A stretch of 64,000 bases of DNA from Streptomyces sp. NRRL S-350 (GTDB lineage Bacteria > Actinomycetota > Actinomycetes > Streptomycetales > Streptomycetaceae): positions 7,720 through 71,719 of the forward strand of contig NZ_JOHO01000036.1 of NCBI RefSeq assembly GCF_000719705.1. The letters run 5' to 3'. The first letter of the stretch is position 1; the number at the start of each line of letters is the position of its first letter. Of this stretch, positions 1 to 64,000 are shown one piece after another. The notes under the pieces were generated by a model, which was not told the origin of the DNA, searched no databases, and worked only from the letters and a program-made list of their open reading frames with translations. Position numbers and translations under genes: made by a program.

Positions 1-1
1 T

Positions 2-1012
2 ATGCACAGCGATACGGGGGACCTCTACCGCGCGTTCGCGGAGCGGGAGGCTCGCGGCAACTCCGCGAGCTACCAGGACCTGGCCGAACGGGTCGCCGGG
101 GACGAGCAGTTGCTCGCGATGTTGGACGGACTGCCGACCGCCAAGCGGCAGCCGAACCTGCTGTTCGGCGCCGTCCGACACCTGGGCGGGCCGGTGACGG
201 CAGGCTGGCCGGCGTTCCGTGACTGGGTGGCGGGCCACTGGGACGAGACGTCGGCGACGATGCTGGTGCGGCGGACGCAGACCAACGAGGCGGGTCGCTG
301 TGCCACCCTGCTGCCGCTGTTGGCGACGTTGCCGCAGCCGCTCGCGCTGATCGAAGTGGGCGCCTCGGCCGGGCTCTGCCTGTACCCGGACCGGTACCGC
401 TACCGGTACCTGTCGGCGGACGGGGCGTCCGCCGTGGTCGCCGAGTTCGGGGCGGCGGCGAGCCCGGTGACGCTGGACTGCACGGTGAGCGGGCCGGTGC
501 CGCTCCCGGCGTCGCTGCAGGAACGGCTGCCCGAGGTGGTGTGGCGGGCCGGGATCGACCTCAATCCGCTGGACGTCCGGGCCGAGGAGGACATGCGCTG
601 GCTGGAGTCGCTGGTGTGGCCGGAGCAGACCCACCGGCTGGAGCGGCTGCGCGGCGCCGTCCGGGTCGCCCGGGCCGCCCCGCCGCTGCTGGTGCGCGGA
701 GATCTCAACGAGACGGTGCGGGAGTTGGTGGCGCAGGCGCCGGCGGGGGCGACTCCGGTGGTGTTCCACAGCGCCGTCCTCGCCTATCTGCCGCCACAGG
801 CGCGGGAGGAGTTCGCGGCGACCGTGCGCGAGTTGCCCGGGCACTGGATCTCCAACGAGGCGCTGCCCGTACTGCCGACCGTCACCCGGCGCCTCCCCCG
901 GCCGGCCCCGGCCGGGTCGGGGCTGTTCGCCCTCGCCCTGGACGAACGGCCGGTGGCCTTCACCGGGCCGCACGGGCAGTCCCTGGACTGGTTCGGCACC
1001 GCCCTGGGCTGA
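2..1012 (+). CDS. DUF2332 family protein
   Basis: A 336-residue protein of the DUF2332 family, common in actinobacteria and without a settled function. The call rests on length and on three stretches: the N-terminal EREARGNSASYQDLAERVA, the glycine-rich EVGASAGL followed by a tyrosine-rich segment near residue 120, and VVFHSAVLAYLP near residue 255. EVGASAGL resembles motif I of SAM-dependent methyltransferases, but that link is only inference. No signal peptide or membrane segment is visible. The ATG is the second base of the window, so its ribosome binding site cannot be seen and the true start could lie upstream. It stands apart from the next gene by about 200 bases. Confidence 0.75.
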   Translation: MHSDTGDLYRAFAEREARGNSASYQDLAERVAGDEQLLAMLDGLPTAKRQPNLLFGAVRHLGGPVTAGWPAFRDWVAGHWDETSATMLVRRTQTNEAGRCATLLPLLATLPQPLALIEVGASAGLCLYPDRYRYRYLSADGASAVVAEFGAAASPVTLDCTVSGPVPLPASLQERLPEVVWRAGIDLNPLDVRAEEDMRWLESLVWPEQTHRLERLRGAVRVARAAPPLLVRGDLNETVRELVAQAPAGATPVVFHSAVLAYLPPQAREEFAATVRELPGHWISNEALPVLPTVTRRLPRPAPAGSGLFALALDERPVAFTGPHGQSLDWFGTALG

Positions 1013-1029
1013 CCACGGGAAACCGGGGC

Positions 1030-1060
1030 TTGAAGCTGCCGCAGCGGCAGCCCCTACCGT
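1030..1060 (+). promoter_or_regulatory. MerR-type promoter with operator in a 19-bp spacer
   Basis: A -35 box TTGAAG (1030-1035) and a -10 box TACCGT (1055-1060) are separated by 19 bp, the overlong spacer of promoters activated by MerR-family proteins through DNA untwisting. The spacer holds a perfect palindrome, GCTGCCGC, A, GCGGCAGC (1035-1051). It lies about 150 bases upstream of the MerR gene at 1217 and probably autoregulates it. Confidence 0.6.
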
Positions 1061-1216
1061 CGTGTCCAGGGCCGGAGGAACCGGCCCTGGACCGACGAAC
1101 GTACGGGCTCGGCGACCTCGGACCCAGGAGGGCTCCGGGACTCGGAAGGCCCGGAGACCCGGCGACTTCGGACTCGGAATCCGGGGACGCGGCGACTCGG
1201 AAACGAGGAGGTGGCC

Positions 1217-1975
1217 ATGGTCTGGCCGATTGCGGACGTCGCCCGGATGTCCGGGGTGACTGCCCGGACCCTGCGGCACTACGACGAGATCGGGCTGCTG
1301 CCCCCGGCCTGGATCGGCTCCAACGGCCACCGCTACTACGAGGAGCGGCAGTTGCTGCAGCTGCAGCAGATCCTCGTGCTGCGGGCGCTGGGCGTGGGGC
1401 TGGCCGAGGTCGCCCGGATCCTGGGCGACCAGGTGGACGAGTTGGACGCCCTCCGGAGCCACCACCGGCGGCTGGTCTCGGAACGGGACCGGCTGGACGC
1501 CTTGGCGGACACCGTGTCCCGCACGATCGCGGACCTGGAACGATCCCGGAAGGACGGCACTCCCATGACCATCAACCGACCCGAGAACCTGTTCGACGGC
1601 ATCCAGGCCGCCGACATCGACGAGAGCCTGCGCGACTTCCCCGAGCACGCCGAGGCGGCCCGGCGCGCGACCGCCGCGATGAGCCCGGCCGAGATCGAGG
1701 CCGGCCAGCGCGCACGGACCGAGCGCATGATCCGCCTGGCCGAGCTGCTGGCGGCCGGACACCCGGTGGACGCCGAGCCCGTGCAGAGCATGATCGACGA
1801 GGATTACCGCCTGCTCGGCACCATCCGGTCCGTCCCGACGGAGGAGTACCTGGCAATCGCACGCTCCTGCACGGAGAACGAGCAGTGGAACGCCGCGTAC
1901 GAGGCCATCGCCCCGGGCCTGGCCGCGTACCAGCGTGCCGCCATGGAGGCGTACGCCGCGGCGCGGCTGACCTGA
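1217..1975 (+). CDS. MerR family regulator with TipAS-like ligand domain
   Basis: A transcription activator of the MerR family, 252 residues. Residues 1-70 form the winged helix-turn-helix (WPIADVARMSGVTARTLRHY, then DEIGLLPPAWIGSNGHRYY), followed by a coiled coil (about 80-115) and a C-terminal alpha-helical domain like TipAS (SMIDEDYRLLG, then YEAIAPGLAAYQRAAMEAY), which in TipA binds thiopeptides and related compounds. ATG 1217 is preferred over GTG 1211 because GAGGAGG at 1205-1211 sits at ribosome-binding distance from it. The MerR-type promoter at 1030-1060 suggests autoactivation on ligand binding. No obvious target gene follows; the next gene is on the other strand. The actual ligand is unknown. 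Confidence 0.85.
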   Translation: MVWPIADVARMSGVTARTLRHYDEIGLLPPAWIGSNGHRYYEERQLLQLQQILVLRALGVGLAEVARILGDQVDELDALRSHHRRLVSERDRLDALADTVSRTIADLERSRKDGTPMTINRPENLFDGIQAADIDESLRDFPEHAEAARRATAAMSPAEIEAGQRARTERMIRLAELLAAGHPVDAEPVQSMIDEDYRLLGTIRSVPTEEYLAIARSCTENEQWNAAYEAIAPGLAAYQRAAMEAYAAARLT

Positions 1976-1977
1976 CG

Positions 1978-2042
1978 GGCCCTCCGGCGGAGGGCCGTTT
2001 CCCTCCGCCGGGCAGCTCTTCTGACGGCTGCCCGGCGGAGGG
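1978..2042. terminator. Tandem hairpin terminator between convergent genes
   Basis: Two stem-loops follow the MerR stop. The first is GGCCCTCC (1978-1985) with GGAGGGCC (1989-1996). The second has a perfect 15-bp stem, 2001-2015 paired with 2028-2042, and a 12-base loop. Being symmetrical, they could also end the convergent permease transcript, whose stop is at 2143. The bases between (2043-2142) are pyrimidine-rich and hold nothing else I recognise. Confidence 0.7.
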
Positions 2043-2142
2043 GCCTTCTCCCCTCCGCCACACCCCGCCGCCGCACCCCGCCGCCGCACCCGCTGTCACA
2101 CCCCGCCGCCACACCGCCGCCGCTCGCCGCCCCTCCCTGTCC

Positions 2143-4617
2143 TCACTCCGTCCGCAGTGCCGTGACCGTCCTGGTCCGGGCCGCCCAGATGGCGGGGAGC
2201 AGGGCGCCCAGCAGTGCCAGCACCAGGCCGCCGAGTATCAGCGGCCCCACCACCGCCGGGTCGAACACCCCGAGGTCCGCGGCGGGCACCCCCATCCCGG
2301 CAGCCCGGGCCATCGCGGGCATCACCTGGTGGTGCACGAGGATCCCGATCGGCACCCCGATCAGCCCGGCCGCCAGCCCGCTGCCGCAGACCGAGGTGAG
2401 CACCATGCCGACGGTCTGCCGGGGTGACATCCCGAGCGCCTTGAGCACCCCGAGGTCGTGCACCCGCTCCCGGGTGTCGAGCAGCACGGTGTTGAGCACC
2501 CCGAGCCCGGCGACCGCGGCAAGCAGCAGGGTGAGCGTCCCCGCCAGGGTGTTCATCGCCAACACCACGATGTTGATGTGCTGCTCGCCCGGCCCGGCAC
2601 CCAGCCCCATCGATCGGACCACACCGTCGAGCGCGTCGGCGTACGCCCTCGCGTCGGTGCCCGGGGTGAGGTCGATGCGGAAGGCGATCGCCTCGGCGGC
2701 GACCGTGCCACCGAGCGGCGCCAGCGTGGCCCGGTCCACGAACACGAAGTCGCCGGTGGTCAGGACCTCGCCGGTGATCCTCGCCGGCACGCTGCGCCCG
2801 TGGTCGGTGAGGGTCACGGTGTCACCGACCTTCGCCTGGTTGGCGCGGAGGTAGGTGGAGCCGGCCACGACCTCGCCGGGGCCGCGGAACCACCGGCCGG
2901 AGACCAGCTGGTACCCGCCCCAGGAGGCGTCGCCGCTGAACGCGACCACCTCGGAGCGCCCGGTGTTGCCGGCCACGGCCACCGGCGTCGGGACGCTGCT
3001 GTACCAGGCCCGGGTGCCCGGGCGGCCCTCGATCGCCTTGGCCACCGCCGCCTCGTCCAGGTGGTCGGCGGGTTCGGCGGGGCCGTCCAGCGGGGCCTGG
3101 ACCACGACCTGGCCGCCGTGCCCCGCCTCCAGGCCGTCCTGGAGCAGGCCGAGCGAGAGCGTCAGGCCGACGCAGAGGGTGACTCCGGCGGTGCCGAGCA
3201 CCACGGCGGCCGCCGTGGTCGCCGAACGGCCGGGCCGGTTGAGCGGGCTCGCCAGTCCGAGGCTCAGCGCGCGCGGCACCGGCAGTCGGCCGAGCGCGTT
3301 GTGCAGCCTCGCCAGGAGACCGGTCGCCCCGATCCGGCCCGGGGTGCCCGCGGTGCCTCGGGCAGTGCCCCGGGTGGCGCCTCGGGCAGGGCCTCGGACA
3401 GTGCCTCGGGTGGCGCCTCGGGCAGGGCCTCGGGGATCCGCCCGCTTCGTGTCCGGTGCCGTCCGGCCGATCGCGAGCGCCTCCACCGTGCGCAGCCGCC
3501 CGGCCCGCAGCGCGGGCGCCAGCGCGGTGCCCGTCACGGCGGCCAGGGCAACCGCCGGGACGGCGAGGTCCACCCAGAGCGGGATGCCCAGCAGGCCGCC
3601 GCGCAGGGCTTTGTGGGCCAGGCCGAGGACCGGTACGGAGAGCAGGTTGCCGCCGAGCGCTCCCAGCGCCGTGCCGATCCCGGCCGGGATCAGCGCCTGC
3701 CCGACGTAGGCGCGCGCCACCTGCGCCGGGGTGAAGCCGAGGGCCTTGAGGATGCCGATCCGGCGGGTGGCGGCGGTGACCGCGCCGCTGACCACGACGC
3801 CGATGATCAGCACCGACATGGCGAGGCCGAGCAGCCCGAAGGCCGCGACGAACGGGACGAAGGTCGAGGCCGTCCGGTCGGCCTCCGCCTGGGCGGGCCG
3901 GTAGGAGGTCGCCCTGGTGAGGGCGCCGGCCGGCACCGCGGCGGCGATCGCGGCGCGGTCGGCCGCCACCTCGGCGTCGGTGCCGGCCCGTGCGAAGCGG
4001 TAGAGGTACTGGGCGGCGGGGGTCGTGCCGGGCGCGGTGAGCCCGGCGACCTGCTCGGGGGCGACCCAGCCGTCCGCGCTCCAGGACACCGAGGCGGCCA
4101 GGCCCACGACCCTGAGCGTCGGCTGCCCGGGCAGATCCGGGAACCGCATGCTGTCGCCGACGGCGAGCGGGGAGTGGCCGTCCAGGAACACCACCTCGCC
4201 GGGGCCCTCCACCCAGCGGCCCATGGTGATCCGCAGGCCGTCCATCGGGCCGTCCTTCGCCCGGCCGACCAGCGTCGCCGGCGGGAGCAGCGTGCCGGGC
4301 GGCGGGAGCGTGGTGTCCGCGCCCGAGCGCGGCTGCACGGTGACCGCCGGGTAGGGGCCGGCCGAGGCCGTCACACCGGGTGCGTGACCTGCCGCGGCCA
4401 GCTGGGCGGGGCTCGCCTTGGCCGGGTCGTACAGCACGCTGAGGTGCGCGCCGCGCTGGTCGGCGAAGGAGCGCTGGTACGGGCCCTGGGCGGCGACCAG
4501 CAGCCCGACCGCGAGGATGCACGCCGTCACGGACATCATCGTGGTGAGCACCATGACCAGGGTCTGCACCCGCCTGCGGCCCACTCCGGCCCGGACCACC
4601 TTGCCGAGCGCGCTCAT
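2143..4617 (-). CDS. ABC transporter permease, FtsX/MacB type (module 1)
   Basis: An 824-residue membrane protein with two FtsX-like permease domains. It is the membrane half of an exporter or lipid-extracting ABC system of the MacB/BceB-like class, driven by the ATPase encoded just upstream. An N-terminal membrane segment (about residues 18-42) is followed by a large extracytoplasmic domain, three membrane helices (about 255-380), a linker, then the second extracytoplasmic domain and a C-terminal FtsX domain with LGVLKALGMSPRQTVGMV. The linker (about 394-421) is built of RG-x-x tetrads from a 12-bp DNA repeat. ATG 4617 has GGAGG directly upstream; longer versions of the frame run into the ATPase gene. 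Paralogous to the permease at 37163-39466. Confidence 0.85.
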   Translation of the reverse strand: MSALGKVVRAGVGRRRVQTLVMVLTTMMSVTACILAVGLLVAAQGPYQRSFADQRGAHLSVLYDPAKASPAQLAAAGHAPGVTASAGPYPAVTVQPRSGADTTLPPPGTLLPPATLVGRAKDGPMDGLRITMGRWVEGPGEVVFLDGHSPLAVGDSMRFPDLPGQPTLRVVGLAASVSWSADGWVAPEQVAGLTAPGTTPAAQYLYRFARAGTDAEVAADRAAIAAAVPAGALTRATSYRPAQAEADRTASTFVPFVAAFGLLGLAMSVLIIGVVVSGAVTAATRRIGILKALGFTPAQVARAYVGQALIPAGIGTALGALGGNLLSVPVLGLAHKALRGGLLGIPLWVDLAVPAVALAAVTGTALAPALRAGRLRTVEALAIGRTAPDTKRADPRGPARGATRGTVRGPARGATRGTARGTAGTPGRIGATGLLARLHNALGRLPVPRALSLGLASPLNRPGRSATTAAAVVLGTAGVTLCVGLTLSLGLLQDGLEAGHGGQVVVQAPLDGPAEPADHLDEAAVAKAIEGRPGTRAWYSSVPTPVAVAGNTGRSEVVAFSGDASWGGYQLVSGRWFRGPGEVVAGSTYLRANQAKVGDTVTLTDHGRSVPARITGEVLTTGDFVFVDRATLAPLGGTVAAEAIAFRIDLTPGTDARAYADALDGVVRSMGLGAGPGEQHINIVVLAMNTLAGTLTLLLAAVAGLGVLNTVLLDTRERVHDLGVLKALGMSPRQTVGMVLTSVCGSGLAAGLIGVPIGILVHHQVMPAMARAAGMGVPAADLGVFDPAVVGPLILGGLVLALLGALLPAIWAARTRTVTALRTE
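3354..3436 (-). repeat. 12-bp tandem repeat coding an RGxx linker
   Basis: Imperfect 12-bp units (GCCTCGGGCAGG and variants on the plus strand) lie in frame inside the permease gene and encode about seven RG-x-x tetrads (RGPA, RGAT, RGTV, RGTA). The encoded stretch is an arginine/glycine-rich cytoplasmic linker between the two permease halves. Confidence 0.8.
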
Positions 4618-4690
4618 GCCTCCACCGCCGTTCGCCCCGCCGGGGCCTGGGGCCGTCCGCGCCGTCCGCGCCGTCCGCCGGCCCGCCCGC

Positions 4691-5404
4691 TCACTGCGCT
4701 CCCCCGGAGGTCGGCACGGCCGCCGTGTCCCGCACCAGCCGGCCGTCGAGCAGTTCGACCGTCCGGTCGGCGCAGGCCTCGGCGAGCGCGGTGTCATGGG
4801 TGACCAGCAGGATCGTCTGGCCCTGCGCGTTGAGCTCGCGCAGCAGGTCGCGGACGTCGGCGGCCGAAGCGGTGTCCAGCGCGCCCGTGGGTTCGTCGGC
4901 CAGCAGCAGCGGTGGGCGGTTCATCAGCGCCCGGGCCACCGCGACGCGTTGCCGCTCGCCGCCGGAGAGCCGACCGGGGAAGGCCTTCGCGTGCCGGGCC
5001 ACCCCCAGCCGCTCCAGGAGCTCCCCGGCCCGGGCGCGGGCCTGCTCCCGCCGCATACCGGCCAGCTGTGCCGGGAGCAGCACGTTGTCCTCGACGTTCA
5101 GGTCGTCCAGCAGGTTGAAGAACTGGAACACCATGCCGATCCGCCGCCGCCGGTACGCGGCCAGCGCGGCCTCGCCCAGCCGGTGGACGGCCACGCCGTC
5201 CACCTCCACCTCGCCCTCGCTCGGCCGGTCGAGGCCGGCGATCAGGTTCAGCAGGGTGGACTTGCCGCTGCCCGAGCGGCCGACCACGGCCAGCGCCTCA
5301 CCGGCCCGTACGTCCAGGTCGAGCCCGGCCAGGGCGGGCCGGGCGGCGTCGGATCGGTCGTACGTCCTGCTGACGCCGCGGATCCGGATGATCGGCGCGT
5401 TCAC
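4691..5404 (-). CDS. ABC transporter ATP-binding protein (module 1)
   Basis: The 237-residue ATPase of the MacB/LolD/BceA type that powers the permease encoded 73 bases downstream. It shows Walker A GRSGSGKST (about residues 42-50), the Q-loop region MVFQFFNLLDDLNVEDNVLL, the signature LSGGERQRVAVARALM, Walker B LLLADEPTGALD and the H-loop VTHD. MVFQFFNLL is typical of ATPases paired with FtsX-type permeases. ATG 5404 begins MNAPIIRIRGVSRTYDRS. The gene is divergent from the kinase/regulator pair at 5686-7748, with a perfect 22-bp palindrome between them, so the module is probably controlled by that pair. Confidence 0.92.
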   Translation of the reverse strand: MNAPIIRIRGVSRTYDRSDAARPALAGLDLDVRAGEALAVVGRSGSGKSTLLNLIAGLDRPSEGEVEVDGVAVHRLGEAALAAYRRRRIGMVFQFFNLLDDLNVEDNVLLPAQLAGMRREQARARAGELLERLGVARHAKAFPGRLSGGERQRVAVARALMNRPPLLLADEPTGALDTASAADVRDLLRELNAQGQTILLVTHDTALAEACADRTVELLDGRLVRDTAAVPTSGGAQ

Positions 5405-5516
5405 GGGCCCTCCACGGTTCGGGGTCCGGCGCCCGGGAGGACCCCGGGGCCGGCTGACGGGACATGACGCTACGAACCGCGGCGGGGGTGCTGACAGCCG
5501 TCTGGACGGCCTCTCG

Positions 5517-5538
5517 GAGGTGTATCCAGATACACCTC
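5517..5538. promoter_or_regulatory. Perfect 22-bp palindromic operator
   Basis: GAGGTGTATC and GATACACCTC are exact inverted repeats separated by CA. The site lies in the 281-base divergent region between the ABC exporter (start 5404) and the histidine kinase (start 5686). It is the best candidate binding site for the LuxR-type response regulator of this module. Nothing else striking occupies the region. Confidence 0.65.
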
Positions 5539-5685
5539 GAACTGGGTGTTCAGGCCTAGAGCGCAGGCCGCCACGGCCCGGCAGACTGAGCCACCGAAAG
5601 ATCGGAACCGGGCTCCGCGAGGGCTTCGGTGCCGAGTGGTTCGAGGCCTCCTGACGGAGGCTCAGGGACGGAGAGGGGGCGCGTC

Positions 5686-7149
5686 ATGACGGCTGGAACG
5701 CGTACGGGAGTGGCGGGCGGGGCGGCCCAGCGGGTCGGCCGGGCCTGCGTGGACGGGGTGCACGCCTGCTACCTCGTCACGATGGCCGTGACGGGACTGA
5801 TCGCACTGCTGGCCGGCCCGGTCCTGCTGGTCGCGGCGCTGTTCGGCCCCGACGACCCGCGGCCGTTCGGGCCGGGCGGCCCCCTCCTCCTGGCGGTGCC
5901 GATGACGCCGGTCGCCCTCTGGGCGCTGTGCTGGGCCACCGGGGGCGGCGGCCGGGCGGTCGGGGCCGTCCTGTTCGCGCCGGGCACGCTCGCGGTGATG
6001 GCGACGAGCCTCTACGGCGGCGCCGCACCCGGCGGCCGGTCCGTCTCGCTCTGGTTGGCGCCCTCGCTGCTGGTGCTCGCGCTGTTCGGCGTGCGCTGGA
6101 TCGCGACGGAGAACAGGCGGACCGTCGGGAAGTGGAGCGGGCGGCCGGTCCCGGTGCCGTACCACCGCGCGTCCGACGCCCTCGGCCCCTGGCAGCGGCT
6201 GCGGGCCGGCGGCTGGCTGACCGACCCGGCGACCTGGCGGGACCTGGCCTGGGCGCTGCTCACCGGCTTCGCGGTGGTGCTCACCGCCACGCTCGTCCTG
6301 GTGACCCCGCTCACCCTGGAGGTCTTCGGCCGGAACGGTCCGTTCTTCCCGCTGGCCATGGTCTACGCGATGGGCCTCTGCGCCGCCCCGGCGGCAGCCC
6401 TGTGGGCCGCCCCGCCGGTCCTGCGGATCCACGAGCGGGCCGCCCGCGCCCTGCTCGGGCCCTCCCGTCGGGCCGAACTCGCCCGCCGGGTCAGCCACCT
6501 GGCGCGAACGAGGACGGACACCATCGACGCCGGGGCGGCCGAGCTGCGCCGGATCGAGCGGGACCTCCACGACGGGGCGCAGGCCAGGCTGGTGGCCCTG
6601 GGCATGCTGCTGACCGTGGCCGAGCAGCTGAAGCACGACCCGGACGCCCTGGGCCCGCTGCTGGTCGAAGCCCGGATGTCCTCGGTCAAGGCGCTGAGCG
6701 AGCTGCGGGACCTGGTCCGCGGCATCCATCCCCCGGTGCTCGCCGACCGCGGGCTGGCCGACGCGGTGCAGGCGACCGCGCTGGACCTGCCGCTGCCGGT
6801 GACCTTCACGGGCGCCCTGCCCGGCCGGGCACCCGCCCCGGTGGAGTCGGCCGTCTACTTCGCGGTCACCGAACTCCTGGCCAACGTGGTGAAACACGCG
6901 GACGCCTCGCACGTGTGGATCGAGATAGGGCACAGTGACGGGCTGTTGCGGATATCGGTCACCGATGACGGGCACGGCGGCGCCGACCCGTCCCGGGGCA
7001 CCGGCCTCAGCGGAACCGAACGCCGATTGGCCGCCTTCGACGGAGTGCTCGCGATCAGCAGTCCGTCCGGTGGTCCGACCATCGTGAACCTGGAGATCCC
7101 GTGCGCGTTGTCATCGCCGAAGACCTCTTCCTCCTCCGGGACGGCCTGA
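5686..7149 (+). CDS. Sensor histidine kinase, HisKA_3 type (module 1)
   Basis: A 487-residue membrane sensor kinase of the NarL-partner class. About six membrane helices (residues 20-250) form an intramembrane-type sensor region with no large external domain. The dimerisation and phosphorylation domain carries RIERDLHDGAQARLVALGM, with the phospho-accepting His at residue 295. The C-terminal HATPase_c domain has the N-box ELLANVVKHA and G-boxes DDGHGG and GTGLSGTERR. ATG 5686 has a GGAGAGG-rich binding site; a GTG at 5629 in frame is less likely. The 3' end overlaps the response regulator by 49 bases, so the two are co-translated. It probably senses the substrate of the divergent ABC exporter. 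Confidence 0.9.
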   Translation: MTAGTRTGVAGGAAQRVGRACVDGVHACYLVTMAVTGLIALLAGPVLLVAALFGPDDPRPFGPGGPLLLAVPMTPVALWALCWATGGGGRAVGAVLFAPGTLAVMATSLYGGAAPGGRSVSLWLAPSLLVLALFGVRWIATENRRTVGKWSGRPVPVPYHRASDALGPWQRLRAGGWLTDPATWRDLAWALLTGFAVVLTATLVLVTPLTLEVFGRNGPFFPLAMVYAMGLCAAPAAALWAAPPVLRIHERAARALLGPSRRAELARRVSHLARTRTDTIDAGAAELRRIERDLHDGAQARLVALGMLLTVAEQLKHDPDALGPLLVEARMSSVKALSELRDLVRGIHPPVLADRGLADAVQATALDLPLPVTFTGALPGRAPAPVESAVYFAVTELLANVVKHADASHVWIEIGHSDGLLRISVTDDGHGGADPSRGTGLSGTERRLAAFDGVLAISSPSGGPTIVNLEIPCALSSPKTSSSSGTA

Positions 7150-7748
7150 CCCGGCTGCTGGAGGCCAACGGCATGAAGGTCACCGCGGCGGTCGAGAACG
7201 GTGACCAGTTGCTCGCCGCGGTGGCCGCCGACCAGCCGGACATCGCCGTGGTCGACGTCCGACTGCCGCCGGGCTTCACGGACGAGGGCCTGCGGGCCGC
7301 GCTGGCCGCCCGCCGGGCCCACCCCGGTCTGCCCGTCCTGGTGCTGTCGCAGTTCGTGGAGCAGCTGTACGCCCGTGAGCTGCTGGCCGGCAGCACCGGC
7401 GGGATCGGCTACCTGCTCAAGGACCGGGTGATGGACGGCACCCAGTTCATCGACGCCGTCCGGCGCGTCGCCCAGGGCGGTACCGCGATGGATCCCGAGG
7501 TGATCACCCGGCTCCTCACCCACAACTCCTCGGCGGGGCCGGTCTCCACGCTCTCCCCGCGCGAGCGGCAGGTGCTGGCCCTGATGGCGGAGGGCCGGTC
7601 CAACGCCGCCATCGCGCAACAACTGGTGATCACCGAACGGGCGGTCGCCAAGCACACCGCGTCGATCTTCGTCCGGCTCGACCTCCAGCCCTCCGACGAC
7701 GACAACCGCCGGGTCCTGGCCGTCCTGGCGTACCTCAACAACACCTGA
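7101..7748 (+). CDS. LuxR family response regulator (module 1)
   Basis: A 215-residue NarL/LuxR-type response regulator, the partner of the overlapping kinase. The receiver domain opens with VVIAEDLFLLRDGLTRLL, has the phospho-acceptor at Asp52 (VVDVRLPPG) and the conserved Lys in YLLKDR. The C-terminal LuxR helix-turn-helix is LSPRERQVLALMAEGRSNAAIAQ followed by VAKHTASIF. The GTG start at 7101 lies inside the kinase gene, 49 bases before its stop. The likely DNA target is the 22-bp palindrome at 5517-5538. Confidence 0.9.
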   Translation: MRVVIAEDLFLLRDGLTRLLEANGMKVTAAVENGDQLLAAVAADQPDIAVVDVRLPPGFTDEGLRAALAARRAHPGLPVLVLSQFVEQLYARELLAGSTGGIGYLLKDRVMDGTQFIDAVRRVAQGGTAMDPEVITRLLTHNSSAGPVSTLSPRERQVLALMAEGRSNAAIAQQLVITERAVAKHTASIFVRLDLQPSDDDNRRVLAVLAYLNNT

Positions 7749-8074
7749 CCGGAGAGGAGCCGCCCCGCCCCCCATCACTTGACCGCTCGCCGACAAGTCT
7801 GGAGTGGCCCTTCACCGCAGGGGGCTCGCTCGCCGCCGAACGGGTCATTTAGGCTAGTGCCGTGCTCATCCTTGTTCGCCGCCGCCACGTGGACCTGCTC
7901 CGCGTGACCACCATGTCCTGTCGACGCTCCGGCTGAACCTCGCGCCACCCACCCTCACCGGCAGCCCCCACCGGGCCGCCGCCACCTCCCGGCCCCCGGA
8001 GCACCAGCCGCACCAGGCGCTGCTCCGACCGCTCCCGGTCGACCACCGGAGCCGGCCGGGACGAGACACAGCGG
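7749..8074 (+). other. Long 5' leader region of the oxygenase gene
   Basis: This 326-base stretch holds a -10-like TAGGCT (7850-7855), a 24-codon leader peptide (7862-7936) and a potential hairpin CGGAGCA (7997-8003) with TGCTCCG (8021-8027) before the oxygenase start at 8075. The part before 7850 shows nothing else I recognise. The arrangement looks like a transcription-attenuation leader. Confidence 0.5.
7862..7936 (+). CDS. Putative leader peptide, RRHVDL type
   Basis: A 24-residue peptide beginning VLILVRRRHVDLLRV and ending TTMSCRRSG. Short peptides with an RRHVDL core and a C-terminal Cys are a recurrent streptomycete class, annotated as leader peptides and often found upstream of sulfur-related genes; that association is from memory. 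The GTG start has no ribosome binding site but lies 7 bases after TAGGCT, so the transcript is probably leaderless. The single Cys codon near the end would allow ribosome stalling when cysteine is scarce. It precedes the 2OG/Fe(II) oxygenase gene by 138 bases. The regulatory role is inferred. Confidence 0.6.
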   Translation: MLILVRRRHVDLLRVTTMSCRRSG

Positions 8075-9139
8075 ATGTCACACATGACGCAGCAGCACAC
8101 GCCCATATCCGAAACCGGCTCCGGCACCGGCACCGGCACCACCCCGGCGGGCGCCCTCCCGGTGATCGACCTCTCGCTCGCCGACGGCAGCCCGGACGAC
8201 CGCCGCCACCTGCACGACGAACTCCGCGCCGCGGCCACCGGCGTCGGCTTCTTCCAGCTCGTCGGCCACGGCGTCACCCCCGAGGAGACCGCCGCTCTCA
8301 CCGGGGCCATGCGCGCCTTCTTCGCGCTCCCCCAGGCCGACCGGCTCTCCGTGAGCAACCTCAACTCCCCCCACTACCGGGGCTACACCCGCACCGGCGA
8401 CGAGCGCACCGGCGGCAGCCAGGACTGGCGCGACCAACTGGACATCGGCGCCGAACTGCCCCCGCACGTCCCCGGCACCGGCGAACCCCCGTACTGGTGG
8501 CTGGAGGGCCCCAACCAGTGGCCCGAGGCGCTCCCCGAGCTGCGCACCGCCGCACTCGGCTGGATCGACCACCTCGGCGAGGTGGCCCGGCGGCTGCTGC
8601 ACGAACTCCTCGCCTCGATCGGCGCCCGCCCCGACTTCTACGACGACGCCTTCGCGGGCCACCCCCACCTGCGCCTCAAGCTGGTCCGCTACCCCGGCAC
8701 CGCCCCGGACGGCGCCGGTCAGGGCGTCGGCGCCCACAAGGACTACGGCTTCATCACCCTGCTGCTCCAGGACACCGTGGGCGGCCTCCAGGTGGAGCGC
8801 GCGGACGGCACCTTCCTGGACGTCCCGCCGCTCGAAGGCGCCTTCGTCGTCAACCTCGGCGAACTGCTGGAGGTGGCCACGGACGGCTACCTGAAGGCCA
8901 CCAGCCACCGCGTGGTCAGCCCGCCCGGGGCCCGCGAGCGCTTCTCCGTCCCGTTCTTCTACAACCCGCGCCTCGACGCCCACATCGCGCCGCTGGACTT
9001 CCCGCTCGCCCACCACGCCCCCGGCGCCACCGAGGACCCGGACAACCCGCTCTTCGCCGACTTCGGCCTCAACGAGTGGAAGGGCTACACCCGGGCCCAC
9101 CCCGAGGTCACCCGCCGCCACCACGCCGCCCTCGCCTGA
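8075..9139 (+). CDS. Isopenicillin N synthase family dioxygenase
   Basis: A 354-residue non-haem iron oxygenase of the 2-oxoglutarate/Fe(II) superfamily. The DIOX_N domain (LPVIDLSLADG, then ATGVGFFQLVGHGV) is followed by the double-stranded beta-helix core. Iron ligands are visible as HKDYGF (the H-x-D pair) and the later His in TSHRV; the co-substrate motif R-x-S is in ARERFSVPF. Length fits the family. The substrate is unknown: nothing nearby belongs to beta-lactam synthesis, so penicillin formation is not implied. ATG 8075 is used; ATG 8084 is an alternative. The upstream leader peptide with a Cys codon suggests amino-acid or sulfur-responsive control. Confidence 0.85.
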   Translation: MSHMTQQHTPISETGSGTGTGTTPAGALPVIDLSLADGSPDDRRHLHDELRAAATGVGFFQLVGHGVTPEETAALTGAMRAFFALPQADRLSVSNLNSPHYRGYTRTGDERTGGSQDWRDQLDIGAELPPHVPGTGEPPYWWLEGPNQWPEALPELRTAALGWIDHLGEVARRLLHELLASIGARPDFYDDAFAGHPHLRLKLVRYPGTAPDGAGQGVGAHKDYGFITLLLQDTVGGLQVERADGTFLDVPPLEGAFVVNLGELLEVATDGYLKATSHRVVSPPGARERFSVPFFYNPRLDAHIAPLDFPLAHHAPGATEDPDNPLFADFGLNEWKGYTRAHPEVTRRHHAALA

Positions 9140-9185
9140 CAGCGACCGCCCTCGCCTGACAGCGACCGCCTCGTCTGACAGCGGA
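9127..9185 (+). repeat. 20-bp tandem repeat across a stop codon
   Basis: The unit CGCCCTCGCCTGACAGCGAC occurs at 9127-9146 and 9147-9166, with a diverged third copy at 9167-9185. The first copy contains the last two codons and TGA of the oxygenase, so the gene end has been triplicated. Confidence 0.85.
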
Positions 9186-9442
9186 AGGGGCATCCCGCCC
9201 CGGGTCGGGGACGGCGGGCACGGCGGGCAGCCCAATCGGCCGGCCCCGACGGAACCCGGAGGGCCGGACCGAAACATCCCCGCCCATACCAGGACGCCCC
9301 TGCCCGAGCCGGACCACCGGCGGACGGCAGGGGCTCCGGCGTACCCGCCCCCGCCACGGCCCCGCTGCCGGTGGACCGGGGCGGGCAGCACTGTCACACT
9401 GCTGCTGTCACAGCAGGAGTGTGCCAGCGCGGGAGGCAGCAG
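9140..9442. other. Intergenic region, 303 bases
   Basis: Between the oxygenase and the second MerR gene. The first 45 bases are the 20-bp repeats. The middle (9186-9385) is GC-rich and shows no gene or convincing hairpin. The last 50 bases carry the palindrome and direct repeats upstream of the MerR gene. Confidence 0.6.
9391..9416. promoter_or_regulatory. Candidate operator of the MerR gene
   Basis: CTGTCACA occurs twice in direct orientation (9391-9398 and 9405-9412), and the second copy is embedded in the palindrome CTGCTG, TCA, CAGCAG (9402-9416). The site is 27 bases upstream of the MerR start, placed for autoregulation. Confidence 0.5.
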
Positions 9443-10201
9443 ATGGGGGAGCACGGCGCCGTAGCGGGCGAGGTGCGGCTGACGGTGGACGAGTTGGCGG
9501 CCCGGGCGGGGGTGACGGTGCGGACGGTGCGGTTCTACGGGACGAGGGGGCTGCTGCCGCCGCCGGAGCTGGGGCCCCGGCGGGTGGGCCTGTACGGCGC
9601 GGCGCACCTGGACCGGCTGGAGCTGATCGAGGAACTACAGCGGCAGGGCCTGACGCTCGCGGCGATCGAGCGGTACCTGGCGCGGCTGCCGCAGGACAGT
9701 ACGCCGCTGGACCTGGCGATCCACCGGGCGCTGGTGGCGTCTTGGACGCCCGAGGCGGCCGAGGAGTTGGGGCGGGCGCAGTTGGAGCGGCGGGCCGGGC
9801 GGGGGCTGTCGGAGGAGCAGGTCGAGCGGCTGGTGGCGATGGGCGCGCTGGAGCGGACCGGCGATCCGGAGGTGTTCCGGGTGGATCCGGGCCTGTTGCC
9901 GCTGGGCGTCCGGGTGCTGGACGTGCCGATCCCGCTGGAGACGCTGCTGGCCGCCCGGGCGGTGGTGCTGGAGCACAGCCGGGCGACGGCGCGGGAGTTG
10001 CAGCGGCTGTTCCGGGAGACGGTCTGGAAGCCGTACCGGGAGAGCGAGCCGGCGCCGGCCGAGCTGGCCCGGATGAAGGTGCTGACGGACCACATCCAGC
10101 CGATGGTGGCGCAGGCCCTGGTCACGGCGTTCCAGCGTTCGCTCCGGGAGGAGCTGGGTGAGGCCGTCCTCGACACGGCCTCACCCGATCACGGCGAGTA
10201 G
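9443..10201 (+). CDS. MerR family transcriptional regulator
   Basis: A 252-residue MerR-type regulator with the winged helix-turn-helix at residues about 11-80 (LTVDELAARAGVTVRTVRFY, GLLPPPELGPRRVGLYGAAH). The longer C-terminal region (about 100-245) is not a recognisable metal-binding or TipAS domain. ATG 9443 is chosen over an upstream frame extension because GGGAGG lies 7 bases before it. It converges on the FadJ-like gene at 10395 and is separated from it by tandem repeats. It could control the adjacent acyl-CoA cassette, but no matching operator was found at the cassette promoter, so its target is unproven. Confidence 0.8.
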   Translation: MGEHGAVAGEVRLTVDELAARAGVTVRTVRFYGTRGLLPPPELGPRRVGLYGAAHLDRLELIEELQRQGLTLAAIERYLARLPQDSTPLDLAIHRALVASWTPEAAEELGRAQLERRAGRGLSEEQVERLVAMGALERTGDPEVFRVDPGLLPLGVRVLDVPIPLETLLAARAVVLEHSRATARELQRLFRETVWKPYRESEPAPAELARMKVLTDHIQPMVAQALVTAFQRSLREELGEAVLDTASPDHGE

Positions 10202-10347
10202 AACGGTCGCGGGCACCAGGAAAACGGTCGCGGGCACCAGGAACCGGAGCACCCGAGGCCGCGAACCGCCAACCCGGCACCGCAGGACCGCGAACCGCCA
10301 ACCCGGCACCGCAGGACCGCGAACCGGGGACCCGGCACCGCAGGACC
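10202..10347. repeat. 21-bp and 29-bp tandem repeats
   Basis: Two copies of a 21-bp unit starting AACGGTCGCGGGCACCAGG (10202-10222, 10223-10243) are followed by three copies of a 29-bp unit beginning GCGAACCG (10261-10289, 10290-10318, 10319-10347). They fill the space between the convergent MerR and FadJ-like genes. No open reading frame of interest uses them. Confidence 0.85.
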
Positions 10348-10394
10348 AGGAGCCGGGAACCCGGGTGCCCGGAACCGGGAACCGCGCGGACCCG

Positions 10395-12587
10395 TCAGTC
10401 GCCGAACGTCCGTCCCTCCGCCGCGATCCGCTCCAGCAGCGCCGGCGGCGCGAACCGCTCGCCGTACGCGGCGGCGAGTTCGCGGGCGCGGGCCGCGAAT
10501 CCGGCCGGGCCGCCCTCGTACCCGTTGATGTACTGGAACACGCCGCCGGTCCAGGCCGGGAAGCCGATGCCGAGGATCGAGCCGACGTTGGCGTCGGCGA
10601 CCGAGGTCAGCACGCCTTCCTCCAGGCAGCGCACCGAGTCCAGGGCCTCGCTGAACAGCATCCGCTCCTTGAGGTCCTCGAAGGGCACGGCGTCGGCCGG
10701 GACGTCCGGGCCGGAGCCGGTGAAGTGCTCCAGCAGACCCGGCCACAGCCGCCCGCGCCTGCCGTCCTCGCCGTACTCGTAGAAGCCCGCGCCGCCGCTG
10801 CGCCCGGGGCGGCCGAACTCGTCGACCATCCGGTCGACGACCGCGTCCGCCGGGTGCGGCGTCCAGGTGCCGCCGACGGCCTCGACGGAGCGCCGGTACT
10901 CGTCGCGGATCTTGCGGGGCAGGGTGAGGGTGAGTTCGTCCATCAGGGAGAGCACCTTGGCGGGGTAGCCGGCCTGGGCGGCGGCCTGTTCGACGGTGGC
11001 GGGGTGGATGCCCTCGCCGACCATGGCGACGCCCTCGTTGAGGAACTGGCCGATCACCCGCGAGGTGAAGAAGCCCCGGGAGTCGTTGACCACGATCGGG
11101 GTCCTGTCGATCTGCCGGACCAGGTCGAAGGCGCGGGCCAGGGCCTCGTCGCCGGTCTGCGGGCCGCGGATGATCTCCACCAGCCGCATCTTGTCGACCG
11201 GCGAGAAGAAGTGCAGGCCGATGAAGTCGGCGGTGCGGCGGACGCCTTCGGCGAGCAGGCCGATCGGCAGGGTGGAGGTGTTGGAGCAGAGCAGGGCGTC
11301 GGGGGCGAGGACGTCCTCGACCTCCTGGAACACCTTGTGCTTGAGTTCGGTGTTCTCGAAGACCGCCTCGATCACGGCGTCGCAGCCGGCCAGGTCGGCG
11401 GCGTCGGCGGTGGGGGTGATCCGGGCGAGCAGTTCGTCGCGCTTGGCCTCGGTGGAGCGGCCGCGGGCGACGGCCTTGTCCAGCAGCCCCTGGGAGTAGG
11501 CCTTTCCGCGCTGGGCGGCCTCGGCGCTGACGTCCTTGAGCACGACCTCGATGCCGGCCTTGGCGCAGGCGTAGGCGATGCCCGCGCCCATCATCCCGGC
11601 GCCGAGCACGGCGACCTTGCGGACCGTGCGCTTGTCGATGCCCTTGGGGCGCCCGGCACCGGAGTTGACCGCCTGCATGTCGAAGAACAGGGCCTGGATC
11701 ATGTTCTTGCTGGTCTGGCCGCAGGCGAGCTCGGTGAAGTAGCGGGCCTCGATCACCATCGCGGTGTCGACGTCCACCTGGCTGCTCTCGACGGCGGCGG
11801 CCAGCACGTTGCGCGGGGCCGGGTAGGGGGCGCCGTTGAGCTGCTTGCGCAGGTTGGCGGGGAAGGCGGGCAGGTTCGCGGCGAAGGCCGGGGTCGAGGG
11901 GGTGCCGCCGGGGATCTTGTAGCCCTTGACGTCCCAGGGCTGGACGGCGGTCGGGTTGGCCTCGATCCAGGCGCGCGCCCGGGCGGCCAACTCTTCGGGG
12001 GTGTCGACGAGTTCGTGCACCAGTCCGTGCTCCAGCGCCTGCGCGGGGCGGTACTGGCGGCCCTGGAGCAGGAACTTGAGCAGGGCGTCGGTGATGCCGA
12101 ACAGCCGCACCGTGCGGACCACTCCGCCGCCGCCCGGCAGCAGGCCGAGGGTGACCTCGGGCAGGCCGATCCGGGCGGCGGGGGTGTTCAGCGCGACCCG
12201 GTGGTGGCAGGCGAGGGCGATCTCCAGGCCGCCGCCGAGCGCGCTGCCGTTGACGGCGGCGACGACCGGCTTGCCGAGGGTCTCCAGCGTGCGCAGCGAG
12301 CGCTTGATCCGCATGGACTTCTCGAAGACGGCCTCGGCGTCCTCGGGGCGGGCGGCGGAGAGCATCCGGAGGTCTCCCCCGGCGAAGAAGGTCTTCTTGC
12401 CGGAGGTGATCACGACGCCGCGCAGCCCGTCCTCGGCGGCGAGGCGGGCGAGCCGTCCGACGGCGGTCTCGAAGTCGGCGGTGAAGGCCTCGTTCATGGT
12501 GTTCACGGACTGGGTGGGGTCGTCGAGGACGAGGGTGACCACGCCGTCCTGGTCCTGCTCCCAGCGGATGGTGGTGGTGTCGCTCAT
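10395..12587 (-). CDS. Fatty-acid oxidation multifunctional enzyme (enoyl-CoA hydratase/3-hydroxyacyl-CoA dehydrogenase)
   Basis: A 730-residue FadB/FadJ-like enzyme that hydrates 2-enoyl-CoA and oxidises the resulting 3-hydroxyacyl-CoA with NAD. The N-terminal crotonase domain (about 1-200) has GSALGGGLEIALACHHRVA; the Rossmann domain begins near residue 335 with VAVLGAGMMGAGIAYACAKA; the 3-hydroxyacyl-CoA dehydrogenase C-terminal domains include LHFFSPVDKMRLVEIIRG. ATG 12587 (MSDTTTIRWEQD) follows the thiolase stop by 107 bases on the same strand. With the thiolase, acyl-CoA dehydrogenase and CoA transferase upstream it forms a complete acyl-CoA degradation set. Confidence 0.93.
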   Translation of the reverse strand: MSDTTTIRWEQDQDGVVTLVLDDPTQSVNTMNEAFTADFETAVGRLARLAAEDGLRGVVITSGKKTFFAGGDLRMLSAARPEDAEAVFEKSMRIKRSLRTLETLGKPVVAAVNGSALGGGLEIALACHHRVALNTPAARIGLPEVTLGLLPGGGGVVRTVRLFGITDALLKFLLQGRQYRPAQALEHGLVHELVDTPEELAARARAWIEANPTAVQPWDVKGYKIPGGTPSTPAFAANLPAFPANLRKQLNGAPYPAPRNVLAAAVESSQVDVDTAMVIEARYFTELACGQTSKNMIQALFFDMQAVNSGAGRPKGIDKRTVRKVAVLGAGMMGAGIAYACAKAGIEVVLKDVSAEAAQRGKAYSQGLLDKAVARGRSTEAKRDELLARITPTADAADLAGCDAVIEAVFENTELKHKVFQEVEDVLAPDALLCSNTSTLPIGLLAEGVRRTADFIGLHFFSPVDKMRLVEIIRGPQTGDEALARAFDLVRQIDRTPIVVNDSRGFFTSRVIGQFLNEGVAMVGEGIHPATVEQAAAQAGYPAKVLSLMDELTLTLPRKIRDEYRRSVEAVGGTWTPHPADAVVDRMVDEFGRPGRSGGAGFYEYGEDGRRGRLWPGLLEHFTGSGPDVPADAVPFEDLKERMLFSEALDSVRCLEEGVLTSVADANVGSILGIGFPAWTGGVFQYINGYEGGPAGFAARARELAAAYGERFAPPALLERIAAEGRTFGD

Positions 12588-12694
12588 GGGTTCACGGTCT
12601 CCAGGTCTGCCGAGGGAGGTGTCACGCGCAGCGTGGCCCACGGAGGGCGGCGGTGGGCGCCGGGCGGGCTCGGACGTCTGCGGGGGGGAGGGAG

Positions 12695-13909
12695 TCAGAC
12701 GCGTTCGACGATGGTGGCGATGCCCATGCCGCCGCCCACGCAGAGGGTGATCAGGCCGTAGCGCAGGTCGCGCCGCTCCAGTTCGTCGATCACGGTGCCG
12801 AGCAGCATCGCGCCGGTGGCGCCGAGGGGGTGGCCGAGGGCGATGGCGCCGCCGTTGACGTTCACCTGGTCGGGGCGGAAGCCGAGTTCGCGGGTGAAGC
12901 GGAGCGCGACGGCCGCGAAGGCCTCGTTGATCTCGACGAGGTCGATGTCGGCGGCGGTGAGTCCGGCCTTGGCGAGGGCCTTGCGGGTGGCGGGGGCCGG
13001 GCCGGTGAGCATGATGGTCGGCTCGGAGCCGGAGACGGCGGCGGAGACGATCCGGGCGCGCGGGCGCAGCCCGTGGCGTTCGCCGATCTCGCGGTTGCCG
13101 ATGGCGACCAGCGCGGCGCCGTCCACGATGCCGGAGGAGTTGCCCGCGTGGTGGACGTGGTCGATCGCCTCGACCCAGTGGTACTTCTGCAGGGCGACGG
13201 CGTCGAAGCCGCCGGCTTCGCCGATGGCGGCGAAGGAGGGCTTGAGGCCGGCCAGGGTCTCGACGGTGGTGCCGGGGCGGATGAACTCGTCGCGCTCCAG
13301 CACGACCAGGCCGTTGCGGTCGCGCACGGGGACCACCGAGCGGTCGAACAGGCCGTCGGCCTGGGCCTTGGCGGCGCGGGCCTGGGACTCGGCGGCGAAG
13401 GCGTCCACGTCGGTGCGGGACAGGCCCTCGATGGTGGCGATGAGGTCGGCGCCGATGCCCTGCGGCACGAAGTTGGTCTCGTACGCGGTCATCGGGTCGG
13501 CGAACCAGGCGCCGCCGTCGGAGGCCATCCTGACCCGGGACATCGACTCCACGCCGCCGGCCAGGATCAGGTCCTCCCAGCCCGAACGGATCTTGGCGGC
13601 GGCCATGTTGACGGCTTCCAGGCCGGAGGCGCAGAAGCGGTTCTCCTGGACGCCGGCGACGGTGTCCGGCAGGCCGGCCGCGATGGCGGCGATCCGGGCG
13701 ATGTCGGAGCCCTGGTCGCCGACCGGGCTGACCACGCCGAGCACGATGTCGTCGATCGCCGCCGGGTCCAACTCGGGGTAGCGGCGGCGGAGTTCGTTGA
13801 TCAGGCCGACGACCAGGTCGATCGGCTTGGTGCCGTGCAGCGAGCCGTTGGCCTTGCCCCGGCCGCGCGGGGTGCGGATCGCGTCGTAGACGTACGCTTC
13901 GGTGGTCAC
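12695..13909 (-). CDS. Acetyl-CoA C-acyltransferase (thiolase)
   Basis: A 404-residue thiolase cleaving 3-ketoacyl-CoA to acetyl-CoA and a shortened acyl-CoA. The nucleophilic Cys is in [16 protein letters not shown], the histidine motif in [16 protein letters not shown], and the second catalytic Cys in [16 protein letters not shown] at the C-terminus. The start is GTG 13909 ([19 protein letters not shown]), which gives the normal family length; the open frame runs further into the dehydrogenase gene. It lies 77 bases after the acyl-CoA dehydrogenase and before the FadJ-like gene, all on the minus strand. Confidence 0.93.
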
Positions 13910-13986
13910 GATGGAGGAGCCTTTCGGAGCGGGGACTTGGCGGGAGGCGGGCTTGGCGCGGGACGGGCCCGGCCCGGCCGAGGGCG

Positions 13987-15129
<1,143 letters not shown>

Positions 15130-15131
15130 CG

Positions 15132-16298
15132 CTACTCTCCTTGCTCTTCCTTGGAGTCGAGGGTCGGGACGCCCCAGTCCCGGGCCACCTCCGCGGTGTC
15201 CGCGCCCGGCCGCGCGGGTGGGCGGCGCAGCGCGCCGGGGGTGGCGGAGAAGCGGGGGGCGGGGGCGGGCTGGGTGACGCCGTCCGCCTCGACGTACGTC
15301 CCGCGCGCCGCCAGGTGCCCGTCCGCAGCGGCCTGGCGCATCGTCAGGACGGGTTCCACGCAAGCGTCGGAGCCGGCGAAGACGGCCTCCCATTCGGCCC
15401 TGGTGCGGGTGGCGAAGCGGGCGGCGACCAGGGCCCGCAGTTCGGGCCATCGGGCGAGGTCGTACTGGCCGGGCGCGTCCGGGCCGAGCCCGAGCAGGCG
15501 GGCGAACTCGGCGTAGAAGCGCGGCTCCAGCGCGCCGACGGCCAGGTGCCCGCCGTCGGCGGCCCGGTAGACGGCGTAGAACGGTGCGCCGCCGTCCAGC
15601 AGGTTGACGCCCCGGCGGTCCTGCCACTGGCCGGCCGCGAGCAGGCCCCACAGCATGCTGCCGAGGTGCGCCGCGCCGTCCACGATCGCCGCGTCCACGA
15701 CTTGGCCCTCGCCGGTGGCCCGGGCGTGGTGCAGCGCGGCGAGCAGGCCGACGACCAGGTAGAGGGATCCGCCCGCGTAGTCGCCCAGCAGGTTGGCCGG
15801 TATTCCGGGAGCCCCGTCGGCACCGCCCGGCGCCGCCACCAGCCCCAGCACCCCGGCGACCGCCGTGTACCCGAGGTCGTGGCCGGCGGTCGCCGCCCGG
15901 GGCCCTTGCTGTCCCCACCCGGTCATCCGCCCGTAGACCAGCGCCGGATTGCGCGCCAGGCACGGCCCCGGGCCGACGCCGAGGCGCTCCGCGACGCCGG
16001 GCCGGTAGCCCTCGATCAGCAGGTCCGCCCGCTCCACCAGGTCCAGCACCCGGCCGGGGCCTTCGGGTGACTTGAGGTCGATCAGCACCGAGCGCTTGTT
16101 GCGGTTGGTGAGGTCGTACGCCGGGTCGGTGCCGAGCGGTGGCGGTTCGGGGCGGTCCACCCGCACGACGTCCGCCCCGAGGTCCCCCAGGAGCATCGCA
16201 GCGAACGGCCCCGGCCCGATCCCGGCGAGTTCCACCACCCGCACACCCGCCAACGGGCCAGGGGTGCCCTCGCCCACCGGACTGCTCGTGTCACGCAC
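15132..16298 (-). CDS. CaiB/BaiF family CoA transferase
   Basis: A 388-residue class III CoA transferase that would activate an organic acid by moving CoA from a donor acyl-CoA, first gene of the acyl-CoA cassette. Family signs are [20 protein letters not shown] at the N-terminus, the catalytic Asp region [16 protein letters not shown] and [15 protein letters not shown], and [18 protein letters not shown]. Closest in style to alpha-methylacyl-CoA racemases, which belong to the same fold, so a racemase of branched acyl-CoAs is an alternative. The GTG start at 16298 follows a GAAGGG site. The stop at 15132-15134 is two bases before the TTG start of the dehydrogenase. Confidence 0.88.
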
Positions 16299-16643
16299 TG
16301 GCCGCGAACCCTTCAGGGTTTGACAGTAAAGCTGTAACACTCGGGATGATAGAGAAGCGACCCGCCGGTAACAAGACCTCCGGCCCGCACGGCGCCGCCC
16401 CGACAACCGTTCCCACCGGCAGGCCGCGTCGACGCCGGAGCAGGGAAGCGGAGCGAGGAAGCAGAGCGGGAAAGCGGATCGAGAAGGTCGGAGCCGGAAG
16501 GCCGGGGCGGGAAGGCCGGGGCGGGAAGGCCGGGGCAGGGAAGCCCGCAACGGGAAGCCCGAGCAGGAAAAATGCCGGGCATCCGTCGACGGTAATGGCC
16601 TATCGTGCAGCCCAGCCATTACTCCGACGGCGAGGGAAGAACC
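16299..16643. other. Divergent intergenic region with inverted and tandem repeats
   Basis: The 345 bases between the CoA transferase and the GNAT gene hold a perfect inverted repeat AACCCT, TC, AGGGTT (16307-16320), next to it an imperfect one TGACAG with CTGTAA (16321-16337), and a 14-bp tandem repeat at 16501-16543. The inverted repeats sit just upstream of the cassette start and are candidate operators. No gene is evident. Confidence 0.55.
16501..16543 (+). repeat. 14-bp tandem repeat, three copies
   Basis: GCCGGGGCGGGAAG at 16501-16514 and 16515-16528, then a copy with one extra base at 16529-16543. Noncoding. Confidence 0.85.
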
Positions 16644-17186
16644 GTGATCACCACCGACCTGATCGAACGCACCGGGCGCACGATCGTCACCGTCTCCGAG
16701 CGACTGGTGCTCACGCAGCCCCGGCCCGGGGACACCGAGGCCGTGTTCGCCGTCCACGGGGATCCGGAGACCAACCGGTACAACCCGCACGGGCCGCAGC
16801 GGGACATCGCCCAGGCCCAGGAGATGCTGGACGGGTTCGTGGCCGACTGGGTGCGGGACGGGGTGGGGTACTGCGCCGTGTCGACGCGGGAGGAACCGGC
16901 GGTGATCATCGGGTTCGCCGGACTGTACCTGCACACGCTGGACGGGGAACGGGTGTTCAACCTCTACTACCGCTTCCGGCCGTCCGCCTGGGGCCTGGGG
17001 TACGCGGCGGAGGCGGCACGGGCCGCGATGGCGCAGGCACTGCCGCGCTTCCCCGGGATCCCGGTGGTCGCGCTGATCCGGGCGGACAACCTGCCCTCGC
17101 GGCGGCTCGCCGAGCGGCTCGGACTGGTGGCGGACCCGGACGGCCGGGTCGACCACGAGGACCGGCTGATCCACCGCATGGCGTGA
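16644..17186 (+). CDS. GNAT family N-acetyltransferase
   Basis: A 180-residue acetyltransferase of the RimJ/RimL-like branch, transferring acetyl from acetyl-CoA to an unidentified amine. RLVLTQPRPGDTEAVFAVHG opens the fold; the acetyl-CoA-binding motif A region is YYRFRPSAWGLGYAAEAARA, followed by DNLPSRRLAERLGL, the usual end of this fold. GTG 16644, with GAGGGAAG upstream, is preferred to GTG 16605, which has no binding site. It stands alone, followed by a hairpin at 17193-17218. Confidence 0.82.
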   Translation: MITTDLIERTGRTIVTVSERLVLTQPRPGDTEAVFAVHGDPETNRYNPHGPQRDIAQAQEMLDGFVADWVRDGVGYCAVSTREEPAVIIGFAGLYLHTLDGERVFNLYYRFRPSAWGLGYAAEAARAAMAQALPRFPGIPVVALIRADNLPSRRLAERLGLVADPDGRVDHEDRLIHRMA

Positions 17187-17192
17187 GCCGAA

Positions 17193-17218
17193 GATCCCCC
17201 GCCGGGGGGAGGGGGATC
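17193..17218. terminator. Hairpin after the GNAT gene
   Basis: GATCCCCC (17193-17200) pairs exactly with GGGGGATC (17211-17218) around a 10-base loop, 7 bases after the stop codon. Confidence 0.5.
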
Positions 17219-17267
17219 ACGCCCCGGGCGGAGGACCGCGGCCGGGGCGCCGCGCGACCGTGGGGGC

Positions 17268-18491
17268 ATGAGGATCAACGAAGGCACCGTACGGGCCGGG
17301 GCGGCGTGGACGGCGATGGCGGCCACGGCGCCGTACCTGACGCTCAAGCTGCTGTGGCTGACCGGCCATCCGGTGGGGTCGGGCGACACCGACGCGATGG
17401 ACCGGCTGTGGCTGGTCAACCTGCTCACCTTCGGAATGGACGCCATCGCGGTGGCCCTGGCGCTGGCCTTCGTACGGCCGTGGGGCCGGCGCGTGCGGGC
17501 CGGACTGGTGGCGTTCCCGATGTGGGTCGCGACCGGGCTGCTCGGCACGATCCTGGTGGCGCTGCCACTGGACCTGCTGAGCGTCCTGGTGCTCGGGCCG
17601 GAGCCCGACAGCGGCCAGAGCGACGACCGGGGCCTCGCGGGCTGGGTGTTCGCCGTCGTGTACGGCGGGTTCGCCGTGCAGGGCCTCGCGCTGATCACCG
17701 CCTTCGTCCTGTACGCCCGGCGGCGGTGGGCCGCGCTGCTGCGCGAGCGGATCGGCGACCTGCCGCGCTCCCCCACCCTGGCCGTGCAGCGCGGTCTCGG
17801 CTGCGCGGCGGCGCTGCTCGCCGTCGGCGTCGCGGCGGCACGGCTGTACTGGGCGGCGGGCGGTGCGGCCGGGGTGCCGATCGCGATGGCGCAGGAGCGG
17901 GACCGGGGCGTGGCCGTGATGAACGGGGTGACCGCGCTGATGGCGGTGGCCGCCGTGACGGCACTGCTGGTCCTGGTGTTCCGGCTCGGGCCGCGACGGC
18001 GACTGCTCGGACCCCTGCTGGTGGCGTGGACGGCGGCCGGCTCGCTGTTCGGGTGGGGCAGCTGGCAGCTGGTGGCCTTCGGCGCGGCGCCGTCCCGGGT
18101 GACGGACCTGCGGATGGCGGTGCCCGGGCTGATGTCCCTGGTGCAGGCGGCGCAGGTGGTGGCCGGGGTGCTGGTCCTGGCCGTCGGCGCGATCGCCCTG
18201 ACCGAGCGGGCGGCACACGCGGCCGGGGTCACGGCCACGGCCCCCGCCGTAGCGCCCCCGGAAACTGCGGGGGCTGCGGGCACTGCGGGCGCTGCCGGCG
18301 CTGCGGGCACTGCGGGCGCTGCCGGCACTGCGGGGGCTGCGGGGGCTAGGGGGGCTACGGGGACTGCCGGACCCACCGGCGCCACAAGGACCGCGAGAGC
18401 ACCACGAACCGCCGTACCAGCCGCCGTACCAGCCGTCGCACCGGCCGTCGCACCGGCTGACGTCCGGGCTGACGTACAGTCACCCGGATGA
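17268..18491 (+). CDS. Multi-pass membrane protein with Gly-X-X repeat tail
   Basis: A 407-residue membrane protein I do not recognise by name. About seven hydrophobic helices occupy residues 15-320 (for example [48 protein letters not shown]). After residue 325 it becomes a low-complexity tail: 13 consecutive Gly-x-x triplets (335-373; [12 protein letters not shown]) and then an Ala/Pro/Val-rich end. The tail has little proline, so a true collagen helix is doubtful. Its stop overlaps the kinase start (ATGA at 18488), so it is the first gene of a three-gene operon with a two-component system and may be its sensor accessory or target. Function not known. Confidence 0.7.
18270..18386 (+). repeat. 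9-bp-based repeat encoding Gly-X-X triplets
   Basis: Alternating units such as GGCACTGCG and GGCGCTGCC repeat 13 times in frame and encode the collagen-like tail of the membrane protein. Confidence 0.85.
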
Positions 18492-19759
18492 ACACGGGGG
18501 CGGGCACGCGGCTGCGGCGTGCGGTGGAGGCGCTGGTCGGGCGGCGGGCCCGGCTGCGCTGGGTGCACCTGGTGCTGGGCGGCGCGCTACTGATGCCCTA
18601 CTGGCTGCTGTCGATCGTGATGCTCGGGGCCCTCGACCAAGACCAGGCGCCTGCCCGCCAGGCGCTGCTGCAGGTCCTCGCGCTGTTCACCTCGCTGCCG
18701 ATGGCCGCCGTCACGGCACTGGTGCCGACGGTCCGGGGGCTGGAGGGCGCGGCGGCACGGGCCCTGTGCGCGGCCGCCCGGCCGGAGGAACTGGCCACCG
18801 GGCCGGCCCGCTCGTGGCCGGCCCGACGCCGCACCGCGCTCTGGTTCGTGCTGCACCTCTTCCTCGGCGGGGTGGTCGCCGGGATGACGCTGGCCGGAGC
18901 GCCGTTCTCGATCGTGCTGATCCTCGGCTTCGGCGGCGCCCAGGACCTCATCCGCTTCTGGGAGGACCGCTTCCCCGACTGGGTGTTCACCGGCCCCGCC
19001 CTCGGCCTCGCCGTCCTGCTGCTGATCGTCCTCGCCAACGCCGGCTTCGGCGCCCTGCTCGCCCGCTGGGCGCCCGCCCTGCTCGGCCCCACCCCCGAGG
19101 AGCGGCTGGCCGCCGCCGAACGCCGGGCCACCGTGCTCGACCAGCGCAACCGGCTGGCCCGCGAACTGCACGACTCGGTCGGGCACGCTCTCAGCGCGGT
19201 GGGCATCCAGGCCTCCGCCGCCGCACGGGTCCTGCGCACCGACCCGGACTTCGCCGCCGAGGCGCTGCAGGCGATCGAGGAGACCGCGCGGGCGGCCGTC
19301 TCGGAGCTGGACTCCGTGCTCGGCCTGCTGCGCGAGGAGGAGTCGGGGGCGGCCGGACCGGCCGGGCCCACCCTCGCCGGGCTGGACGACCTGCTGCGCC
19401 AGCTCGCCCGCACCGGCGTGGCGGTGGACGCCGAGCTGCCGCCGGGTTTGGCGGGACTGCCCGTCGCGGTCTCCCGCGAGGCGTACCGGATCGTGCAGGA
19501 GGGCCTGACCAATGTGCTGCGGCACGCCGGACCCGCCCCGGCCGGGCTGCGGGTCGGGCTGGCCGGGGACCGGCTGGAGATCGAACTGACCAACCCGCTG
19601 GGCCCCGGCCGCCCGAGCCGGCCCGGCGGCGGGCGCGGGCTGCGCGGGATCGGGGAGCGTGCGGCGGCCCTGCACGGCGGCAGCACCGCCGGGCCGAGCG
19701 CGGACGGAACGACGTGGCGGCTGGCCGTCTGGCTGCCGGTGGGGGGAACTGCACGATGA
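18488..19759 (+). CDS. Sensor histidine kinase, HisKA_3 type
   Basis: A 423-residue membrane sensor kinase. Four hydrophobic helices (about 22-45, 55-75, 115-140, 165-190) form the N-terminal sensor. [20 protein letters not shown] carries the phospho-accepting His at residue 228, and the HATPase_c domain has [18 protein letters not shown] and [19 protein letters not shown] 18488 overlaps the stop of the membrane protein by 4 bases (ATGA), and its own stop overlaps the start of the regulator gene in the same way, so the three proteins are made together. Confidence 0.9.
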
Positions 19760-20586
19760 GCGACACGGACAGGGCGAGCGGTACGGACACGGCGAGCGGT
19801 ACGGACAGGGCAAGCGGTACGGACACGATGAGCGACACCGACGCGGTGAGCGGCACGGACACGGCGAGCGACACCGCCACGGTGAGCGGCGGAGAGCCCA
19901 CGGGCGGCGGGGGCGACGCCACGGCCGTCATCCGCGTGGTGATCGCGGACGACGAGCGGCTGGTCCGGATGGGCCTGCGGGTGGTGATCGATGCCGAGCC
20001 GGACCTCACCGTGGTCGGCGAGGCCGCCGACGGGGCCGAGGTCGTCCCGCTGGTGCGCGGCCTGCGGCCGGACGTGGTGCTGATGGACGTCCGGATGCCC
20101 GGCATCGACGGGATCCGGGCGACCGAGCAGCTGGTCGCCGGAATGGCCGAGCCGCCGAGGATCCTGGTGGTCACCACCTTCGAGCACGACGACCACGTCT
20201 ACGACGCGCTGCGCGCGGGCGCGGCCGGGTTCCTGCTGAAACGGGCCCGGGCCGAGGAGATGGTGCAGGCGGTGCGGCTGGTCGCACGCGGGGACTCGCT
20301 GCTCTTCCCGGCGGCCGTCCGCGAGCTCGCGCTGCGCCACGGCGGGGACCGGCGGCGGGAGGACGCGGCCGACCGGGGGCCGATCGGGCGGCTGACCGAG
20401 CGGGAGGGGCAGGTGCTGCGGCTGATGGCCTCCGGGCTCAGCAACGGCGAGATCGCCCGGCGACTGGTGGTGAGCCCGGAGACGGTGAAGACGCACGTCG
20501 GCAGTGTGCTCGCCAAGCTGGGCGCACGGGACCGCACTCAGGCCGTCATCGCGGCGTACGAGTCGGGGTTCGTCCTGCCGGGCTGA
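19756..20586 (+). CDS. LuxR family response regulator with repeat N-terminus
   Basis: A 276-residue NarL/LuxR-type response regulator. The receiver begins at residue 57 ([20 protein letters not shown]), phospho-acceptor Asp111 is in VLMDVRMPG, and the DNA-binding domain is [20 protein letters not shown] followed by [13 protein letters not shown]. Residues 2-43 are unusual: seven hexads of the form S-[GD]-T-[DA]-x-[AMV] encoded by an 18-bp tandem repeat. ATG 19756 overlaps the kinase stop (ATGA) and has a GGGGGGAA binding site, which favours translation of the repeat. Other in-frame starts downstream (ATG 19828) cannot be excluded. Confidence 0.88.
19759..19884 (+). repeat. 18-bp tandem repeat in the 5' end of a regulator gene
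   Basis: Seven imperfect copies of an 18-bp unit such as AGCGGTACGGACACGGCG encode SGTDTA-like hexads at the N-terminus of the response regulator. Confidence 0.85.
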
Positions 20587-20700
20587 GAGGCCGACGGAAT
20601 CGCACACGGGTTCCACCCCGCCGCTACCAGCGAGTAGAGTGCGACTCCCCCCTCAGCCGTCCGATACCTCCCGTATCGCCTGAAACGAACTGGTGGCCGC

Positions 20701-21351
20701 ATGACAGTCCGGACCCGCCCCGCGCTGTGGTGGCGCATGGGAATCGTGCTCTCGGCGGGCCTGGGCCTGTCCCTCGGGACCGCGCCGCTGGTGTACTTCA
20801 CCGTGCAGAGCAACGTGATCGTGCTCGGCTACTTCATCGGCGCGGTGTACTGGATGACCAAGCGCGGCACCGTGGACGCGCCCGCGCCCCGGCTGCGCGG
20901 CGCCGCCACGCTGTACATCCTGATCACCGGGCTGGTCTCGCACATCCTCCTTCAGCACGGCGCCAGCCCGCTGCCCGGACTGGTCAGCGGGCCGGACCGG
21001 CTGGCGCACTGGTCGTCGTTCTTCCTGCACTACGTGACACCGGTGATGGTGATCGCCGACTGGCTGGTGTTCAAGCCCCGCAACGCGGCGGCCTGGAAGG
21101 ACATACCGCTCTGGCTGGCCTTCCCGCTGGGCTACGCGGCGATCGTGCTCGCCCGCAACGCGCTGTTCGACGACTACCCGACGCCCTACCCCTACTTCTT
21201 CTTCGACCCGACCACCAAGGGCTACGGGTACGTCTGGGGCCAGATCGCCCAGCTGACCGTCGAGTTCGTGGTGCTCGCCGCGGTCGTCGTCGGGCTGGAC
21301 CGGCTCGGGACGCTAATCGCGGGCAAGCTGCGCCCGGCGCCGCAGGCCTGA
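20701..21351 (+). CDS. Pr6Pr family membrane protein
   Basis: A 216-residue integral membrane protein of the Pr6Pr family (related to the FAR-17a/AIG1-like group). About six helices are visible (residues 11-30, 36-52, 70-87, 105-123, 136-155, 185-208). Conserved family features include FTVQSNVIVLGYFIGAVYW, the His in SFFLHYVTPVMVIADWLVF, and the Tyr/Pro-rich loop DDYPTPYPYFFFD. The biochemical function is not established. ATG 20701 follows GGTGGC. The gene is alone and ends just before a strong hairpin shared with the convergent ABC-F gene. Confidence 0.82.
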   Translation: MTVRTRPALWWRMGIVLSAGLGLSLGTAPLVYFTVQSNVIVLGYFIGAVYWMTKRGTVDAPAPRLRGAATLYILITGLVSHILLQHGASPLPGLVSGPDRLAHWSSFFLHYVTPVMVIADWLVFKPRNAAAWKDIPLWLAFPLGYAAIVLARNALFDDYPTPYPYFFFDPTTKGYGYVWGQIAQLTVEFVVLAAVVVGLDRLGTLIAGKLRPAPQA

Positions 21352-21362
21352 GCAGCCGGGCG

Positions 21363-21396
21363 CACCCTGGCACCCGGGTACGCGGGTGCCAGGGTG
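21363..21396. terminator. Bidirectional hairpin terminator
   Basis: A perfect 13-bp stem, 21363-21375 paired with 21384-21396, around an 8-base loop. It lies between the convergent Pr6Pr (stop 21351) and ABC-F (stop 21431) genes. Confidence 0.75.
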
Positions 21397-21430
21397 TCAG
21401 GGCGCCCGGGCGCCCGGGTGCCTTGAGCCG

Positions 21431-23038
21431 CTACATCGGATCCACCGCCCGTAGTTCGCCGTCCAGCTCCAGCCACCTGGTCAGCCCCAGGCCGCGCAGG
21501 AACGGCAGGTCGTGGCTGACCACGATCAGCGCGCCCTGGTAGGCGGCCAGTGCCTGGGTCAACTGGCGGACGCTGGCGAGGTCCAGGTTGTTGGTCGGTT
21601 CGTCGAGCAGCAGCAGCTGGGGTGGCGGGTCGGCCAGCAGGAGGGCGGCCAGGGTGGCCCGGAACCGCTCGCCGCCGGACAGGGTGCCGGCCGGCTGCTC
21701 GGCCCGGGCGCCGCGGAACAGGAAGCGGGCGAGCCGGGCACGGATCGCGTTGTTGCCCGCGGCGGGGGCGAACAGCTTGACGTTCTCCACCACGCTGAGC
21801 TTGTCGTCCAGCAGGTCGAGCCGCTGCGGGAGGTACCGCAACGGCACCGGGGTGGTGATCTCTCCTTCCAGCGGGGCGAGTTCGCCCGCGATGGTGCGCA
21901 GCAGGGTGGACTTGCCGGCTCCGTTGCGGCCGACCAGGGCGATCCGCTCGGCACCGCGCAGGTCGAGGTCGGCGGTGGTGCCGTAGGGCAGCCGGACCTT
22001 CTGCAGGGTGAGCACCGTGCGACCGGCCGGGACGGCGGTGCGCGGCAGGTCGATCCGGATCTCGGCGTCGTCCCGGACGGCCTCCTCGGCCGCGTCGAGC
22101 CGCGCCTTGGCCTCCTCCAGCCGCTCGGTGTGCATGCCCTGGAGCCGCCCTGCGGTCTCCTGGCCCTTGCGTTTGAGCATGCCGGCGAAGATGTGCGGGT
22201 CGTTGCGGGTGACCGACCGCTTCTTGCCGTACGCGGCGCTGCGCTCCAGCCGGGAGCGGGCCTCGACCAAGTCCCGCTTCTGGCGCTGGACGTCGGCCTC
22301 GGCGTTGCGCAGCAGCCGCTCGGCGGTCTCCTGCTGGGCGGCGAGGGTGCGCTCGTACGCGTCGAAGTTCCCGCCGTACCAGGTGACTTCGCCGTCCCGC
22401 AGGTCGGCGATCTGGTCGACGTGCCGGAGCAGTTCGCGGTCGTGGCTGACGATCAGCATCACGCCGTGCCAGCCGGCCACCGTCTCGTAGAGCCGCTCGC
22501 GGGCGGCCCGGTCGAGGTTGTTGGTGGGCTCGTCGAGCAGCAGGACGTCGGGCCGGGCCAGCAGCAGGGCGGCCAGCCGCAGCAGCACCGCCTCGCCCCC
22601 GGAGAGCTCGCCGGTGGTGCGGTCGAGGCCGAGGCGGTGCAGCCCGAGCCGGTCGAGGGTGGCACGGGCGCGCTCCTCGACGTCCCAGTCGTCGCCGACG
22701 GCGTCGAAGTGGCGCTGGTCGGTGTCGCCGGACTCGATGGCGTGCAGGGCCTCGCGGGTGGCGCGGATGCCGAGCGCTTCGTCCACCCGCAGCGCCGTGT
22801 CGAGCGACAGGCCCTGCGGCAGGTAGCCGAGTTCGCCGTCGACCCGGACGGTGCCGCCGGTGGGGGTGAGTTCACCGGCGATCAGCCGCAGCAGGGTGGA
22901 CTTGCCCGCGCCGTTGAGCCCGATCAGGCCGGTGCGGCCGGGTCCGACGGCGAGGTGGAAGCCGTCCAGGACGGGCTTGCCGTCCGGCCACTCGAAGGCG
23001 AGGTCGGTGCAGAGGACGGCGGTGGTGGGTTGTGCCAT
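21431..23038 (-). CDS. ABC-F family ATPase (ribosome-protection type candidate)
   Basis: A 535-residue soluble protein of two ABC ATPase domains without membrane segments, the ABC-F class that binds the ribosome; many members displace antibiotics. Domain 1 has GLNGAGKST, LSGGEAVLLRLAALLLARP and LLLDEPTNNLD; domain 2 has GRNGAGKST, LSGGERFRATLAALLLADP and LLLDEPTNNLD. The charged linker between them (about 235-330) includes RLERSAAYGKKRSVTRNDPH. ATG 23038 follows GGGAG. A 220-base leader with its own promoter, a three-codon open frame and a 9-bp inverted repeat suggests ribosome-mediated attenuation, as described for several resistance ABC-F genes. Antibiotic specificity cannot be read from the sequence. 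Confidence 0.88.
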   Translation of the reverse strand: MAQPTTAVLCTDLAFEWPDGKPVLDGFHLAVGPGRTGLIGLNGAGKSTLLRLIAGELTPTGGTVRVDGELGYLPQGLSLDTALRVDEALGIRATREALHAIESGDTDQRHFDAVGDDWDVEERARATLDRLGLHRLGLDRTTGELSGGEAVLLRLAALLLARPDVLLLDEPTNNLDRAARERLYETVAGWHGVMLIVSHDRELLRHVDQIADLRDGEVTWYGGNFDAYERTLAAQQETAERLLRNAEADVQRQKRDLVEARSRLERSAAYGKKRSVTRNDPHIFAGMLKRKGQETAGRLQGMHTERLEEAKARLDAAEEAVRDDAEIRIDLPRTAVPAGRTVLTLQKVRLPYGTTADLDLRGAERIALVGRNGAGKSTLLRTIAGELAPLEGEITTPVPLRYLPQRLDLLDDKLSVVENVKLFAPAAGNNAIRARLARFLFRGARAEQPAGTLSGGERFRATLAALLLADPPPQLLLLDEPTNNLDLASVRQLTQALAAYQGALIVVSHDLPFLRGLGLTRWLELDGELRAVDPM

Positions 23039-23155
23039 GAAGGGACTCCCGGGGTGGTTGCCGAAGGGGTGGTGAGCAACACGGGGAGACACCGCGGGTG
23101 CGGGACGGGGACGGTCGACGGACAGGGTGGCGGAATGACGCGCCACGGGGCCGTG

Positions 23156-23227
23156 ACTGAGGTCGCGCACTCGCTCACCGCGCGGCGAATCGGCCTGCGC
23201 GGCGGGGCGGTGTCCCGGGACCTCAGT
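23156..23227 (-). promoter_or_regulatory. Inverted repeat in the ABC-F leader (candidate attenuator)
   Basis: ACTGAGGTC (23156-23164) and GACCTCAGT (23219-23227) are exact inverted repeats 54 bases apart in the untranslated leader. The upstream arm, in transcript sense, overlaps the stop codon of the mini open frame at 23223-23234, so ribosome position would decide whether the stem forms. Confidence 0.5.
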
Positions 23228-23234
23228 AGAGCAA
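23223..23234 (-). CDS. Mini open reading frame (fMet-Leu-Tyr) in the ABC-F leader
   Basis: TTG CTC TAC TGA preceded by AAGGAG with a 7-base spacing, a well-formed translation start for a three-residue peptide. It lies about 185 bases upstream of the ABC-F start, and its stop overlaps an inverted-repeat arm. Proposed as a sensor of ribosome-targeting drugs; this is inference only. Confidence 0.4.
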   Translation of the reverse strand: MLY

Positions 23235-23268
23235 CGGCCTTCTCCTTGTCTGGCTGACGACCCGGACA

Positions 23269-23297
23269 ACGCTAGGGATGTCGACGGACGCGTGCAA
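23269..23297 (-). promoter_or_regulatory. Predicted promoter of the ABC-F gene
   Basis: On the minus strand TTGCAC and TAGCGT are separated by exactly 17 bp, close to the sigma-70-type consensus. Transcription would begin near 23262, giving a leader of about 220 bases that includes the mini open frame and inverted repeat. Confidence 0.5.
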
Positions 23298-23581
23298 CCG
23301 ATTATTCGGCCCGGCGGATCACCTCGGGTCCGGCGAGCGAGCCGGCCCGGGCGGATCACCGCGGCCCCGCGGTCGAGCCGGCCGGGCGGACCAAGTCGAG
23401 GCCGGCAAAGGCCCCGTGCGGATCCGGTGCCGATCCGGTGACAGCACCGCCCGGGGCGGGGGTGGATGTAAGGAGCCCTTTATCCGCATGGCAGACTCCT
23501 CATCTGCCATACCTGCGGCCCCCTGGGCCGTACCCGAGGAACGGACCGTATGGCGGTAGTCACACAGGGGGATTTGAACGC
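23298..23581. other. Remaining part of the ABC-F/protease divergent region
   Basis: Together with the ABC-F leader (23039-23297) this makes a 543-base gene-free interval. The 284 bases here must carry the protease promoter. I see a purine-rich GGGGGATTT just before the protease start, but no clear promoter boxes or operator. Confidence 0.5.
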
Positions 23582-24805
23582 ATGTCACCGATATCCCGGC
23601 CGAGCCGTGCCGTCCTCGGCGCCTCCGTCGCCGCGTTGACGATGGTGGTCGCCACCGCCTGCGGCCCGGACAACAGCGACCCGTCCGGAGCCGCGACCGG
23701 CGCTCCCACCGTCGCGGCCAGCGCGAGCGCCTCCGGCAAGCCGGGCGCGGCGCCGATCAAGCTGCCGACCGTCGAAGAGCTGAAGACGTGGAAGCTCGAC
23801 GACTGGGACAAGTGGGCCCAGGCGAACGTCGTCACCCCGGCGGTCAAGGGCTACTGGACCCTGCAGAAGCTGCTGAACGCCAAGCCGAAGCCGCTGCCGC
23901 AGGCGCCCGCCCAGGACCCGACGCAGGCGCCCGCGCAGCCGACCAGTGCGGCCCCGGCGCAGCCCACCGCGCAGCCCACCGGCGCCCAGCCCCCGGCCGG
24001 CCCGGACCAGCTGCCCGCCATGGTGCCGGCGAAGCCCGTGGCACACCCGTTCCCGAAGAACATGCACGTCAACGGCAAGATCTTCTTCAAGGACGGCAAC
24101 GAGGACTACGTGTGCTCCGGCACCGTCATCTCCGACCCCGAGCACCCGGGCAAGAGCAACCTGGTGTGGACGGCGAGCCACTGCCTGCACGGCGGCAAGG
24201 GCAACAAGTACTACACCGACATCACCTTCGCCCCGGCCTTCAACAGCAACGGCGTGCTGAGCGGCGCCGGCCGCCAGCAGGCCAAGGTGGAGGACGCCGA
24301 GCCGTACGGCGAGTGGGGTGCGACCGCCGGCATGGTCTCGCCGCAGTGGACCGCCGAGGCCGACCCGGAGAAGGGCGGCCCCTGGAGCCAGTACGACTTC
24401 GGCATCATCAAGGTGGCCAACCCCGACGGCAGCGCCAAGTCGCTGGAGGAGACCGTCGGCGGCTCCGTGCCGCTGTGGTTCAACGCCCCGCGTGACCAGC
24501 TCGCCGCGGTCAGCAACTACGGCTTCCCGGAGGGCAAGCCCTTCGACGGCGCCGAGCTGGAGCACTGCGACGGCGGCAAGCCGTCCAAGAAGACCGGCGA
24601 CCCGAGCCGCCCGGCGATGCTGCTGATCGGCTGCAACATGACCGGCGGCAGCAGCGGCGGCGGCTGGTACGCGACCAAGGACGGCAAGCCCGCCCTGGTC
24701 AGCGACACCTCCATCGGCAACGGTGCGAACACCTACGAGGCCGGTCCGTACCTGGAGGACGTGGCCCAGCACATGTTCGACTACTTCGCGAAGAAGGCCA
24801 AGTGA
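23582..24805 (+). CDS. Secreted trypsin-like serine peptidase
   Basis: A 407-residue extracytoplasmic peptidase of the S1/V8-like fold. The signal segment (LGASVAALTMVVATAC) ends in a Cys at residue 27 that may be lipidated, though ATAC is a poor lipobox. An Ala/Pro/Gln/Thr-rich linker (about 104-140) follows a helical N-terminal part. The triad is visible: His200 in WTASHCLHGG, Asp272 in QYDFGIIKV and Ser358 in MTGGSSGGGW. ATG 23582 (MSPISRPSR) is chosen because a signal peptide follows; the frame opens earlier. It is divergent from an ABC-F gene and followed by a strong terminator, so it is monocistronic. Substrate unknown. Confidence 0.88.
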   Translation: MSPISRPSRAVLGASVAALTMVVATACGPDNSDPSGAATGAPTVAASASASGKPGAAPIKLPTVEELKTWKLDDWDKWAQANVVTPAVKGYWTLQKLLNAKPKPLPQAPAQDPTQAPAQPTSAAPAQPTAQPTGAQPPAGPDQLPAMVPAKPVAHPFPKNMHVNGKIFFKDGNEDYVCSGTVISDPEHPGKSNLVWTASHCLHGGKGNKYYTDITFAPAFNSNGVLSGAGRQQAKVEDAEPYGEWGATAGMVSPQWTAEADPEKGGPWSQYDFGIIKVANPDGSAKSLEETVGGSVPLWFNAPRDQLAAVSNYGFPEGKPFDGAELEHCDGGKPSKKTGDPSRPAMLLIGCNMTGGSSGGGWYATKDGKPALVSDTSIGNGANTYEAGPYLEDVAQHMFDYFAKKAK

Positions 24806-24825
24806 CCCGCTGAGCGGTGATCCCC

Positions 24826-24864
24826 GGCCCGGGGCGGCGGCTGCCACAGCCGCCGCCCCGGGCC
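24826..24864 (+). terminator. Strong hairpin terminator after the protease
   Basis: A perfect 18-bp GC-rich stem, 24826-24843 paired with 24847-24864, with a 3-base loop CCA, 20 bases after the stop. Confidence 0.85.
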
Positions 24865-24941
24865 GTTCGCGTCTCCCCCGCCGTCGCCCGCCGTCCCGTT
24901 TTTCCGCCCCCGGGCCTGCTCCTCCTACAATCGGGCCCATC

Positions 24942-26597
24942 ATGAGCGCGACACTCGTAGTCAAGGACCTCAGCGCCGGCCACGGCGAACGCACCCTCTT
25001 CTCCGGGCTGGACCTGGTGGTCGCCCCCGGCGACGTGATCGGCCTGGTCGGTGTCAACGGCGCCGGCAAGTCGACCCTGCTGCGCCTGCTGGCGGGCCTC
25101 GACACCCCCGAGGGCGGCTCGCTGCGGCTGAGCCCGGCCGGTGCCAACGTCGGGCACCTGCCGCAGGAACCGGAGCGGCGCGAAGGCGAGTCCGTGCGCG
25201 ACTTCCTGGCCCGCCGCACCGGCGTCGCGGCCGCGCAGGCCGCCCTGGACGAGGCCACCGAGGGCCTGGTGGAGGGCCGGGCCGGCGCCGACGACGCGTA
25301 CGCCGCGAGCCTGGACCGCTGGCTCGACCTCGGCGGCGCCGATCTGGAGGAGCGCGCCGAGGAGGTCGCCGACTCGCTCGGGCTGAAGGTCTCCCTCGAC
25401 CTGCCGATGACCGCGCTCTCCGGCGGCCAGGCCGCCCGGGCCGGCCTCGCCTCGCTGCTGCTCTCCCGCTACGACGTCTTCCTGCTCGACGAGCCCACCA
25501 ACGACCTCGACCTGGACGGCCTGGAGCGGCTGGAGTCCTTCGTCAAGGGCCTGCGCGTCGGCACCGTGCTGATCAGCCACGACCGCGAGTTCCTGGCCCG
25601 CACCGTGACCAAGGTGCTGGAGCTGGACCTGCACCAGCAGCAGGTCAACCTGTACGGCGGCGGCTACGAGGCGTACCTGGAGGAGCGGGCGGTGGCCCGT
25701 CGGCACGCCCGCGAGGAGTACGAGGACTACGCCGACACCAAGGCCTCGCTGGAGGCCCGTGCCCGGATGCAGCGCGGCTGGATGGAGCACGGCGTGCGCA
25801 ACGCCCGCCGCAAGTCCTCCGACAACGACAAGATCGGCCGCGCCATGCGCTCCGAGTCCACCGAGAAGCAGGCCTCCAAGGCGCGCCAGACCCAGCGGAT
25901 GATCGAGCGGCTGGACGTGGTCGAGGAGCCGCGCAAGGAGTGGGAGCTGCGGATGGAGATCGCCGCCGCGCCGCGCTCCGGCTCGGTGGTCGCCACTCTG
26001 CGCGGAGCCGTCGTCCGCCGGGGCGACTTCACCCTCGGGCCGGTGGACCTGCAGATCGACTGGGCCGACCGGGTCGCCATCACCGGCGCCAACGGCGCGG
26101 GCAAGTCCACGCTGCTGGCCGCGCTGCTCGGGCGACTCGAACTCGACGGCGGCAGCGCCGCGTTGGGCTCCGGCGTGGTGGTCGGCGAGGTGGACCAGGC
26201 GCGCGGGCACATCTTCCAGAACAAGCGCAGCCTCGGCGGCGAGCCGCTGGCGGAGGCCTTCGCCGCCGCCGTACCGGAGCTCACGCCGGAGGAGGTGCGC
26301 ACCCTGCTGGCCAAGTTCGGCCTCAAGGCGGTGCACGTGAAGCGCCCGGCCGCCACCCTCTCCCCCGGCGAGCGCACCAGGGCCGCGCTGGCGCTGCTAC
26401 AGGCCCGCGGGGTCAACCTGCTGGTCCTGGACGAGCCCACCAACCACCTGGACCTGCCCGCGATCGAGCAGTTGGAGTCCGCGCTCGGCTCGTACACCGG
26501 CACGCTGCTGCTGGTCACCCACGACCGGCGGATGCTGGACACCGTCGCGGTGAACCGGCGGATCGAGGTCCGGGACGGGCGGGTCGACGAGCTGTAG
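24942..26597 (+). CDS. ABC-F family ATPase
   Basis: A 551-residue two-domain ABC-F protein of the translation-associated type. Domain 1: GVNGAGKST, LSGGQAARAGLASLLLSRY, FLLDEPTNDLDLDG. Domain 2: GANGAGKST, LSPGERTRAALALLQARG, LVLDEPTNHLDLPA. The linker (about 240-320) is long, basic and helical (ARMQRGWMEHGVRNARRKSSD). Without a membrane partner it most likely acts on ribosomes. It differs from the ABC-F at 21431-23038 in its linker and in LSPGE instead of LSGGE in the second domain, so it is not a recent duplicate. ATG 24942 begins MSATLVVKDLSAGHG; the preceding terminator isolates it from the protease. Confidence 0.9.
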   Translation: MSATLVVKDLSAGHGERTLFSGLDLVVAPGDVIGLVGVNGAGKSTLLRLLAGLDTPEGGSLRLSPAGANVGHLPQEPERREGESVRDFLARRTGVAAAQAALDEATEGLVEGRAGADDAYAASLDRWLDLGGADLEERAEEVADSLGLKVSLDLPMTALSGGQAARAGLASLLLSRYDVFLLDEPTNDLDLDGLERLESFVKGLRVGTVLISHDREFLARTVTKVLELDLHQQQVNLYGGGYEAYLEERAVARRHAREEYEDYADTKASLEARARMQRGWMEHGVRNARRKSSDNDKIGRAMRSESTEKQASKARQTQRMIERLDVVEEPRKEWELRMEIAAAPRSGSVVATLRGAVVRRGDFTLGPVDLQIDWADRVAITGANGAGKSTLLAALLGRLELDGGSAALGSGVVVGEVDQARGHIFQNKRSLGGEPLAEAFAAAVPELTPEEVRTLLAKFGLKAVHVKRPAATLSPGERTRAALALLQARGVNLLVLDEPTNHLDLPAIEQLESALGSYTGTLLLVTHDRRMLDTVAVNRRIEVRDGRVDEL

Positions 26598-26734
26598 CCG
26601 ACCGCCGCCCGCCCCCGGTCCCCGCCACGACCCGGCCCGCACCCGGCCCGGCCCCGGCCCCGACACCTGACGGCCCCTCCGGAATTGGTCTCGACCTCTT
26701 CCCCGAGGTGCCGTCATGTGCTGTGCTGTGCGCC

Positions 26735-27418
26735 ATGGTTGACAGTGCAGACAGTGCCGTGGCGGGGTCGTCCCACCCGACCGTCCCGCTCACCCCCATG
26801 ACGGTGCCCGCCCACGAGGCCGAGGCCCGCAGCAGGTCCTTCCACGACGTGATGGCCCGGCGCCGGACCGTCCGCGACTACTCCACCCGCCCCGTCCCGG
26901 ACGGGGTGGTCGACTGGGCGGTGCGGACCGCGAGCACCGCGCCCAGCGGCGCGCACGTCCAGCCCTGGCGGTTCGTGGTGGTCACCGACCCGGAGCGCAA
27001 GCGGCGGCTGCGTGAGGCGGCGGAGGCCGAGGAGCGCGAGTTCTACGGCCACCGGGCGTCGCAGGAGTGGCTGGCCGCACTGGCGCCGATCGGCACCGAC
27101 TGGCGCAAGCCCTTCCTGGAGGACGCGCCGGCCGTGATCGTCGTGTTCGAGGTGCACAAGGGGCCCGGATCGCCGCGCCCGTACTACACCAAGGAGTCGG
27201 TGGGGATCGCGGTCGGGCTGCTGCTGGCTTCGCTGCACCAGGCCGGACTGGCCACGCTGACCCACACGCCGAGCCCGATGAGGTTCCTCAACGAGGTGTG
27301 CGACCGGCCGGCCGAGGAGCGCGCGGCGTACGTGATCCCGGTCGGCTACCCGGCCGAGGGGGCGCGCGTGCCGGATCTGCGGCGCAAGGAGCTCGACGAG
27401 GTGATGGTCCGGCTCTGA
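26735..27418 (+). CDS. Nitroreductase family protein (iodotyrosine deiodinase-like branch)
   Basis: A flavin-dependent oxidoreductase of the nitroreductase fold, 227 residues from ATG 26735 or 206 from ATG 26798. FMN-contact segments include [39 protein letters not shown], and [19 protein letters not shown]. APSGAHxxPW and the C-terminal [18 protein letters not shown] resemble the bacterial iodotyrosine-deiodinase-like branch rather than classical NfsB. Substrate unknown. The ATG at 26798 begins right at the conserved part, so the first 21 residues are uncertain. Stands alone between the ABC-F and GNAT genes. Confidence 0.83.
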
Positions 27419-27500
27419 CGCTCCGCCGCGCGACCGGGCGCGCCCGCCGTCCGAGGGGCCCGGATGGTGACAGGTCCGGGCCAAGGACATAATCGCCGCC

Positions 27501-28142
27501 ATGAGCCAAGCACAGCCGCGGTCCTGCGGCCCCGTCCCGGCCGGCGGGGCGCGGACGGCGGTGGAGGCGACCCCCGGGCGGCCGCCCGAACTGCTGCGGC
27601 TGCCCGGCGGCCTCTGGCTGCGCCGCCGCCGCAGCACCCACGCCGTCGCGCTGAACCGGGCCGTCCGCGCCAACCTCGACCACCTGCGGCCCTGGCTGGA
27701 GTGGGCCGCCGAGGCCCCCACCCGGGCGCAGACCGCCCAGCTGGCCCGGGCCGGCCACGCCGCCTGGGAGGCCGGCACCGACTTCATGTACCTGGCCGGC
27801 CTGGACGCCGAACCCGGCAGCGTGATCGGCGCCTTCGGCCTGCACGGGCGGCTCGGCCCGGGCGCGCTGGAGATCGGCTACTGGGTCGCCGCCGGCCACG
27901 TCGGCCGCGGCATCGCCACCACCGCCACCCGGGCACTGACCGAGGCCGCGCTGGCACTGCCCGGGATCACCCGGGTGGAGATCCACTGCGACCGGGCGAA
28001 CACCGCCAGCGCGGCCGTCCCGCGCAAGCTCGGCTACCGGCTGGACCGGATCGCCGAGGCCGCCGTCCGGGCGCCGGCCGAGACCGGACGGCAGCTGGTG
28101 TGGGTCAAGGAACGGCCCGTGGCCGGCCGGGAGACCGCCTAG
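27501..28142 (+). CDS. GNAT family N-acetyltransferase
   Basis: A 213-residue acetyltransferase of the RimJ/RimL type. The acetyl-CoA-binding core is IGYWVAAGHVGRGIATTATR, followed by VEIHCDRANTASAAVPRKLG and a C-terminal strand. The first 30 residues are low-complexity and may be a poorly conserved extension. ATG 27501 is the only reasonable start in frame before the core. Convergent with the aldo/keto reductase; tandem repeats separate them. Substrate unknown. Confidence 0.85.
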   Translation: MSQAQPRSCGPVPAGGARTAVEATPGRPPELLRLPGGLWLRRRRSTHAVALNRAVRANLDHLRPWLEWAAEAPTRAQTAQLARAGHAAWEAGTDFMYLAGLDAEPGSVIGAFGLHGRLGPGALEIGYWVAAGHVGRGIATTATRALTEAALALPGITRVEIHCDRANTASAAVPRKLGYRLDRIAEAAVRAPAETGRQLVWVKERPVAGRETA

Positions 28143-28147
28143 GACCG

Positions 28148-28194
28148 CCCGGGTGCCGCCTGCCCGGGTGCCGCCCTGCCGGGGTGCCGCCTGG
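28148..28194. repeat. 15-16-bp tandem repeat between convergent genes
   Basis: Three imperfect copies of CCCGGGTGCCGCCTG lie between the GNAT stop (28142) and the aldo/keto reductase stop (28242). Confidence 0.8.
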
Positions 28195-28241
28195 GCGCCG
28201 CCGGGCTGGGCACCGGCCTCGGTCGCCTGAAACCGCCTGCT

Positions 28242-29195
28242 CTAGTAGCGGTCGCCGGTCGGCACCGGCAGGGCGTCCAGTTCGGCGAGGTCGGCCGCCG
28301 AGAGCACGACCTCGGCCGCCCCCACGTTGTCCGCCAGGTAGCGCGGCGTCCTGGTGCCCGGGATCGGGAAGACGTACCGGCCCTGCGCCAGCACCCAGGC
28401 CAGGGCCACCTGCGCGGGCGTGGCGCCGATCCGCTCGGCGACCTCCCGGACCTTGGCGACCAGCGCCAGGTTCGCCTTCAGGGCGTCCTGCTGGAAGCGC
28501 GGCAGGCGGCGGCGGAAGTCGTCGGCGGGCAGCTCGTCGAAGGAGGAGATGCTGCCGGTCAGGAAGCCCCGGCCGAGCGGCGAGAACGGGAGGAGGGCGA
28601 TGCCCTGCTCCTCGGTGTAGGGCAGGACTTCGGCCAGCGCGTCCCGGGTCCACAGGGACAGCTCGTTCTGCACGGAGGCCACCGGGTGCACCGACTGCGC
28701 CCGCTTGATCTCCTCGACGGTCACCTCGGAGAGACCGATGTGCCGCACCTTGCCGGCCGCGACGAGTTCGGCGAACGCGCCCCAGGTCTCCTCGATCGGG
28801 ACGTCCGGGTCGACCCGGTGCAGCTGGTAGAGGTCGACGTGGTCGGTGCCCAGGCGGCGCAGGCTCTCGTCGATCGAGCGCCGCACGTGCTCGGGGCGGC
28901 CGTCGCGCTCCTGCTGGCCCCCGCCGCCGGGGACGATGCCCACCTTGGTGGCCAGGAAGGCGCGTTCGCGGTACGGTCCGGCCAGCGCGGCGCCGACGAC
29001 CTCCTCGTTGGTGTACGGGCCGTACATGTCGGCGGTGTCGATCAGGCCGACGCCGAGGTCCAGCGCCTGCCGGATCACCCGGACGGAGTTCTCGTCGTCC
29101 CGGTTGCCCACGTCGTAGGCCCAGGTCATCCCCATGCAGCCGAGACCGATGACGCCGAGTTCCGGGCCGTTGGTACCGAACGGGGCGTTGCGCAT
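28242..29195 (-). CDS. Aldo/keto reductase
   Basis: A 317-residue NADPH-dependent reductase with a TIM-barrel fold, acting on aldehydes or ketones. The catalytic tetrad is visible: Asp in LIDTADMYG, Tyr in the same motif, Lys in FLATKVGI and His in YQLHRVDP. Cofactor-binding residues lie in FPIPGTRTPRYLADN. It resembles the AKR13-type stress reductases by motif and length. ATG 29195 (MRNAPFGTNGPELGVIGLG) is followed at once by the conserved beginning. Monocistronic, neighbouring an SGNH hydrolase gene 71 bases upstream on the same strand. Confidence 0.92.
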   Translation of the reverse strand: MRNAPFGTNGPELGVIGLGCMGMTWAYDVGNRDDENSVRVIRQALDLGVGLIDTADMYGPYTNEEVVGAALAGPYRERAFLATKVGIVPGGGGQQERDGRPEHVRRSIDESLRRLGTDHVDLYQLHRVDPDVPIEETWGAFAELVAAGKVRHIGLSEVTVEEIKRAQSVHPVASVQNELSLWTRDALAEVLPYTEEQGIALLPFSPLGRGFLTGSISSFDELPADDFRRRLPRFQQDALKANLALVAKVREVAERIGATPAQVALAWVLAQGRYVFPIPGTRTPRYLADNVGAAEVVLSAADLAELDALPVPTGDRY

Positions 29196-29266
29196 GAGGG
29201 TGCTCCCATCGTGGTTTCCGCTGCGGTTCCCGCGCGGTTCGGGTGGTGGTGCGTGATCCGACGCCC

Positions 29267-29914
29267 TCAGCTTTCACCTTGGAGTGCACTCGAGGTCAAG
29301 TCCGCTCGGATCCACTCGCGGAAGCCGCCCTCCAGGACCAGCTCCGCCAGCCGTCCGTACCCTCCCGCGCCCGGGTGCGCGCCGTCCCCGGCCGCGGCCT
29401 CGGCCGTCCAGACCGGGTCGGCCGCCAGCGCCTCGGTGACGTCGACGAACGGGATCCGGTGCGACGCGCAGAGCGCGGCCATGGCCGAGGCGAGCTTCCG
29501 CAGCCTCTCCAGGTGCTCGACTCCCCCGCACACCACCACCGGTGGGCCCACCACCAGCACGCCGATGCCCCGCGCGCGGGCGTCGTCGAGCAGAGCGGCG
29601 AGGTTGGCCACGGTGTCCTCGTGCGCGACGCGCGGTGCGCCGTCCTCCGTCATCGCGTCGTTGGCACCGAAGGAGACCACCAGCCGGTTGTCCGCGCCGG
29701 GCACGGTCCGCGCCTCCACCTCGGGCCGGCCGCGCCGCCGCACCTGCGCCGAAGTGTCGCGGCGGACACCGAGGTTGAAGGCGGTGGCGCCCGGAGCGGC
29801 GGCCTGCAGCACCCGGCCGACCCAGCCGCGGAACTCCGGGTCGCCGAGGCCCTGGACGAAGGAGTCGCCGAGGAAGCAGATCCGGGGGCCGTTCACATCG
29901 CTTCGCATGATCAT
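29267..29914 (-). CDS. SGNH/GDSL-type hydrolase
   Basis: A 215-residue esterase or lipase of the SGNH fold. Block I is RICFLGDSFVQGLGD (nucleophilic Ser), block II includes the Gly in LGVRRDTSAQV, block III is SFGANDAM (Gly and Asn) and block V is DGAHPGAGGYGRL (Asp and His). No signal peptide, so cytoplasmic. ATG 29914 (MIMRSDVNGPR) is favoured, with GGTGGG upstream; an upstream frame extension is arginine-rich and unlike the family. Natural substrate unknown. Confidence 0.87.
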   Translation of the reverse strand: MIMRSDVNGPRICFLGDSFVQGLGDPEFRGWVGRVLQAAAPGATAFNLGVRRDTSAQVRRRGRPEVEARTVPGADNRLVVSFGANDAMTEDGAPRVAHEDTVANLAALLDDARARGIGVLVVGPPVVVCGGVEHLERLRKLASAMAALCASHRIPFVDVTEALAADPVWTAEAAAGDGAHPGAGGYGRLAELVLEGGFREWIRADLTSSALQGES

Positions 29915-30041
29915 CGGCCCACCGTAGGGGTGCGGGCCGGGCGCACGCTCCCGGGTTTCCCGCCGTGCCCGCGGATCCGGCCGTCGATCCTCCGTCGTCA
30001 CCGTGCACGGACTGACCAGCCGGTCACCGGATCACGGCCAC

Positions 30042-30098
30042 GGCAACGGCAGTGGCAGTGGCAGTGGCAGTGGCAACGGCAACGGCAACGGCAACGGT
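30042..30098. repeat. Hexanucleotide microsatellite
   Basis: About nine tandem hexamers, GGCAAC and GGCAGT, arranged as one GGCAAC, four GGCAGT and four GGCAAC. It lies between the divergent SGNH hydrolase (29914) and zinc-ribbon SDR (30183) genes, in the 5' region of the latter. No annotated frame covers it. Confidence 0.85.
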
Positions 30099-30182
30099 TG
30101 AAGCTCCGGGGAAATTGGCATCTCATCGTCCCGGACCGTCGACTACTCTCCCTCCCACCTGTACGGCACCGAGGGGGCGGAC

Positions 30183-31586
30183 ATGACGGTCCGGGACGAC
30201 CACGACCAACTCGACACGACCATCCTTCCGACCGGCGACGCCGCCCGCCCGGCAGGCCCCACCCCCGAGGAACTCGCCGCGTTCAGCCGCACCCTCGGCC
30301 GCCTGCGGGCGCTCCCCTCGCACGACCGCACCAGGCTGCACGCCGAGCGGCAGCTCAGCTCCTTCGTGATGGAGAGCCGCAAGCGCCGCCGCCAGGAGGC
30401 GCGGCAGGCCGTCCGGGACGCCGACGCCGAACTCCTCGCCGCCACCGCGACCGGCGGCCGGGACCGCCGCGAGGACGCCCCGCTCGCGGAACGGGGCGGT
30501 CCCGTCGGCGAGCTGCGGATGCCGCGCAAGTGCTATGTCTGCAAGGCCTACCGCCAGGTCGACGGCTTCTACCACATGCTCTGCCCGGGCTGCTCGGCCG
30601 ACAACACCGCGCGCCGCGCGCTGGGCACCGACCTGCGCGGGCGCCGCGCGCTGCTCACCGGCGGGCGGGTGAAGATCGGCTTCCAGCTCGCCCTGATGAT
30701 GCTGCGCGACGGCGCAGAGCTGATCGTCACCAGCCGCTTCCCGCAGGACACCGTCCGGCGCTTCCGCGCCGCCGAGGGCAGCGAGCACTGGCGGGACCGG
30801 CTCACCGTGGTCGGCATCGACCTCCGTGACCCACGCCAAGTCCTCGGGCTGGCCGACCGGTTGCGCGCGGACGGGCGCCCGCTCGACATCCTCGTCAACA
30901 ACGCCGCCCAGACCCTCCGCCGCCCGCCCGAGTCGTACGCCCTGCTGGCCGCCGGCGAGCAGGACGCCCTGCCCGCTGGCGACCGCCGGGCGATCAGCCA
31001 TGCGCCCGGCTTCCGACCGAGCTCCGGGCCGCCCCAACTCGCCTCGGGCCTGGGGACGCTGCTCGACCTGACGGACGAGGCCGGGCTGCTGCCCGACCTC
31101 GCCCCCGCCAACTCCTGGTCCGCCACGCTCGGTTCGCTCGACCCGGTGGAGGTCCTGGAGACCCAGCTGGTCAACGCCCTGGCCCCGGCACTGCTCTGCG
31201 ACCGGCTGCTGCCCCTGCTGCTGGCCTCGCCGCACCCCGCCCGCTACATCGTCAACGTCACGGCGGTGGAGGGCCGGTTCGCCGTCCGCAACAAGGCCGC
31301 CCGGCACCCTCACACCAACATGGCGAAGGCCGCGCTCAACATGCTCACCCGCACCGGCGCCGCCGAACTCGCCGGCCAGGGCGTGCACATGTGCGCCGTC
31401 GACACCGGCTGGATCACCGACGAGAACCCGGCGCCCAAGAAGGCGCGGATCGCCGCCCGCGGGTTCCGCACGCCGCTGGACGTCGTCGACGGCGCGGCCC
31501 GGGTGTACGACCCGATCGTCCGGGGCGAGGCCGGGCACCCGGTGTCGGGGGTGTTCCTCAAGGACTACCGGGTGGCCGAGTGGTGA
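30183..31586 (+). CDS. SDR-type protein with N-terminal zinc ribbon
   Basis: A 467-residue protein joining a helical N-terminus, a Cys4 zinc-binding knuckle (CYVCK, then LCPGCSADN, residues about 119-142) and a Rossmann domain of the short-chain dehydrogenase class. The nucleotide-binding loop is LLTGGRVKIGFQLAL, and ILVNNAAQTLRRPPES follows. At the active site NVTAVEGRF replaces the usual Ser, and HTNMAKAALNMLTRT keeps the Lys but has Thr where the catalytic Tyr of Y-x-x-x-K should be. It may therefore not be a standard dehydrogenase. ATG 30183 follows GAGGGGGCGG. Function unknown. Confidence 0.8.
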   Translation: MTVRDDHDQLDTTILPTGDAARPAGPTPEELAAFSRTLGRLRALPSHDRTRLHAERQLSSFVMESRKRRRQEARQAVRDADAELLAATATGGRDRREDAPLAERGGPVGELRMPRKCYVCKAYRQVDGFYHMLCPGCSADNTARRALGTDLRGRRALLTGGRVKIGFQLALMMLRDGAELIVTSRFPQDTVRRFRAAEGSEHWRDRLTVVGIDLRDPRQVLGLADRLRADGRPLDILVNNAAQTLRRPPESYALLAAGEQDALPAGDRRAISHAPGFRPSSGPPQLASGLGTLLDLTDEAGLLPDLAPANSWSATLGSLDPVEVLETQLVNALAPALLCDRLLPLLLASPHPARYIVNVTAVEGRFAVRNKAARHPHTNMAKAALNMLTRTGAAELAGQGVHMCAVDTGWITDENPAPKKARIAARGFRTPLDVVDGAARVYDPIVRGEAGHPVSGVFLKDYRVAEW

Positions 31587-31638
31587 CGGGGCCCGGACCG
31601 GCCCGGGTGTCGTAGCAGCCGCCCCTGACCCGCGACAG

Positions 31639-31678
31639 CTGCGGCCCGCCCCGGGAATCCTGCCGGGGCGGCCCGCAG
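31639..31678. terminator. Bidirectional terminator between convergent SDR genes
   Basis: A 16-bp stem with one mismatch, 31639-31654 paired with 31663-31678, and an 8-base loop, between stops at 31586 and 31684. Confidence 0.7.
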
Positions 31679-31683
31679 CGGGT

Positions 31684-32427
31684 TCAGCGGCCGGTGGGCA
31701 GGTTGGCGCCGCCGGTGCAGTCGAACACCACGCCCGTGACGAAGGTGTTGGCCGCGAGCAGGTGGATCGCCCGGGCCACGTCCTCGGCGCGGCCGACCCG
31801 GCCGACCGGGGTGGTGGCGGCCAGGCCCTCGAAGAGCGCGGTGCGCTGCTCGACCGGGACGCGGTCCCACCACGGGGTGTCGATGACGCCGGGCGAGACG
31901 GCGTTGACCCGCAGCGGGGCGAGCTCGACGGCCAGCGGCGGGACCATCGCCTCCAACGCGCCGTTGATCGCGGCCAGTCCGGCGGTGCCGGGGATCGCCG
32001 CGCGGGCGGAGGCGGCGGTGATCAGGGTGACCGAGCCGTCCTCGCGCAGGTGCGGCAGCGCCGCCTGCAGGACGCGGACCTGCGGCCAGAACTTGGCGTC
32101 GAATCCGGTGGCGAGGTCGGCCAGGTCGAGCTGTGCGAACGGGCCGCTGCCGGCCGCGCCGCTGACCGCGACGACCAGGTGGTCCACGGTGCCCTCCTCG
32201 GCGAAGAAGGCGGCGAGCGCGACGGGGTCGGTCGCGTCCAGCTGCCGGCCGGTGGTCTTGCCGCCGATCCGGGCGACGGCGGCGTCCAGCCGCTCGCGGT
32301 CGCGACCGGTGACCACCACCTCGGCGCCGTCCGCGGCGAAGGCGGTGGCGGCGGCCTCGCCGATGCCCGAGCTGCCGCCCATGACGACGACGCGCTGGCC
32401 GGTGAAGAGGTTTGACGCAGTGCTCAT
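31684..32427 (-). CDS. SDR family oxidoreductase, atypical active site
   Basis: A 247-residue Rossmann-fold protein of the short-chain dehydrogenase family. The cofactor loop VVVMGGSSGIGEAAATAFA and RVNAVSPGVIDTPWWDRV are typical, as is the C-terminal GVVFDCTGGANL. The catalytic Tyr and Lys are not in place: the region reads TAGLAAINGALEAM where Y-x-x-x-K is expected. ATG 32427 gives normal length. It is divergent from a TetR regulator (32544), with two 25-bp operator-like palindromes in the 116-base gap, so TetR repression of this gene is likely. Confidence 0.85.
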   Translation of the reverse strand: MSTASNLFTGQRVVVMGGSSGIGEAAATAFAADGAEVVVTGRDRERLDAAVARIGGKTTGRQLDATDPVALAAFFAEEGTVDHLVVAVSGAAGSGPFAQLDLADLATGFDAKFWPQVRVLQAALPHLREDGSVTLITAASARAAIPGTAGLAAINGALEAMVPPLAVELAPLRVNAVSPGVIDTPWWDRVPVEQRTALFEGLAATTPVGRVGRAEDVARAIHLLAANTFVTGVVFDCTGGANLPTGR

Positions 32428-32446
32428 GGTGGTGAGGCCCTTCGGA

Positions 32447-32502
32447 TTGTCGAGACCATCGGTTCTGGCAACGATGTTTGTCGAGACTGCTAGTCTTGTC
32501 AA
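32447..32502. promoter_or_regulatory. Paired TetR-type operators
   Basis: Two 25-bp sites with 11-3-11 symmetry. Site 1 (32447-32471) has halves TTGTCGAGACC and GGTTCTGGCAA around ATC. Site 2 (32478-32502) has halves TTGTCGAGACT and AGTCTTGTCAA around GCT; the second is the better palindrome (9 of 11 pairs). Their centres are 31 bp apart, about three helical turns. They lie between the divergent SDR and TetR genes. Confidence 0.6.
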
Positions 32503-32543
32503 GTGGGGGCAGGAAAACCGGGGGCACGAGGAGAGGAAGCACG

Positions 32544-33311
32544 ATGAACGAGACCGGACCCCGAACCGGGCCCACGGCAGCACCGGAACCCGTCGAGCAG
32601 CCCGGACAGCCGGGGCAGTCGGAGCAGTCGGGGCAGGAGGAGCAGGAGGAGCAGGAGGAGCAGGAGGAGCAACCAGAGGAGAGGGAGCAGCGGCGCATCG
32701 CCGAGACGACGACCCGGCAACCCTCGCCCGCGCCCCGCCCGCACACCGGACGCCGCCGCAACGAGGCCGCCCACCAGGCGATCCTCGACGCCGCCCTGCA
32801 CCTGCTCGCCGACGCGGACGGCACACCCGTCACCATCGACGCCATCGCCCGCACGGCAGGCGTCGGCAAGCAGACCGTCTACCGCTGGTGGCCCTCCAAG
32901 GGCGCCGTGCTGCTCGACGCCCTCACCGACCGCGCCGACCAGGACGTCCACGGCCCCGACACCGGTGCCCTCCGCACCGATCTGCGCGCCTTCGTCGCCA
33001 CCACCTTCGACGCCGCCCAGCGCAGCACCACCGCCTCCGCCCTGCGCACCGTCGTCCGCGAGGCCGCCCGCGACCCCCACCTCGCCGAACTCGTGCAGAC
33101 CTTCACCGCCGGCCGCCGCACCGCCCTGCGCGAACTCCTCTCCCGGGGGCGCGAGCGCGGCGAACTGGCCCAGGACGCCGACCTGGACCTGATCGTGGAC
33201 CAGGTCTACGGGGTCTTCTGGTACCGCTTCCTGCTCGGCCACGGCCCGTTGGACCCAGCGACGGCCGAACGGCTCGCCGACACCCTGGTCACGGGAAACA
33301 CGACCGACTGA
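32544..33311 (+). CDS. TetR family transcriptional regulator
   Basis: A 255-residue TetR-type repressor. The helix-turn-helix lies unusually far in, about residues 80-120 (AILDAALHLLADADGTPVTI, then DAIARTAGVGKQTVYRWWPS), followed by a TetR_C-like ligand domain ending VDQVYGVFWYRFLLGHGPLD. Residues 1-75 are a disordered Gln/Glu/Pro-rich extension containing four QEE triplets from a 9-bp repeat. ATG 32544 has GAGAGGAAG upstream, so the extension appears to be translated. It is divergent from the SDR at 32427 with paired operators between, implying control of the SDR and of itself. Confidence 0.87.
   Translation: MNETGPRTGPTAAPEPVEQPGQPGQSEQSGQEEQEEQEEQEEQPEEREQRRIAETTTRQPSPAPRPHTGRRRNEAAHQAILDAALHLLADADGTPVTIDAIARTAGVGKQTVYRWWPSKGAVLLDALTDRADQDVHGPDTGALRTDLRAFVATTFDAAQRSTTASALRTVVREAARDPHLAELVQTFTAGRRTALRELLSRGRERGELAQDADLDLIVDQVYGVFWYRFLLGHGPLDPATAERLADTLVTGNTTD
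32634..32669 (+). repeat. 9-bp tandem repeat CAGGAGGAG, four copies
   Basis: Four exact in-frame copies encode the Gln-Glu-Glu stretch in the N-terminal extension of the TetR regulator. Confidence 0.9.
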
Positions 33312-33411
33312 GGCCGGCCCCTCGGGTCGTCTCCCGCGCGCCCGCCTCCGCGCCCGTGGCCCCGGCCCGCCTGTGGATCTGCCCGGCCCCGCCCGCCGCA
33401 GCCTGACGGGC

Positions 33412-34062
33412 TCAGCCCTTGCGGGCCTCGGCCAGCAGGCAGACGTACGAGCGGTCCTCGCGCCGCGGGTTCGGCTGCTCCAGCCGCGTCGTGACGGTGA
33501 AGCCGGCTGCGTCCAGCAGTGCGGCCAGGCGGGCCGCCGGGAGCATGTGGGCGGTGTACGACACCGGGTGGCCGTACGCCTGGGCGGGGTTCAGCCAGGC
33601 GTCACCCGTGTGCCCGCCGAGGAGGAGGTGGCCGCCGGGGGCGAGGACCCGGTGGAACTCGGTGAACAGGTCGGGCAGTCGAGCGGGCGGCGTGTGGTGG
33701 ACGGAGTACCAGGCGAGGACACCGCCGAGGGCGCCGTCGGGGAGGTCGAGGGCGTCCATCGAGCCCTGCAGGAAGCGCAGTCGGGGGTAGGCGCGACGGG
33801 CGAGCGCGATCATCTCGCCCGACACGTCGACGCCGAAGGCCGACAGCCCCAGGCCGTCCAGGTAGGCCGTCACCCGCCCCGGCCCGCACCCGAGGTCGGC
33901 GACGTCGCCACCGCCCGATTCCCGTACCAGCTCGGCGAAGGCGGCGAGCATCGCCCGGGACAGCGGGTCCATGCCCTCGGGCGGGACGACGAGGCGCAGG
34001 TAGTCGGCGGCGATGGCGTCGTACGACGCGCGGACGGCGGCGAGGTGCGCGGGTTCGGTCAC
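33412..34062 (-). CDS. Class I SAM-dependent methyltransferase
   Basis: A 216-residue methyltransferase with the seven-strand SAM-binding fold. Motif I is VADLGCGPGRVTAYLDGLG (residues about 53-71), the acidic loop is FGVDVSGEMIALAR, and FHRVLAPGGHLLLGGH is motif III. The acceptor is not identifiable. The GTG start at 34062 overlaps the stop of the peptide deformylase gene (GTGA), so the two are co-translated. Coupling to a deformylase hints at an acceptor related to translation or to N-terminal processing, but this is only context. Confidence 0.87.
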   Translation of the reverse strand: MTEPAHLAAVRASYDAIAADYLRLVVPPEGMDPLSRAMLAAFAELVRESGGGDVADLGCGPGRVTAYLDGLGLSAFGVDVSGEMIALARRAYPRLRFLQGSMDALDLPDGALGGVLAWYSVHHTPPARLPDLFTEFHRVLAPGGHLLLGGHTGDAWLNPAQAYGHPVSYTAHMLPAARLAALLDAAGFTVTTRLEQPNPRREDRSYVCLLAEARKG

Positions 34063-34685
34063 CGCGTCGCCTCGGCGGCCTTGACGGCCCGGCCAGCCTT
34101 GACGGCCTCGGTCTTGGCGGCCCTCGCGGCGCGCTCGGCGAACACCTTCTCCCGCCGGTCGGCGGACTGCTTCGTCATCCGCTTGCGGTCGCGGGCGGAG
34201 AGCCGGTCGAGGTACAGCCCGCCGTTCAGATGGTCGGTCTCGTGCTGCAGGCAGCGGGCGAAGTAGCCGGTGCCTTCGATGGTGACGGGGTCGCCGTACT
34301 GGTCGACGCCGTGCACCACGGCACGGGCCGGGCGGGCGAGCCGGGTGTGCGCGCCGGGGACGGAGAGGCAGCCTTCGGTGTCCTCGATCAGCGGGCGGCC
34401 GGGATCCTGTTCCTCGACCACCGGGTTGAGCACGTGGCCGGTGTGCCGGACGCCGTCGTCGTCGGGGCAGTCGTAGACGAACAGGCGCAGGTCCACGTCC
34501 ACCTGGTTGGCGGCGAGGCCGCAGCCGTCGGCGACGGCCATGGTGACGAACATGTCGTCGATGAGCCGGGCCAGGCGCTCGCTGCCGAAGTCCTCCTCGG
34601 TCGCCGTGCGGCAGGTGCGGCGCAGGATCTCCTCCCCCACCTCGGTGATCCGCAGGACGGTCGGGGGTTCGCGCAGCTCGGACAC
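34059..34685 (-). CDS. def: Peptide deformylase
   Basis: A 208-residue metalloenzyme removing the formyl group from nascent proteins. All three motifs are present: GCGLAANQV, EGCLSVPG and QHETDHLNG, with Cys and two His as metal ligands. The C-terminus (about 165-208) is a basic Lys/Ala/Arg-rich extension. The GTG start at 34685 has GAGGAG upstream. It is probably an accessory copy, since it is not linked to fmt or priA; in this window it is divergent from a winged-helix regulator with twin TTTGCAAA operators and followed by an overlapping methyltransferase. An inducible deformylase could confer tolerance to actinonin-like inhibitors; that is inference. Confidence 0.9.
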   Translation of the reverse strand: MSELREPPTVLRITEVGEEILRRTCRTATEEDFGSERLARLIDDMFVTMAVADGCGLAANQVDVDLRLFVYDCPDDDGVRHTGHVLNPVVEEQDPGRPLIEDTEGCLSVPGAHTRLARPARAVVHGVDQYGDPVTIEGTGYFARCLQHETDHLNGGLYLDRLSARDRKRMTKQSADRREKVFAERAARAAKTEAVKAGRAVKAAEATR

Positions 34686-34720
34686 GGGCGCTCCTCGGAG
34701 GGGCTGGGCTTGCTGTCGGC

Positions 34721-34747
34721 TTTGCAAAGTAGCAGAATTTGCAAAGT
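34721..34747. promoter_or_regulatory. Twin TTTGCAAAGT operator
   Basis: TTTGCAAAGT occurs at 34721-34730 and 34738-34747; TTTGCAAA is itself a palindrome. The second copy runs into the GTG start (34746) of the winged-helix regulator, while the deformylase starts at 34685 in the other direction. Occupation would block both transcripts. Confidence 0.6.
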
Positions 34748-35264
34748 GACCGAAGACCTCGTCAGATCCGGCTCGCTGCCCGAGCACGCCGTCCGCAGCG
34801 CGCTGCTGGCCCTCCTCGCCGAACTCGGCACCGTCACGTCCACCGAGGCCGCCGCCCGGCTCGGACTCAGCTCGGGCCTGTGCTCCTTCCACCTGCGGCA
34901 GCTGGGCCGACACGGACTGATCGAGGAGGCGCCGGCCGCCGACGGGCGGGCCCGGCCGTGGCGACTTCCGCAACCGCAACGCCCCACTGCCGCGGACGGG
35001 TTCGGCGAACTGGCCCGAGGGCTCGAGTACGAGAGCTACCAGCGCTGGCTGGCCCGGCGCGGCGAGGCCCCGGCGGACTGGCAGCGCGACGAGGCGTTCA
35101 GCGAGGTCGTCTACCTGACGCCCGAGGAACTGGCCGCCGTCGGCGAGGCCGTCCGGCAGGTGCTCGGCCGGTACCGCGGCCGCGAGGCCGATCCGGCCGC
35201 CCGGCCCGCCGGTGCCCGCCCGGTCGCGGCAGTCACCCGGCTCTTCCCCCTGCTCGACCGGTGA
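34746..35264 (+). CDS. Winged-helix (ArsR-like) transcriptional regulator
   Basis: A 172-residue DNA-binding protein. The helix-turn-helix is GTVTSTEAAARLGLSSGLCS followed by FHLRQLGRHGLIEE (residues about 26-62), the ArsR-like 'STxxAxxLGLSxxxxSxHLxxL' pattern. The C-terminal half is helical, with DWQRDEAFSEVVYLTPEEL, and has no metal-binding Cys set. The GTG start at 34746 has no ribosome binding site and lies within an operator half, so the mRNA is probably leaderless. It is divergent from the deformylase gene and most likely controls it and itself. Confidence 0.8.
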   Translation: MTEDLVRSGSLPEHAVRSALLALLAELGTVTSTEAAARLGLSSGLCSFHLRQLGRHGLIEEAPAADGRARPWRLPQPQRPTAADGFGELARGLEYESYQRWLARRGEAPADWQRDEAFSEVVYLTPEELAAVGEAVRQVLGRYRGREADPAARPAGARPVAAVTRLFPLLDR

Positions 35265-35361
35265 CCGCCACCGCCGGTCCGTGACGGCCGAGGACCACGG
35301 ACCGCGGCGCCCACGGCCGGTGCGGACCGTTCGGGCACCCGCCCGTCGGGTCACCCGCCTG

Positions 35362-35895
35362 TCAGGCCACCCGTGCCCGGGCCCGTAGCGCCCGCGCCGC
35401 CGGCCCGGCCACCAGGCCCACCGCCGCGCCCAGGACGACGCCCTGCACGCCGTCCCAGACGTCCTGCACGTCGCAGGGCCGGCCGATCACCGGCAGCGCG
35501 TAGTGCACGGCCGACACCGTGAACGGCAGGGCCGCCGCCGCGAGCAGCGCCACCGCGGCCCGCCGCCGGGTGCCGGCGAGCGCGGCCGCGAAGCCCACCG
35601 GGGCGTAGGTCGCCAGCTTGAGCTCGATGTGCCGCACGTGCAGCAGTTCGTACGGCGACCGGGGCCGCCCGCCGTCGACGGTGCAGTGCCGGACGGCGTC
35701 CTCCGAGAGCCGGAGCGCCTCCGGCAGCAGGGTCGCCACGACGACCCCGCCGAGCCCGAGCAGCAGGACGAAGCCCACCGCCCAGTGGGCCCGCAGCAGC
35801 CGTCCCACCGGCCGGTTCAGCAGGGCCGCGGGCACCAGCGAGAGCAGGAGCCCGGGCCAGAACATCGGCATCCCGCCGAGCACCGCAGTGATCAC
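35362..35895 (-). CDS. VanZ-like membrane protein
   Basis: A 177-residue membrane protein with about four helices (residues 10-25, 40-58, 95-125, 150-170). The order of helices and the loop ELLHVRHIELKLATYAPVGF followed by DVWDGVQGVVLGAAVGL resemble VanZ-like proteins, associated in some cases with teicoplanin resistance. The likeness is moderate and no glycopeptide-resistance genes are nearby. The GTG start at 35895 has no strong binding site. Upstream lie 11-bp tandem repeats and then hemC on the same strand. Confidence 0.6.
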   Translation of the reverse strand: MITAVLGGMPMFWPGLLLSLVPAALLNRPVGRLLRAHWAVGFVLLLGLGGVVVATLLPEALRLSEDAVRHCTVDGGRPRSPYELLHVRHIELKLATYAPVGFAAALAGTRRRAAVALLAAAALPFTVSAVHYALPVIGRPCDVQDVWDGVQGVVLGAAVGLVAGPAARALRARARVA

Positions 35896-35968
35896 GCCTC
35901 AACGGACGCCCGGGGCACCCGCCCGGTTCTCCCACGGGCCGGGAATCCCCGGCGGCACGTCCCCGGCC

Positions 35969-36022
35969 GGATCAGGGCGGGATCAGCGCGGGATCAGGGC
36001 GGGATCAGGGCGGGATCAGCGG
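35969..36022. repeat. 11-bp tandem repeat, five copies
   Basis: GGGATCAGGGC-type units at 35969-36022 lie between the hemC stop (36080) and the VanZ-like start (35895), both on the minus strand. Confidence 0.85.
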
Positions 36023-36079
36023 CTTCGGCTCGGGATCGGCGCGGCTTCGGCGCCTGACGGGTGCGGGTCCGTCACCGGA

Positions 36080-37015
36080 TCAGTGCGGGATCGAGGAGAT
36101 CAGCTCCTGCGCCCCCTGCCGCTTGAGCGCGAGGGCCACCGAGGTCCCCAGGTCCTCCGGGTCGAGCGCGCCCGCCCACTCGTGGGCGTCCAGCACCCGC
36201 TTGCCGTCGGGGGTGAAGACCCGGCCGCGCAGGGAGAGGCGGCCGTCCGGCTCGGCCTTGGCGTAGCCGGCGATCGGGCTGTTGCAGTGGCCCTGCAGCG
36301 CGTGCAGGAACATGCGCTCGGCGGCCGCCTCGCGCCAGGTGTCGTGGTGGCCGAGCCCGGTGACGGCTCCGATGGTCGCGGTGTCGTCCTCGCGGCACTG
36401 CAGGACGAGGATCCCGGCGCCGATGGGCGGGCACATCGCCTCGGTGCCGAGGACCTCGGTGATCCGCGCCTGTTCGCCGATCCGTTCCAGGCCGGAGACG
36501 GCCAGCAGGAGCGCGTCCACGTCCCCGGCCGCCAGCTTGGCGAGCCGGCTGTTGGCGTTGCCGCGGATCGGGACGCACTCCAGGTGCGGGTGGGAGGAGG
36601 CGAGTTGGGCGATGCGGCGGACGGAGGAGGTGCCGATCCGGGTGCCGGGCGGGAGCTGGGCGAGGGTCAGGCCGCCGGGGTGGACGAGCGCGTCGCGGAT
36701 GTCGTCGCGGCGCAGGTAGGCGGCGAAGACGGTGCCGGCGGGCAGCGGGCGGTCGGCGGGTACGTCCTTGAGGCAGTGCACGGCGACGTCGGCTTCCCCG
36801 GCGAGCAGTGCGGCGTCGACCTCCTTGGTGAACGCGCCCTTGCCGCCGAGGTGCGCGAGGTCTCCCGTCCAGCGGTCGCCGGAGGTGGTGACGGGCACCA
36901 CCTCGGTGCGCAGGTCCGGGTGCAGGGCGGCGAGTTCGGCGCGGACCCGGTCGACCTGGGCGAGCGCCATGGGCGAGGAGCGGGAGACGATGCGGATCAG
37001 CTCAGCGGTGGACAT
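36080..37015 (-). CDS. hemC: Hydroxymethylbilane synthase, divergent copy
   Basis: A 311-residue porphobilinogen deaminase-type enzyme that builds the linear tetrapyrrole precursor of haem and cobalamin. [48 protein letters not shown], and [13 protein letters not shown] are recognisable; Cys244 in the last would carry the dipyrromethane cofactor. It departs from the usual consensus at [11 protein letters not shown] (normally RGN-V-[DN]-T-R) and HCLKDVP (normally HSxKDxP). It is not beside hemA, hemB, hemD or other tetrapyrrole genes, so it is likely a second, specialised copy. ATG 37015. Confidence 0.88.
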
Positions 37016-37162
37016 GGCGCGATGATAGGCCGTCGAACGGCTTCCGGTGACGGGATGTCAGCCTTGTGGCGCACAGTTCCGCCGCATCCGACCCCGCCCC
37101 CGCCCTGACCCCCACCCGACCCCGCCCTGACCCGACCCCGCCCCCGCCCCGTTCCGCCGCGG

Positions 37163-39466
37163 TCACTCGTTGTGCAGCACCTCCGCGATCGGCAGCCGGG
37201 CCGCCGAGCGGGCCGGGAGGAGGGCGCCGAGGACGGCGATCGCGACACCCGCCAGGGCGACGGCGGCCAGCATCGGGGTGCTCCAGACGTCGATCATCCA
37301 CTCCGTGAAGACGATGCTCCCGACGTTCTCGACGAGCAGCCGGTGCGCCAGGATTCCGGCCGGGACTCCGAGGGCCGCGCTGACCACGCCCTGCCAGGCG
37401 ACCGAGGTGACCGTCATCGCCACCACCTGCCGGGGCGTCATCCCGATCGACTTGAGCATGCCGAGGTCCCGGCGGCGCTCACGGATGGTGAGCAGCAGGG
37501 TGTTGAAGACGCCCAGGGCGGCGGCCACCGACAGCAGCACCGTGAAGACCGTGGCGAAGCCGACGACCGCGACGATCGGACCGGGCGGGTCGGGGGCGAA
37601 CACCGAGGGCGAGAGGCTCGGGTCGGCGGCCGTCACCGCCCGCTGGTACGCCTGGGCGTCGGCGCCCTCGGCGAGTGTCACGTCGTACTCGACGGCGTGC
37701 GGGTCGTCGGTGAGGGCCGCCCTGGTGGCGTCGTTGGAGGTGAACGCCCGGGGGTTGCCCTCGCTCTCCTCGCCGACGACGGTGACGGCCAGTTGCCGGC
37801 CGTCGAGGTCCAGGGTGAGCCGGTCGCCGAGCTTGAGTCCGTGCTGCTTGAGGAAGGACGGCCCGGCCTCGATCTCGTTCGGGCCGGTCGCCGCGCGGCC
37901 CTTGACCACCTGGAGCCGCTTGGAGCCGGCGGTGTCCCCGCCGTAGAAGTTGGCGAAGACCGGCTGGGTGGTGCCGACCAGCCCGACCTGGACCAGCCCG
38001 CGCGCGACGACCCGCTCGGCGCCGGGGGTGGCGCGGAGCATCGCCGTGGTCTGGTCCGGGGTCAGCCTGGGCTCGATCTTGTCGGCCGAGAAGTGGTTGG
38101 TCTGCACGGTGACGTGGGTGTGGCCGTCGCCGTGGTCCACCAGCCTGGTCAGGGTGGTGCTCAGCCCGGTCGTCACGGTCACGGTGAGCACACCGAGCAC
38201 GATCGCCGACATGGTGAGCGCGGTGCGGGCGGGGCGGGCGAAGGGCTGGCCGAGGCCGAGGCTGACGGCGCGCGGCAGCCGGGTGCCGCTCAGCCGGCGC
38301 TGGACCTTCAGCCCGCGCCCGTTGCGCGGCGCGCTGCCGGCCGAGATGGCCTGGGCCGCGGAGAGCCGGTGGGCGCGCGAGGCCGGGACCAGGGCGGCGA
38401 GGACGACCAGCAGCGGGACGCCGATCAGGGTGGCGGGGGGCAGCCAGCCGGCCGGCTCGATCACGGCGGTGCCGGTGGTGATCCCGGCGAAGGCGCCCTG
38501 GAGGATCGGCTGCGACGCCGCCCAGCCGGCCACCGTGCCCAGGACTGTCCCGACGGCCGCGGGCACCGAGACCATGGTCAGGTAGACCGTGACCACCTGG
38601 CGCGGGGTGAAGCCGATCGATTTCAGCACGCCGATGTGCCGGTAGCCGGAGACCACCGCGCCGCTCACCACGTTGCCGACGATCAGCGCGGCGACGACCA
38701 GGCCGAGGACGCCGAAGACGGTCATCAGCGGCAGGTAGGCGTCGGCGCCCGCCGAGAAGGCCTGCTTGAGGACCAGGTAGGACTGGGCGTTGGCGAGTGC
38801 GTGCTCGGGCAGGCCCTCGGTGACCGTGCCCATGGCGGCGGTGAGCTGCTGCTCGCCGGAGGCGTCGGAGAACCGGTAGAGCATCTGCCGGGCGGTGGGG
38901 TGCAGGGCGGCCGCCTGCTCGGGGGTGACCCATCCTCCGGCGGACTGGCTCATGCTGGTGGCGAAGCCGACGATGGTGAACTGCCCGCTGCGGGTGTCGA
39001 GCGAGGAGTTCAGGAACCTGGTCGCCGCGCCCCCGAAGGGGTCGTTGACGACCACCTCGCCGGGCTTGTCGGCCCACCGGCCCGAGAGCAGTGCCACCCG
39101 GTCCACCGGCCCGGCCGGGTCGGACCGGCCCACCAGGGTCAAGGGGCCGGGCGGGCGGCCGAGCCAGTCGGCGGGGACCTCCACGACGGCCTGGTCGAAG
39201 GGCCCGGCGGCGGCCTCGACGCCCGGCCGGTGGGCGGTGGCGGCCAGTTGCTCCGCCGAGGCCGCGGCCGGGTCGAAGGCGGCGACGACGTGGGCGCCGC
39301 GCTGCCCGTCGAAAGCGTCGTCGAACGGGGCCCTGGCGGCGCTGATCACCGCCAGGGCGAGCAGCACGGTCGCGGTGGAGCAGAAGACGACCAGGCCGAT
39401 CACGACTGTCTGCACCCGACGGCGTTTCACGGCTGCCCGGGAGGCCCGCCACACGGCGCCGTTCAC
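37163..39466 (-). CDS. ABC transporter permease, FtsX/MacB type (module 2)
   Basis: A 767-residue permease with two FtsX domains. It opens with a membrane helix (VVIGLVVFCSTATVLLALAV, residues about 21-40), an extracytoplasmic domain, a three-helix bundle with GVLKSIGFTPRQVVTVYLTM, then a second extracytoplasmic domain and a C-terminal bundle with DLGMLKSIGMTPRQVVAMTV. QRGAHVVAAFDPAAASAEQL corresponds to the same place in the module 1 permease, confirming paralogy; it lacks that protein's RGxx linker. The GTG start at 39466 overlaps the ATPase stop by 4 bases. Probably exports or extracts an envelope-active or lipidic compound. Confidence 0.87.
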   Translation of the reverse strand: MNGAVWRASRAAVKRRRVQTVVIGLVVFCSTATVLLALAVISAARAPFDDAFDGQRGAHVVAAFDPAAASAEQLAATAHRPGVEAAAGPFDQAVVEVPADWLGRPPGPLTLVGRSDPAGPVDRVALLSGRWADKPGEVVVNDPFGGAATRFLNSSLDTRSGQFTIVGFATSMSQSAGGWVTPEQAAALHPTARQMLYRFSDASGEQQLTAAMGTVTEGLPEHALANAQSYLVLKQAFSAGADAYLPLMTVFGVLGLVVAALIVGNVVSGAVVSGYRHIGVLKSIGFTPRQVVTVYLTMVSVPAAVGTVLGTVAGWAASQPILQGAFAGITTGTAVIEPAGWLPPATLIGVPLLVVLAALVPASRAHRLSAAQAISAGSAPRNGRGLKVQRRLSGTRLPRAVSLGLGQPFARPARTALTMSAIVLGVLTVTVTTGLSTTLTRLVDHGDGHTHVTVQTNHFSADKIEPRLTPDQTTAMLRATPGAERVVARGLVQVGLVGTTQPVFANFYGGDTAGSKRLQVVKGRAATGPNEIEAGPSFLKQHGLKLGDRLTLDLDGRQLAVTVVGEESEGNPRAFTSNDATRAALTDDPHAVEYDVTLAEGADAQAYQRAVTAADPSLSPSVFAPDPPGPIVAVVGFATVFTVLLSVAAALGVFNTLLLTIRERRRDLGMLKSIGMTPRQVVAMTVTSVAWQGVVSAALGVPAGILAHRLLVENVGSIVFTEWMIDVWSTPMLAAVALAGVAIAVLGALLPARSAARLPIAEVLHNE

Positions 39467-40188
39467 GAGGACGACTCCAGCATCCGCTCGCGCGCCACCT
39501 TGCCGTCGGCGACCTCGACCAGTCGGCTGGCGCAGCGGGTGGCCAGCTCGGGGTCGTGGGTGACGATCAGCAGGGTCTGCCCGATCTGGTTGAGGTCGAT
39601 CAGCAGGTCCATCACCTGCTCGCCGGAGCGGCTGTCGAGCGCGCCGGTCGGCTCGTCCGCGAGCAGCAGGGCCGGGCGGTTCATCAGGGCCCGGGCCACC
39701 GCGACGCGCTGGCGCTCGCCGCCGCTGAGCGTGGCGGGGTAGACGTCCTTGCGGTGGGCGACGCCGAGTTCGTCCAGCAGTTCCAGGGCGCGGCGGCGTG
39801 CCTGGCGGGCGCTGGTCCCGGTGAGCTGGGCGGCCAGGGCGACGTTGTCGAGGGCCGGGAGGTCGTCGATCAGGTTGAAGAACTGGAAGACCATCCCGAT
39901 GTGCCGGCGGCGGAACAGTGCCAGGCCGGTCTCGTTCAGCTGCCCGAGGTCCTGTCCCTGCACGCGGACGGTGCCGGAGGTGGGCCGGTCCAGCCCGGCC
40001 ACCATGTTCAGCAGGGTGGACTTGCCGCAGCCCGAGGGGCCCATCACGGCGACCGCCTCGCCCGCCCGGATCCGCAGGTCGACGCCGTCGAGCGCCTTGG
40101 CGTCGCCGAACTCCTTGTGGACCCCGGACAGCTCGACGACGACCTGCGCGTCGTCCGGCCGGGAGGCCCCGTCGTGATCGTTTCTCAT
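39463..40188 (-). CDS. ABC transporter ATP-binding protein (module 2)
   Basis: The 241-residue ATPase for the overlapping permease. Walker A GPSGCGKST, Q-loop region MVFQFFNLIDDLPALDNVAL, signature LSGGERQRVAVARALMNRP, Walker B LLLADEPTGALDS, H-loop VTHDPELA. Very close in motif order to the ATPase at 4691-5404. ATG 40188. It is divergent from a kinase/regulator pair (40327-42053), as in module 1. Confidence 0.92.
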   Translation of the reverse strand: MRNDHDGASRPDDAQVVVELSGVHKEFGDAKALDGVDLRIRAGEAVAVMGPSGCGKSTLLNMVAGLDRPTSGTVRVQGQDLGQLNETGLALFRRRHIGMVFQFFNLIDDLPALDNVALAAQLTGTSARQARRRALELLDELGVAHRKDVYPATLSGGERQRVAVARALMNRPALLLADEPTGALDSRSGEQVMDLLIDLNQIGQTLLIVTHDPELATRCASRLVEVADGKVARERMLESSS

Positions 40189-40256
40189 GGGGACGACGGT
40201 AGGGGCGAGCGCCCGGCCGGGACGTCCCACCCCGGGTGTAACCGCGGGCCGCCGTA

Positions 40257-40274
40257 GTACCGGGGATGTACCGG
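40257..40274. promoter_or_regulatory. Direct repeat in the module 2 divergent promoter
   Basis: GTACCGG occurs at 40257-40263 and 40268-40274, one helical turn apart, in the 138 bases between the ABC genes and the kinase gene. Candidate response-regulator site; it is unlike the palindrome in module 1. Confidence 0.45.
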
Positions 40275-40326
40275 CCCGGCACCCCCGGATGACGTCGACC
40301 GCGCCGTGACCTGGGAAGCTGGTCGC

Positions 40327-41238
40327 GTGTGGGGAACGGAGTGGGAGTGGGCCGCCGTCGCGGTGGCCGGGGCGGCGTGTGCGGTCGCCGGCGGGCTGGC
40401 CGTGGCGCTCGGCCGGGCGCGGCGGCTGTACCGGGCGGCCATCGGCGAGCGCGGCTGGCTGCTGGAACGGGAGCGCGAGAGTGCCGCCCGGACCGCCGTG
40501 GACGCCGAACGGGCTCGGATCGCCGCCGAGTTGCACGACATCGTCAGCCACAACGTGAGCCTGATGGTGGTCCAGGCCGGGGCGGCGCGCGAGGTGCTCG
40601 CCACCATGCCGGAGGAGGCGGCGGCGGCGATGACCGCCGTCGAGTCCGCCGGACGGGACGCCATGACCGAACTGCGGCACCTGCTCGGCCTGTTGGCCCC
40701 CGCCGCGGACGGCAGCGAGGAGCCGGACGGGGACGGCTTCGCCCCGCAGCCGAGCCTGGGCCGGCTGAGCCCGCTGATCGACCGGTTCGCCTTCGCGGGG
40801 CTGCCCGTCGAGGTGCGGGTCTCCGGCGAGCCGCGGCCGCTGCCCGGCGGCATCGACGTGACGGCGTACCGGATCGTCCAGGAGGCACTGACCAACGCGC
40901 TCAAGCACGGGGACGGGGGGACGGCGGAGGTGACGGTGCGCTATGCGGACCACTACCTGCGGGTCGAGGTGCTCAACAGCGGGCCGAGCGTGCTGTCCGG
41001 CGGCGGCCCGGCCGGCTCCGGCTCCGCCACGGCCGACGGGTCCGGCTCCGCCACGGCCGGCGGGTCCGGCTCCGCATCCGGGCCGTCCGCCCCGGCGCAG
41101 CGGCCGGCCGACGGTGCCGGGCGCGGGCTGATCGGCCTGCGGGAGCGCGTCGCGGTGTACGGCGGGGACCTGGACGCCCGGCGCCGACTCGGCGGTGGTT
41201 ACCGGGTCCGCGCCCGCATCCCGCTGGACCGTCCGTGA
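40327..41238 (+). CDS. Sensor histidine kinase, HisKA_3 type (module 2)
   Basis: A 303-residue kinase with only one membrane helix (residues about 8-30, AAVAVAGAACAVAGGLAVAL), much shorter at the N-terminus than the module 1 kinase; it probably senses the transporter itself or membrane stress. RIAAELHDIVSHNVSLMVVQ carries the phospho-accepting His70; HATPase_c shows AYRIVQEALTNALKHG and RGLIGLRERVAVYGG. A Gly/Ser/Ala-rich insert (about 222-260, SGSAT repeats) splits the ATP lid region. GTG 40327 has GGGAAG upstream; GTG 40306 is an alternative. The stop overlaps the alternative GTG start of the regulator. Confidence 0.88.
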   Translation: MWGTEWEWAAVAVAGAACAVAGGLAVALGRARRLYRAAIGERGWLLERERESAARTAVDAERARIAAELHDIVSHNVSLMVVQAGAAREVLATMPEEAAAAMTAVESAGRDAMTELRHLLGLLAPAADGSEEPDGDGFAPQPSLGRLSPLIDRFAFAGLPVEVRVSGEPRPLPGGIDVTAYRIVQEALTNALKHGDGGTAEVTVRYADHYLRVEVLNSGPSVLSGGGPAGSGSATADGSGSATAGGSGSASGPSAPAQRPADGAGRGLIGLRERVAVYGGDLDARRRLGGGYRVRARIPLDRP

Positions 41239-41255
41239 CGGGGGACACGAGGGAG

Positions 41256-41339
41256 GACGCGGTGCAGGACGCGGTGCAGGACGCGGTGCAGGAGGCGGTG
41301 CAGGACGTGAGGGAGTGCGCGATGGAAGACGCGGTGCAG
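41256..41339 (+). repeat. 12-bp repeat GACGCGGTGCAG at the regulator 5' end
   Basis: Three exact copies and one variant run at 41256-41303, and a fifth copy lies at 41328-41339. In the frame of the response regulator they encode DAVQ tetrads. If translation starts at ATG 41322 the first four copies are untranslated. Confidence 0.85.
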
Positions 41340-42053
41340 GGCGCTGAGCGGGCCACCGGGGACGACGGCCGGGAGCGCCGCCCGCGGGTGGTGATCGCCG
41401 ACGACCAGGAACTGGTCCGCACCGGCTTCCGGATGATCCTCACCGCGCGCGGCATCGACGTGGTCGCCGAGGCGGCCGACGGCGCCGAAGCGGTGGCCGC
41501 CGCGGTCCGGCACCGGCCGGACGTCGCCCTGCTCGACATCCGGATGCCCGGCACGGACGGCCTGGAGGCCGCCCGCCTCATCCTCGCCCGGGTGCCGGAC
41601 TGCCGGGTGATCATGCTGACCACCTTCGACCTCGACCACTACGTCTACGCCGCCCTGTCCGCGGGGGCCAGCGGCTTCCTGCTCAAGGACGTCACCTCCG
41701 CGCACCTCGCCGCCGCCGTCCGCCTGGTGGCCACCGGGGACGCCCTGCTCGCCCCCTCGATCACCCGGCGCCTGGTCGAGCGGTTCGCGGCCGGCGCCCC
41801 GCGCCCGGCCCCCGGCGCCGACGGCCCGGCGCTGCACCGCGACCTCGCCCCGCTCACCCCGCGCGAGGCGGAGGTGCTCGCCCTGCTCGGACGCGGGCTG
41901 TCCAACACCGAGTTGGCGCGCGAGCTCACCCTCAGCGAGTCGACGGTGAAGACGCACGTGGCCCGGATCTTCGCCAAGTTGAACCTGCGCGACCGGGCGC
42001 AGGCGGTGGTCCTCGCGTACGAGACCGGGCTGGTCGCCCCGGGCGGCGGCTGA
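41322..42053 (+). CDS. LuxR family response regulator (module 2)
   Basis: A 243-residue NarL/LuxR-type regulator, partner of the preceding kinase. Receiver: RVVIADDQELVRTGFRMILT, phospho-acceptor Asp72 in LLDIRMPGTD, Lys in FLLKDV. DNA-binding domain: LTPREAEVLALLGRGLSNTE, then VKTHVARIFAKLNLRDRAQ. ATG 41322 is chosen for its AGGGAG binding site. GTG 41235 in the same frame overlaps the kinase stop (GTGA) and would add 29 residues rich in DAVQ repeats. Likely target: the divergent ABC promoter. Confidence 0.87.
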   Translation: MEDAVQGAERATGDDGRERRPRVVIADDQELVRTGFRMILTARGIDVVAEAADGAEAVAAAVRHRPDVALLDIRMPGTDGLEAARLILARVPDCRVIMLTTFDLDHYVYAALSAGASGFLLKDVTSAHLAAAVRLVATGDALLAPSITRRLVERFAAGAPRPAPGADGPALHRDLAPLTPREAEVLALLGRGLSNTELARELTLSESTVKTHVARIFAKLNLRDRAQAVVLAYETGLVAPGGG

Positions 42054-42108
42054 CCGTATCGGCACGACAATCATCCGGCTCACTCATTAGAGCTAACTCC
42101 CGGGCGAA

Positions 42109-42135
42109 TCCCCCATTTTGCCAGTCCATGGGGGA
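42109..42135. promoter_or_regulatory. Inverted repeat upstream of the P450-rppA operon
   Basis: TCCCCCAT (42109-42116) and ATGGGGGA (42128-42135) are exact inverted repeats 11 bases apart in an unusually AT-rich stretch (42060-42150) between the response regulator and the P450 gene. An operator or 5'-leader hairpin for the pigment operon. Confidence 0.45.
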
Positions 42136-42228
42136 ACATCTGCATGTCCGCGCCCGACCGGGAGAACCGCCCCGGGACCACCGCGGGCGCGCCACCCCCC
42201 GGCATGACGAAGACAATTGGACAGGCCC

Positions 42229-43434
42229 GTGACCACCACCGCCCCCGTGTGGGACTGCCCCTTCCACCACACCGAAGGCCTGGAGTTCGACCCCCTCCTC
42301 GGACGGCTGCTCGCCGAGGCCCCGATCGCCAGGATCCGGCTGCCGCACGGCGAGGGCGAGGCGTGGCTGGCCACCCGCTACGAGGACGTCAAAGTGGTCA
42401 CCACCGACCGCCGGTTCAGCCGCGCCGCGGGCATCGGCCGGGACCTGCCGCGGATGACGCCCGCCCCGATCGCCCAGGCCGAGGCGATCAACCTGATGGA
42501 CCCGCCCGCCCACAACCGGCTGCGCCGGCTGGTCGCCCAGGGCTTCACCAACCGCCAGGTCGAACGGCTGCGGCCGACCACCCAGCGGACCGTCGACGGC
42601 TACTTCGACGAGATGGTCGAGCACGGCGCCCCCGCCGACCTGATGCACTTCCTGGCCGGCCGGCTCCCGCTCACCACCATCTGCGAACTCCTGGCCATCC
42701 CCGAGGCCGACCGCGTCGAACTGCGCGGCCACGCCGTCGCGATGATGCGCATGGGCCCGGGCAGCCGGGCGGGCCAGGAGGCGGCCAAGGCCGCCCTGCG
42801 CGCGTACTTCGGCGAGCTGACCGCCGCCCGCCGGGCCGACCCCGGCGAGGACCTGATCAGCGCCCTCGCCACCGCCCGCGACGGCGACGAACTGCTCGAC
42901 GCGGACGAGTTGACCGTCATGGCGATGGTCCTGCTGGTCACCGGGCACGACACCAGCACCTACCAGCTCGGCAACATCACCTACACCCTGCTCACCCACC
43001 CCGAGCAGCTCGCCCAGGTGCGCGCCCGACCGGAGATGCTGCCGCGCGCCCTGGAGGAGCTGCTGCGCTTCATCCCGTTCCGCCAGGGCGTCGGCATCGC
43101 CCGGGTCGCCACCGAGGACGTCGAGCTGGGCGGCACGCTGATCCGGGCCGGCGAGGCCGTGCACGTCTCCTACCTGACCGCCAACCGCGACCCCGCGGTG
43201 TACGAGCGCCCCGACGAGCTGGACCTCGACCGCGGTGCGCCCACCCACATGGCCTTCGGGTACGGCCAGCACCACTGCCTCGGTTCGCACCTGGCCCGGA
43301 TGGAACTACAGGTCGCCATCGGCACCCTGCTGCGGCGCTTCCCCGGGCTGCGCCTGGCCGTCGAACCCGCCGAACTCGACTGGGACTCCGGTTCGATCTG
43401 GCGCTTCCCGCGCACCCTGCCGGTGGCCTGGTAG
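42229..43434 (+). CDS. Cytochrome P450 (flaviolin/THN-type pathway)
   Basis: A 401-residue soluble P450 of the bacterial CYP class. The oxygen-binding I-helix has LVTGHDTSTYQLG, the E-x-x-R motif is in EELLRFIPFR, and the haem loop FGYGQHHCLGSHLARME places the axial ligand at Cys350. It is followed by the rppA gene 90 bases downstream. In streptomycetes an rppA-linked P450 (P-450mel or CYP158 type) couples THN or flaviolin into dimeric pigments, and that role is assigned here from context. The GTG start at 42229 (VTTTAPVWDCPFHH) is favoured; TTG 42217 is possible. Confidence 0.88.
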   Translation: MTTTAPVWDCPFHHTEGLEFDPLLGRLLAEAPIARIRLPHGEGEAWLATRYEDVKVVTTDRRFSRAAGIGRDLPRMTPAPIAQAEAINLMDPPAHNRLRRLVAQGFTNRQVERLRPTTQRTVDGYFDEMVEHGAPADLMHFLAGRLPLTTICELLAIPEADRVELRGHAVAMMRMGPGSRAGQEAAKAALRAYFGELTAARRADPGEDLISALATARDGDELLDADELTVMAMVLLVTGHDTSTYQLGNITYTLLTHPEQLAQVRARPEMLPRALEELLRFIPFRQGVGIARVATEDVELGGTLIRAGEAVHVSYLTANRDPAVYERPDELDLDRGAPTHMAFGYGQHHCLGSHLARMELQVAIGTLLRRFPGLRLAVEPAELDWDSGSIWRFPRTLPVAW

Positions 43435-43524
43435 CCGCCCGCCCCGCCCGACGCGCCGCCGCCCCGGCCCGCCCCCACCGTTCCGCGCCTCACCGGCCCG
43501 CCACCGGCCCCCAGGGAAGACCAC

Positions 43525-44685
43525 ATGGCAACACTCTGCCGCCCCGCCATCGCCGTGCCCGAGCACGTCATCACCCTCGACGAAACGCTCGACCTGGCCC
43601 GCACCCTGCACGCCGACCATCCCCAACTCGGCCTGGCCCTGCGGTTGATCGAGAACACCGGGGTGCGGACCCGGCACCTGGTCCAGCCGATCGAGCGGAC
43701 CCTCACCCACCCGGGCTTCACCGCCCGCAACGAGGTGTACGAGCGGGAGGCCAAGCTCCGCGTCCCCGAGGTCGTCGAACGCGCTCTCGGCCACGCCGAG
43801 TTGGCCGCCCGGGACATCGACCTCATCGTCTACGTCTCGTGCACCGGCTTCATGATGCCGTCGATGACCGCCTGGCTGATCAACACCCTGGGCTTCCGCT
43901 CCGACACCCGCCAGGTGCCGATCGCCCAGCTCGGCTGCGCGGCCGGCGGAGCCGCCGTGAACCGCGCACACGACTTCTGCCGCGCCTACCCGGGCGCCAA
44001 CGTGCTGATCGTCGCCTGCGAGTTCTGCTCGCTCTGCTACCAGCCGACCGACCTCGGGGTCGGCTCCCTGCTCTCCAACGGCCTGTTCGGGGACGCGGTG
44101 GCCGCCGTGGTGATGCGCGGGCACGGCGGGCACGGCGTGCAGATCGAACGCAACGGCTCGCACCTCGTCCCCGACACCGAGAACTGGATCTCCTACGGGG
44201 TGCGGGACACCGGCTTCCACTTCCAGTTGGACAAACGGGTGCCCGGCACGATGGAGATGCTCGCGCCCGCGCTGCGCGGCCTGGCCGGCGAGCACGGCTG
44301 GGACGTCTCCGCGCTCGGCTTCTACATCGTGCACGCCGGCGGCCCGCGCATCCTGGACGACCTGTGCCGCCTCCTCGACCTGGAGCCGGCCACCTTCCGC
44401 TACAGCCGGGCGACGCTCACCGAACGCGGCAACATCGCCAGCGCCGTCGTCTTCGACGCACTCGCCCGGCTGTTCGCCGACGGCGGCGTCCCCGAGGGCA
44501 CCAGCGGACTGATCGCCGGCTTCGGACCGGGCATCACCGCCGAGGTGTCGCTGGGCAGTTGGGTGGGCGTACCGGCGGAGCCGCCGCGCCCCCGCCGCCC
44601 CCGCACCATCTCCACCTCCGACATCGCACTCGTCCATCCGAGCGCCCCCCACCGTTTCCCGGCCGGCACTACGATCACCGAATGA
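43525..44685 (+). CDS. rppA: 1,3,6,8-tetrahydroxynaphthalene synthase (type III PKS)
   Basis: A 386-residue chalcone-synthase-fold enzyme that condenses five malonyl-CoA units to 1,3,6,8-tetrahydroxynaphthalene, which oxidises to flaviolin. The start MATLCRPAIAVPEHVIT and much of the body match RppA proteins from memory. The catalytic triad falls at Cys138 (IAQLGCAAGGAAV), His270 (YIVHAGGPRILDD) and Asn303 (TERGNIAS), the numbering known for S. griseus RppA. The C-terminal 30 residues are diverged. It lies after the P450 and its stop overlaps the Nudix gene start (ATGA), so all three form one operon. Confidence 0.95.
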   Translation: MATLCRPAIAVPEHVITLDETLDLARTLHADHPQLGLALRLIENTGVRTRHLVQPIERTLTHPGFTARNEVYEREAKLRVPEVVERALGHAELAARDIDLIVYVSCTGFMMPSMTAWLINTLGFRSDTRQVPIAQLGCAAGGAAVNRAHDFCRAYPGANVLIVACEFCSLCYQPTDLGVGSLLSNGLFGDAVAAVVMRGHGGHGVQIERNGSHLVPDTENWISYGVRDTGFHFQLDKRVPGTMEMLAPALRGLAGEHGWDVSALGFYIVHAGGPRILDDLCRLLDLEPATFRYSRATLTERGNIASAVVFDALARLFADGGVPEGTSGLIAGFGPGITAEVSLGSWVGVPAEPPRPRRPRTISTSDIALVHPSAPHRFPAGTTITE

Positions 44686-45266
44686 CCGACACCACGGACC
44701 GCACCGCCGCCTCCGCCAGAGCCGCCGAACTCGCCGCCCTGTTCCCGGCGCTGCACGCGCCGCAGTACTGGAACTGGGGACGGTACGACGCGCAGTTCTC
44801 CACCGAGCTGCCACCGGACGAACTGGTCACCAACATCCACCTGGTCGGCTTCGCGGACGGCGACGTGGTGCTCTGCCGGGACGACCGGGACCACTGGTTC
44901 CTGCCCGGCGGCACCCGGGAGCAGGGCGAGAGCGTCGCCGCCTGCCTGGAGCGGGAGCTGCGGGAGGAGGCGGGCGCCCGGCTGCTCGGCGAGCCGGACT
45001 GGCTGGGCGCGCACCGCTGCCGCACCGACGACCCGGTGCCGTACCGGCCGTGGCAGCCGCACCCCGAGAAGGCCTGGCTGTGGGGCTGGGCCGAGGTCGT
45101 GCTGGACTCCTCGCCGACCAACCCGGCGGACGGCGAGCAGGTGGTCGAGGTCCGCGCCGTCCCGGCCGCCGAGGCGCAGCGGCTGCTGCTGACCGGCCAC
45201 GACGCCTGGTGGAGCGAGCTGGTCGGGCTGGCCGTGGAGCTCCGACGCAGGGCCGACCAGGGCTGA
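44682..45266 (+). CDS. Nudix hydrolase coupled to rppA
   Basis: A 194-residue Nudix pyrophosphatase. The Nudix box is complete: GTREQGESVAACLE followed by RELREEAGA, matching G-x5-E-x7-R-E-U-x-E-E-x-G-U. The N-terminal 45 residues (WNWGRYDAQFSTELPPDELV) precede the fold. ATG 44682 overlaps the rppA stop by 4 bases, so it is translated together with the synthase. The substrate is unknown; CoA derivatives, nucleotides or an 8-oxo-dGTP-like product are all possible. Coupling to a malonyl-CoA-consuming enzyme makes CoA turnover an attractive but untested idea. Confidence 0.88.
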   Translation: MTDTTDRTAASARAAELAALFPALHAPQYWNWGRYDAQFSTELPPDELVTNIHLVGFADGDVVLCRDDRDHWFLPGGTREQGESVAACLERELREEAGARLLGEPDWLGAHRCRTDDPVPYRPWQPHPEKAWLWGWAEVVLDSSPTNPADGEQVVEVRAVPAAEAQRLLLTGHDAWWSELVGLAVELRRRADQG

Positions 45267-45364
45267 GGTCACCGCCCGGCCGAGGAATTCCCCGACCGCG
45301 GAAGATCACCGGAACGGCCGAACATCGGACAGCCGGGTCCGTTTTGCGGTGGTACGACTCAGCC

Positions 45365-45832
45365 ATGGACACCTACCTGTGGGCCGCGACCGACTACCCG
45401 CTGCTCAACATCTTCTGGACGATGCTGGAGCTGTTCCTCTGGGTGCTCTGGTTCTTCCTGCTGTTCAAGATCATCACGGACATCTTCCGCAGCCACGACC
45501 TCAGCGGCTGGGGCAAGGCCGGCTGGCTGGTCCTCGTGATCGTCCTGCCCCTGATCGGCGTCCTCGCGTACCTGATCGCCCGAGGGCAGTCGATGGGCCA
45601 ACGCGACATCGCGCAGGCCGAGCGGTCCGAGGCCGCGTTCAGGGCCTACATCCGGGACGCCGCCACGACCGAGGCCACGGGCGAAGCCACCACCGGCGCC
45701 ACCGCCGCCGCAGCGGGCGGAGCCACCGGCAGCAGCCATGTGGACGACCTGGCGAGACTGGCCGACCTCAAGGAGAGGGGAGCCATCTCCGAGGAGGAGT
45801 ACCAGCAGGCCAAGGCCAAGCTCCTGACCTGA
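45365..45832 (+). CDS. SHOCT domain membrane protein
   Basis: A 155-residue protein with two membrane helices (residues about 17-40, FWTMLELFLWVLWFFLLF, and 52-75) of the PLDc_N type, an Ala/Thr-rich linker from 100 to 122, and a C-terminal SHOCT motif (DDLARLADLKERGAISEEEY, QQAKAKLL). Such proteins are common in actinobacteria and of unknown function; SHOCT is thought to mediate oligomerisation. ATG 45365. It is alone and is followed by 8-bp repeats and a strong terminator. Confidence 0.85.
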   Translation: MDTYLWAATDYPLLNIFWTMLELFLWVLWFFLLFKIITDIFRSHDLSGWGKAGWLVLVIVLPLIGVLAYLIARGQSMGQRDIAQAERSEAAFRAYIRDAATTEATGEATTGATAAAAGGATGSSHVDDLARLADLKERGAISEEEYQQAKAKLLT

Positions 45833-45879
45833 CCCACCCCAGGACGGCACGGCGCGACGGCGCAACGGCCGGGCGGTCG

Positions 45880-45957
45880 AGGGCAGCACGAGCGCGACGG
45901 CGCGACGGCGCGACGACCCGACGACCCGACGACCCGACGACCCGACGACCCGACGGC
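45880..45957. repeat. GACGACCC-type short tandem repeats
   Basis: GCGCGACG-type units, then five units of the 8-mer GACGACCC, lie between the SHOCT gene and the terminator. Noncoding. Confidence 0.75.
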
Positions 45958-46012
45958 GGCACGGCCCGCCGCAAGGGCGGCGCCGACGGCACGACGGCCG
46001 GCTTTGGGCCAG

Positions 46013-46055
46013 GGCCGGGGCCGGTGGGCATGCCACACGCCCACCGGCCCCGGCC
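46013..46055. terminator. Bidirectional terminator between SHOCT and tex genes
   Basis: A perfect 17-bp stem, 46013-46029 paired with 46039-46055, with a 9-base loop, between convergent genes (stops 45832 and 46094). Confidence 0.8.
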
Positions 46056-46093
46056 GTTCCGCTGCGGACCGGCCTCCCGGCCCGGCGCTCCGG

Positions 46094-48586
<2,493 letters not shown>

Positions 48587-48844
48587 GAAGCCGGTCACCT
48601 TCTCCTTCAGAGCTTTCGCCGTACGCCCTGCATTCTGGCAGGTGCGGACGACGGTGCCCGGCCGCACCCGTGGCGGCCGGGCGTGGCGGCCGGGCGGGCC
48701 AGGAGCGGGACAACCGGCGGGACACGGGACGGGGCGGGGGGCGGGGCACCGGTGCGGCACGGACGGGCCCGGGCGCGGCCCGGTGCACCGGGGCCCCACC
48801 GGGGCTTGAGCGATGCCCAGTTGCCGCCGCCTAGGGTCGCGGGC

Positions 48845-49237
48845 ATGGACACTCTGGATGCCGCCGCCGAACTGGAGCGGCTCGATGCCGCCAAGTACCT
48901 GCTGTTCACCACCTTCCGGAGGAACGGCACTCCGGTGGCCACCCCGGTCTGGGTCGCCCGGGACGGCGACGCGCTGGTCTTCACCACCGTGACGAAGACC
49001 GGCAAGGTGAAGCGTCTGCGCAACCGCACGGACGTCCTGGTCGGCCCGAGCGACATCCGCGGCAACCTGCTCGGTGCGCAGGTCGCGGCCACCGCCGTGC
49101 TCGACCCCGACCGGGCACCCGCCTACCGCAAGCTGCTGAGGCGCAAGTACGGGCTGCTGTGCGCGGTCGCGCTGACCGCGAACGTGCTGCGCTTCGGCAG
49201 GGGCGGCACGGTCGGGGTGCGGGTCACCGTCGGCTGA
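48845..49237 (+). CDS. PPOX class F420-dependent oxidoreductase
   Basis: A 130-residue split-barrel flavin or deazaflavin protein of the pyridoxamine-oxidase-like class. KYLLFTTFRRNGTPVATPVW and VARDGDALVFTTVTKTGKVK are the typical cofactor-binding start, followed by RLRNRTDVLVGPSDIRGNLL. In actinobacteria such short proteins usually use F420. ATG 48845. Divergent from tex. Substrate unknown. Confidence 0.87.
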   Translation: MDTLDAAAELERLDAAKYLLFTTFRRNGTPVATPVWVARDGDALVFTTVTKTGKVKRLRNRTDVLVGPSDIRGNLLGAQVAATAVLDPDRAPAYRKLLRRKYGLLCAVALTANVLRFGRGGTVGVRVTVG

Positions 49238-49304
49238 TCGCCCTGATGCGCCCGGTTGTTGAATACGGCTGAACGGAAACGATCGGCGCTGTACGCTGCC
49301 GGGC

Positions 49305-50204
49305 ATGTGCGCTGCCGCCCGGATGCACCCTGACGAGCCGGTGGTCGACGCGGCCCTGGTGCGGCGGTTGATCTCCGCCCAGTTCCCGCAGTGGGAGCGC
49401 CTCCCGATCACGCCGGTCGCCCGGGCCGGGGCGGACAACGCGATGTTCCGCCTCGGGCCCGAACTCGCCGTCCGGCTGCCCCGGGTGGAGTGGGCGGCCG
49501 GGGACCTGCGCCGGGAGCACCAGTGGCTGCCCGCCCTGGCACCCCGGCTGCCGCTGCCCGTCCCCGCCCCGCTCGCGCTCGGCCGGCCCGCCGCGGGCTA
49601 CCCGTGGGAGTGGTCGGTGCTCCGGTGGATCGACGGCGTCAACCCGGCGGCCGGCGCCCTCACCGCACCGGGGGCCCTCGCCCGCGACCTGGCCGGCTTC
49701 GTCAGCGCCCTGCGCGCCGTCGACCCGGCGAACGGCCCGGCCGGCCACCGCAGCGCCCCGCTCGCCTCCCGGGACGGCGCGACCCGCGCGGCCATCGCCC
49801 AGCTCGCCGGCTCGATCGACACCGCGGCCGCAACCGCGCTCTGGGACAAGGCACTTCGGCTGCCCGACTACGCCGGGCCGCCGGTCTGGATGCACGGCGA
49901 CCTCACCCCGGGCAACCTCCTGGTCTCCCGCACCGGCCGGCTCGCCGCCGTCATCGACTTCGCCCTGATGGGCGTCGGCGACCCGACCGCGGACCTGATC
50001 GCCGCCTGGAACCTGCTGCCCGCCACCGCCCGTCCCGCCTACCGCGCCGCCCTGCGCGCGGACGACGCCACGTGGGCGCGCGGCCGCGCCTGGGCGTTCT
50101 CGATCGCCCTGGTGACGATCCCCTACTACCGCCACACCGACGCGGCCCGGACGGCCAACGCCCGCCACGTCGTCCGCGAGGTGCTCGCCGACCGCAGCGC
50201 GTAG
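49305..50204 (+). CDS. Aminoglycoside phosphotransferase-like kinase (APH family)
   Basis: A 299-residue protein-kinase-fold phosphotransferase. The catalytic loop is WMHGDLTPGNLLV (His-Gly-Asp and the Asn that binds Mg) and the metal-binding loop is VIDFALMGVGDPTADL, with DFA in place of the more usual DFG/DWE. ADNAMFRLGPELAVRLPR holds the ATP-binding Lys/Arg region. Small-molecule phosphorylation such as of aminoglycosides or macrolides is the family function; many members have other substrates. ATG 49305; ATG 49323 is also possible. The 3' end is only 9 bases from the stop of the convergent LysR gene. Confidence 0.85.
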   Translation: MCAAARMHPDEPVVDAALVRRLISAQFPQWERLPITPVARAGADNAMFRLGPELAVRLPRVEWAAGDLRREHQWLPALAPRLPLPVPAPLALGRPAAGYPWEWSVLRWIDGVNPAAGALTAPGALARDLAGFVSALRAVDPANGPAGHRSAPLASRDGATRAAIAQLAGSIDTAAATALWDKALRLPDYAGPPVWMHGDLTPGNLLVSRTGRLAAVIDFALMGVGDPTADLIAAWNLLPATARPAYRAALRADDATWARGRAWAFSIALVTIPYYRHTDAARTANARHVVREVLADRSA

Positions 50205-50213
50205 GGCCCGTCC

Positions 50214-51131
50214 TCAGACCCCGGGCACCTCCTCGGCCACCGCCGCGAGCAGGTTGCGGACCAGCGGGTCGGGGTCGTCGCGGCGCCAGGCGAGGGCAGC
50301 CGGGGTGCGTGCGGTGCCCGGGTCGATCCGGCGGAAGGCGACGCCGCGCAGGCGGATGCGCCGGATGCTCGCCGGGGCCAGGGAGACGCCCAGGCCTGCG
50401 CCGACCAGTGCGCACACCGTCTGCCACTCCACCGCGTGCTGCGCGATCCGCGGGACGAAGCCCGCCTCGCCGCACAGGCCGGTGATCCGGTCGTACAGCT
50501 GCGGCCCGTCCTCCCGGGGCAGCAGTACGAACGGCGCGTCCGCCAACTGCGCCAGACGGACGGCCCGTTGGCCGGCCAGCGGGTGGTGCGCGGGGAGGAC
50601 GGCGACGAACGGCTCGCGCAGCACCGTACGGAAGGACAGCTCCGGCTCGCCCGCGGGCGGCTCGCGCAGCAGGCCGACGTCGATGGACCGCTCGTGCAGC
50701 GCGGTGAGCTGCGGCGCGCTGGTCATCTCGCGCAGGTCCAGGTGGACGGCGGGGTGGCGCTGCCGAAAGGCGGTCAGCAGACCGGGCAGGACGGTGAGGG
50801 CGAGCGAGGCGGAGAACCCGATCCGCAGGCGCCCGGCCTCGCCGCTGCCGACGGCGCGGGCGGCGGACAGGGCGTCCGCGAGGTCGGTCAGCGCCCGCCG
50901 TGCGGCGGGCAGGAGTTCACGGCCGGCCGGGGTCAGGGCGACGCCCCCGGGGTCACGGCGGAACAGCGGGTGGCCGACCTTGTCCTCCAGCCGTCGGATC
51001 TGCTGGCTCAGCGGCGGCTGGGCGATGCCGAGGCGGGCGGCGGCGTGGCCGAAGTGCAGTTCCTCGGCGAGCACGACGAAGGCGTTCAGCTGCGGCAGGG
51101 GGAGTTCGGGACGCTCCATACCTCCAGGCAT
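50214..51131 (-). CDS. LysR family transcriptional regulator
   Basis: A 305-residue LysR regulator. The N-terminal helix-turn-helix is LPLPQLNAFVVLAEELHFGH with ARLGIAQPPLSQQIRRLED; the two-lobed effector domain follows (LRIGFSASLALTVLPGLLTA, FVAVLPAHHPLAGQ, GLGVSLAPASIRRI). ATG 51131 is used; ATG 51119, with GGAGG too close, is the alternative. It is divergent from a RidA-family gene 59 bases away, with a GGCAT/ATGCC inverted repeat at its start, so it probably controls that gene. Confidence 0.9.
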   Translation of the reverse strand: MPGGMERPELPLPQLNAFVVLAEELHFGHAAARLGIAQPPLSQQIRRLEDKVGHPLFRRDPGGVALTPAGRELLPAARRALTDLADALSAARAVGSGEAGRLRIGFSASLALTVLPGLLTAFRQRHPAVHLDLREMTSAPQLTALHERSIDVGLLREPPAGEPELSFRTVLREPFVAVLPAHHPLAGQRAVRLAQLADAPFVLLPREDGPQLYDRITGLCGEAGFVPRIAQHAVEWQTVCALVGAGLGVSLAPASIRRIRLRGVAFRRIDPGTARTPAALAWRRDDPDPLVRNLLAAVAEEVPGV

Positions 51132-51144
51132 ATCAGATGATGCC
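51127..51144. promoter_or_regulatory. Inverted repeat at the LysR/RidA divergent promoter
   Basis: GGCAT (51127-51131) and ATGCC (51140-51144) flank an 8-base centre. It overlaps the LysR start codon and lies 47 bases before the RidA gene; a candidate LysR site. Confidence 0.4.
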
Positions 51145-51190
51145 GTGCGGAGTGTTGGACGTATTCCGGCAGCTCACCTAGCGTTCCGGC

Positions 51191-51580
51191 ATGACAGAAC
51201 GACGTGCGGTCCTCAGCGGTTCGACCTTCGAGGAACAGATCGGCTACGCCCGTGCGGTGGTGGACGGCGACTGGGTCCACGTGTCCGGGACGACCGGCTT
51301 CGACTACACCGCCATGACCATCTCCGACGACGTGGTGGAGCAGGCCGAGCAGTGCCTGCGCAACATCGGCGCCGCCCTCGCAGCGGCGGACTGCGGCTTC
51401 GCCGACGTGGTGCGGGTGCGCTACCTGCTGCCCGAGCGCGCGGACTTCGAACCGTGCTGGCCGGTCCTGCGCCGCTGCTTCGGGGAGGTCCGGCCGGCCG
51501 CCACCATGCAGGTGTGCGGGCTCAGCGACCCCCGGATGAGGATCGAGATCGAGGTCACCGCCCGCCGGACGCCCTCCTGA
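51191..51580 (+). CDS. RidA family protein
   Basis: A 129-residue member of the YjgF/RidA family, trimeric enzymes that hydrolyse reactive imines and enamines. SGSTFEEQIGYARAVVDGDW, VHVSGTTGFDYTAMTISDDV, VEQAEQCLRNIGAALAAADC and VRVRYLLPERADF follow the family pattern; the C-terminal E-x-E-x-T (IEIEVTA) is present. The usual Arg of the active site is near VRVRYL. Divergent from a LysR regulator. Exact substrate unknown. Confidence 0.88.
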   Translation: MTERRAVLSGSTFEEQIGYARAVVDGDWVHVSGTTGFDYTAMTISDDVVEQAEQCLRNIGAALAAADCGFADVVRVRYLLPERADFEPCWPVLRRCFGEVRPAATMQVCGLSDPRMRIEIEVTARRTPS

Positions 51581-51647
51581 TCCCACACCGGACGCCCGTC
51601 CCTGTTGCTATGGTTCTTCCCGCCACCAACGGCAGGGGGAAACGGAC

Positions 51648-52160
51648 TTGACACGGAACGTGATCACCGTCAGCGTGAGTCGGCGGGTGCTCTGGGTCGG
51701 CGGGGACGCCTACCCGCTACAACACATCGCCCGGGCGCGGCAGTTGGTCTGGTGGCCGCCCAAGCGCTCGTGGACGATCATCCGGTTCGTCCGCCAGGTG
51801 TTCGCCCTGGCCTTCGCGGCGACCGTCCTCGGCGCGCTGCTGCAGAACTCGACCGAACCGGGGCAGGCGGCGGCCGTCCCCGGCGCACTGCTGGTCGCGG
51901 GCCTCGCCTACTGCATCTACCGGCTGGTCACCCGGCTGCGGCAGCGGCCGCTGTACAAGCTGGTCATCGAGACCTCCAACGCCTCGACCACGGCCGTGGT
52001 GAGCCATGACCCCCGGCAGATCGGCCAGTTGATCGAGATGATCATGGATGCCATCGACAACCCCCAGGCCGAGTTCGCCGTCCAGGTGGAGAACGTCCAC
52101 ATCGGCGACCGGATCAACCAGTACGGCAACGACAACATCGGAAAGCAGGTGGGCCGGTGA
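51648..52160 (+). CDS. DUF6232-type membrane protein with C-terminal RHIM-like amyloid motif
   Basis: A 170-residue protein. Residues 4-36 (ITVSVSRRVLWVGGDAYPLQ) match the DUF6232 type; two membrane helices follow (about 48-64 and 77-94), then a cytoplasmic domain (PLYKLVIETSNASTTAVV; DPRQIGQLIEMIMDAIDNPQ) and a short C-terminal motif, NVHIGDRINQYGNDNIG. That motif is repeated at the N-terminus of the next protein, and the two genes overlap by GTGA. Gly/Asn/Gln motifs of this form resemble the RHIM and bacterial amyloid signalling sequences that join partners by homotypic stacking. Translation starts at TTG 51648 after AGGGGGA. Function inferred, not known. Confidence 0.75.
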   Translation: MTRNVITVSVSRRVLWVGGDAYPLQHIARARQLVWWPPKRSWTIIRFVRQVFALAFAATVLGALLQNSTEPGQAAAVPGALLVAGLAYCIYRLVTRLRQRPLYKLVIETSNASTTAVVSHDPRQIGQLIEMIMDAIDNPQAEFAVQVENVHIGDRINQYGNDNIGKQVGR

Positions 52161-52480
52161 GCGGCAACTTCCACATCGGTGACTCCGTCACCCAGCACGG
52201 CGACCACAACGTCGGCATCATCAAGCACCAGGGCCCGACCGACCCCCAGGCCGCCCTGCGCGACCTCGTGGCCGCCGTGCGCGCGTTGCGCGAGCAGGTG
52301 CCGGCCGAGGACCGCGAGGTGCTGGACGAGTCGCTGGCGGCCATCGGCGACGGCACCGCCACCCCGCCGACCGTGCTGCGGCGCGCGCTCCGGAACATCT
52401 CCGGCGTGGCCTCCCTGGTGACGGCGGGCGCCCCGGTGGTGGAGTCGATCCGCCGGATCCTGGACTCGATCACCTCCTGA
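52157..52480 (+). CDS. Small protein with N-terminal RHIM-like amyloid motif
   Basis: A 107-residue protein. Residues 3-21 (NFHIGDSVTQHGDHNVG) align with the C-terminal motif of the upstream gene at H-I-G-D-x3-Q-x-G-x2-N-x-G. The rest is helical (ALRDLVAAVRALREQVPAED, REVLDESLAAIGDGT, LRRALRNISGVASLVTAGAP) with no recognised domain. The GTG start at 52157 overlaps the upstream stop. By analogy with amyloid signalling pairs, one protein would seed the other, the helical region here being the receiver or effector. No catalytic residues are visible. Confidence 0.7.
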   Translation: MSGNFHIGDSVTQHGDHNVGIIKHQGPTDPQAALRDLVAAVRALREQVPAEDREVLDESLAAIGDGTATPPTVLRRALRNISGVASLVTAGAPVVESIRRILDSITS

Positions 52481-52608
52481 GGCCGGCCCGCGCCACGCAC
52501 GCCCGCCACGCGTCGCCGCAACGCTTCCCCGCCACGCACCCCCGCCACGCGCCCGGCTCTACCCGGTCAGAAAGCTGCCCCGGTCAACCCGGCTGCTAGC
52601 CTGACCCC

Positions 52609-53265
52609 ATGAGCGGACTGCGCGAACGCAAGAAGGAGCGCACCCGGCAGGCCATCTCCGAGGCGGCCATCGCACTCTTCCTGGAGCACGGCTTCGACCA
52701 GGTGTCGGTGGCGGACGTCGCGGCGGCAGCCGAGGTCTCCAAGCCGACGCTGTTCTCCTACTTCCCCACCAAGGAGGACCTGGTCGTCCACCGCTTCGCC
52801 GACCACCAGGAGCAGGCCGCGGACGTCGTCCGCACCCGCCCGGCCGGCGAGCCGGTGCTCGACGCGCTGCTCCGGGACTTCCTCACCGGCCTCGACCGGC
52901 GCGACCCGGTCACCGGCCTCAACGACCACCCCGCGGTCCTCGCCTTCACCGCCCTGGTCTACGGCACCCCGAGCCTGGCCGCCCGGGTCGGCGAGTACGT
53001 GGCCCGCGCCGAACGAACCCTGGCCGACGCGCTGGACCAGGACCCCGGCCTCCCGCGGCCGCGCGACCTCACCGCCCCGCTGCTCGCCGCCCAGGTCACC
53101 GCCACCCAGCGGGTCCTGGCCCTGCACAACTGGCAGCGCATCCGGGACGGCGGCCGCACCGCCGACGACCTGTACGCCGAAGCCGCCGACGACGCCACCC
53201 GCGCCTTCGGCCTCCTCGCACACGGGTACGGTCCCAGCCCCGGCCCCGGCGCCGGCCCTGGCTAG
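52609..53265 (+). CDS. TetR family transcriptional regulator
   Basis: A 218-residue TetR-type repressor. The helix-turn-helix is RTRQAISEAAIALFLEHGFD then SVADVAAAAEVSKPTLFSYF (residues about 10-56). The C-terminal region resembles the MftR/AcrR-like ligand domain. ATG 52609. It ends one base before the GTG at 53267 in front of the phosphatase gene, so the two may be cotranscribed, and it ends in a Pro/Gly-rich tail. Ligand unknown. Confidence 0.87.
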   Translation: MSGLRERKKERTRQAISEAAIALFLEHGFDQVSVADVAAAAEVSKPTLFSYFPTKEDLVVHRFADHQEQAADVVRTRPAGEPVLDALLRDFLTGLDRRDPVTGLNDHPAVLAFTALVYGTPSLAARVGEYVARAERTLADALDQDPGLPRPRDLTAPLLAAQVTATQRVLALHNWQRIRDGGRTADDLYAEAADDATRAFGLLAHGYGPSPGPGAGPG

Positions 53266-53275
53266 AGTGCCGCGC

Positions 53276-54010
53276 ATGACGACGCGTCACCACACCTTCG
53301 AGGCCCTGCACAACTTCCGCGACCTGGGCGGCCGTCCGGCCGCCGGGGGACGGTCCGTACGGTGGGGCCTGCTCTACCGCTCCGACTCGCTCGGCAAGAT
53401 CACCTCGGACGCCGACCTCGACCGGCTCCGGGCCCTCGGCGTACGGACCGTGATCGACCTCCGCTACCCCTGGGAGATCGCCGCCAAGGGCCGGGTGCCC
53501 CACTTCGAGGGCCTGGAGTACCACAACCTCTCGATCGAGCACCGCCCGTACGACCAGGCCGCGATCGACCCGGAGCTCGACCCCTGGCGCTACCTCGCCG
53601 ACCGCTTCGCCGAGGTCGCCGAGGACGGGGTCAAGGAGATCCGCCGGACCCTGGACGTGATCGCCGACGCCGAGGCCCCGGTGGTCTTCCACTGCGCGTC
53701 CGGCAAGGACCGCACCGGCCTCATCGCCGCCCTGCTGCTCACCCTGCTCGGCGTCGCCGAGGACGACATCGCCGCCGACTTCGCGCTCACCGAACTCGCC
53801 ACCGAGCGGCTGGTCGCCGACTGGCACGCCGCCAACCCCGGCCGCACCCTGCGCTGGCCCGGCTACGGCCGCGCCCCGGAGACCGTCATCCGCCTCACCC
53901 TCGCCGACCTCGCCGCCCGCCACGGCTCCGTCGAGGCCTACCTCACCGGCACCCTCGGCATCGACCGCGCCCGGATCGCCGCGCTCCGCTCGCGCCTGCT
54001 GACCGACTGA
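53276..54010 (+). CDS. Tyrosine-protein phosphatase (Y_phosphatase3 type)
   Basis: A 244-residue protein phosphatase of the Y_phosphatase3 class (related to MptpB). EALHNFRDLGGRPAAGGRSV opens the domain, GVRTVIDLRYPWEIAAKG follows, and the P-loop is VVFHCASGKDRTGLIAALLL with nucleophile Cys140 and the characteristic Lys-Asp in HC-x2-G-K-D-R. Such enzymes remove phosphate from Tyr and sometimes Ser/Thr or phosphoinositides. ATG 53276 is chosen; GTG 53267 would add three residues. No signal peptide. Confidence 0.9.
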   Translation: MTTRHHTFEALHNFRDLGGRPAAGGRSVRWGLLYRSDSLGKITSDADLDRLRALGVRTVIDLRYPWEIAAKGRVPHFEGLEYHNLSIEHRPYDQAAIDPELDPWRYLADRFAEVAEDGVKEIRRTLDVIADAEAPVVFHCASGKDRTGLIAALLLTLLGVAEDDIAADFALTELATERLVADWHAANPGRTLRWPGYGRAPETVIRLTLADLAARHGSVEAYLTGTLGIDRARIAALRSRLLTD

Positions 54011-54145
54011 GCCGCAGCGCGAACCGGTGGCGGACCCGGGAGGTTTCGCACGACCATGCATGCACCGGATCGACGAGTACGCCCGCCACTGCGGGCACGC
54101 CGACCGGATGCCCCGGAGGCGCCTCCGAAGCGACCCAGTGGCGTC

Positions 54146-54194
54146 GCCTCAGCGTTTCAGCGGCGCCTCAGCGTTTCAGCGGCGCTTCAGCGGC
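54146..54194. repeat. 19-bp tandem repeat
   Basis: CGCCTCAGCGTTTCAGCGG occurs at 54146-54164 and 54165-54183, with a partial third copy to 54194. It lies in the 176-base gap after the phosphatase and runs into the 3' end of the convergent pentapeptide-repeat gene (stop 54187). Confidence 0.85.
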
Positions 54195-55107
54195 GGCGGT
54201 CCCGGGGCGGCCGGCCGCCGCCCTTCGCGGGCCGTGTCCTCGCCGCCCTCGGGGCCGGCGGCGCCGCCGTGTCGGGCCAGTGGGCGGGACGGGTGAGCCC
54301 CGCCGGCAGGCGGGTGGCCGCGTCGCCGCGGGCGGCGTCGAGCTGGGCCTGGGTGAGGTAGAGGGCCGTGGTGAGGTCGGCGCCGGCCAGGTCGGCGTCG
54401 CGCAGGTCGGCGCCGATGAGGTCGGCCAGTCGCAGGTCCGCGCCGGAGAGGTCGGCCGCGACGAGCAGGGCGCCGCGCAGGTTGGCACCCTTCAGGTCGG
54501 CGCCGCGCAGCCGGGCGCCGAAGAGGTCGGCGCCGCGGTGCTCGCGGCGGCGCGGGACGGCCGCCCGGACGAGTTCGCCGGCGCGCAGCAGGAGGTCGCT
54601 GACGTGCTGCCGGTGGGCCGGGACGTCGACGGCGAGGATCTCCTCGGGGGCGCCGCCGGCGAGCCGGTCGGTCTCCGCGAGGGCCCGCCGCAGGTCGGCG
54701 TGGAGGGGGCGGGCGGCTTCGAAGGTGAGCGCCTCGGTGAGGTACCGGAGCAGTTCGTGCAGCTGTCGCACGATCGGGAAGACCTCGAACATGGGCGCGG
54801 CCGTGTCCGGTTCGTCGCGCCAGCTGCGGCCGCCGAAGGTCACCTGGGAGACCCGCTGCCCGGCGCCGAAGCAGTCGTAGACGGTGCAGCCCTGGAAGCC
54901 GCTGTCGCGCAGCCGCTCGTGGATGCCGCAGGTGAAGTCGGTCTTCAGGTTGCGGCAGGGGGTGCCGGCGGCCTTGTCGACGGCGAAGTCGGTGCCGGCG
55001 GCGAACGGCAGGGCGGCGCAGCAGAGTCCGAAGCAGTTGCCGCAGTCGGCCTGGAGCGGGGTCGGCGCGGCCGCCGTGGGGTCTTGCGGCGACTCGGTCT
55101 CGCGCAC
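54187..55107 (-). CDS. Pentapeptide-repeat protein with N-terminal Cys cluster
   Basis: A 306-residue protein. The N-terminal half has a set of conserved Cys ([41 protein letters not shown]), resembling metal-binding YkgJ-like clusters. The C-terminal part (about 205-265) is a run of pentapeptide repeats ([20 protein letters not shown] and so on), which form a right-handed quadrilateral beta-helix; some such proteins mimic DNA and protect gyrase. The last 40 residues are Pro/Arg-rich. GTG 55107 has GGAAGG upstream. It is divergent from a GNAT gene across an inverted repeat. Confidence 0.85.
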
Positions 55108-55164
55108 GTCCGGGATCCTTCCAGCAGCCGGGCGCCGGTGTGGCACCGCGGACGCCGAAAATTC

Positions 55165-55193
55165 TACTGGGCAGACCCCCACGCCACCCAGTA
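55165..55193. promoter_or_regulatory. Inverted repeat in a divergent promoter
   Basis: TACTGGG (55165-55171) and CCCAGTA (55187-55193) are exact inverted repeats 15 bases apart between the pentapeptide-repeat gene (55107) and the GNAT gene (55252). Candidate operator. Confidence 0.45.
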
Positions 55194-55251
55194 AGGTATG
55201 CAGCCGTTCAGAGACCATTACCGATAGACGGTTGCAGACGGAGGTAGCGGC

Positions 55252-55908
55252 ATGAGGGAGCCCGACATCAGAGAGCTGGTCCGGAGCTGGATCTCGGGCT
55301 GGGCCGTCTCGCGCGGCTCCGCCGAGCCGGTGGACCGGCCCTGGGGCTGGACCATCGACGTCGGCGCGCCCGTCGGCGAGGTGGCCCGGCACGTGCTGCC
55401 GGAGCCGACCGAGGCCGCGGTCCGCACGATCGCCGAGGCCACCACCGCACCCACCACCTGGCTGAAGCTGTTCGCCGAGGACGCCACCGTGCGCCCCTGG
55501 GTCGGCCCCCGCTGGCGACTGGACCCTCCGGGCTTCCTGATGAGCACCCCGCTCGCCCCCGAGCACCCCGCCGTGCCGACCGGCCACACGGTGACCGTCT
55601 GGGAGCGGGGCGGCGTCCTGCGGGTGCTGGTCCGCACCGGGGCCGGGCACTTCGCGGCGCGCGGCCAGGCCGGCCTGGCCGGTCCGGTGGCGGTGCCCGA
55701 CCAGATCACCACCGCACCCGAGTTCCGCCGCCGGGGCTTGGGCGCCCTGGTGATGCGGACCCTGCAGTCCGCCGCGTACGAGGCGGGCGCCCGCACCGGC
55801 GTCCTGGTCGGCACGCGCGAGGGCCGGGCGCTGTACACCGCGCTCGGCTGGACCACCCACGCCCCGATGGCGAGCCTGGTCCTGGAGCCGGCGGGTTCCG
55901 AAGGCTGA
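55252..55908 (+). CDS. GNAT family N-acetyltransferase
   Basis: A 218-residue protein with the GNAT core at the C-terminus: [20 protein letters not shown] (acetyl-CoA pyrophosphate loop R-R-x-G-x-G) and [18 protein letters not shown]. The N-terminal half (about 1-100) is a variable domain containing [23 protein letters not shown] 55252 follows GGAGG. Substrate unknown. Confidence 0.85.
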
Positions 55909-56013
55909 AGTCCCCCGAAGTCCCGGGGTGGCCGCCGACGGCCGCCCGCGCGGCGGCGCGCGGTCGCGGACCGACCGGCCGGCGGCCCCGGGGCCGCACC
56001 GTCCGGGGACCGT

Positions 56014-56661
56014 TCAGGGATTCCGTCCGGCGCTGTCGTCCGACCGCTCCCGGCCCCGGGAGCGGTGCCGCCGCACGTACCAGACCGACAGGGCGACGGC
56101 GGCGACCACCGCGATCGCGATGGCGGCGACCCGCCCGACCGTGCCCTCCACCCGGGTGTAGGCGGCCCCGGCGAAGTAGCCGAGGAGGGTGAAGCCGACG
56201 CCCCAGGCGACCCCGCCGAGGGCGTTGTAGAACAGGAACCGGCGGTACGGCATCCGGGACATCCCGGCCAGCGAGGGCACCAGGGGACGGAAGAACGCGA
56301 TGAACCGGCCGACGAAGACGGCGGCCGGACCACGTCGGCGGATCAGGTCCTGCGCCGTGTCGACCTGCTTGACATGGCGTCGCAGCAGGCGGGTGTGCAG
56401 GATGGCGGGACCGAGGGGGCGGCCGATCTCGTAGCCGGCCGAGTCGCCGAGGACGGCCGCGCAGACCACGACCAGGACCATCCAACCGATGGAGACCCGG
56501 CCCTGGTGGGCCAGGAAGCCACCGAGGACGGCGGCGGTCTCACCGGGGATGAAGAAGCTGAAGAACAGGGCGTCCTCGGCGAAGACCATGGCGCCGACGG
56601 CCGCGTACACGACCGGACCTGACAGGCCGCGCAGCCAGTCGGTGATCGAGTGCATCGGCAC
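56014..56661 (-). CDS. DedA family membrane protein
   Basis: A 215-residue DedA/SNARE-associated-like membrane protein. Family motifs are VFAEDALFFSFFIPGETAAV, GYEIGRPLGPAIL, the F-x-x-R signature region VGRFIAFFRPLVPSLAGMSR and LGGVAWGVGFTLLGYFAG. Members are thought to move undecaprenyl phosphate or other lipids across the membrane and affect envelope integrity. The C-terminus is a basic/acidic tail. ATG 56661; ATG 56655 is the next codon but one. Monocistronic. Confidence 0.9.
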   Translation of the reverse strand: MPMHSITDWLRGLSGPVVYAAVGAMVFAEDALFFSFFIPGETAAVLGGFLAHQGRVSIGWMVLVVVCAAVLGDSAGYEIGRPLGPAILHTRLLRRHVKQVDTAQDLIRRRGPAAVFVGRFIAFFRPLVPSLAGMSRMPYRRFLFYNALGGVAWGVGFTLLGYFAGAAYTRVEGTVGRVAAIAIAVVAAVALSVWYVRRHRSRGRERSDDSAGRNP

Positions 56662-56847
56662 ACCTCGTCAGCGATCGAGCCGCTTTCCGCTCTCCAATGT
56701 AGTGCTTGCCCCGTGCACCAGCCCGGTCGGGCGGGGAGGGGCGGCACGTTCCGGAGAACGGGCGGGTCGGCCGACGACGGGGTCCGCGGTGCGGTCGCCG
56801 TCGCAGGGCACGCGGGCGCGGGGCCGCTGCGCGGGAGGACCGGCCGG

Positions 56848-57633
56848 CTAGCGGTACGGCAGCAGCTCGGGCCGCTTGGGCGGACGGCCGTCGCCGGAGG
56901 AGCGGCCGGTGAGCCGACGGCCGATCCAGGGGCCGAGGTGGGTGCGCAGCCAGCGGGCGTCGGCGCGCAGCCGTTCGGCGCGGCCGGGCGGGGCCGCGGC
57001 GGGCAGCGGGGCGCGCCAGTCGAAGGCGGCGGGGCGGCCGAGTGCCTCCAGCACGCCCTCGGCGACCCGGCGGTGGCCTTCGGGTGAGAGGTGGAGGCGG
57101 TCCTCCGCCCAGAGTCGGCGGTCGTCGAAGCAGGGGGCGGAGAAGAGGTCGACGACGGCGATGCCGTCCTCGGTGCCGAGTTCCTGCACGAAGGCCTTCA
57201 TCCGCAGGATGACGGGCAGCAGCCGGGCGCCGCCCGCGAGCCGGCGGGTGGGGTCGGTGCTGGTGAACAGGACGACGGTGGCGCCGGTGGCGCGCAGTTC
57301 GCGGGCGCAGTCGCCGAGCAGCCGCTCGACCCGGTCGATGTCGCAGCCGGGGCGCAGTACGTCGTTGAAGCCGCCGGCGAGGGTGACGAGCTGGGCGCCG
57401 GCGGCGGCGCCGGGGGCGAGCTGCTCGTCGTGGATCTGGCCGATGAGCTTGCCGCGGACGGCGAGGTTGGCGTAGCGGAAGTCCCGGTCCGGGTGCTCGG
57501 CCGCGAGTGCCGAGGCGACCCGGTCGGCCCAGCCGCGGTAGTGGCCGTCGGGCAGCAGGTCGTCGCACATGCCCTCGGTGAAGGAGTCGCCGAGGGCGAC
57601 GTAGCTGTCGTAGCTGCGGTGGGGGGTGGGCAC
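56848..57633 (-). CDS. SGNH/GDSL-type hydrolase
   Basis: A 261-residue hydrolase of the SGNH fold. Block I YVALGDSFTEGMCDD, block II YANLAVRGKLIGQI, block III LAGGFNDVLRP and block V EDRLHLSPEGHRRVAE are all present, so the Ser-Gly-Asn-His set is complete. The C-terminal 40 residues are Arg-rich. No signal peptide, so probably cytoplasmic, unlike many secreted GDSL esterases. GTG 57633 follows GGAGG. A second SGNH gene in the window (29267-29914) is only distantly similar. Confidence 0.88.
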   Translation of the reverse strand: MPTPHRSYDSYVALGDSFTEGMCDDLLPDGHYRGWADRVASALAAEHPDRDFRYANLAVRGKLIGQIHDEQLAPGAAAGAQLVTLAGGFNDVLRPGCDIDRVERLLGDCARELRATGATVVLFTSTDPTRRLAGGARLLPVILRMKAFVQELGTEDGIAVVDLFSAPCFDDRRLWAEDRLHLSPEGHRRVAEGVLEALGRPAAFDWRAPLPAAAPPGRAERLRADARWLRTHLGPWIGRRLTGRSSGDGRPPKRPELLPYR

Positions 57634-57824
57634 GGGCCGGCCTCCGCTCTCCTGGGATGACTCCGCGGTCCGACGATCGTACGGGTGCGTCCTGGCGGCG
57701 GTGCAGCGAGGGCCCTGCGGCGGTGCGGCGAGAGGCCGTGCGGCGAGGGGCCGTGCGCCGGTGCGGCGAGGGCCCCGGTGCCGCCCGTTCGGCCACGCCG
57801 CCCCTCTCCTCGCCCCGCAGGACG

Positions 57825-58223
57825 CTAGCCCGTGACGGCCGCCGTCCCGTCCTCCGCCTTCCGGGGCGTGAACCAGTGCTCGCGCACGGCGTCGGTGGGC
57901 CGCTGCTCGCCGAGGGCGGCCAGGCCCCACTCCCCCAGTGCCTCGATGACCGGCCGCAGTTCGCGGCCGCGCCCGGTCAGTTCGTAGACCGTCGCGTTGG
58001 CCGGCCGTTCCAGCTTCCGCCGCACGACCAGTCCGTCCCCCTCCAGCTGCTTGAGCCGGGCGGCCAGGATGTCGGTGGAGACGCCGGGCAGGTCGGCGTG
58101 CAGGTCGGTGTAGCGGCGGGGGCCGCCGAGGAGTTCACGGGCGATCAGGAGGCTCCAGCGTTCGCCCACCGCGTCCAGGGCGCGGGCGACGGCGCAGTAC
58201 TGGTCGTAGCTTCGGCGTGACAT
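57825..58223 (-). CDS. HxlR family transcriptional regulator
   Basis: A 132-residue winged-helix repressor or activator of the HxlR class. CAVARALDAVGERWSLLIAR, ELLGGPRRYTDLHADLPGVS and TDILAARLKQLEGDGLVVRR are typical. ATG 58223 (MSRRSYDQY) gives the family length; ATG 58235 is an alternative. It is divergent from the aminotransferase gene with overlapping palindromes in the 97-base gap. The signal could be redox or aldehyde stress as in other HxlR proteins. Confidence 0.9.
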   Translation of the reverse strand: MSRRSYDQYCAVARALDAVGERWSLLIARELLGGPRRYTDLHADLPGVSTDILAARLKQLEGDGLVVRRKLERPANATVYELTGRGRELRPVIEALGEWGLAALGEQRPTDAVREHWFTPRKAEDGTAAVTG

Positions 58224-58245
58224 GGGGATCAGCATAGCCAAGAGG

Positions 58246-58270
58246 TTGGACTTTCCAAGTGACAACTTGG
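58246..58270. promoter_or_regulatory. Overlapping palindromes, candidate HxlR operator
   Basis: TTGGA, CTT, TCCAA (58246-58258) overlaps CCAAGT, GACA, ACTTGG (58255-58270). Both are perfect palindromes, between the HxlR gene (58223) and the aminotransferase gene (58321). Confidence 0.6.
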
Positions 58271-58320
58271 TAGAACAAAGCAGAAGCAACGGAGCGGTGG
58301 TGACGGTCGGGAGGCCGCAG

Positions 58321-59535
58321 ATGGAGTTTCGACAGTCCAGCAAGCTCAACGACGTGTGCTACGAGATCCGCGGCCCGGTGGTCGACCAGGCCAACGCCCT
58401 GGAAGAGGCCGGGCACAGCGTGCTGCGGCTGAACACCGGCAACCCCGCCCCGTTCGGCTTCGAGGCGCCCGAGGAGATCATCCAGGACATCATCCGCAAC
58501 CTGCCCTCGGCGCACGGCTACAGCGACTCGCGCGGCATCCTGCCGGCCCGCCGCGCGGTGGTGCAGTACTACCAGCAGCGCGGGGTCCAGGGCGTCACCG
58601 TCAACGACGTCTACCTCGGCAACGGCGTCTCCGAGCTGATCCAGATGGCCGTCACCGCCCTGGTGGACGACGGCGACGAGGTGCTCGTGCCGATGCCCGA
58701 CTACCCGCTCTGGACGGCCGCGGTCCGGCTGGCCGGCGGCAGGGCCGTGCACTACCTGTGCGACGAAGGGGCCGAGTGGTACCCGGACCTGGACGACATC
58801 GCCGCCAAGATCACCGCCCGCACCAAGGCGATCGTCGTCATCAACCCCAACAACCCCACCGGTGCCGTCTACCCGAAGGAACTGCTGGCGGGCATCCTCG
58901 ACCTGGCCCGCCGCCACCAGCTGATGGTCCTGGCCGACGAGATCTACGACAAGATCCTCTACGACGACGCCGAGCACCACTGCCTGGGCGCCCTCGCCGA
59001 CGACGTGCTCACCCTCACCTTCAACGGCCTCTCCAAGTCCTACCGGGTGGCCGGCTTCCGCAGCGGCTGGCTGGTCGTCTCCGGGCCCAAGCAGCACGCC
59101 ACCGACTACCTGGAGGGCCTGACCATGCTCTCCGGCATGCGGCTGTGCCCCAACGTGCCCGCCCAGTACGCCGTCCAGGCCGCGCTCGGCGGCCACCAGT
59201 CCATCCACGACCTGGTCCTGCCCGGCGGCCGGCTCACCGAGCAGCGCGACATCGCGGTCAAGGCGCTCAACGAGATCCCCGGCGTCAGCTGCGTCAAGCC
59301 CAAGGGCGCGCTGTACGCCTTCGCCAAGCTCGACCCGGCGGTGCACCGGATCGTCGACGACGAGCGGTTCGTGCTGGACCTGCTGCTGCGCGAGAAGATC
59401 CACGTCGTCCAGGGCACCGGCTTCAACTGGCCCCGCCCGGACCACTTCCGCTTCGTCACGCTGCCCCGCGCCGACGACCTGGAGACGGCCATCAACCGGA
59501 TCGGGCGCTTCCTGGCGACGTACCGCCAGAGCTGA
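58321..59535 (+). CDS. PLP-dependent aminotransferase (AlaA-like)
   Basis: A 404-residue class I/II aminotransferase. The PLP lysine is Lys239 in [19 protein letters not shown], and [12 protein letters not shown] and [12 protein letters not shown] are the usual PLP-pocket segments. The start [20 protein letters not shown] and overall length match the AlaA/alanine transaminase branch, which converts pyruvate and glutamate to alanine. ATG 58321 has GGGAGG 8 bases upstream. Divergent from HxlR and probably under its control. Confidence 0.9.
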
Positions 59536-59554
59536 GCCGCATACGCTCGCAGGC

Positions 59555-59887
59555 ATGACCGTCCTGCGCTCCGTCGCCCTGTTCGTCCTCGCCGCGCTCG
59601 CCGAGATCGGCGGCTGCTGGCTGGTCTGGCAGAGCGTGCGCGAGCAACGGCCGTGGTGGCTGGCCGGGTTGGGGGTGGTGGCGCTCGGGGCGTACGGCTT
59701 CGTCGCGGCGCTGCAGCCGGACGGCCAGTTCGGGCGGGTGCTGGCCGCGTACGGCGGGGTGTTCGTGGCCGGCTCGCTGCTCTGGGGCGTGGCCGTGGAC
59801 GGCTTCCGGCCGACCCGCCACGACGTGGTGGGCGCGCTGGTCTGCCTGGCCGGGGTCGCCGTGATCATGTACGGCCCCCGGCGCTGA
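59555..59887 (+). CDS. YnfA family membrane protein
   Basis: A 110-residue four-helix membrane protein of the YnfA/UPF0060 family, small-multidrug-transporter-like. [40 protein letters not shown], and [20 protein letters not shown] are characteristic. ATG 59555 is 19 bases after the aminotransferase stop, so the two are probably cotranscribed. Confidence 0.92.
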
Positions 59888-59893
59888 CCGCAC

Positions 59894-59930
59894 CGGTGCC
59901 CCGGGGCGCAGGTCCGGCCCCGGGGCACCG
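59894..59930. terminator. Bidirectional terminator
   Basis: A perfect 14-bp stem, 59894-59907 paired with 59917-59930, with a 9-base loop, between convergent ynfA-like and phosphatase genes. Confidence 0.8.
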
Positions 59931-59981
59931 TCATCGCGGCGGCGGCCGGCCGTCACCGGCGGCGGCTGCCGACGACCGGTC

Positions 59982-61649
59982 TCACCAGCCCCAGCCGCCG
60001 CCCTCGCCGTCGTCGTCGCGGCCCGAGTCCCAGCCCTCGCCGACCGTGCGCACGATCGAGTAGTTGTCGATCTGGGTGCCGTCCTCGGCCAGCGCGGTGA
60101 CCTTCATGACCGACTTCCGGCCCAGGTGCGCCGGGGTGACGTCGACCTTGATGAAGGAGTAGCCGGTGTAGCGCACCCGCGACCACTGGATGGTCTCGGG
60201 GACCTTCACCCGGCCCTTGCCCCAGTAGTAGGTGGCGACCTCGTCCTGGTGGTTCTCGTGCCCCTCGTAGGTGTCCGGCACGTCGAACTTGTACAGGCTG
60301 CGGCCGGCCGCGCCCGCGGTCACGTAGACCACGCCGTCCTTCTCGGGCTCGATGGTGGCGCCGCTCGGCACCTGCTTCGAGACCTTGTTGCCCAGGATGG
60401 CGTCGGTGCGCTCGTAGATGTGGTTGTGGCCGTTGATGACCAGGTCCACCCGGTACTTCTCGAACAGCGGCACCCAGGCCTCGCGGACGCCGCCCTCGGA
60501 GGCGTGCGCGACGGTGGTGGAGAAGGCGCAGTGGTGGAAGAAGACCACGACGAAGTCGACGGTCTCGTCGCCGCGCAGGTCCTTGAGGGTGCGCTCCAGC
60601 CACTGGGTCTGCTTGCTCGCCGAGAGGCCCAGGTTGGCCGGGATCTCGTACGAGACGTCGTTGGCGTCGAGCGAGATGACGCCGACGTTCTTGTAGCGGA
60701 AGGTGTAGACGCCGGGGACCTTGCGCGGGTCCGGGCCGTTGTCCGGCAGGAAGAAGCGGGCGTTCTCGCCGCCGTAGCCGTTGGGCGAGTACCAGGCCTC
60801 GATGTCGTGGTTGCCGTAGGCGACCATCCACGGGATCTCGGCGGCCACCGTCTCGGTCTGGACCAGGAAGTCGTCCCAGGTCTTCGCGTTGAAGACGGAC
60901 TTGTCCGGGTCGGTGCCGGAGCCGGCCGGGTCGGCGTAGCAGATGTCGCCGGCGTGCAGGTGGAAGGCCGGCTTCTGTGCCTTGATGACGTGGTCGTTGC
61001 CCGCCGCGTGCGAGCTGACGCCCTGGTCGCCGAAGGCGGTGAAGGTGAACGGCTCGTACACCTTGCCCCAGCGGTGGTCGCGCGAGGGCGCGGTGCGGAA
61101 GGTGTGCAGGGTGGAGATCTGCTGCTGCGAGGCCGGGTCGAAGCCGTCGTGGCCGACACCGTAGTAGTAGGTGGTGTCGGGGTGCAGGTCCTCCAGCGCC
61201 ACGTGCAGGTAGTACTGGTCCACCGGCTGGCTGCCCGGGGTCAGCGCCGGGGTGTGCAGGGCGCGGACCTCGGCCTGGACCTTGTGGCCGAGCTCCCACG
61301 GGGTCCGGCCGAAGCGCAGGAACGGCTTCTTGACCGGCACCGGGACCTGCCAGGAGATGCGGAACTGGGTGTCCGGCTCGGGGCCGAACTGGAGGTGACG
61401 GCCGATCGGCGCGACCATCGAGCCGTCGATGCCGGCCGTCGTGCCGCCCGTGACCGGCTGCGGGCCGGCCGGCGCGGCGAGGGCCGTGCCGCCGCCCAGG
61501 GCGCCGCCGACGGCGACGGCACCGACGGTCACGGCGCCGGCGCGCAGCATCCGGCGGCGGGAGAAGCGGGCCCGCAGGTACTCGTGCTGCTCGGCCGTGC
61601 TCATGCGGTCGGCAAGCTCGGCCGGCACGCCCATCTTGGGGATATCCAT
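59982..61649 (-). CDS. Tat-exported purple acid phosphatase-like metallophosphoesterase
   Basis: A 555-residue secreted phosphoesterase. The N-terminus has a Tat signal (FSRRRMLRAGAVTVGAVAVG then ALAAPAGP). A fibronectin-like N-terminal domain (residues about 70-190) precedes the metallophosphoesterase domain with FTAFGDQG, HAGDICYADP, YGNHDIEAWYSP, FFHHCAF and INGHNHIYERTD, the two-metal ligand set of purple acid phosphatases. The C-terminus ends in Gly/Asp. It likely releases phosphate outside the cell. ATG 61649. The upstream TCGAACA/TGTTCGA palindrome may be an operator; no convincing Pho box was seen. Confidence 0.9.
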   Translation of the reverse strand: MDIPKMGVPAELADRMSTAEQHEYLRARFSRRRMLRAGAVTVGAVAVGGALGGGTALAAPAGPQPVTGGTTAGIDGSMVAPIGRHLQFGPEPDTQFRISWQVPVPVKKPFLRFGRTPWELGHKVQAEVRALHTPALTPGSQPVDQYYLHVALEDLHPDTTYYYGVGHDGFDPASQQQISTLHTFRTAPSRDHRWGKVYEPFTFTAFGDQGVSSHAAGNDHVIKAQKPAFHLHAGDICYADPAGSGTDPDKSVFNAKTWDDFLVQTETVAAEIPWMVAYGNHDIEAWYSPNGYGGENARFFLPDNGPDPRKVPGVYTFRYKNVGVISLDANDVSYEIPANLGLSASKQTQWLERTLKDLRGDETVDFVVVFFHHCAFSTTVAHASEGGVREAWVPLFEKYRVDLVINGHNHIYERTDAILGNKVSKQVPSGATIEPEKDGVVYVTAGAAGRSLYKFDVPDTYEGHENHQDEVATYYWGKGRVKVPETIQWSRVRYTGYSFIKVDVTPAHLGRKSVMKVTALAEDGTQIDNYSIVRTVGEGWDSGRDDDGEGGGWGW

Positions 61650-61721
61650 GCGCGGGACTCTGTCAGCGGCACGTGGATCACACACTGACGCGCGGTGAAC
61701 GAGCCGCAGCGCACACCCCAT

Positions 61722-61739
61722 TCGAACACCAATGTTCGA
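61722..61739. promoter_or_regulatory. Palindrome upstream of the phosphatase
   Basis: TCGAACA and TGTTCGA are exact inverted repeats separated by CCAA, about 75 bases before the phosphatase start. The half-sites resemble an actinobacterial SOS box, but the spacing between TCGAAC and GTTCGA is 6, not 4. Confidence 0.5.
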
Positions 61740-61858
61740 CCATGGTTTGGCAAAGGGCGTGTCCGCACCGATTCCACGCCCGATCATGGCCCCCACCGGG
61801 CAGCGGACCTGAGCGGACGTCGGCCGGGCCCCGGTGCGGGGGGGGTGGGCCCGCAGGG

Positions 61859-62110
61859 TCAGGAGGGCTCGTCCCACTGCGTGGCGGCCCGGTTCCCGGT
61901 GCCGTCGCAGGTGCGGCAGATCTCGTCCCGGTAGGCGTGCTTGGCGCCGCCCGCGTCCACCCGGTAGCGCACGTACACGCCGGTGCCGTCGCACAGGAAG
62001 CAGTTGCCGCCCCCGCCGCCCACCTCGGTGGTGCCGGTGCCCTGGCACGTCCGGCAGCTGAGGCCGGCGGTACGGCCGGTGCCCGCGCAGATGCGGCAGA
62101 CCGTCGTCAT
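61859..62110 (-). CDS. Small DnaJ-type zinc-finger protein
   Basis: An 83-residue protein consisting of four C-x-x-C-x-G-x-G motifs: CRICAGTG, CRTCQGTG, CFLCDGTG and CRTCDGTG, the set seen in the central domain of DnaJ, without J or C-terminal domains. It should bind two zinc ions and could be a chaperone-like or RNA-binding accessory, but no partner is nearby. ATG 62110 has GGGAGGAAG upstream. Confidence 0.85.
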   Translation of the reverse strand: MTTVCRICAGTGRTAGLSCRTCQGTGTTEVGGGGGNCFLCDGTGVYVRYRVDAGGAKHAYRDEICRTCDGTGNRAATQWDEPS

Positions 62111-62265
62111 CGTCTTCCTCCCTCGCGCGGAGCGGCTCGATGCGCGGAACGGCTCGATGCCACCGGTCATCGTAGTGGTGCCGGCCGCCGAACCGCCCGG
62201 GGGCGGCGATCTGACGGCCGATCACGCGAGGGGCCGCACCGTCGGCGGCGCGCCCGGGGCGGCCG

Positions 62266-62706
62266 CTACTCCGGCAGGCCCTCGCGGACCCGGCGCGAGA
62301 CCGAGATCAACTGGAGGTCGAGCAGACCGGGCGGATCGGCCAGGCCGGGACCGCCCGCCCGCACCCAGGCCGCTATGTCGTCGATCATCTCGTCCATCAG
62401 CACGAAGCCGAGCCAGACCGGCCGGCCGCCCGCCGCCCGGCCCTCGGCGGACGGGCCGACCACCACCACGTTGGACTGGGTGCACACGTCCAGGCACTTG
62501 ACCGCCCGGACCCGGCCCGCCGGACCCACCGCCGTCCGCAGCCGCTCGTACTGCCCCGCGTGGTCCACGCCGGGGTGCTTCGCCTCGGTGCCGCAGCAGC
62601 AGCCGCGGCAGACGGTGACGGTCACCGGGGAGGCGCCGCCCCGCTTCCGGTCCCGGGCGCCGTCGCGGTCGCGGGTGCCGTCGCGGTCACGGTCTCGGCG
62701 GCTCAT
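62266..62706 (-). CDS. (2Fe-2S) ferredoxin-like protein
   Basis: A 146-residue protein with a thioredoxin-like [2Fe-2S] ferredoxin domain: VTVTVCRGCCCGTEAKHPGV gives the first ligand set and VKCLDVCTQSNVVVV the second. The N-terminal 22 residues are an Arg/Asp repeat (RDRD, GTRD, GARD) from a short DNA repeat. ATG 62706 is favoured. Divergent from an AraC regulator across 119 bases. Redox partner unknown. Confidence 0.85.
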   Translation of the reverse strand: MSRRDRDRDGTRDRDGARDRKRGGASPVTVTVCRGCCCGTEAKHPGVDHAGQYERLRTAVGPAGRVRAVKCLDVCTQSNVVVVGPSAEGRAAGGRPVWLGFVLMDEMIDDIAAWVRAGGPGLADPPGLLDLQLISVSRRVREGLPE

Positions 62707-62825
62707 CGGCTCTGGTACCCCCTGGTCTGCGGCGCGCTCTGCCCACGCACTGTACCCGCCGCCCCGATGCTGTCCGACCACCCCTTTAGGATGCGCACGT
62801 CACGGACGAAGGGGAGGGCAGGCGG

Positions 62826-63830
62826 GTGCCGGAGCGAAGAACCGGGGCCTCGGGCCGCGCCCGGCACGACGGCGCGAGCCCGGTCGCGCTGTACGAGGGC
62901 GACTGCACCGACGAGCTCTGCGAGGTGGTGAGCAGCCGGCTCTCCGCGCACCAGCTGACGGTGCGCACCCGCCTGCCGATCGCGGGCCGCTTCCGCGCCT
63001 TCCGCGAGGGGGACGTGGGGCTCTACGACCTCCGGTACGGCGCGGGCGTGCGGATCCGGACCGGCGAGCTGCCCGACTTCTACAGCATCATCCTCCCCTC
63101 CCCCGGCAGCCTGCAGGTCCGCGCCAACGGCCGGGAGCTGCCGGACGGGCCGTACATCGCCGGGCCGGGGGACCAGATCACCATGGACTGGGCCGACGGA
63201 GCCGTCAACGAGGCGCTCGTCCTCTCCCGCCGGGCGGTGGAGGAGGCCCTCGCCGCCCGCCTGGGCGACCTCCCGCGCGAACTGCCGCGCTTCCACCCCG
63301 CCCTCGACCCCGGGAACCCGGCCGTGCGGGCCTGGCTCGAACTGGCCGGACACTTCCGGACCTTCGCCGCCTCCGCGCTGGCCCTCCGGTCACCACTGGG
63401 CACGGGCCACTTCGAGAGGCTGCTGGTCGACGGCCTGCTGGACGCGCAGGCGCACTCGCTGACCAGGTCGACGGTCGACCGCGGCCCCGCACTGCTGCCG
63501 AGCGCCCTGCGGCGGGCGGTCGACTTCTGCGCCGAGCACGCCGACGAGGCCGTCTCCGTCGCCGACATCGCCCGGGCCGCCCGGGTCAGCCTGCGCACCC
63601 TGCGGGAGGGCTTCCGGCGCCACCTCGACACCACCCCGCTGGCCTACCTGCGGCGCGTCCGGCTCGACCGGGCCCACCACGATCTGCTCGCGATCGCCGA
63701 CGGCCGGGCGAGCGGCACGGTCACCGAGATCGCCTGCCGCTGGGGCTTCACCCATCTCGGCCGCTTCAGCGCGGACTACCGGCGGGCGTACGGGCGTTCG
63801 CCCTCGGAGGCCCTCGGGCGCGGCTGCTGA
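62826..63830 (+). CDS. AraC family transcriptional regulator
   Basis: A 334-residue AraC-type regulator. Residues about 25-190 form a cupin-like AraC-binding domain (EVVSSRLSAHQLTVRTRLPI; YSIILPSPGSLQVRANGREL). The C-terminal double helix-turn-helix is VSVADIARAARVSLRTLREG and LAYLRRVRLDRAHHDLLAIA, then VTEIACRWGFTHLGRFSADY. GTG 62826 has GGGAGGG upstream. Target unknown; the divergent ferredoxin-like gene is a candidate. Confidence 0.88.
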   Translation: MPERRTGASGRARHDGASPVALYEGDCTDELCEVVSSRLSAHQLTVRTRLPIAGRFRAFREGDVGLYDLRYGAGVRIRTGELPDFYSIILPSPGSLQVRANGRELPDGPYIAGPGDQITMDWADGAVNEALVLSRRAVEEALAARLGDLPRELPRFHPALDPGNPAVRAWLELAGHFRTFAASALALRSPLGTGHFERLLVDGLLDAQAHSLTRSTVDRGPALLPSALRRAVDFCAEHADEAVSVADIARAARVSLRTLREGFRRHLDTTPLAYLRRVRLDRAHHDLLAIADGRASGTVTEIACRWGFTHLGRFSADYRRAYGRSPSEALGRGC

Positions 63831-63922
63831 CGGGGCCCCGGCTGTCCGAAAACGCACGCCGGCGGGGTCCGGAAGTGGATAGGCACGCGGCCGCCGCTCG
63901 GCGAGGCTGGTCCCGAGCGGCG

Positions 63923-63957
63923 GCGGTGCGCCTCCCGCAGGGGAGGAGGCGCACCGC
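63923..63957. terminator. Hairpin terminator
   Basis: A perfect 13-bp stem, 63923-63935 paired with 63945-63957, with a 9-base loop, about 90 bases after the AraC gene. The remaining bases to 64000 hold no recognisable gene. Confidence 0.75.
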
Positions 63958-64000
63958 TCTCCCGCCGTGCCCGGTCGACCGGGTCGGCACCGGCCCCTCC

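Follow-up and report, generated by a model that had tools for sequence, protein, structure and literature searches.

A motif-sharing, overlapping DUF6232 and DUF5955-like gene pair in Streptomyces: a candidate NLR-free, two-component signalling module

The window analysed here, a stretch of 64,000 nucleotides from Streptomyces sp. NRRL S-350, comes from a genome assembled into 253 contigs totalling 8.78 Mb, whose nearest named protein homologues are those of Kitasatospora (part of them filed as Streptomyces). Among its genes is a pair of small forward-strand reading frames, termed A and B below. Gene A (51,648..52,160, + strand) initiates at a TTG codon and encodes a DUF6232-type protein of 170 residues, which matches the family profile (PF19744) with 76 bits and an E-value of 4e-21, above the curated cut-off of 27.4. 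The TTG start is in line with homologues that begin with MARNVIDVSVSRR; a GC3-based gene caller chose an alternative start 12 bases downstream. AlphaFold2 predicts a beta4-TM-TM-beta2-alpha core followed by a disordered C-terminal tail (pLDDT below 50 for residues 155-170), with two predicted transmembrane helices at residues 40-65 and 71-97 (51,765..51,938, + strand) that coincide with Kyte-Doolittle 19-residue maxima of 1.90 and 1.71. Because basic residues flank both sides of these helices, both ends of the protein are probably cytoplasmic.

Gene B (52,157..52,480, + strand) encodes 107 residues, modelled as a disordered N-terminus followed by a four-helix bundle at residues 30-106 (52,244..52,474, + strand; pLDDT 70-87 per block of ten), in a model of moderate overall quality (mean pLDDT 68.7). 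The protein is predicted to be a distant relative of DUF5955 (PF19380): its own profile score of 20.6 bits lies under the curated cut-off of 27.1, and Pfam matches to the family at E<=1 are found in 12 of 27 relatives of B. A Pfam scan of B returned no NTPase family. The GTG start of B at 52,157 and the TGA stop of A at 52,158-52,160 share the four nucleotides GTGA (52,157..52,160, + strand), an arrangement from which we infer that translation of the two genes is coupled.

On either side of this overlap lie two copies of a short motif, NVHIGDRINQYGNDNIG at residues 149-165 of A (52,092..52,142, + strand) and NFHIGDSVTQHGDHNVG at residues 4-20 of B (52,166..52,216, + strand), which are identical at 9 of 17 residues and whose coding DNA is alike at 39 of 51 bases. 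When the last 45 residues of a gene product are compared with the first 70 of the next by BLOSUM62 local alignment (the ‘tail/head’ score), A and B score 59, against a maximum of 33 among the 34 remaining pairs of same-strand neighbours in the window. The motif is enriched in glycine (0.21 versus 0.07) and asparagine (0.13 versus 0.02), also rich in histidine and tyrosine, and low in leucine, alanine and glutamate. Its two copies are disordered in the monomer models of both proteins. The best conserved stretch of B is not the motif but residues 81-101, and the motif is likewise not the best conserved part of A; nonetheless G15 and G20 are the sole invariant residues in an alignment of 59 homologues of B. 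Pfam assigns eight window genes around the pair to ordinary families (Tex, APH-type kinase, LysR, L-PSP/RidA-type, TetR, tyrosine phosphatase, pentapeptide-repeat and GNAT), and none of these eight is an NLR. An earlier note on this DNA had described a GTGA-overlapping pair, its upstream partner a DUF6232-type protein with two hydrophobic segments, that carries matching motifs at adjoining termini and is unaccompanied by an NLR receptor, and had likened the layout, with a C-terminal motif on a membrane protein and an N-terminal one on the next protein, to that of bacterial amyloid signalling; all of these observations are borne out.

Homology searches recovered 29 relatives of B and 54 of A that could be aligned. 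DUF6232 is patchily distributed, being present in 18 of 70 genomes of the genus, in 53 of 249 sampled genomes of the Streptomycetaceae (51 of them above the cut-off) and in 16 of 396 genomes of a phylum-wide sample (3 above the cut-off). Around the over-cut-off matches 59 stretches were retrieved and their genes called with a GC3-based script; 60 DUF6232 genes, the window locus included, were obtained from 56 of the stretches (one of which holds two genes) together with L033-L035, while L032, L092, L113 and L114 were missed at the gene-calling step and stand outside the 60. For 58 of these 60 genes the next gene, on the same strand, encodes a protein of 83-126 residues whose N-terminus matches the tail of A with a score of at least 43. 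The junction is a four-nucleotide overlap in 50 of the 58 pairs, a one-nucleotide overlap in five and an 11-nucleotide overlap in one, and the remaining two are separated by gaps of 17 and 24 nucleotides. At least one hydrophobic peak of 1.6 or more is found in all 58 of the paired A proteins, and two or more in 50. The two of the 60 genes that lack such a neighbour are those of L115 and L100, described below. By eye, L032 and L092 are pairs too.

The same linkage is evident when coordinates are compared by hand across the 249 sampled Streptomycetaceae genomes, where 56 of the 58 DUF6232 genes above the cut-off lie next to a B (a count that includes G131, in which DUF6232 adjoins two weak pieces of B) and where all 55 matches to B at E<=1e-14 adjoin a DUF6232. 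Plasmid-borne pairs occur in S. clavuligerus ATCC 27064 (plasmid pCLA1, L252; tail/head score 102) and in Streptomyces sp. Alt1 (L253; score 71), and one copy is located behind an IS1380 transposase. A protein of Streptomyces xanthophaeus (P0152) fuses the second half of DUF6232 to the body of B through a single copy of the motif, and at L179 DUF6232 was not found and B is a remnant of 57 residues. In one genome (G121), two pairs that differ in motif type lie near each other on opposite strands (L086:4966-10325), with a third pair elsewhere (L087); these offer a natural setting in which to see whether different motifs are insulated from one another.

Independent drift of the two motifs after an ancient duplication would leave a tail no nearer to its own head than to the heads of other loci. 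With one representative taken per cluster at less than 50% identity in the body of A (20 of the 58 pairs), the mean score is 68.8 for true pairs versus 37.4 for swapped ones, and none of 20,000 permutations reaches the true mean; clustering at 70% (42 representatives; 69.9 versus 45.5) and at 90% (56 representatives; 70.4 versus 44.9) gives the same direction. Several loci possess ‘private’ variants, recognized by eye, in which tail and head resemble one another: MRDFYNASGAGSVG and MRDFYHATGDGAVG at L033, YNGPVFHQNGAQNTGI and YNGPVFHQTGAQNIGI at L108, GSGSIGKAEHSGSG and GSGSIGKAEHTGSG at L090, and GGNQINQSGKAKSG and GGNQVNQSGRAKSG at L032. The covariation between neighbours that the earlier note had put forward as a check is therefore found. 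It is visible only at deep divergence, since above 50% identity in the body of A swapped pairs score no worse than true ones, and the own tail-head score exceeds every tail-tail score in only 4 of the 20 loci. Codon identity at shared residues is 0.742 for own pairs (0.691 expected) and 0.714 for non-own pairs (0.668 expected); as the excess of own pairs is no greater than that of the others, the likeness is kept at the level of protein rather than by gene conversion, and glycine, asparagine and hydrophobic positions are maintained at that level over deep divergence. Because tail and head vary together even between remote relatives, A and B are very probably joined through the motif.

The pairing has exceptions. 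The earlier note had held that homologues in which a single partner bears the motif would speak against it, and a few such proteins exist. A second DUF6232 gene in the window's own genome (L115:4992-5486, G000:C52) carries the motif VHIGDKITQYGAGNTGK with no B within reach; that genome holds one B only, and the L115 protein might associate in trans with the B of the window. At L100:3259-5393 a DUF6232 gene with a diverged, glycine-rich tail stands beside a gene for a CHAT-domain (caspase-like) protein, and in a Nonomuraea plasmid (L254:4193-5170) the end of DUF6232 is followed in one chain by a glycine-rich stretch and an unknown C-terminal domain, without a B. A Kitasatospora homologue of B (P0024) has lost the motif, and its N-terminus resembles the start of A, as if an internal deletion had spanned both genes. 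Set against these four is the adjacency of DUF6232 and B in 56 of the 58 cases of the Streptomycetaceae sample.

More distant members of both families were without the motif where they were examined. The DUF6232 genes L113 and L114 belong to another family and lack it. In the family of genome G445, taken from its neighbours to be the Micromonosporaceae, DUF6232 is present in 103 of 121 genomes; the 30 best-scoring loci yielded 27 that were usable (L059 and L197 gave the wrong gene and L212 none), and by eye none of the 27 has the motif and none has a B, with tail/head scores against the next gene of 14-38. Canonical DUF5955 exceeds its cut-off in 82 of 150 genomes. At its top 30 loci (where the gene obtained was wrong for L223 and L247 and incomplete for L244) no Gly/Asn motif was seen, and the tail/head match with the upstream neighbour never exceeded 36; two downstream whole-protein comparisons reached 46 and 49 at L232 and L240, on helical sequence.

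A related module was found among 14 loci retrieved for weaker B-like matches without DUF6232, comprising L179 (the remnant noted above), L187, L188, L191 (no upstream gene on the contig) and ten loci (L180-L186, L189, L190 and L192) at which a gene of the same orientation precedes the B-like one. This upstream gene encodes a predicted membrane protein of 562-760 residues with 2-7 hydrophobic peaks; no Pfam match was obtained for the seven of these proteins that were scanned and no PADLOC match for the six scanned. The C-terminal region of each of the ten contains a motif of a different kind, whose counterpart lies at the N-terminus of the DUF5955-like protein encoded downstream (for example GIQVNGTVNGIVQNGANTRA and GIQVNGTVNGIVQNGANARA at L190), and the B-like protein of L180 passes the DUF5955 cut-off with a score of 32.3. 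When the final 110 residues are used, scores for all ten fall at 55-106. On the last 45 residues only, L185 (30) and L192 (29) are not outstanding and L186 scores 41; these low values are attributable to a Pro/Gly-rich end that follows the motif, the score of L186, whose motif is more distant from the terminus, probably reflecting that Pro/Gly-rich sequence. Among 393 neighbour pairs not involving DUF6232, eight score above 38, all of them from this module, and the next scores 38. For these eight pairs (L185 and L192 being left aside), only one of 40,320 possible assignments, the true one, reaches the mean score of the own pairs.

Published systems provide several points of comparison. Bacterial amyloid signalling sequences (BASS) were reportedly described by Dyrka in 2020. 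In-register stacking is the mode of assembly of BASS, HET-s and RHIM motifs. Papers on filamentous actinobacteria describe BASS sets in which Bell effectors lie beside NLRs (PMC8086366, PMC12261475, PMC7889193, PMC9815663, in the excerpts available). As in those sets, a short Gly/Asn/Gln motif recurs on the products of neighbouring genes, C-terminally on the first and N-terminally on the second, here at 58 of 60 loci; unlike the Bell and NLR partners that the excerpts describe, the partners are a DUF6232 protein and a DUF5955-like protein of 107 residues. In the published layout the effector carries the motif at its C-terminus and the receptor at its N-terminus; by position, A would correspond to the former and B to the latter. 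The principle also recalls the EADs of conflict systems, homotypic adaptors common to neighbouring genes that join their components; EADs, however, are folded and mostly alpha-helical domains in the accessible portions of their descriptions (PMC7159879, PMC8195603), whereas the A/B motif is short and predicted to be disordered. With respect to their own families, A is a member of DUF6232 and B a distant relative of DUF5955, and the two differ from the canonical DUF5955 and other-family DUF6232 proteins examined in bearing the motif. No paper on DUF6232 or DUF5955 was found in the literature searched; nor, among the titles and opening lines of abstracts that topic searches returned, was there one on NLR-free bacterial pairs. 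A commentary (PMC7889193), in the part available, asks whether bacterial signalling amyloids act in NLR-independent pathways.

Taken with the foregoing, the presence of two flexible, near-identical segments that are kept alike, in company with a B that lacks an NTPase or repeat sensor, leads us to propose a membrane-anchored, NLR-free templating module. In the preferred reading (to which we assign a probability of roughly 0.58), A and B together make up a self-contained system of two components joined by a homotypic Gly/Asn-rich motif, most likely through cross-beta or beta-arch stacking, with templating of one copy by the other. A would reside in the membrane, with both its core (tentatively PH-like) and its flexible, motif-bearing tail on the cytoplasmic side. 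B, encoded in one operon with A and produced by coupled translation, would present its motif on a flexible N-terminus ahead of the four-helix bundle. The likeness of the partners, as opposed to complementarity, suggests that the motifs stack in register, most likely as a cross-beta (amyloid-like) or beta-arch assembly. Joining through the motif is well supported, and cross-beta stacking is likely. A signal that exposes or nucleates one motif would allow the other to be templated upon it, so that A would become clustered in the membrane and the bundles of B gathered there; physical contact between A and B, and the direction in which a signal would travel, are what we infer from the arrangement. 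The likeliest output would be a changed state of the membrane or envelope, because A, like the large proteins that accompany the B-like adaptor in the related module, is a predicted membrane protein.

The alternative with the most to commend it is a stoichiometric, non-amyloid complex, in which a single pairing of the two motifs, in a small beta-sheet or beta-arch, tethers B to A like any ordinary subunit, with no templating. The linkage, co-drift and fusion evidence also fits this reading, as does the ordinary character of the eight scanned genes around the pair. We nevertheless consider it unlikely, if by no means negligible, since a heterodimer interface usually calls for complementary rather than near-identical strands, and both copies follow the same private sequence even where it is unusual (L033, L108, L032). 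A nucleic-acid-level cause, whereby the motif DNA is a direct repeat kept by recombination or by an RNA function at the overlapping start, might be read from the similarity of the two coding segments in the window; it is rendered very improbable by the codon comparison, in which own pairs exceed expectation no more than others, and by the retention of glycine, asparagine and hydrophobic positions in the proteins. A toxin-antitoxin pair, with two small overlapping genes of which one encodes a membrane protein, would suit the size and overlap of the genes, their patchy presence (in about a quarter of the genus genomes), their plasmid-borne copies and the copy behind a transposase. Such an identity is hardly credible, however, as neither A nor B matches any toxin-antitoxin family, a solitary DUF6232 copy persists in the window's genome, and a shared motif is, to our knowledge, not a usual trait of toxin-antitoxin pairs.

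The earlier note had also taken the motif to be RHIM-like, and a true RHIM or BASS3-type ‘necrosome’ that causes cell death by membrane disruption was weighed accordingly. The RHIM core tetrad has the general form V/I-Q-V/I-G. The window's motifs carry NQYG (A) and TQHG (B) at this position, and a relaxed form of the core, [VIL]Q[VILC]GxxN, occurs in only one of 58 tails and in none of 58 heads. Kitasatospora-type pairs do resemble RHIM, the fungal PP motif and BASS3 in possessing Q-x-G-x-x-N with flanking glycine and asparagine, a pattern present in 14 of the 58 pairs and each time in both partners; the remaining 44 lack it, many of them showing V-x-M-x-G-G-x-G-N-x-G instead. Alignment to a BASS3 peptide gives p values of 0.32 (A) and 0.07 (B), the likeness to four published amyloid signalling peptides is weak and unspecific (a peptide published as non-aggregating reaches such scores with about the same frequency), and neither A nor B has a Bell or NLR family match in Pfam. 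For the window pair, the matches listed down to E<=10 do not include RHIM (PF12721), nor do the 23 families matched by 27 B proteins at E<=1 or the best 25 of 58 families listed for 54 A proteins, in each case with HMMER filters that may drop short motifs. The C- and N-terminal layout does resemble that of published bacterial pairs (PMC8086366, in excerpt), and the RHIM core is given as VQVG in the available part of PMC7618891. With the core tetrad failing in the window pair and in nearly all relatives, and the peptide likeness weak, RHIM membership lacks support, and a necrosome of this type is regarded as improbable.

The pair and its relatives constitute a small, genetically tractable, NLR-free candidate (two genes and 277 residues together), the naturally occurring private variants suit tests of cross-seeding specificity, and DUF6232 and DUF5955-like proteins gain a first testable role. 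The related module, with its other motifs and partners, suggests that the B-like protein is a constant adaptor while the membrane partner varies. A broader and more tentative proposal, to which we would give somewhat less than even odds, is that filamentous actinobacteria possess a general NLR-independent amyloid ‘plug’, in which a DUF5955-like adaptor is combined with differing membrane partners through a motif private to each pair; the partners would be DUF6232 proteins, the large membrane proteins without Pfam matches and, in one lineage, a part of the same fused chain. Were that so, several orthogonal membrane amyloid switches might operate in one cell. Single-chain versions are encoded at L187:2799-4259 and L188:3969-5405, in another actinobacterial family, where 478-486 residues comprise a motif-like stretch and then a B-like helical part.

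Two further observations concern the surroundings and the architecture of these proteins. At L181, L185, L186, L189 and L192 a gene adjoining the related module resembles malate dehydrogenase. A metagenomic protein (P0077) fuses an FHA domain to DUF6232 and ends in a C-terminus resembling the motif, which suggests that some versions of DUF6232 may receive a phospho-threonine input.
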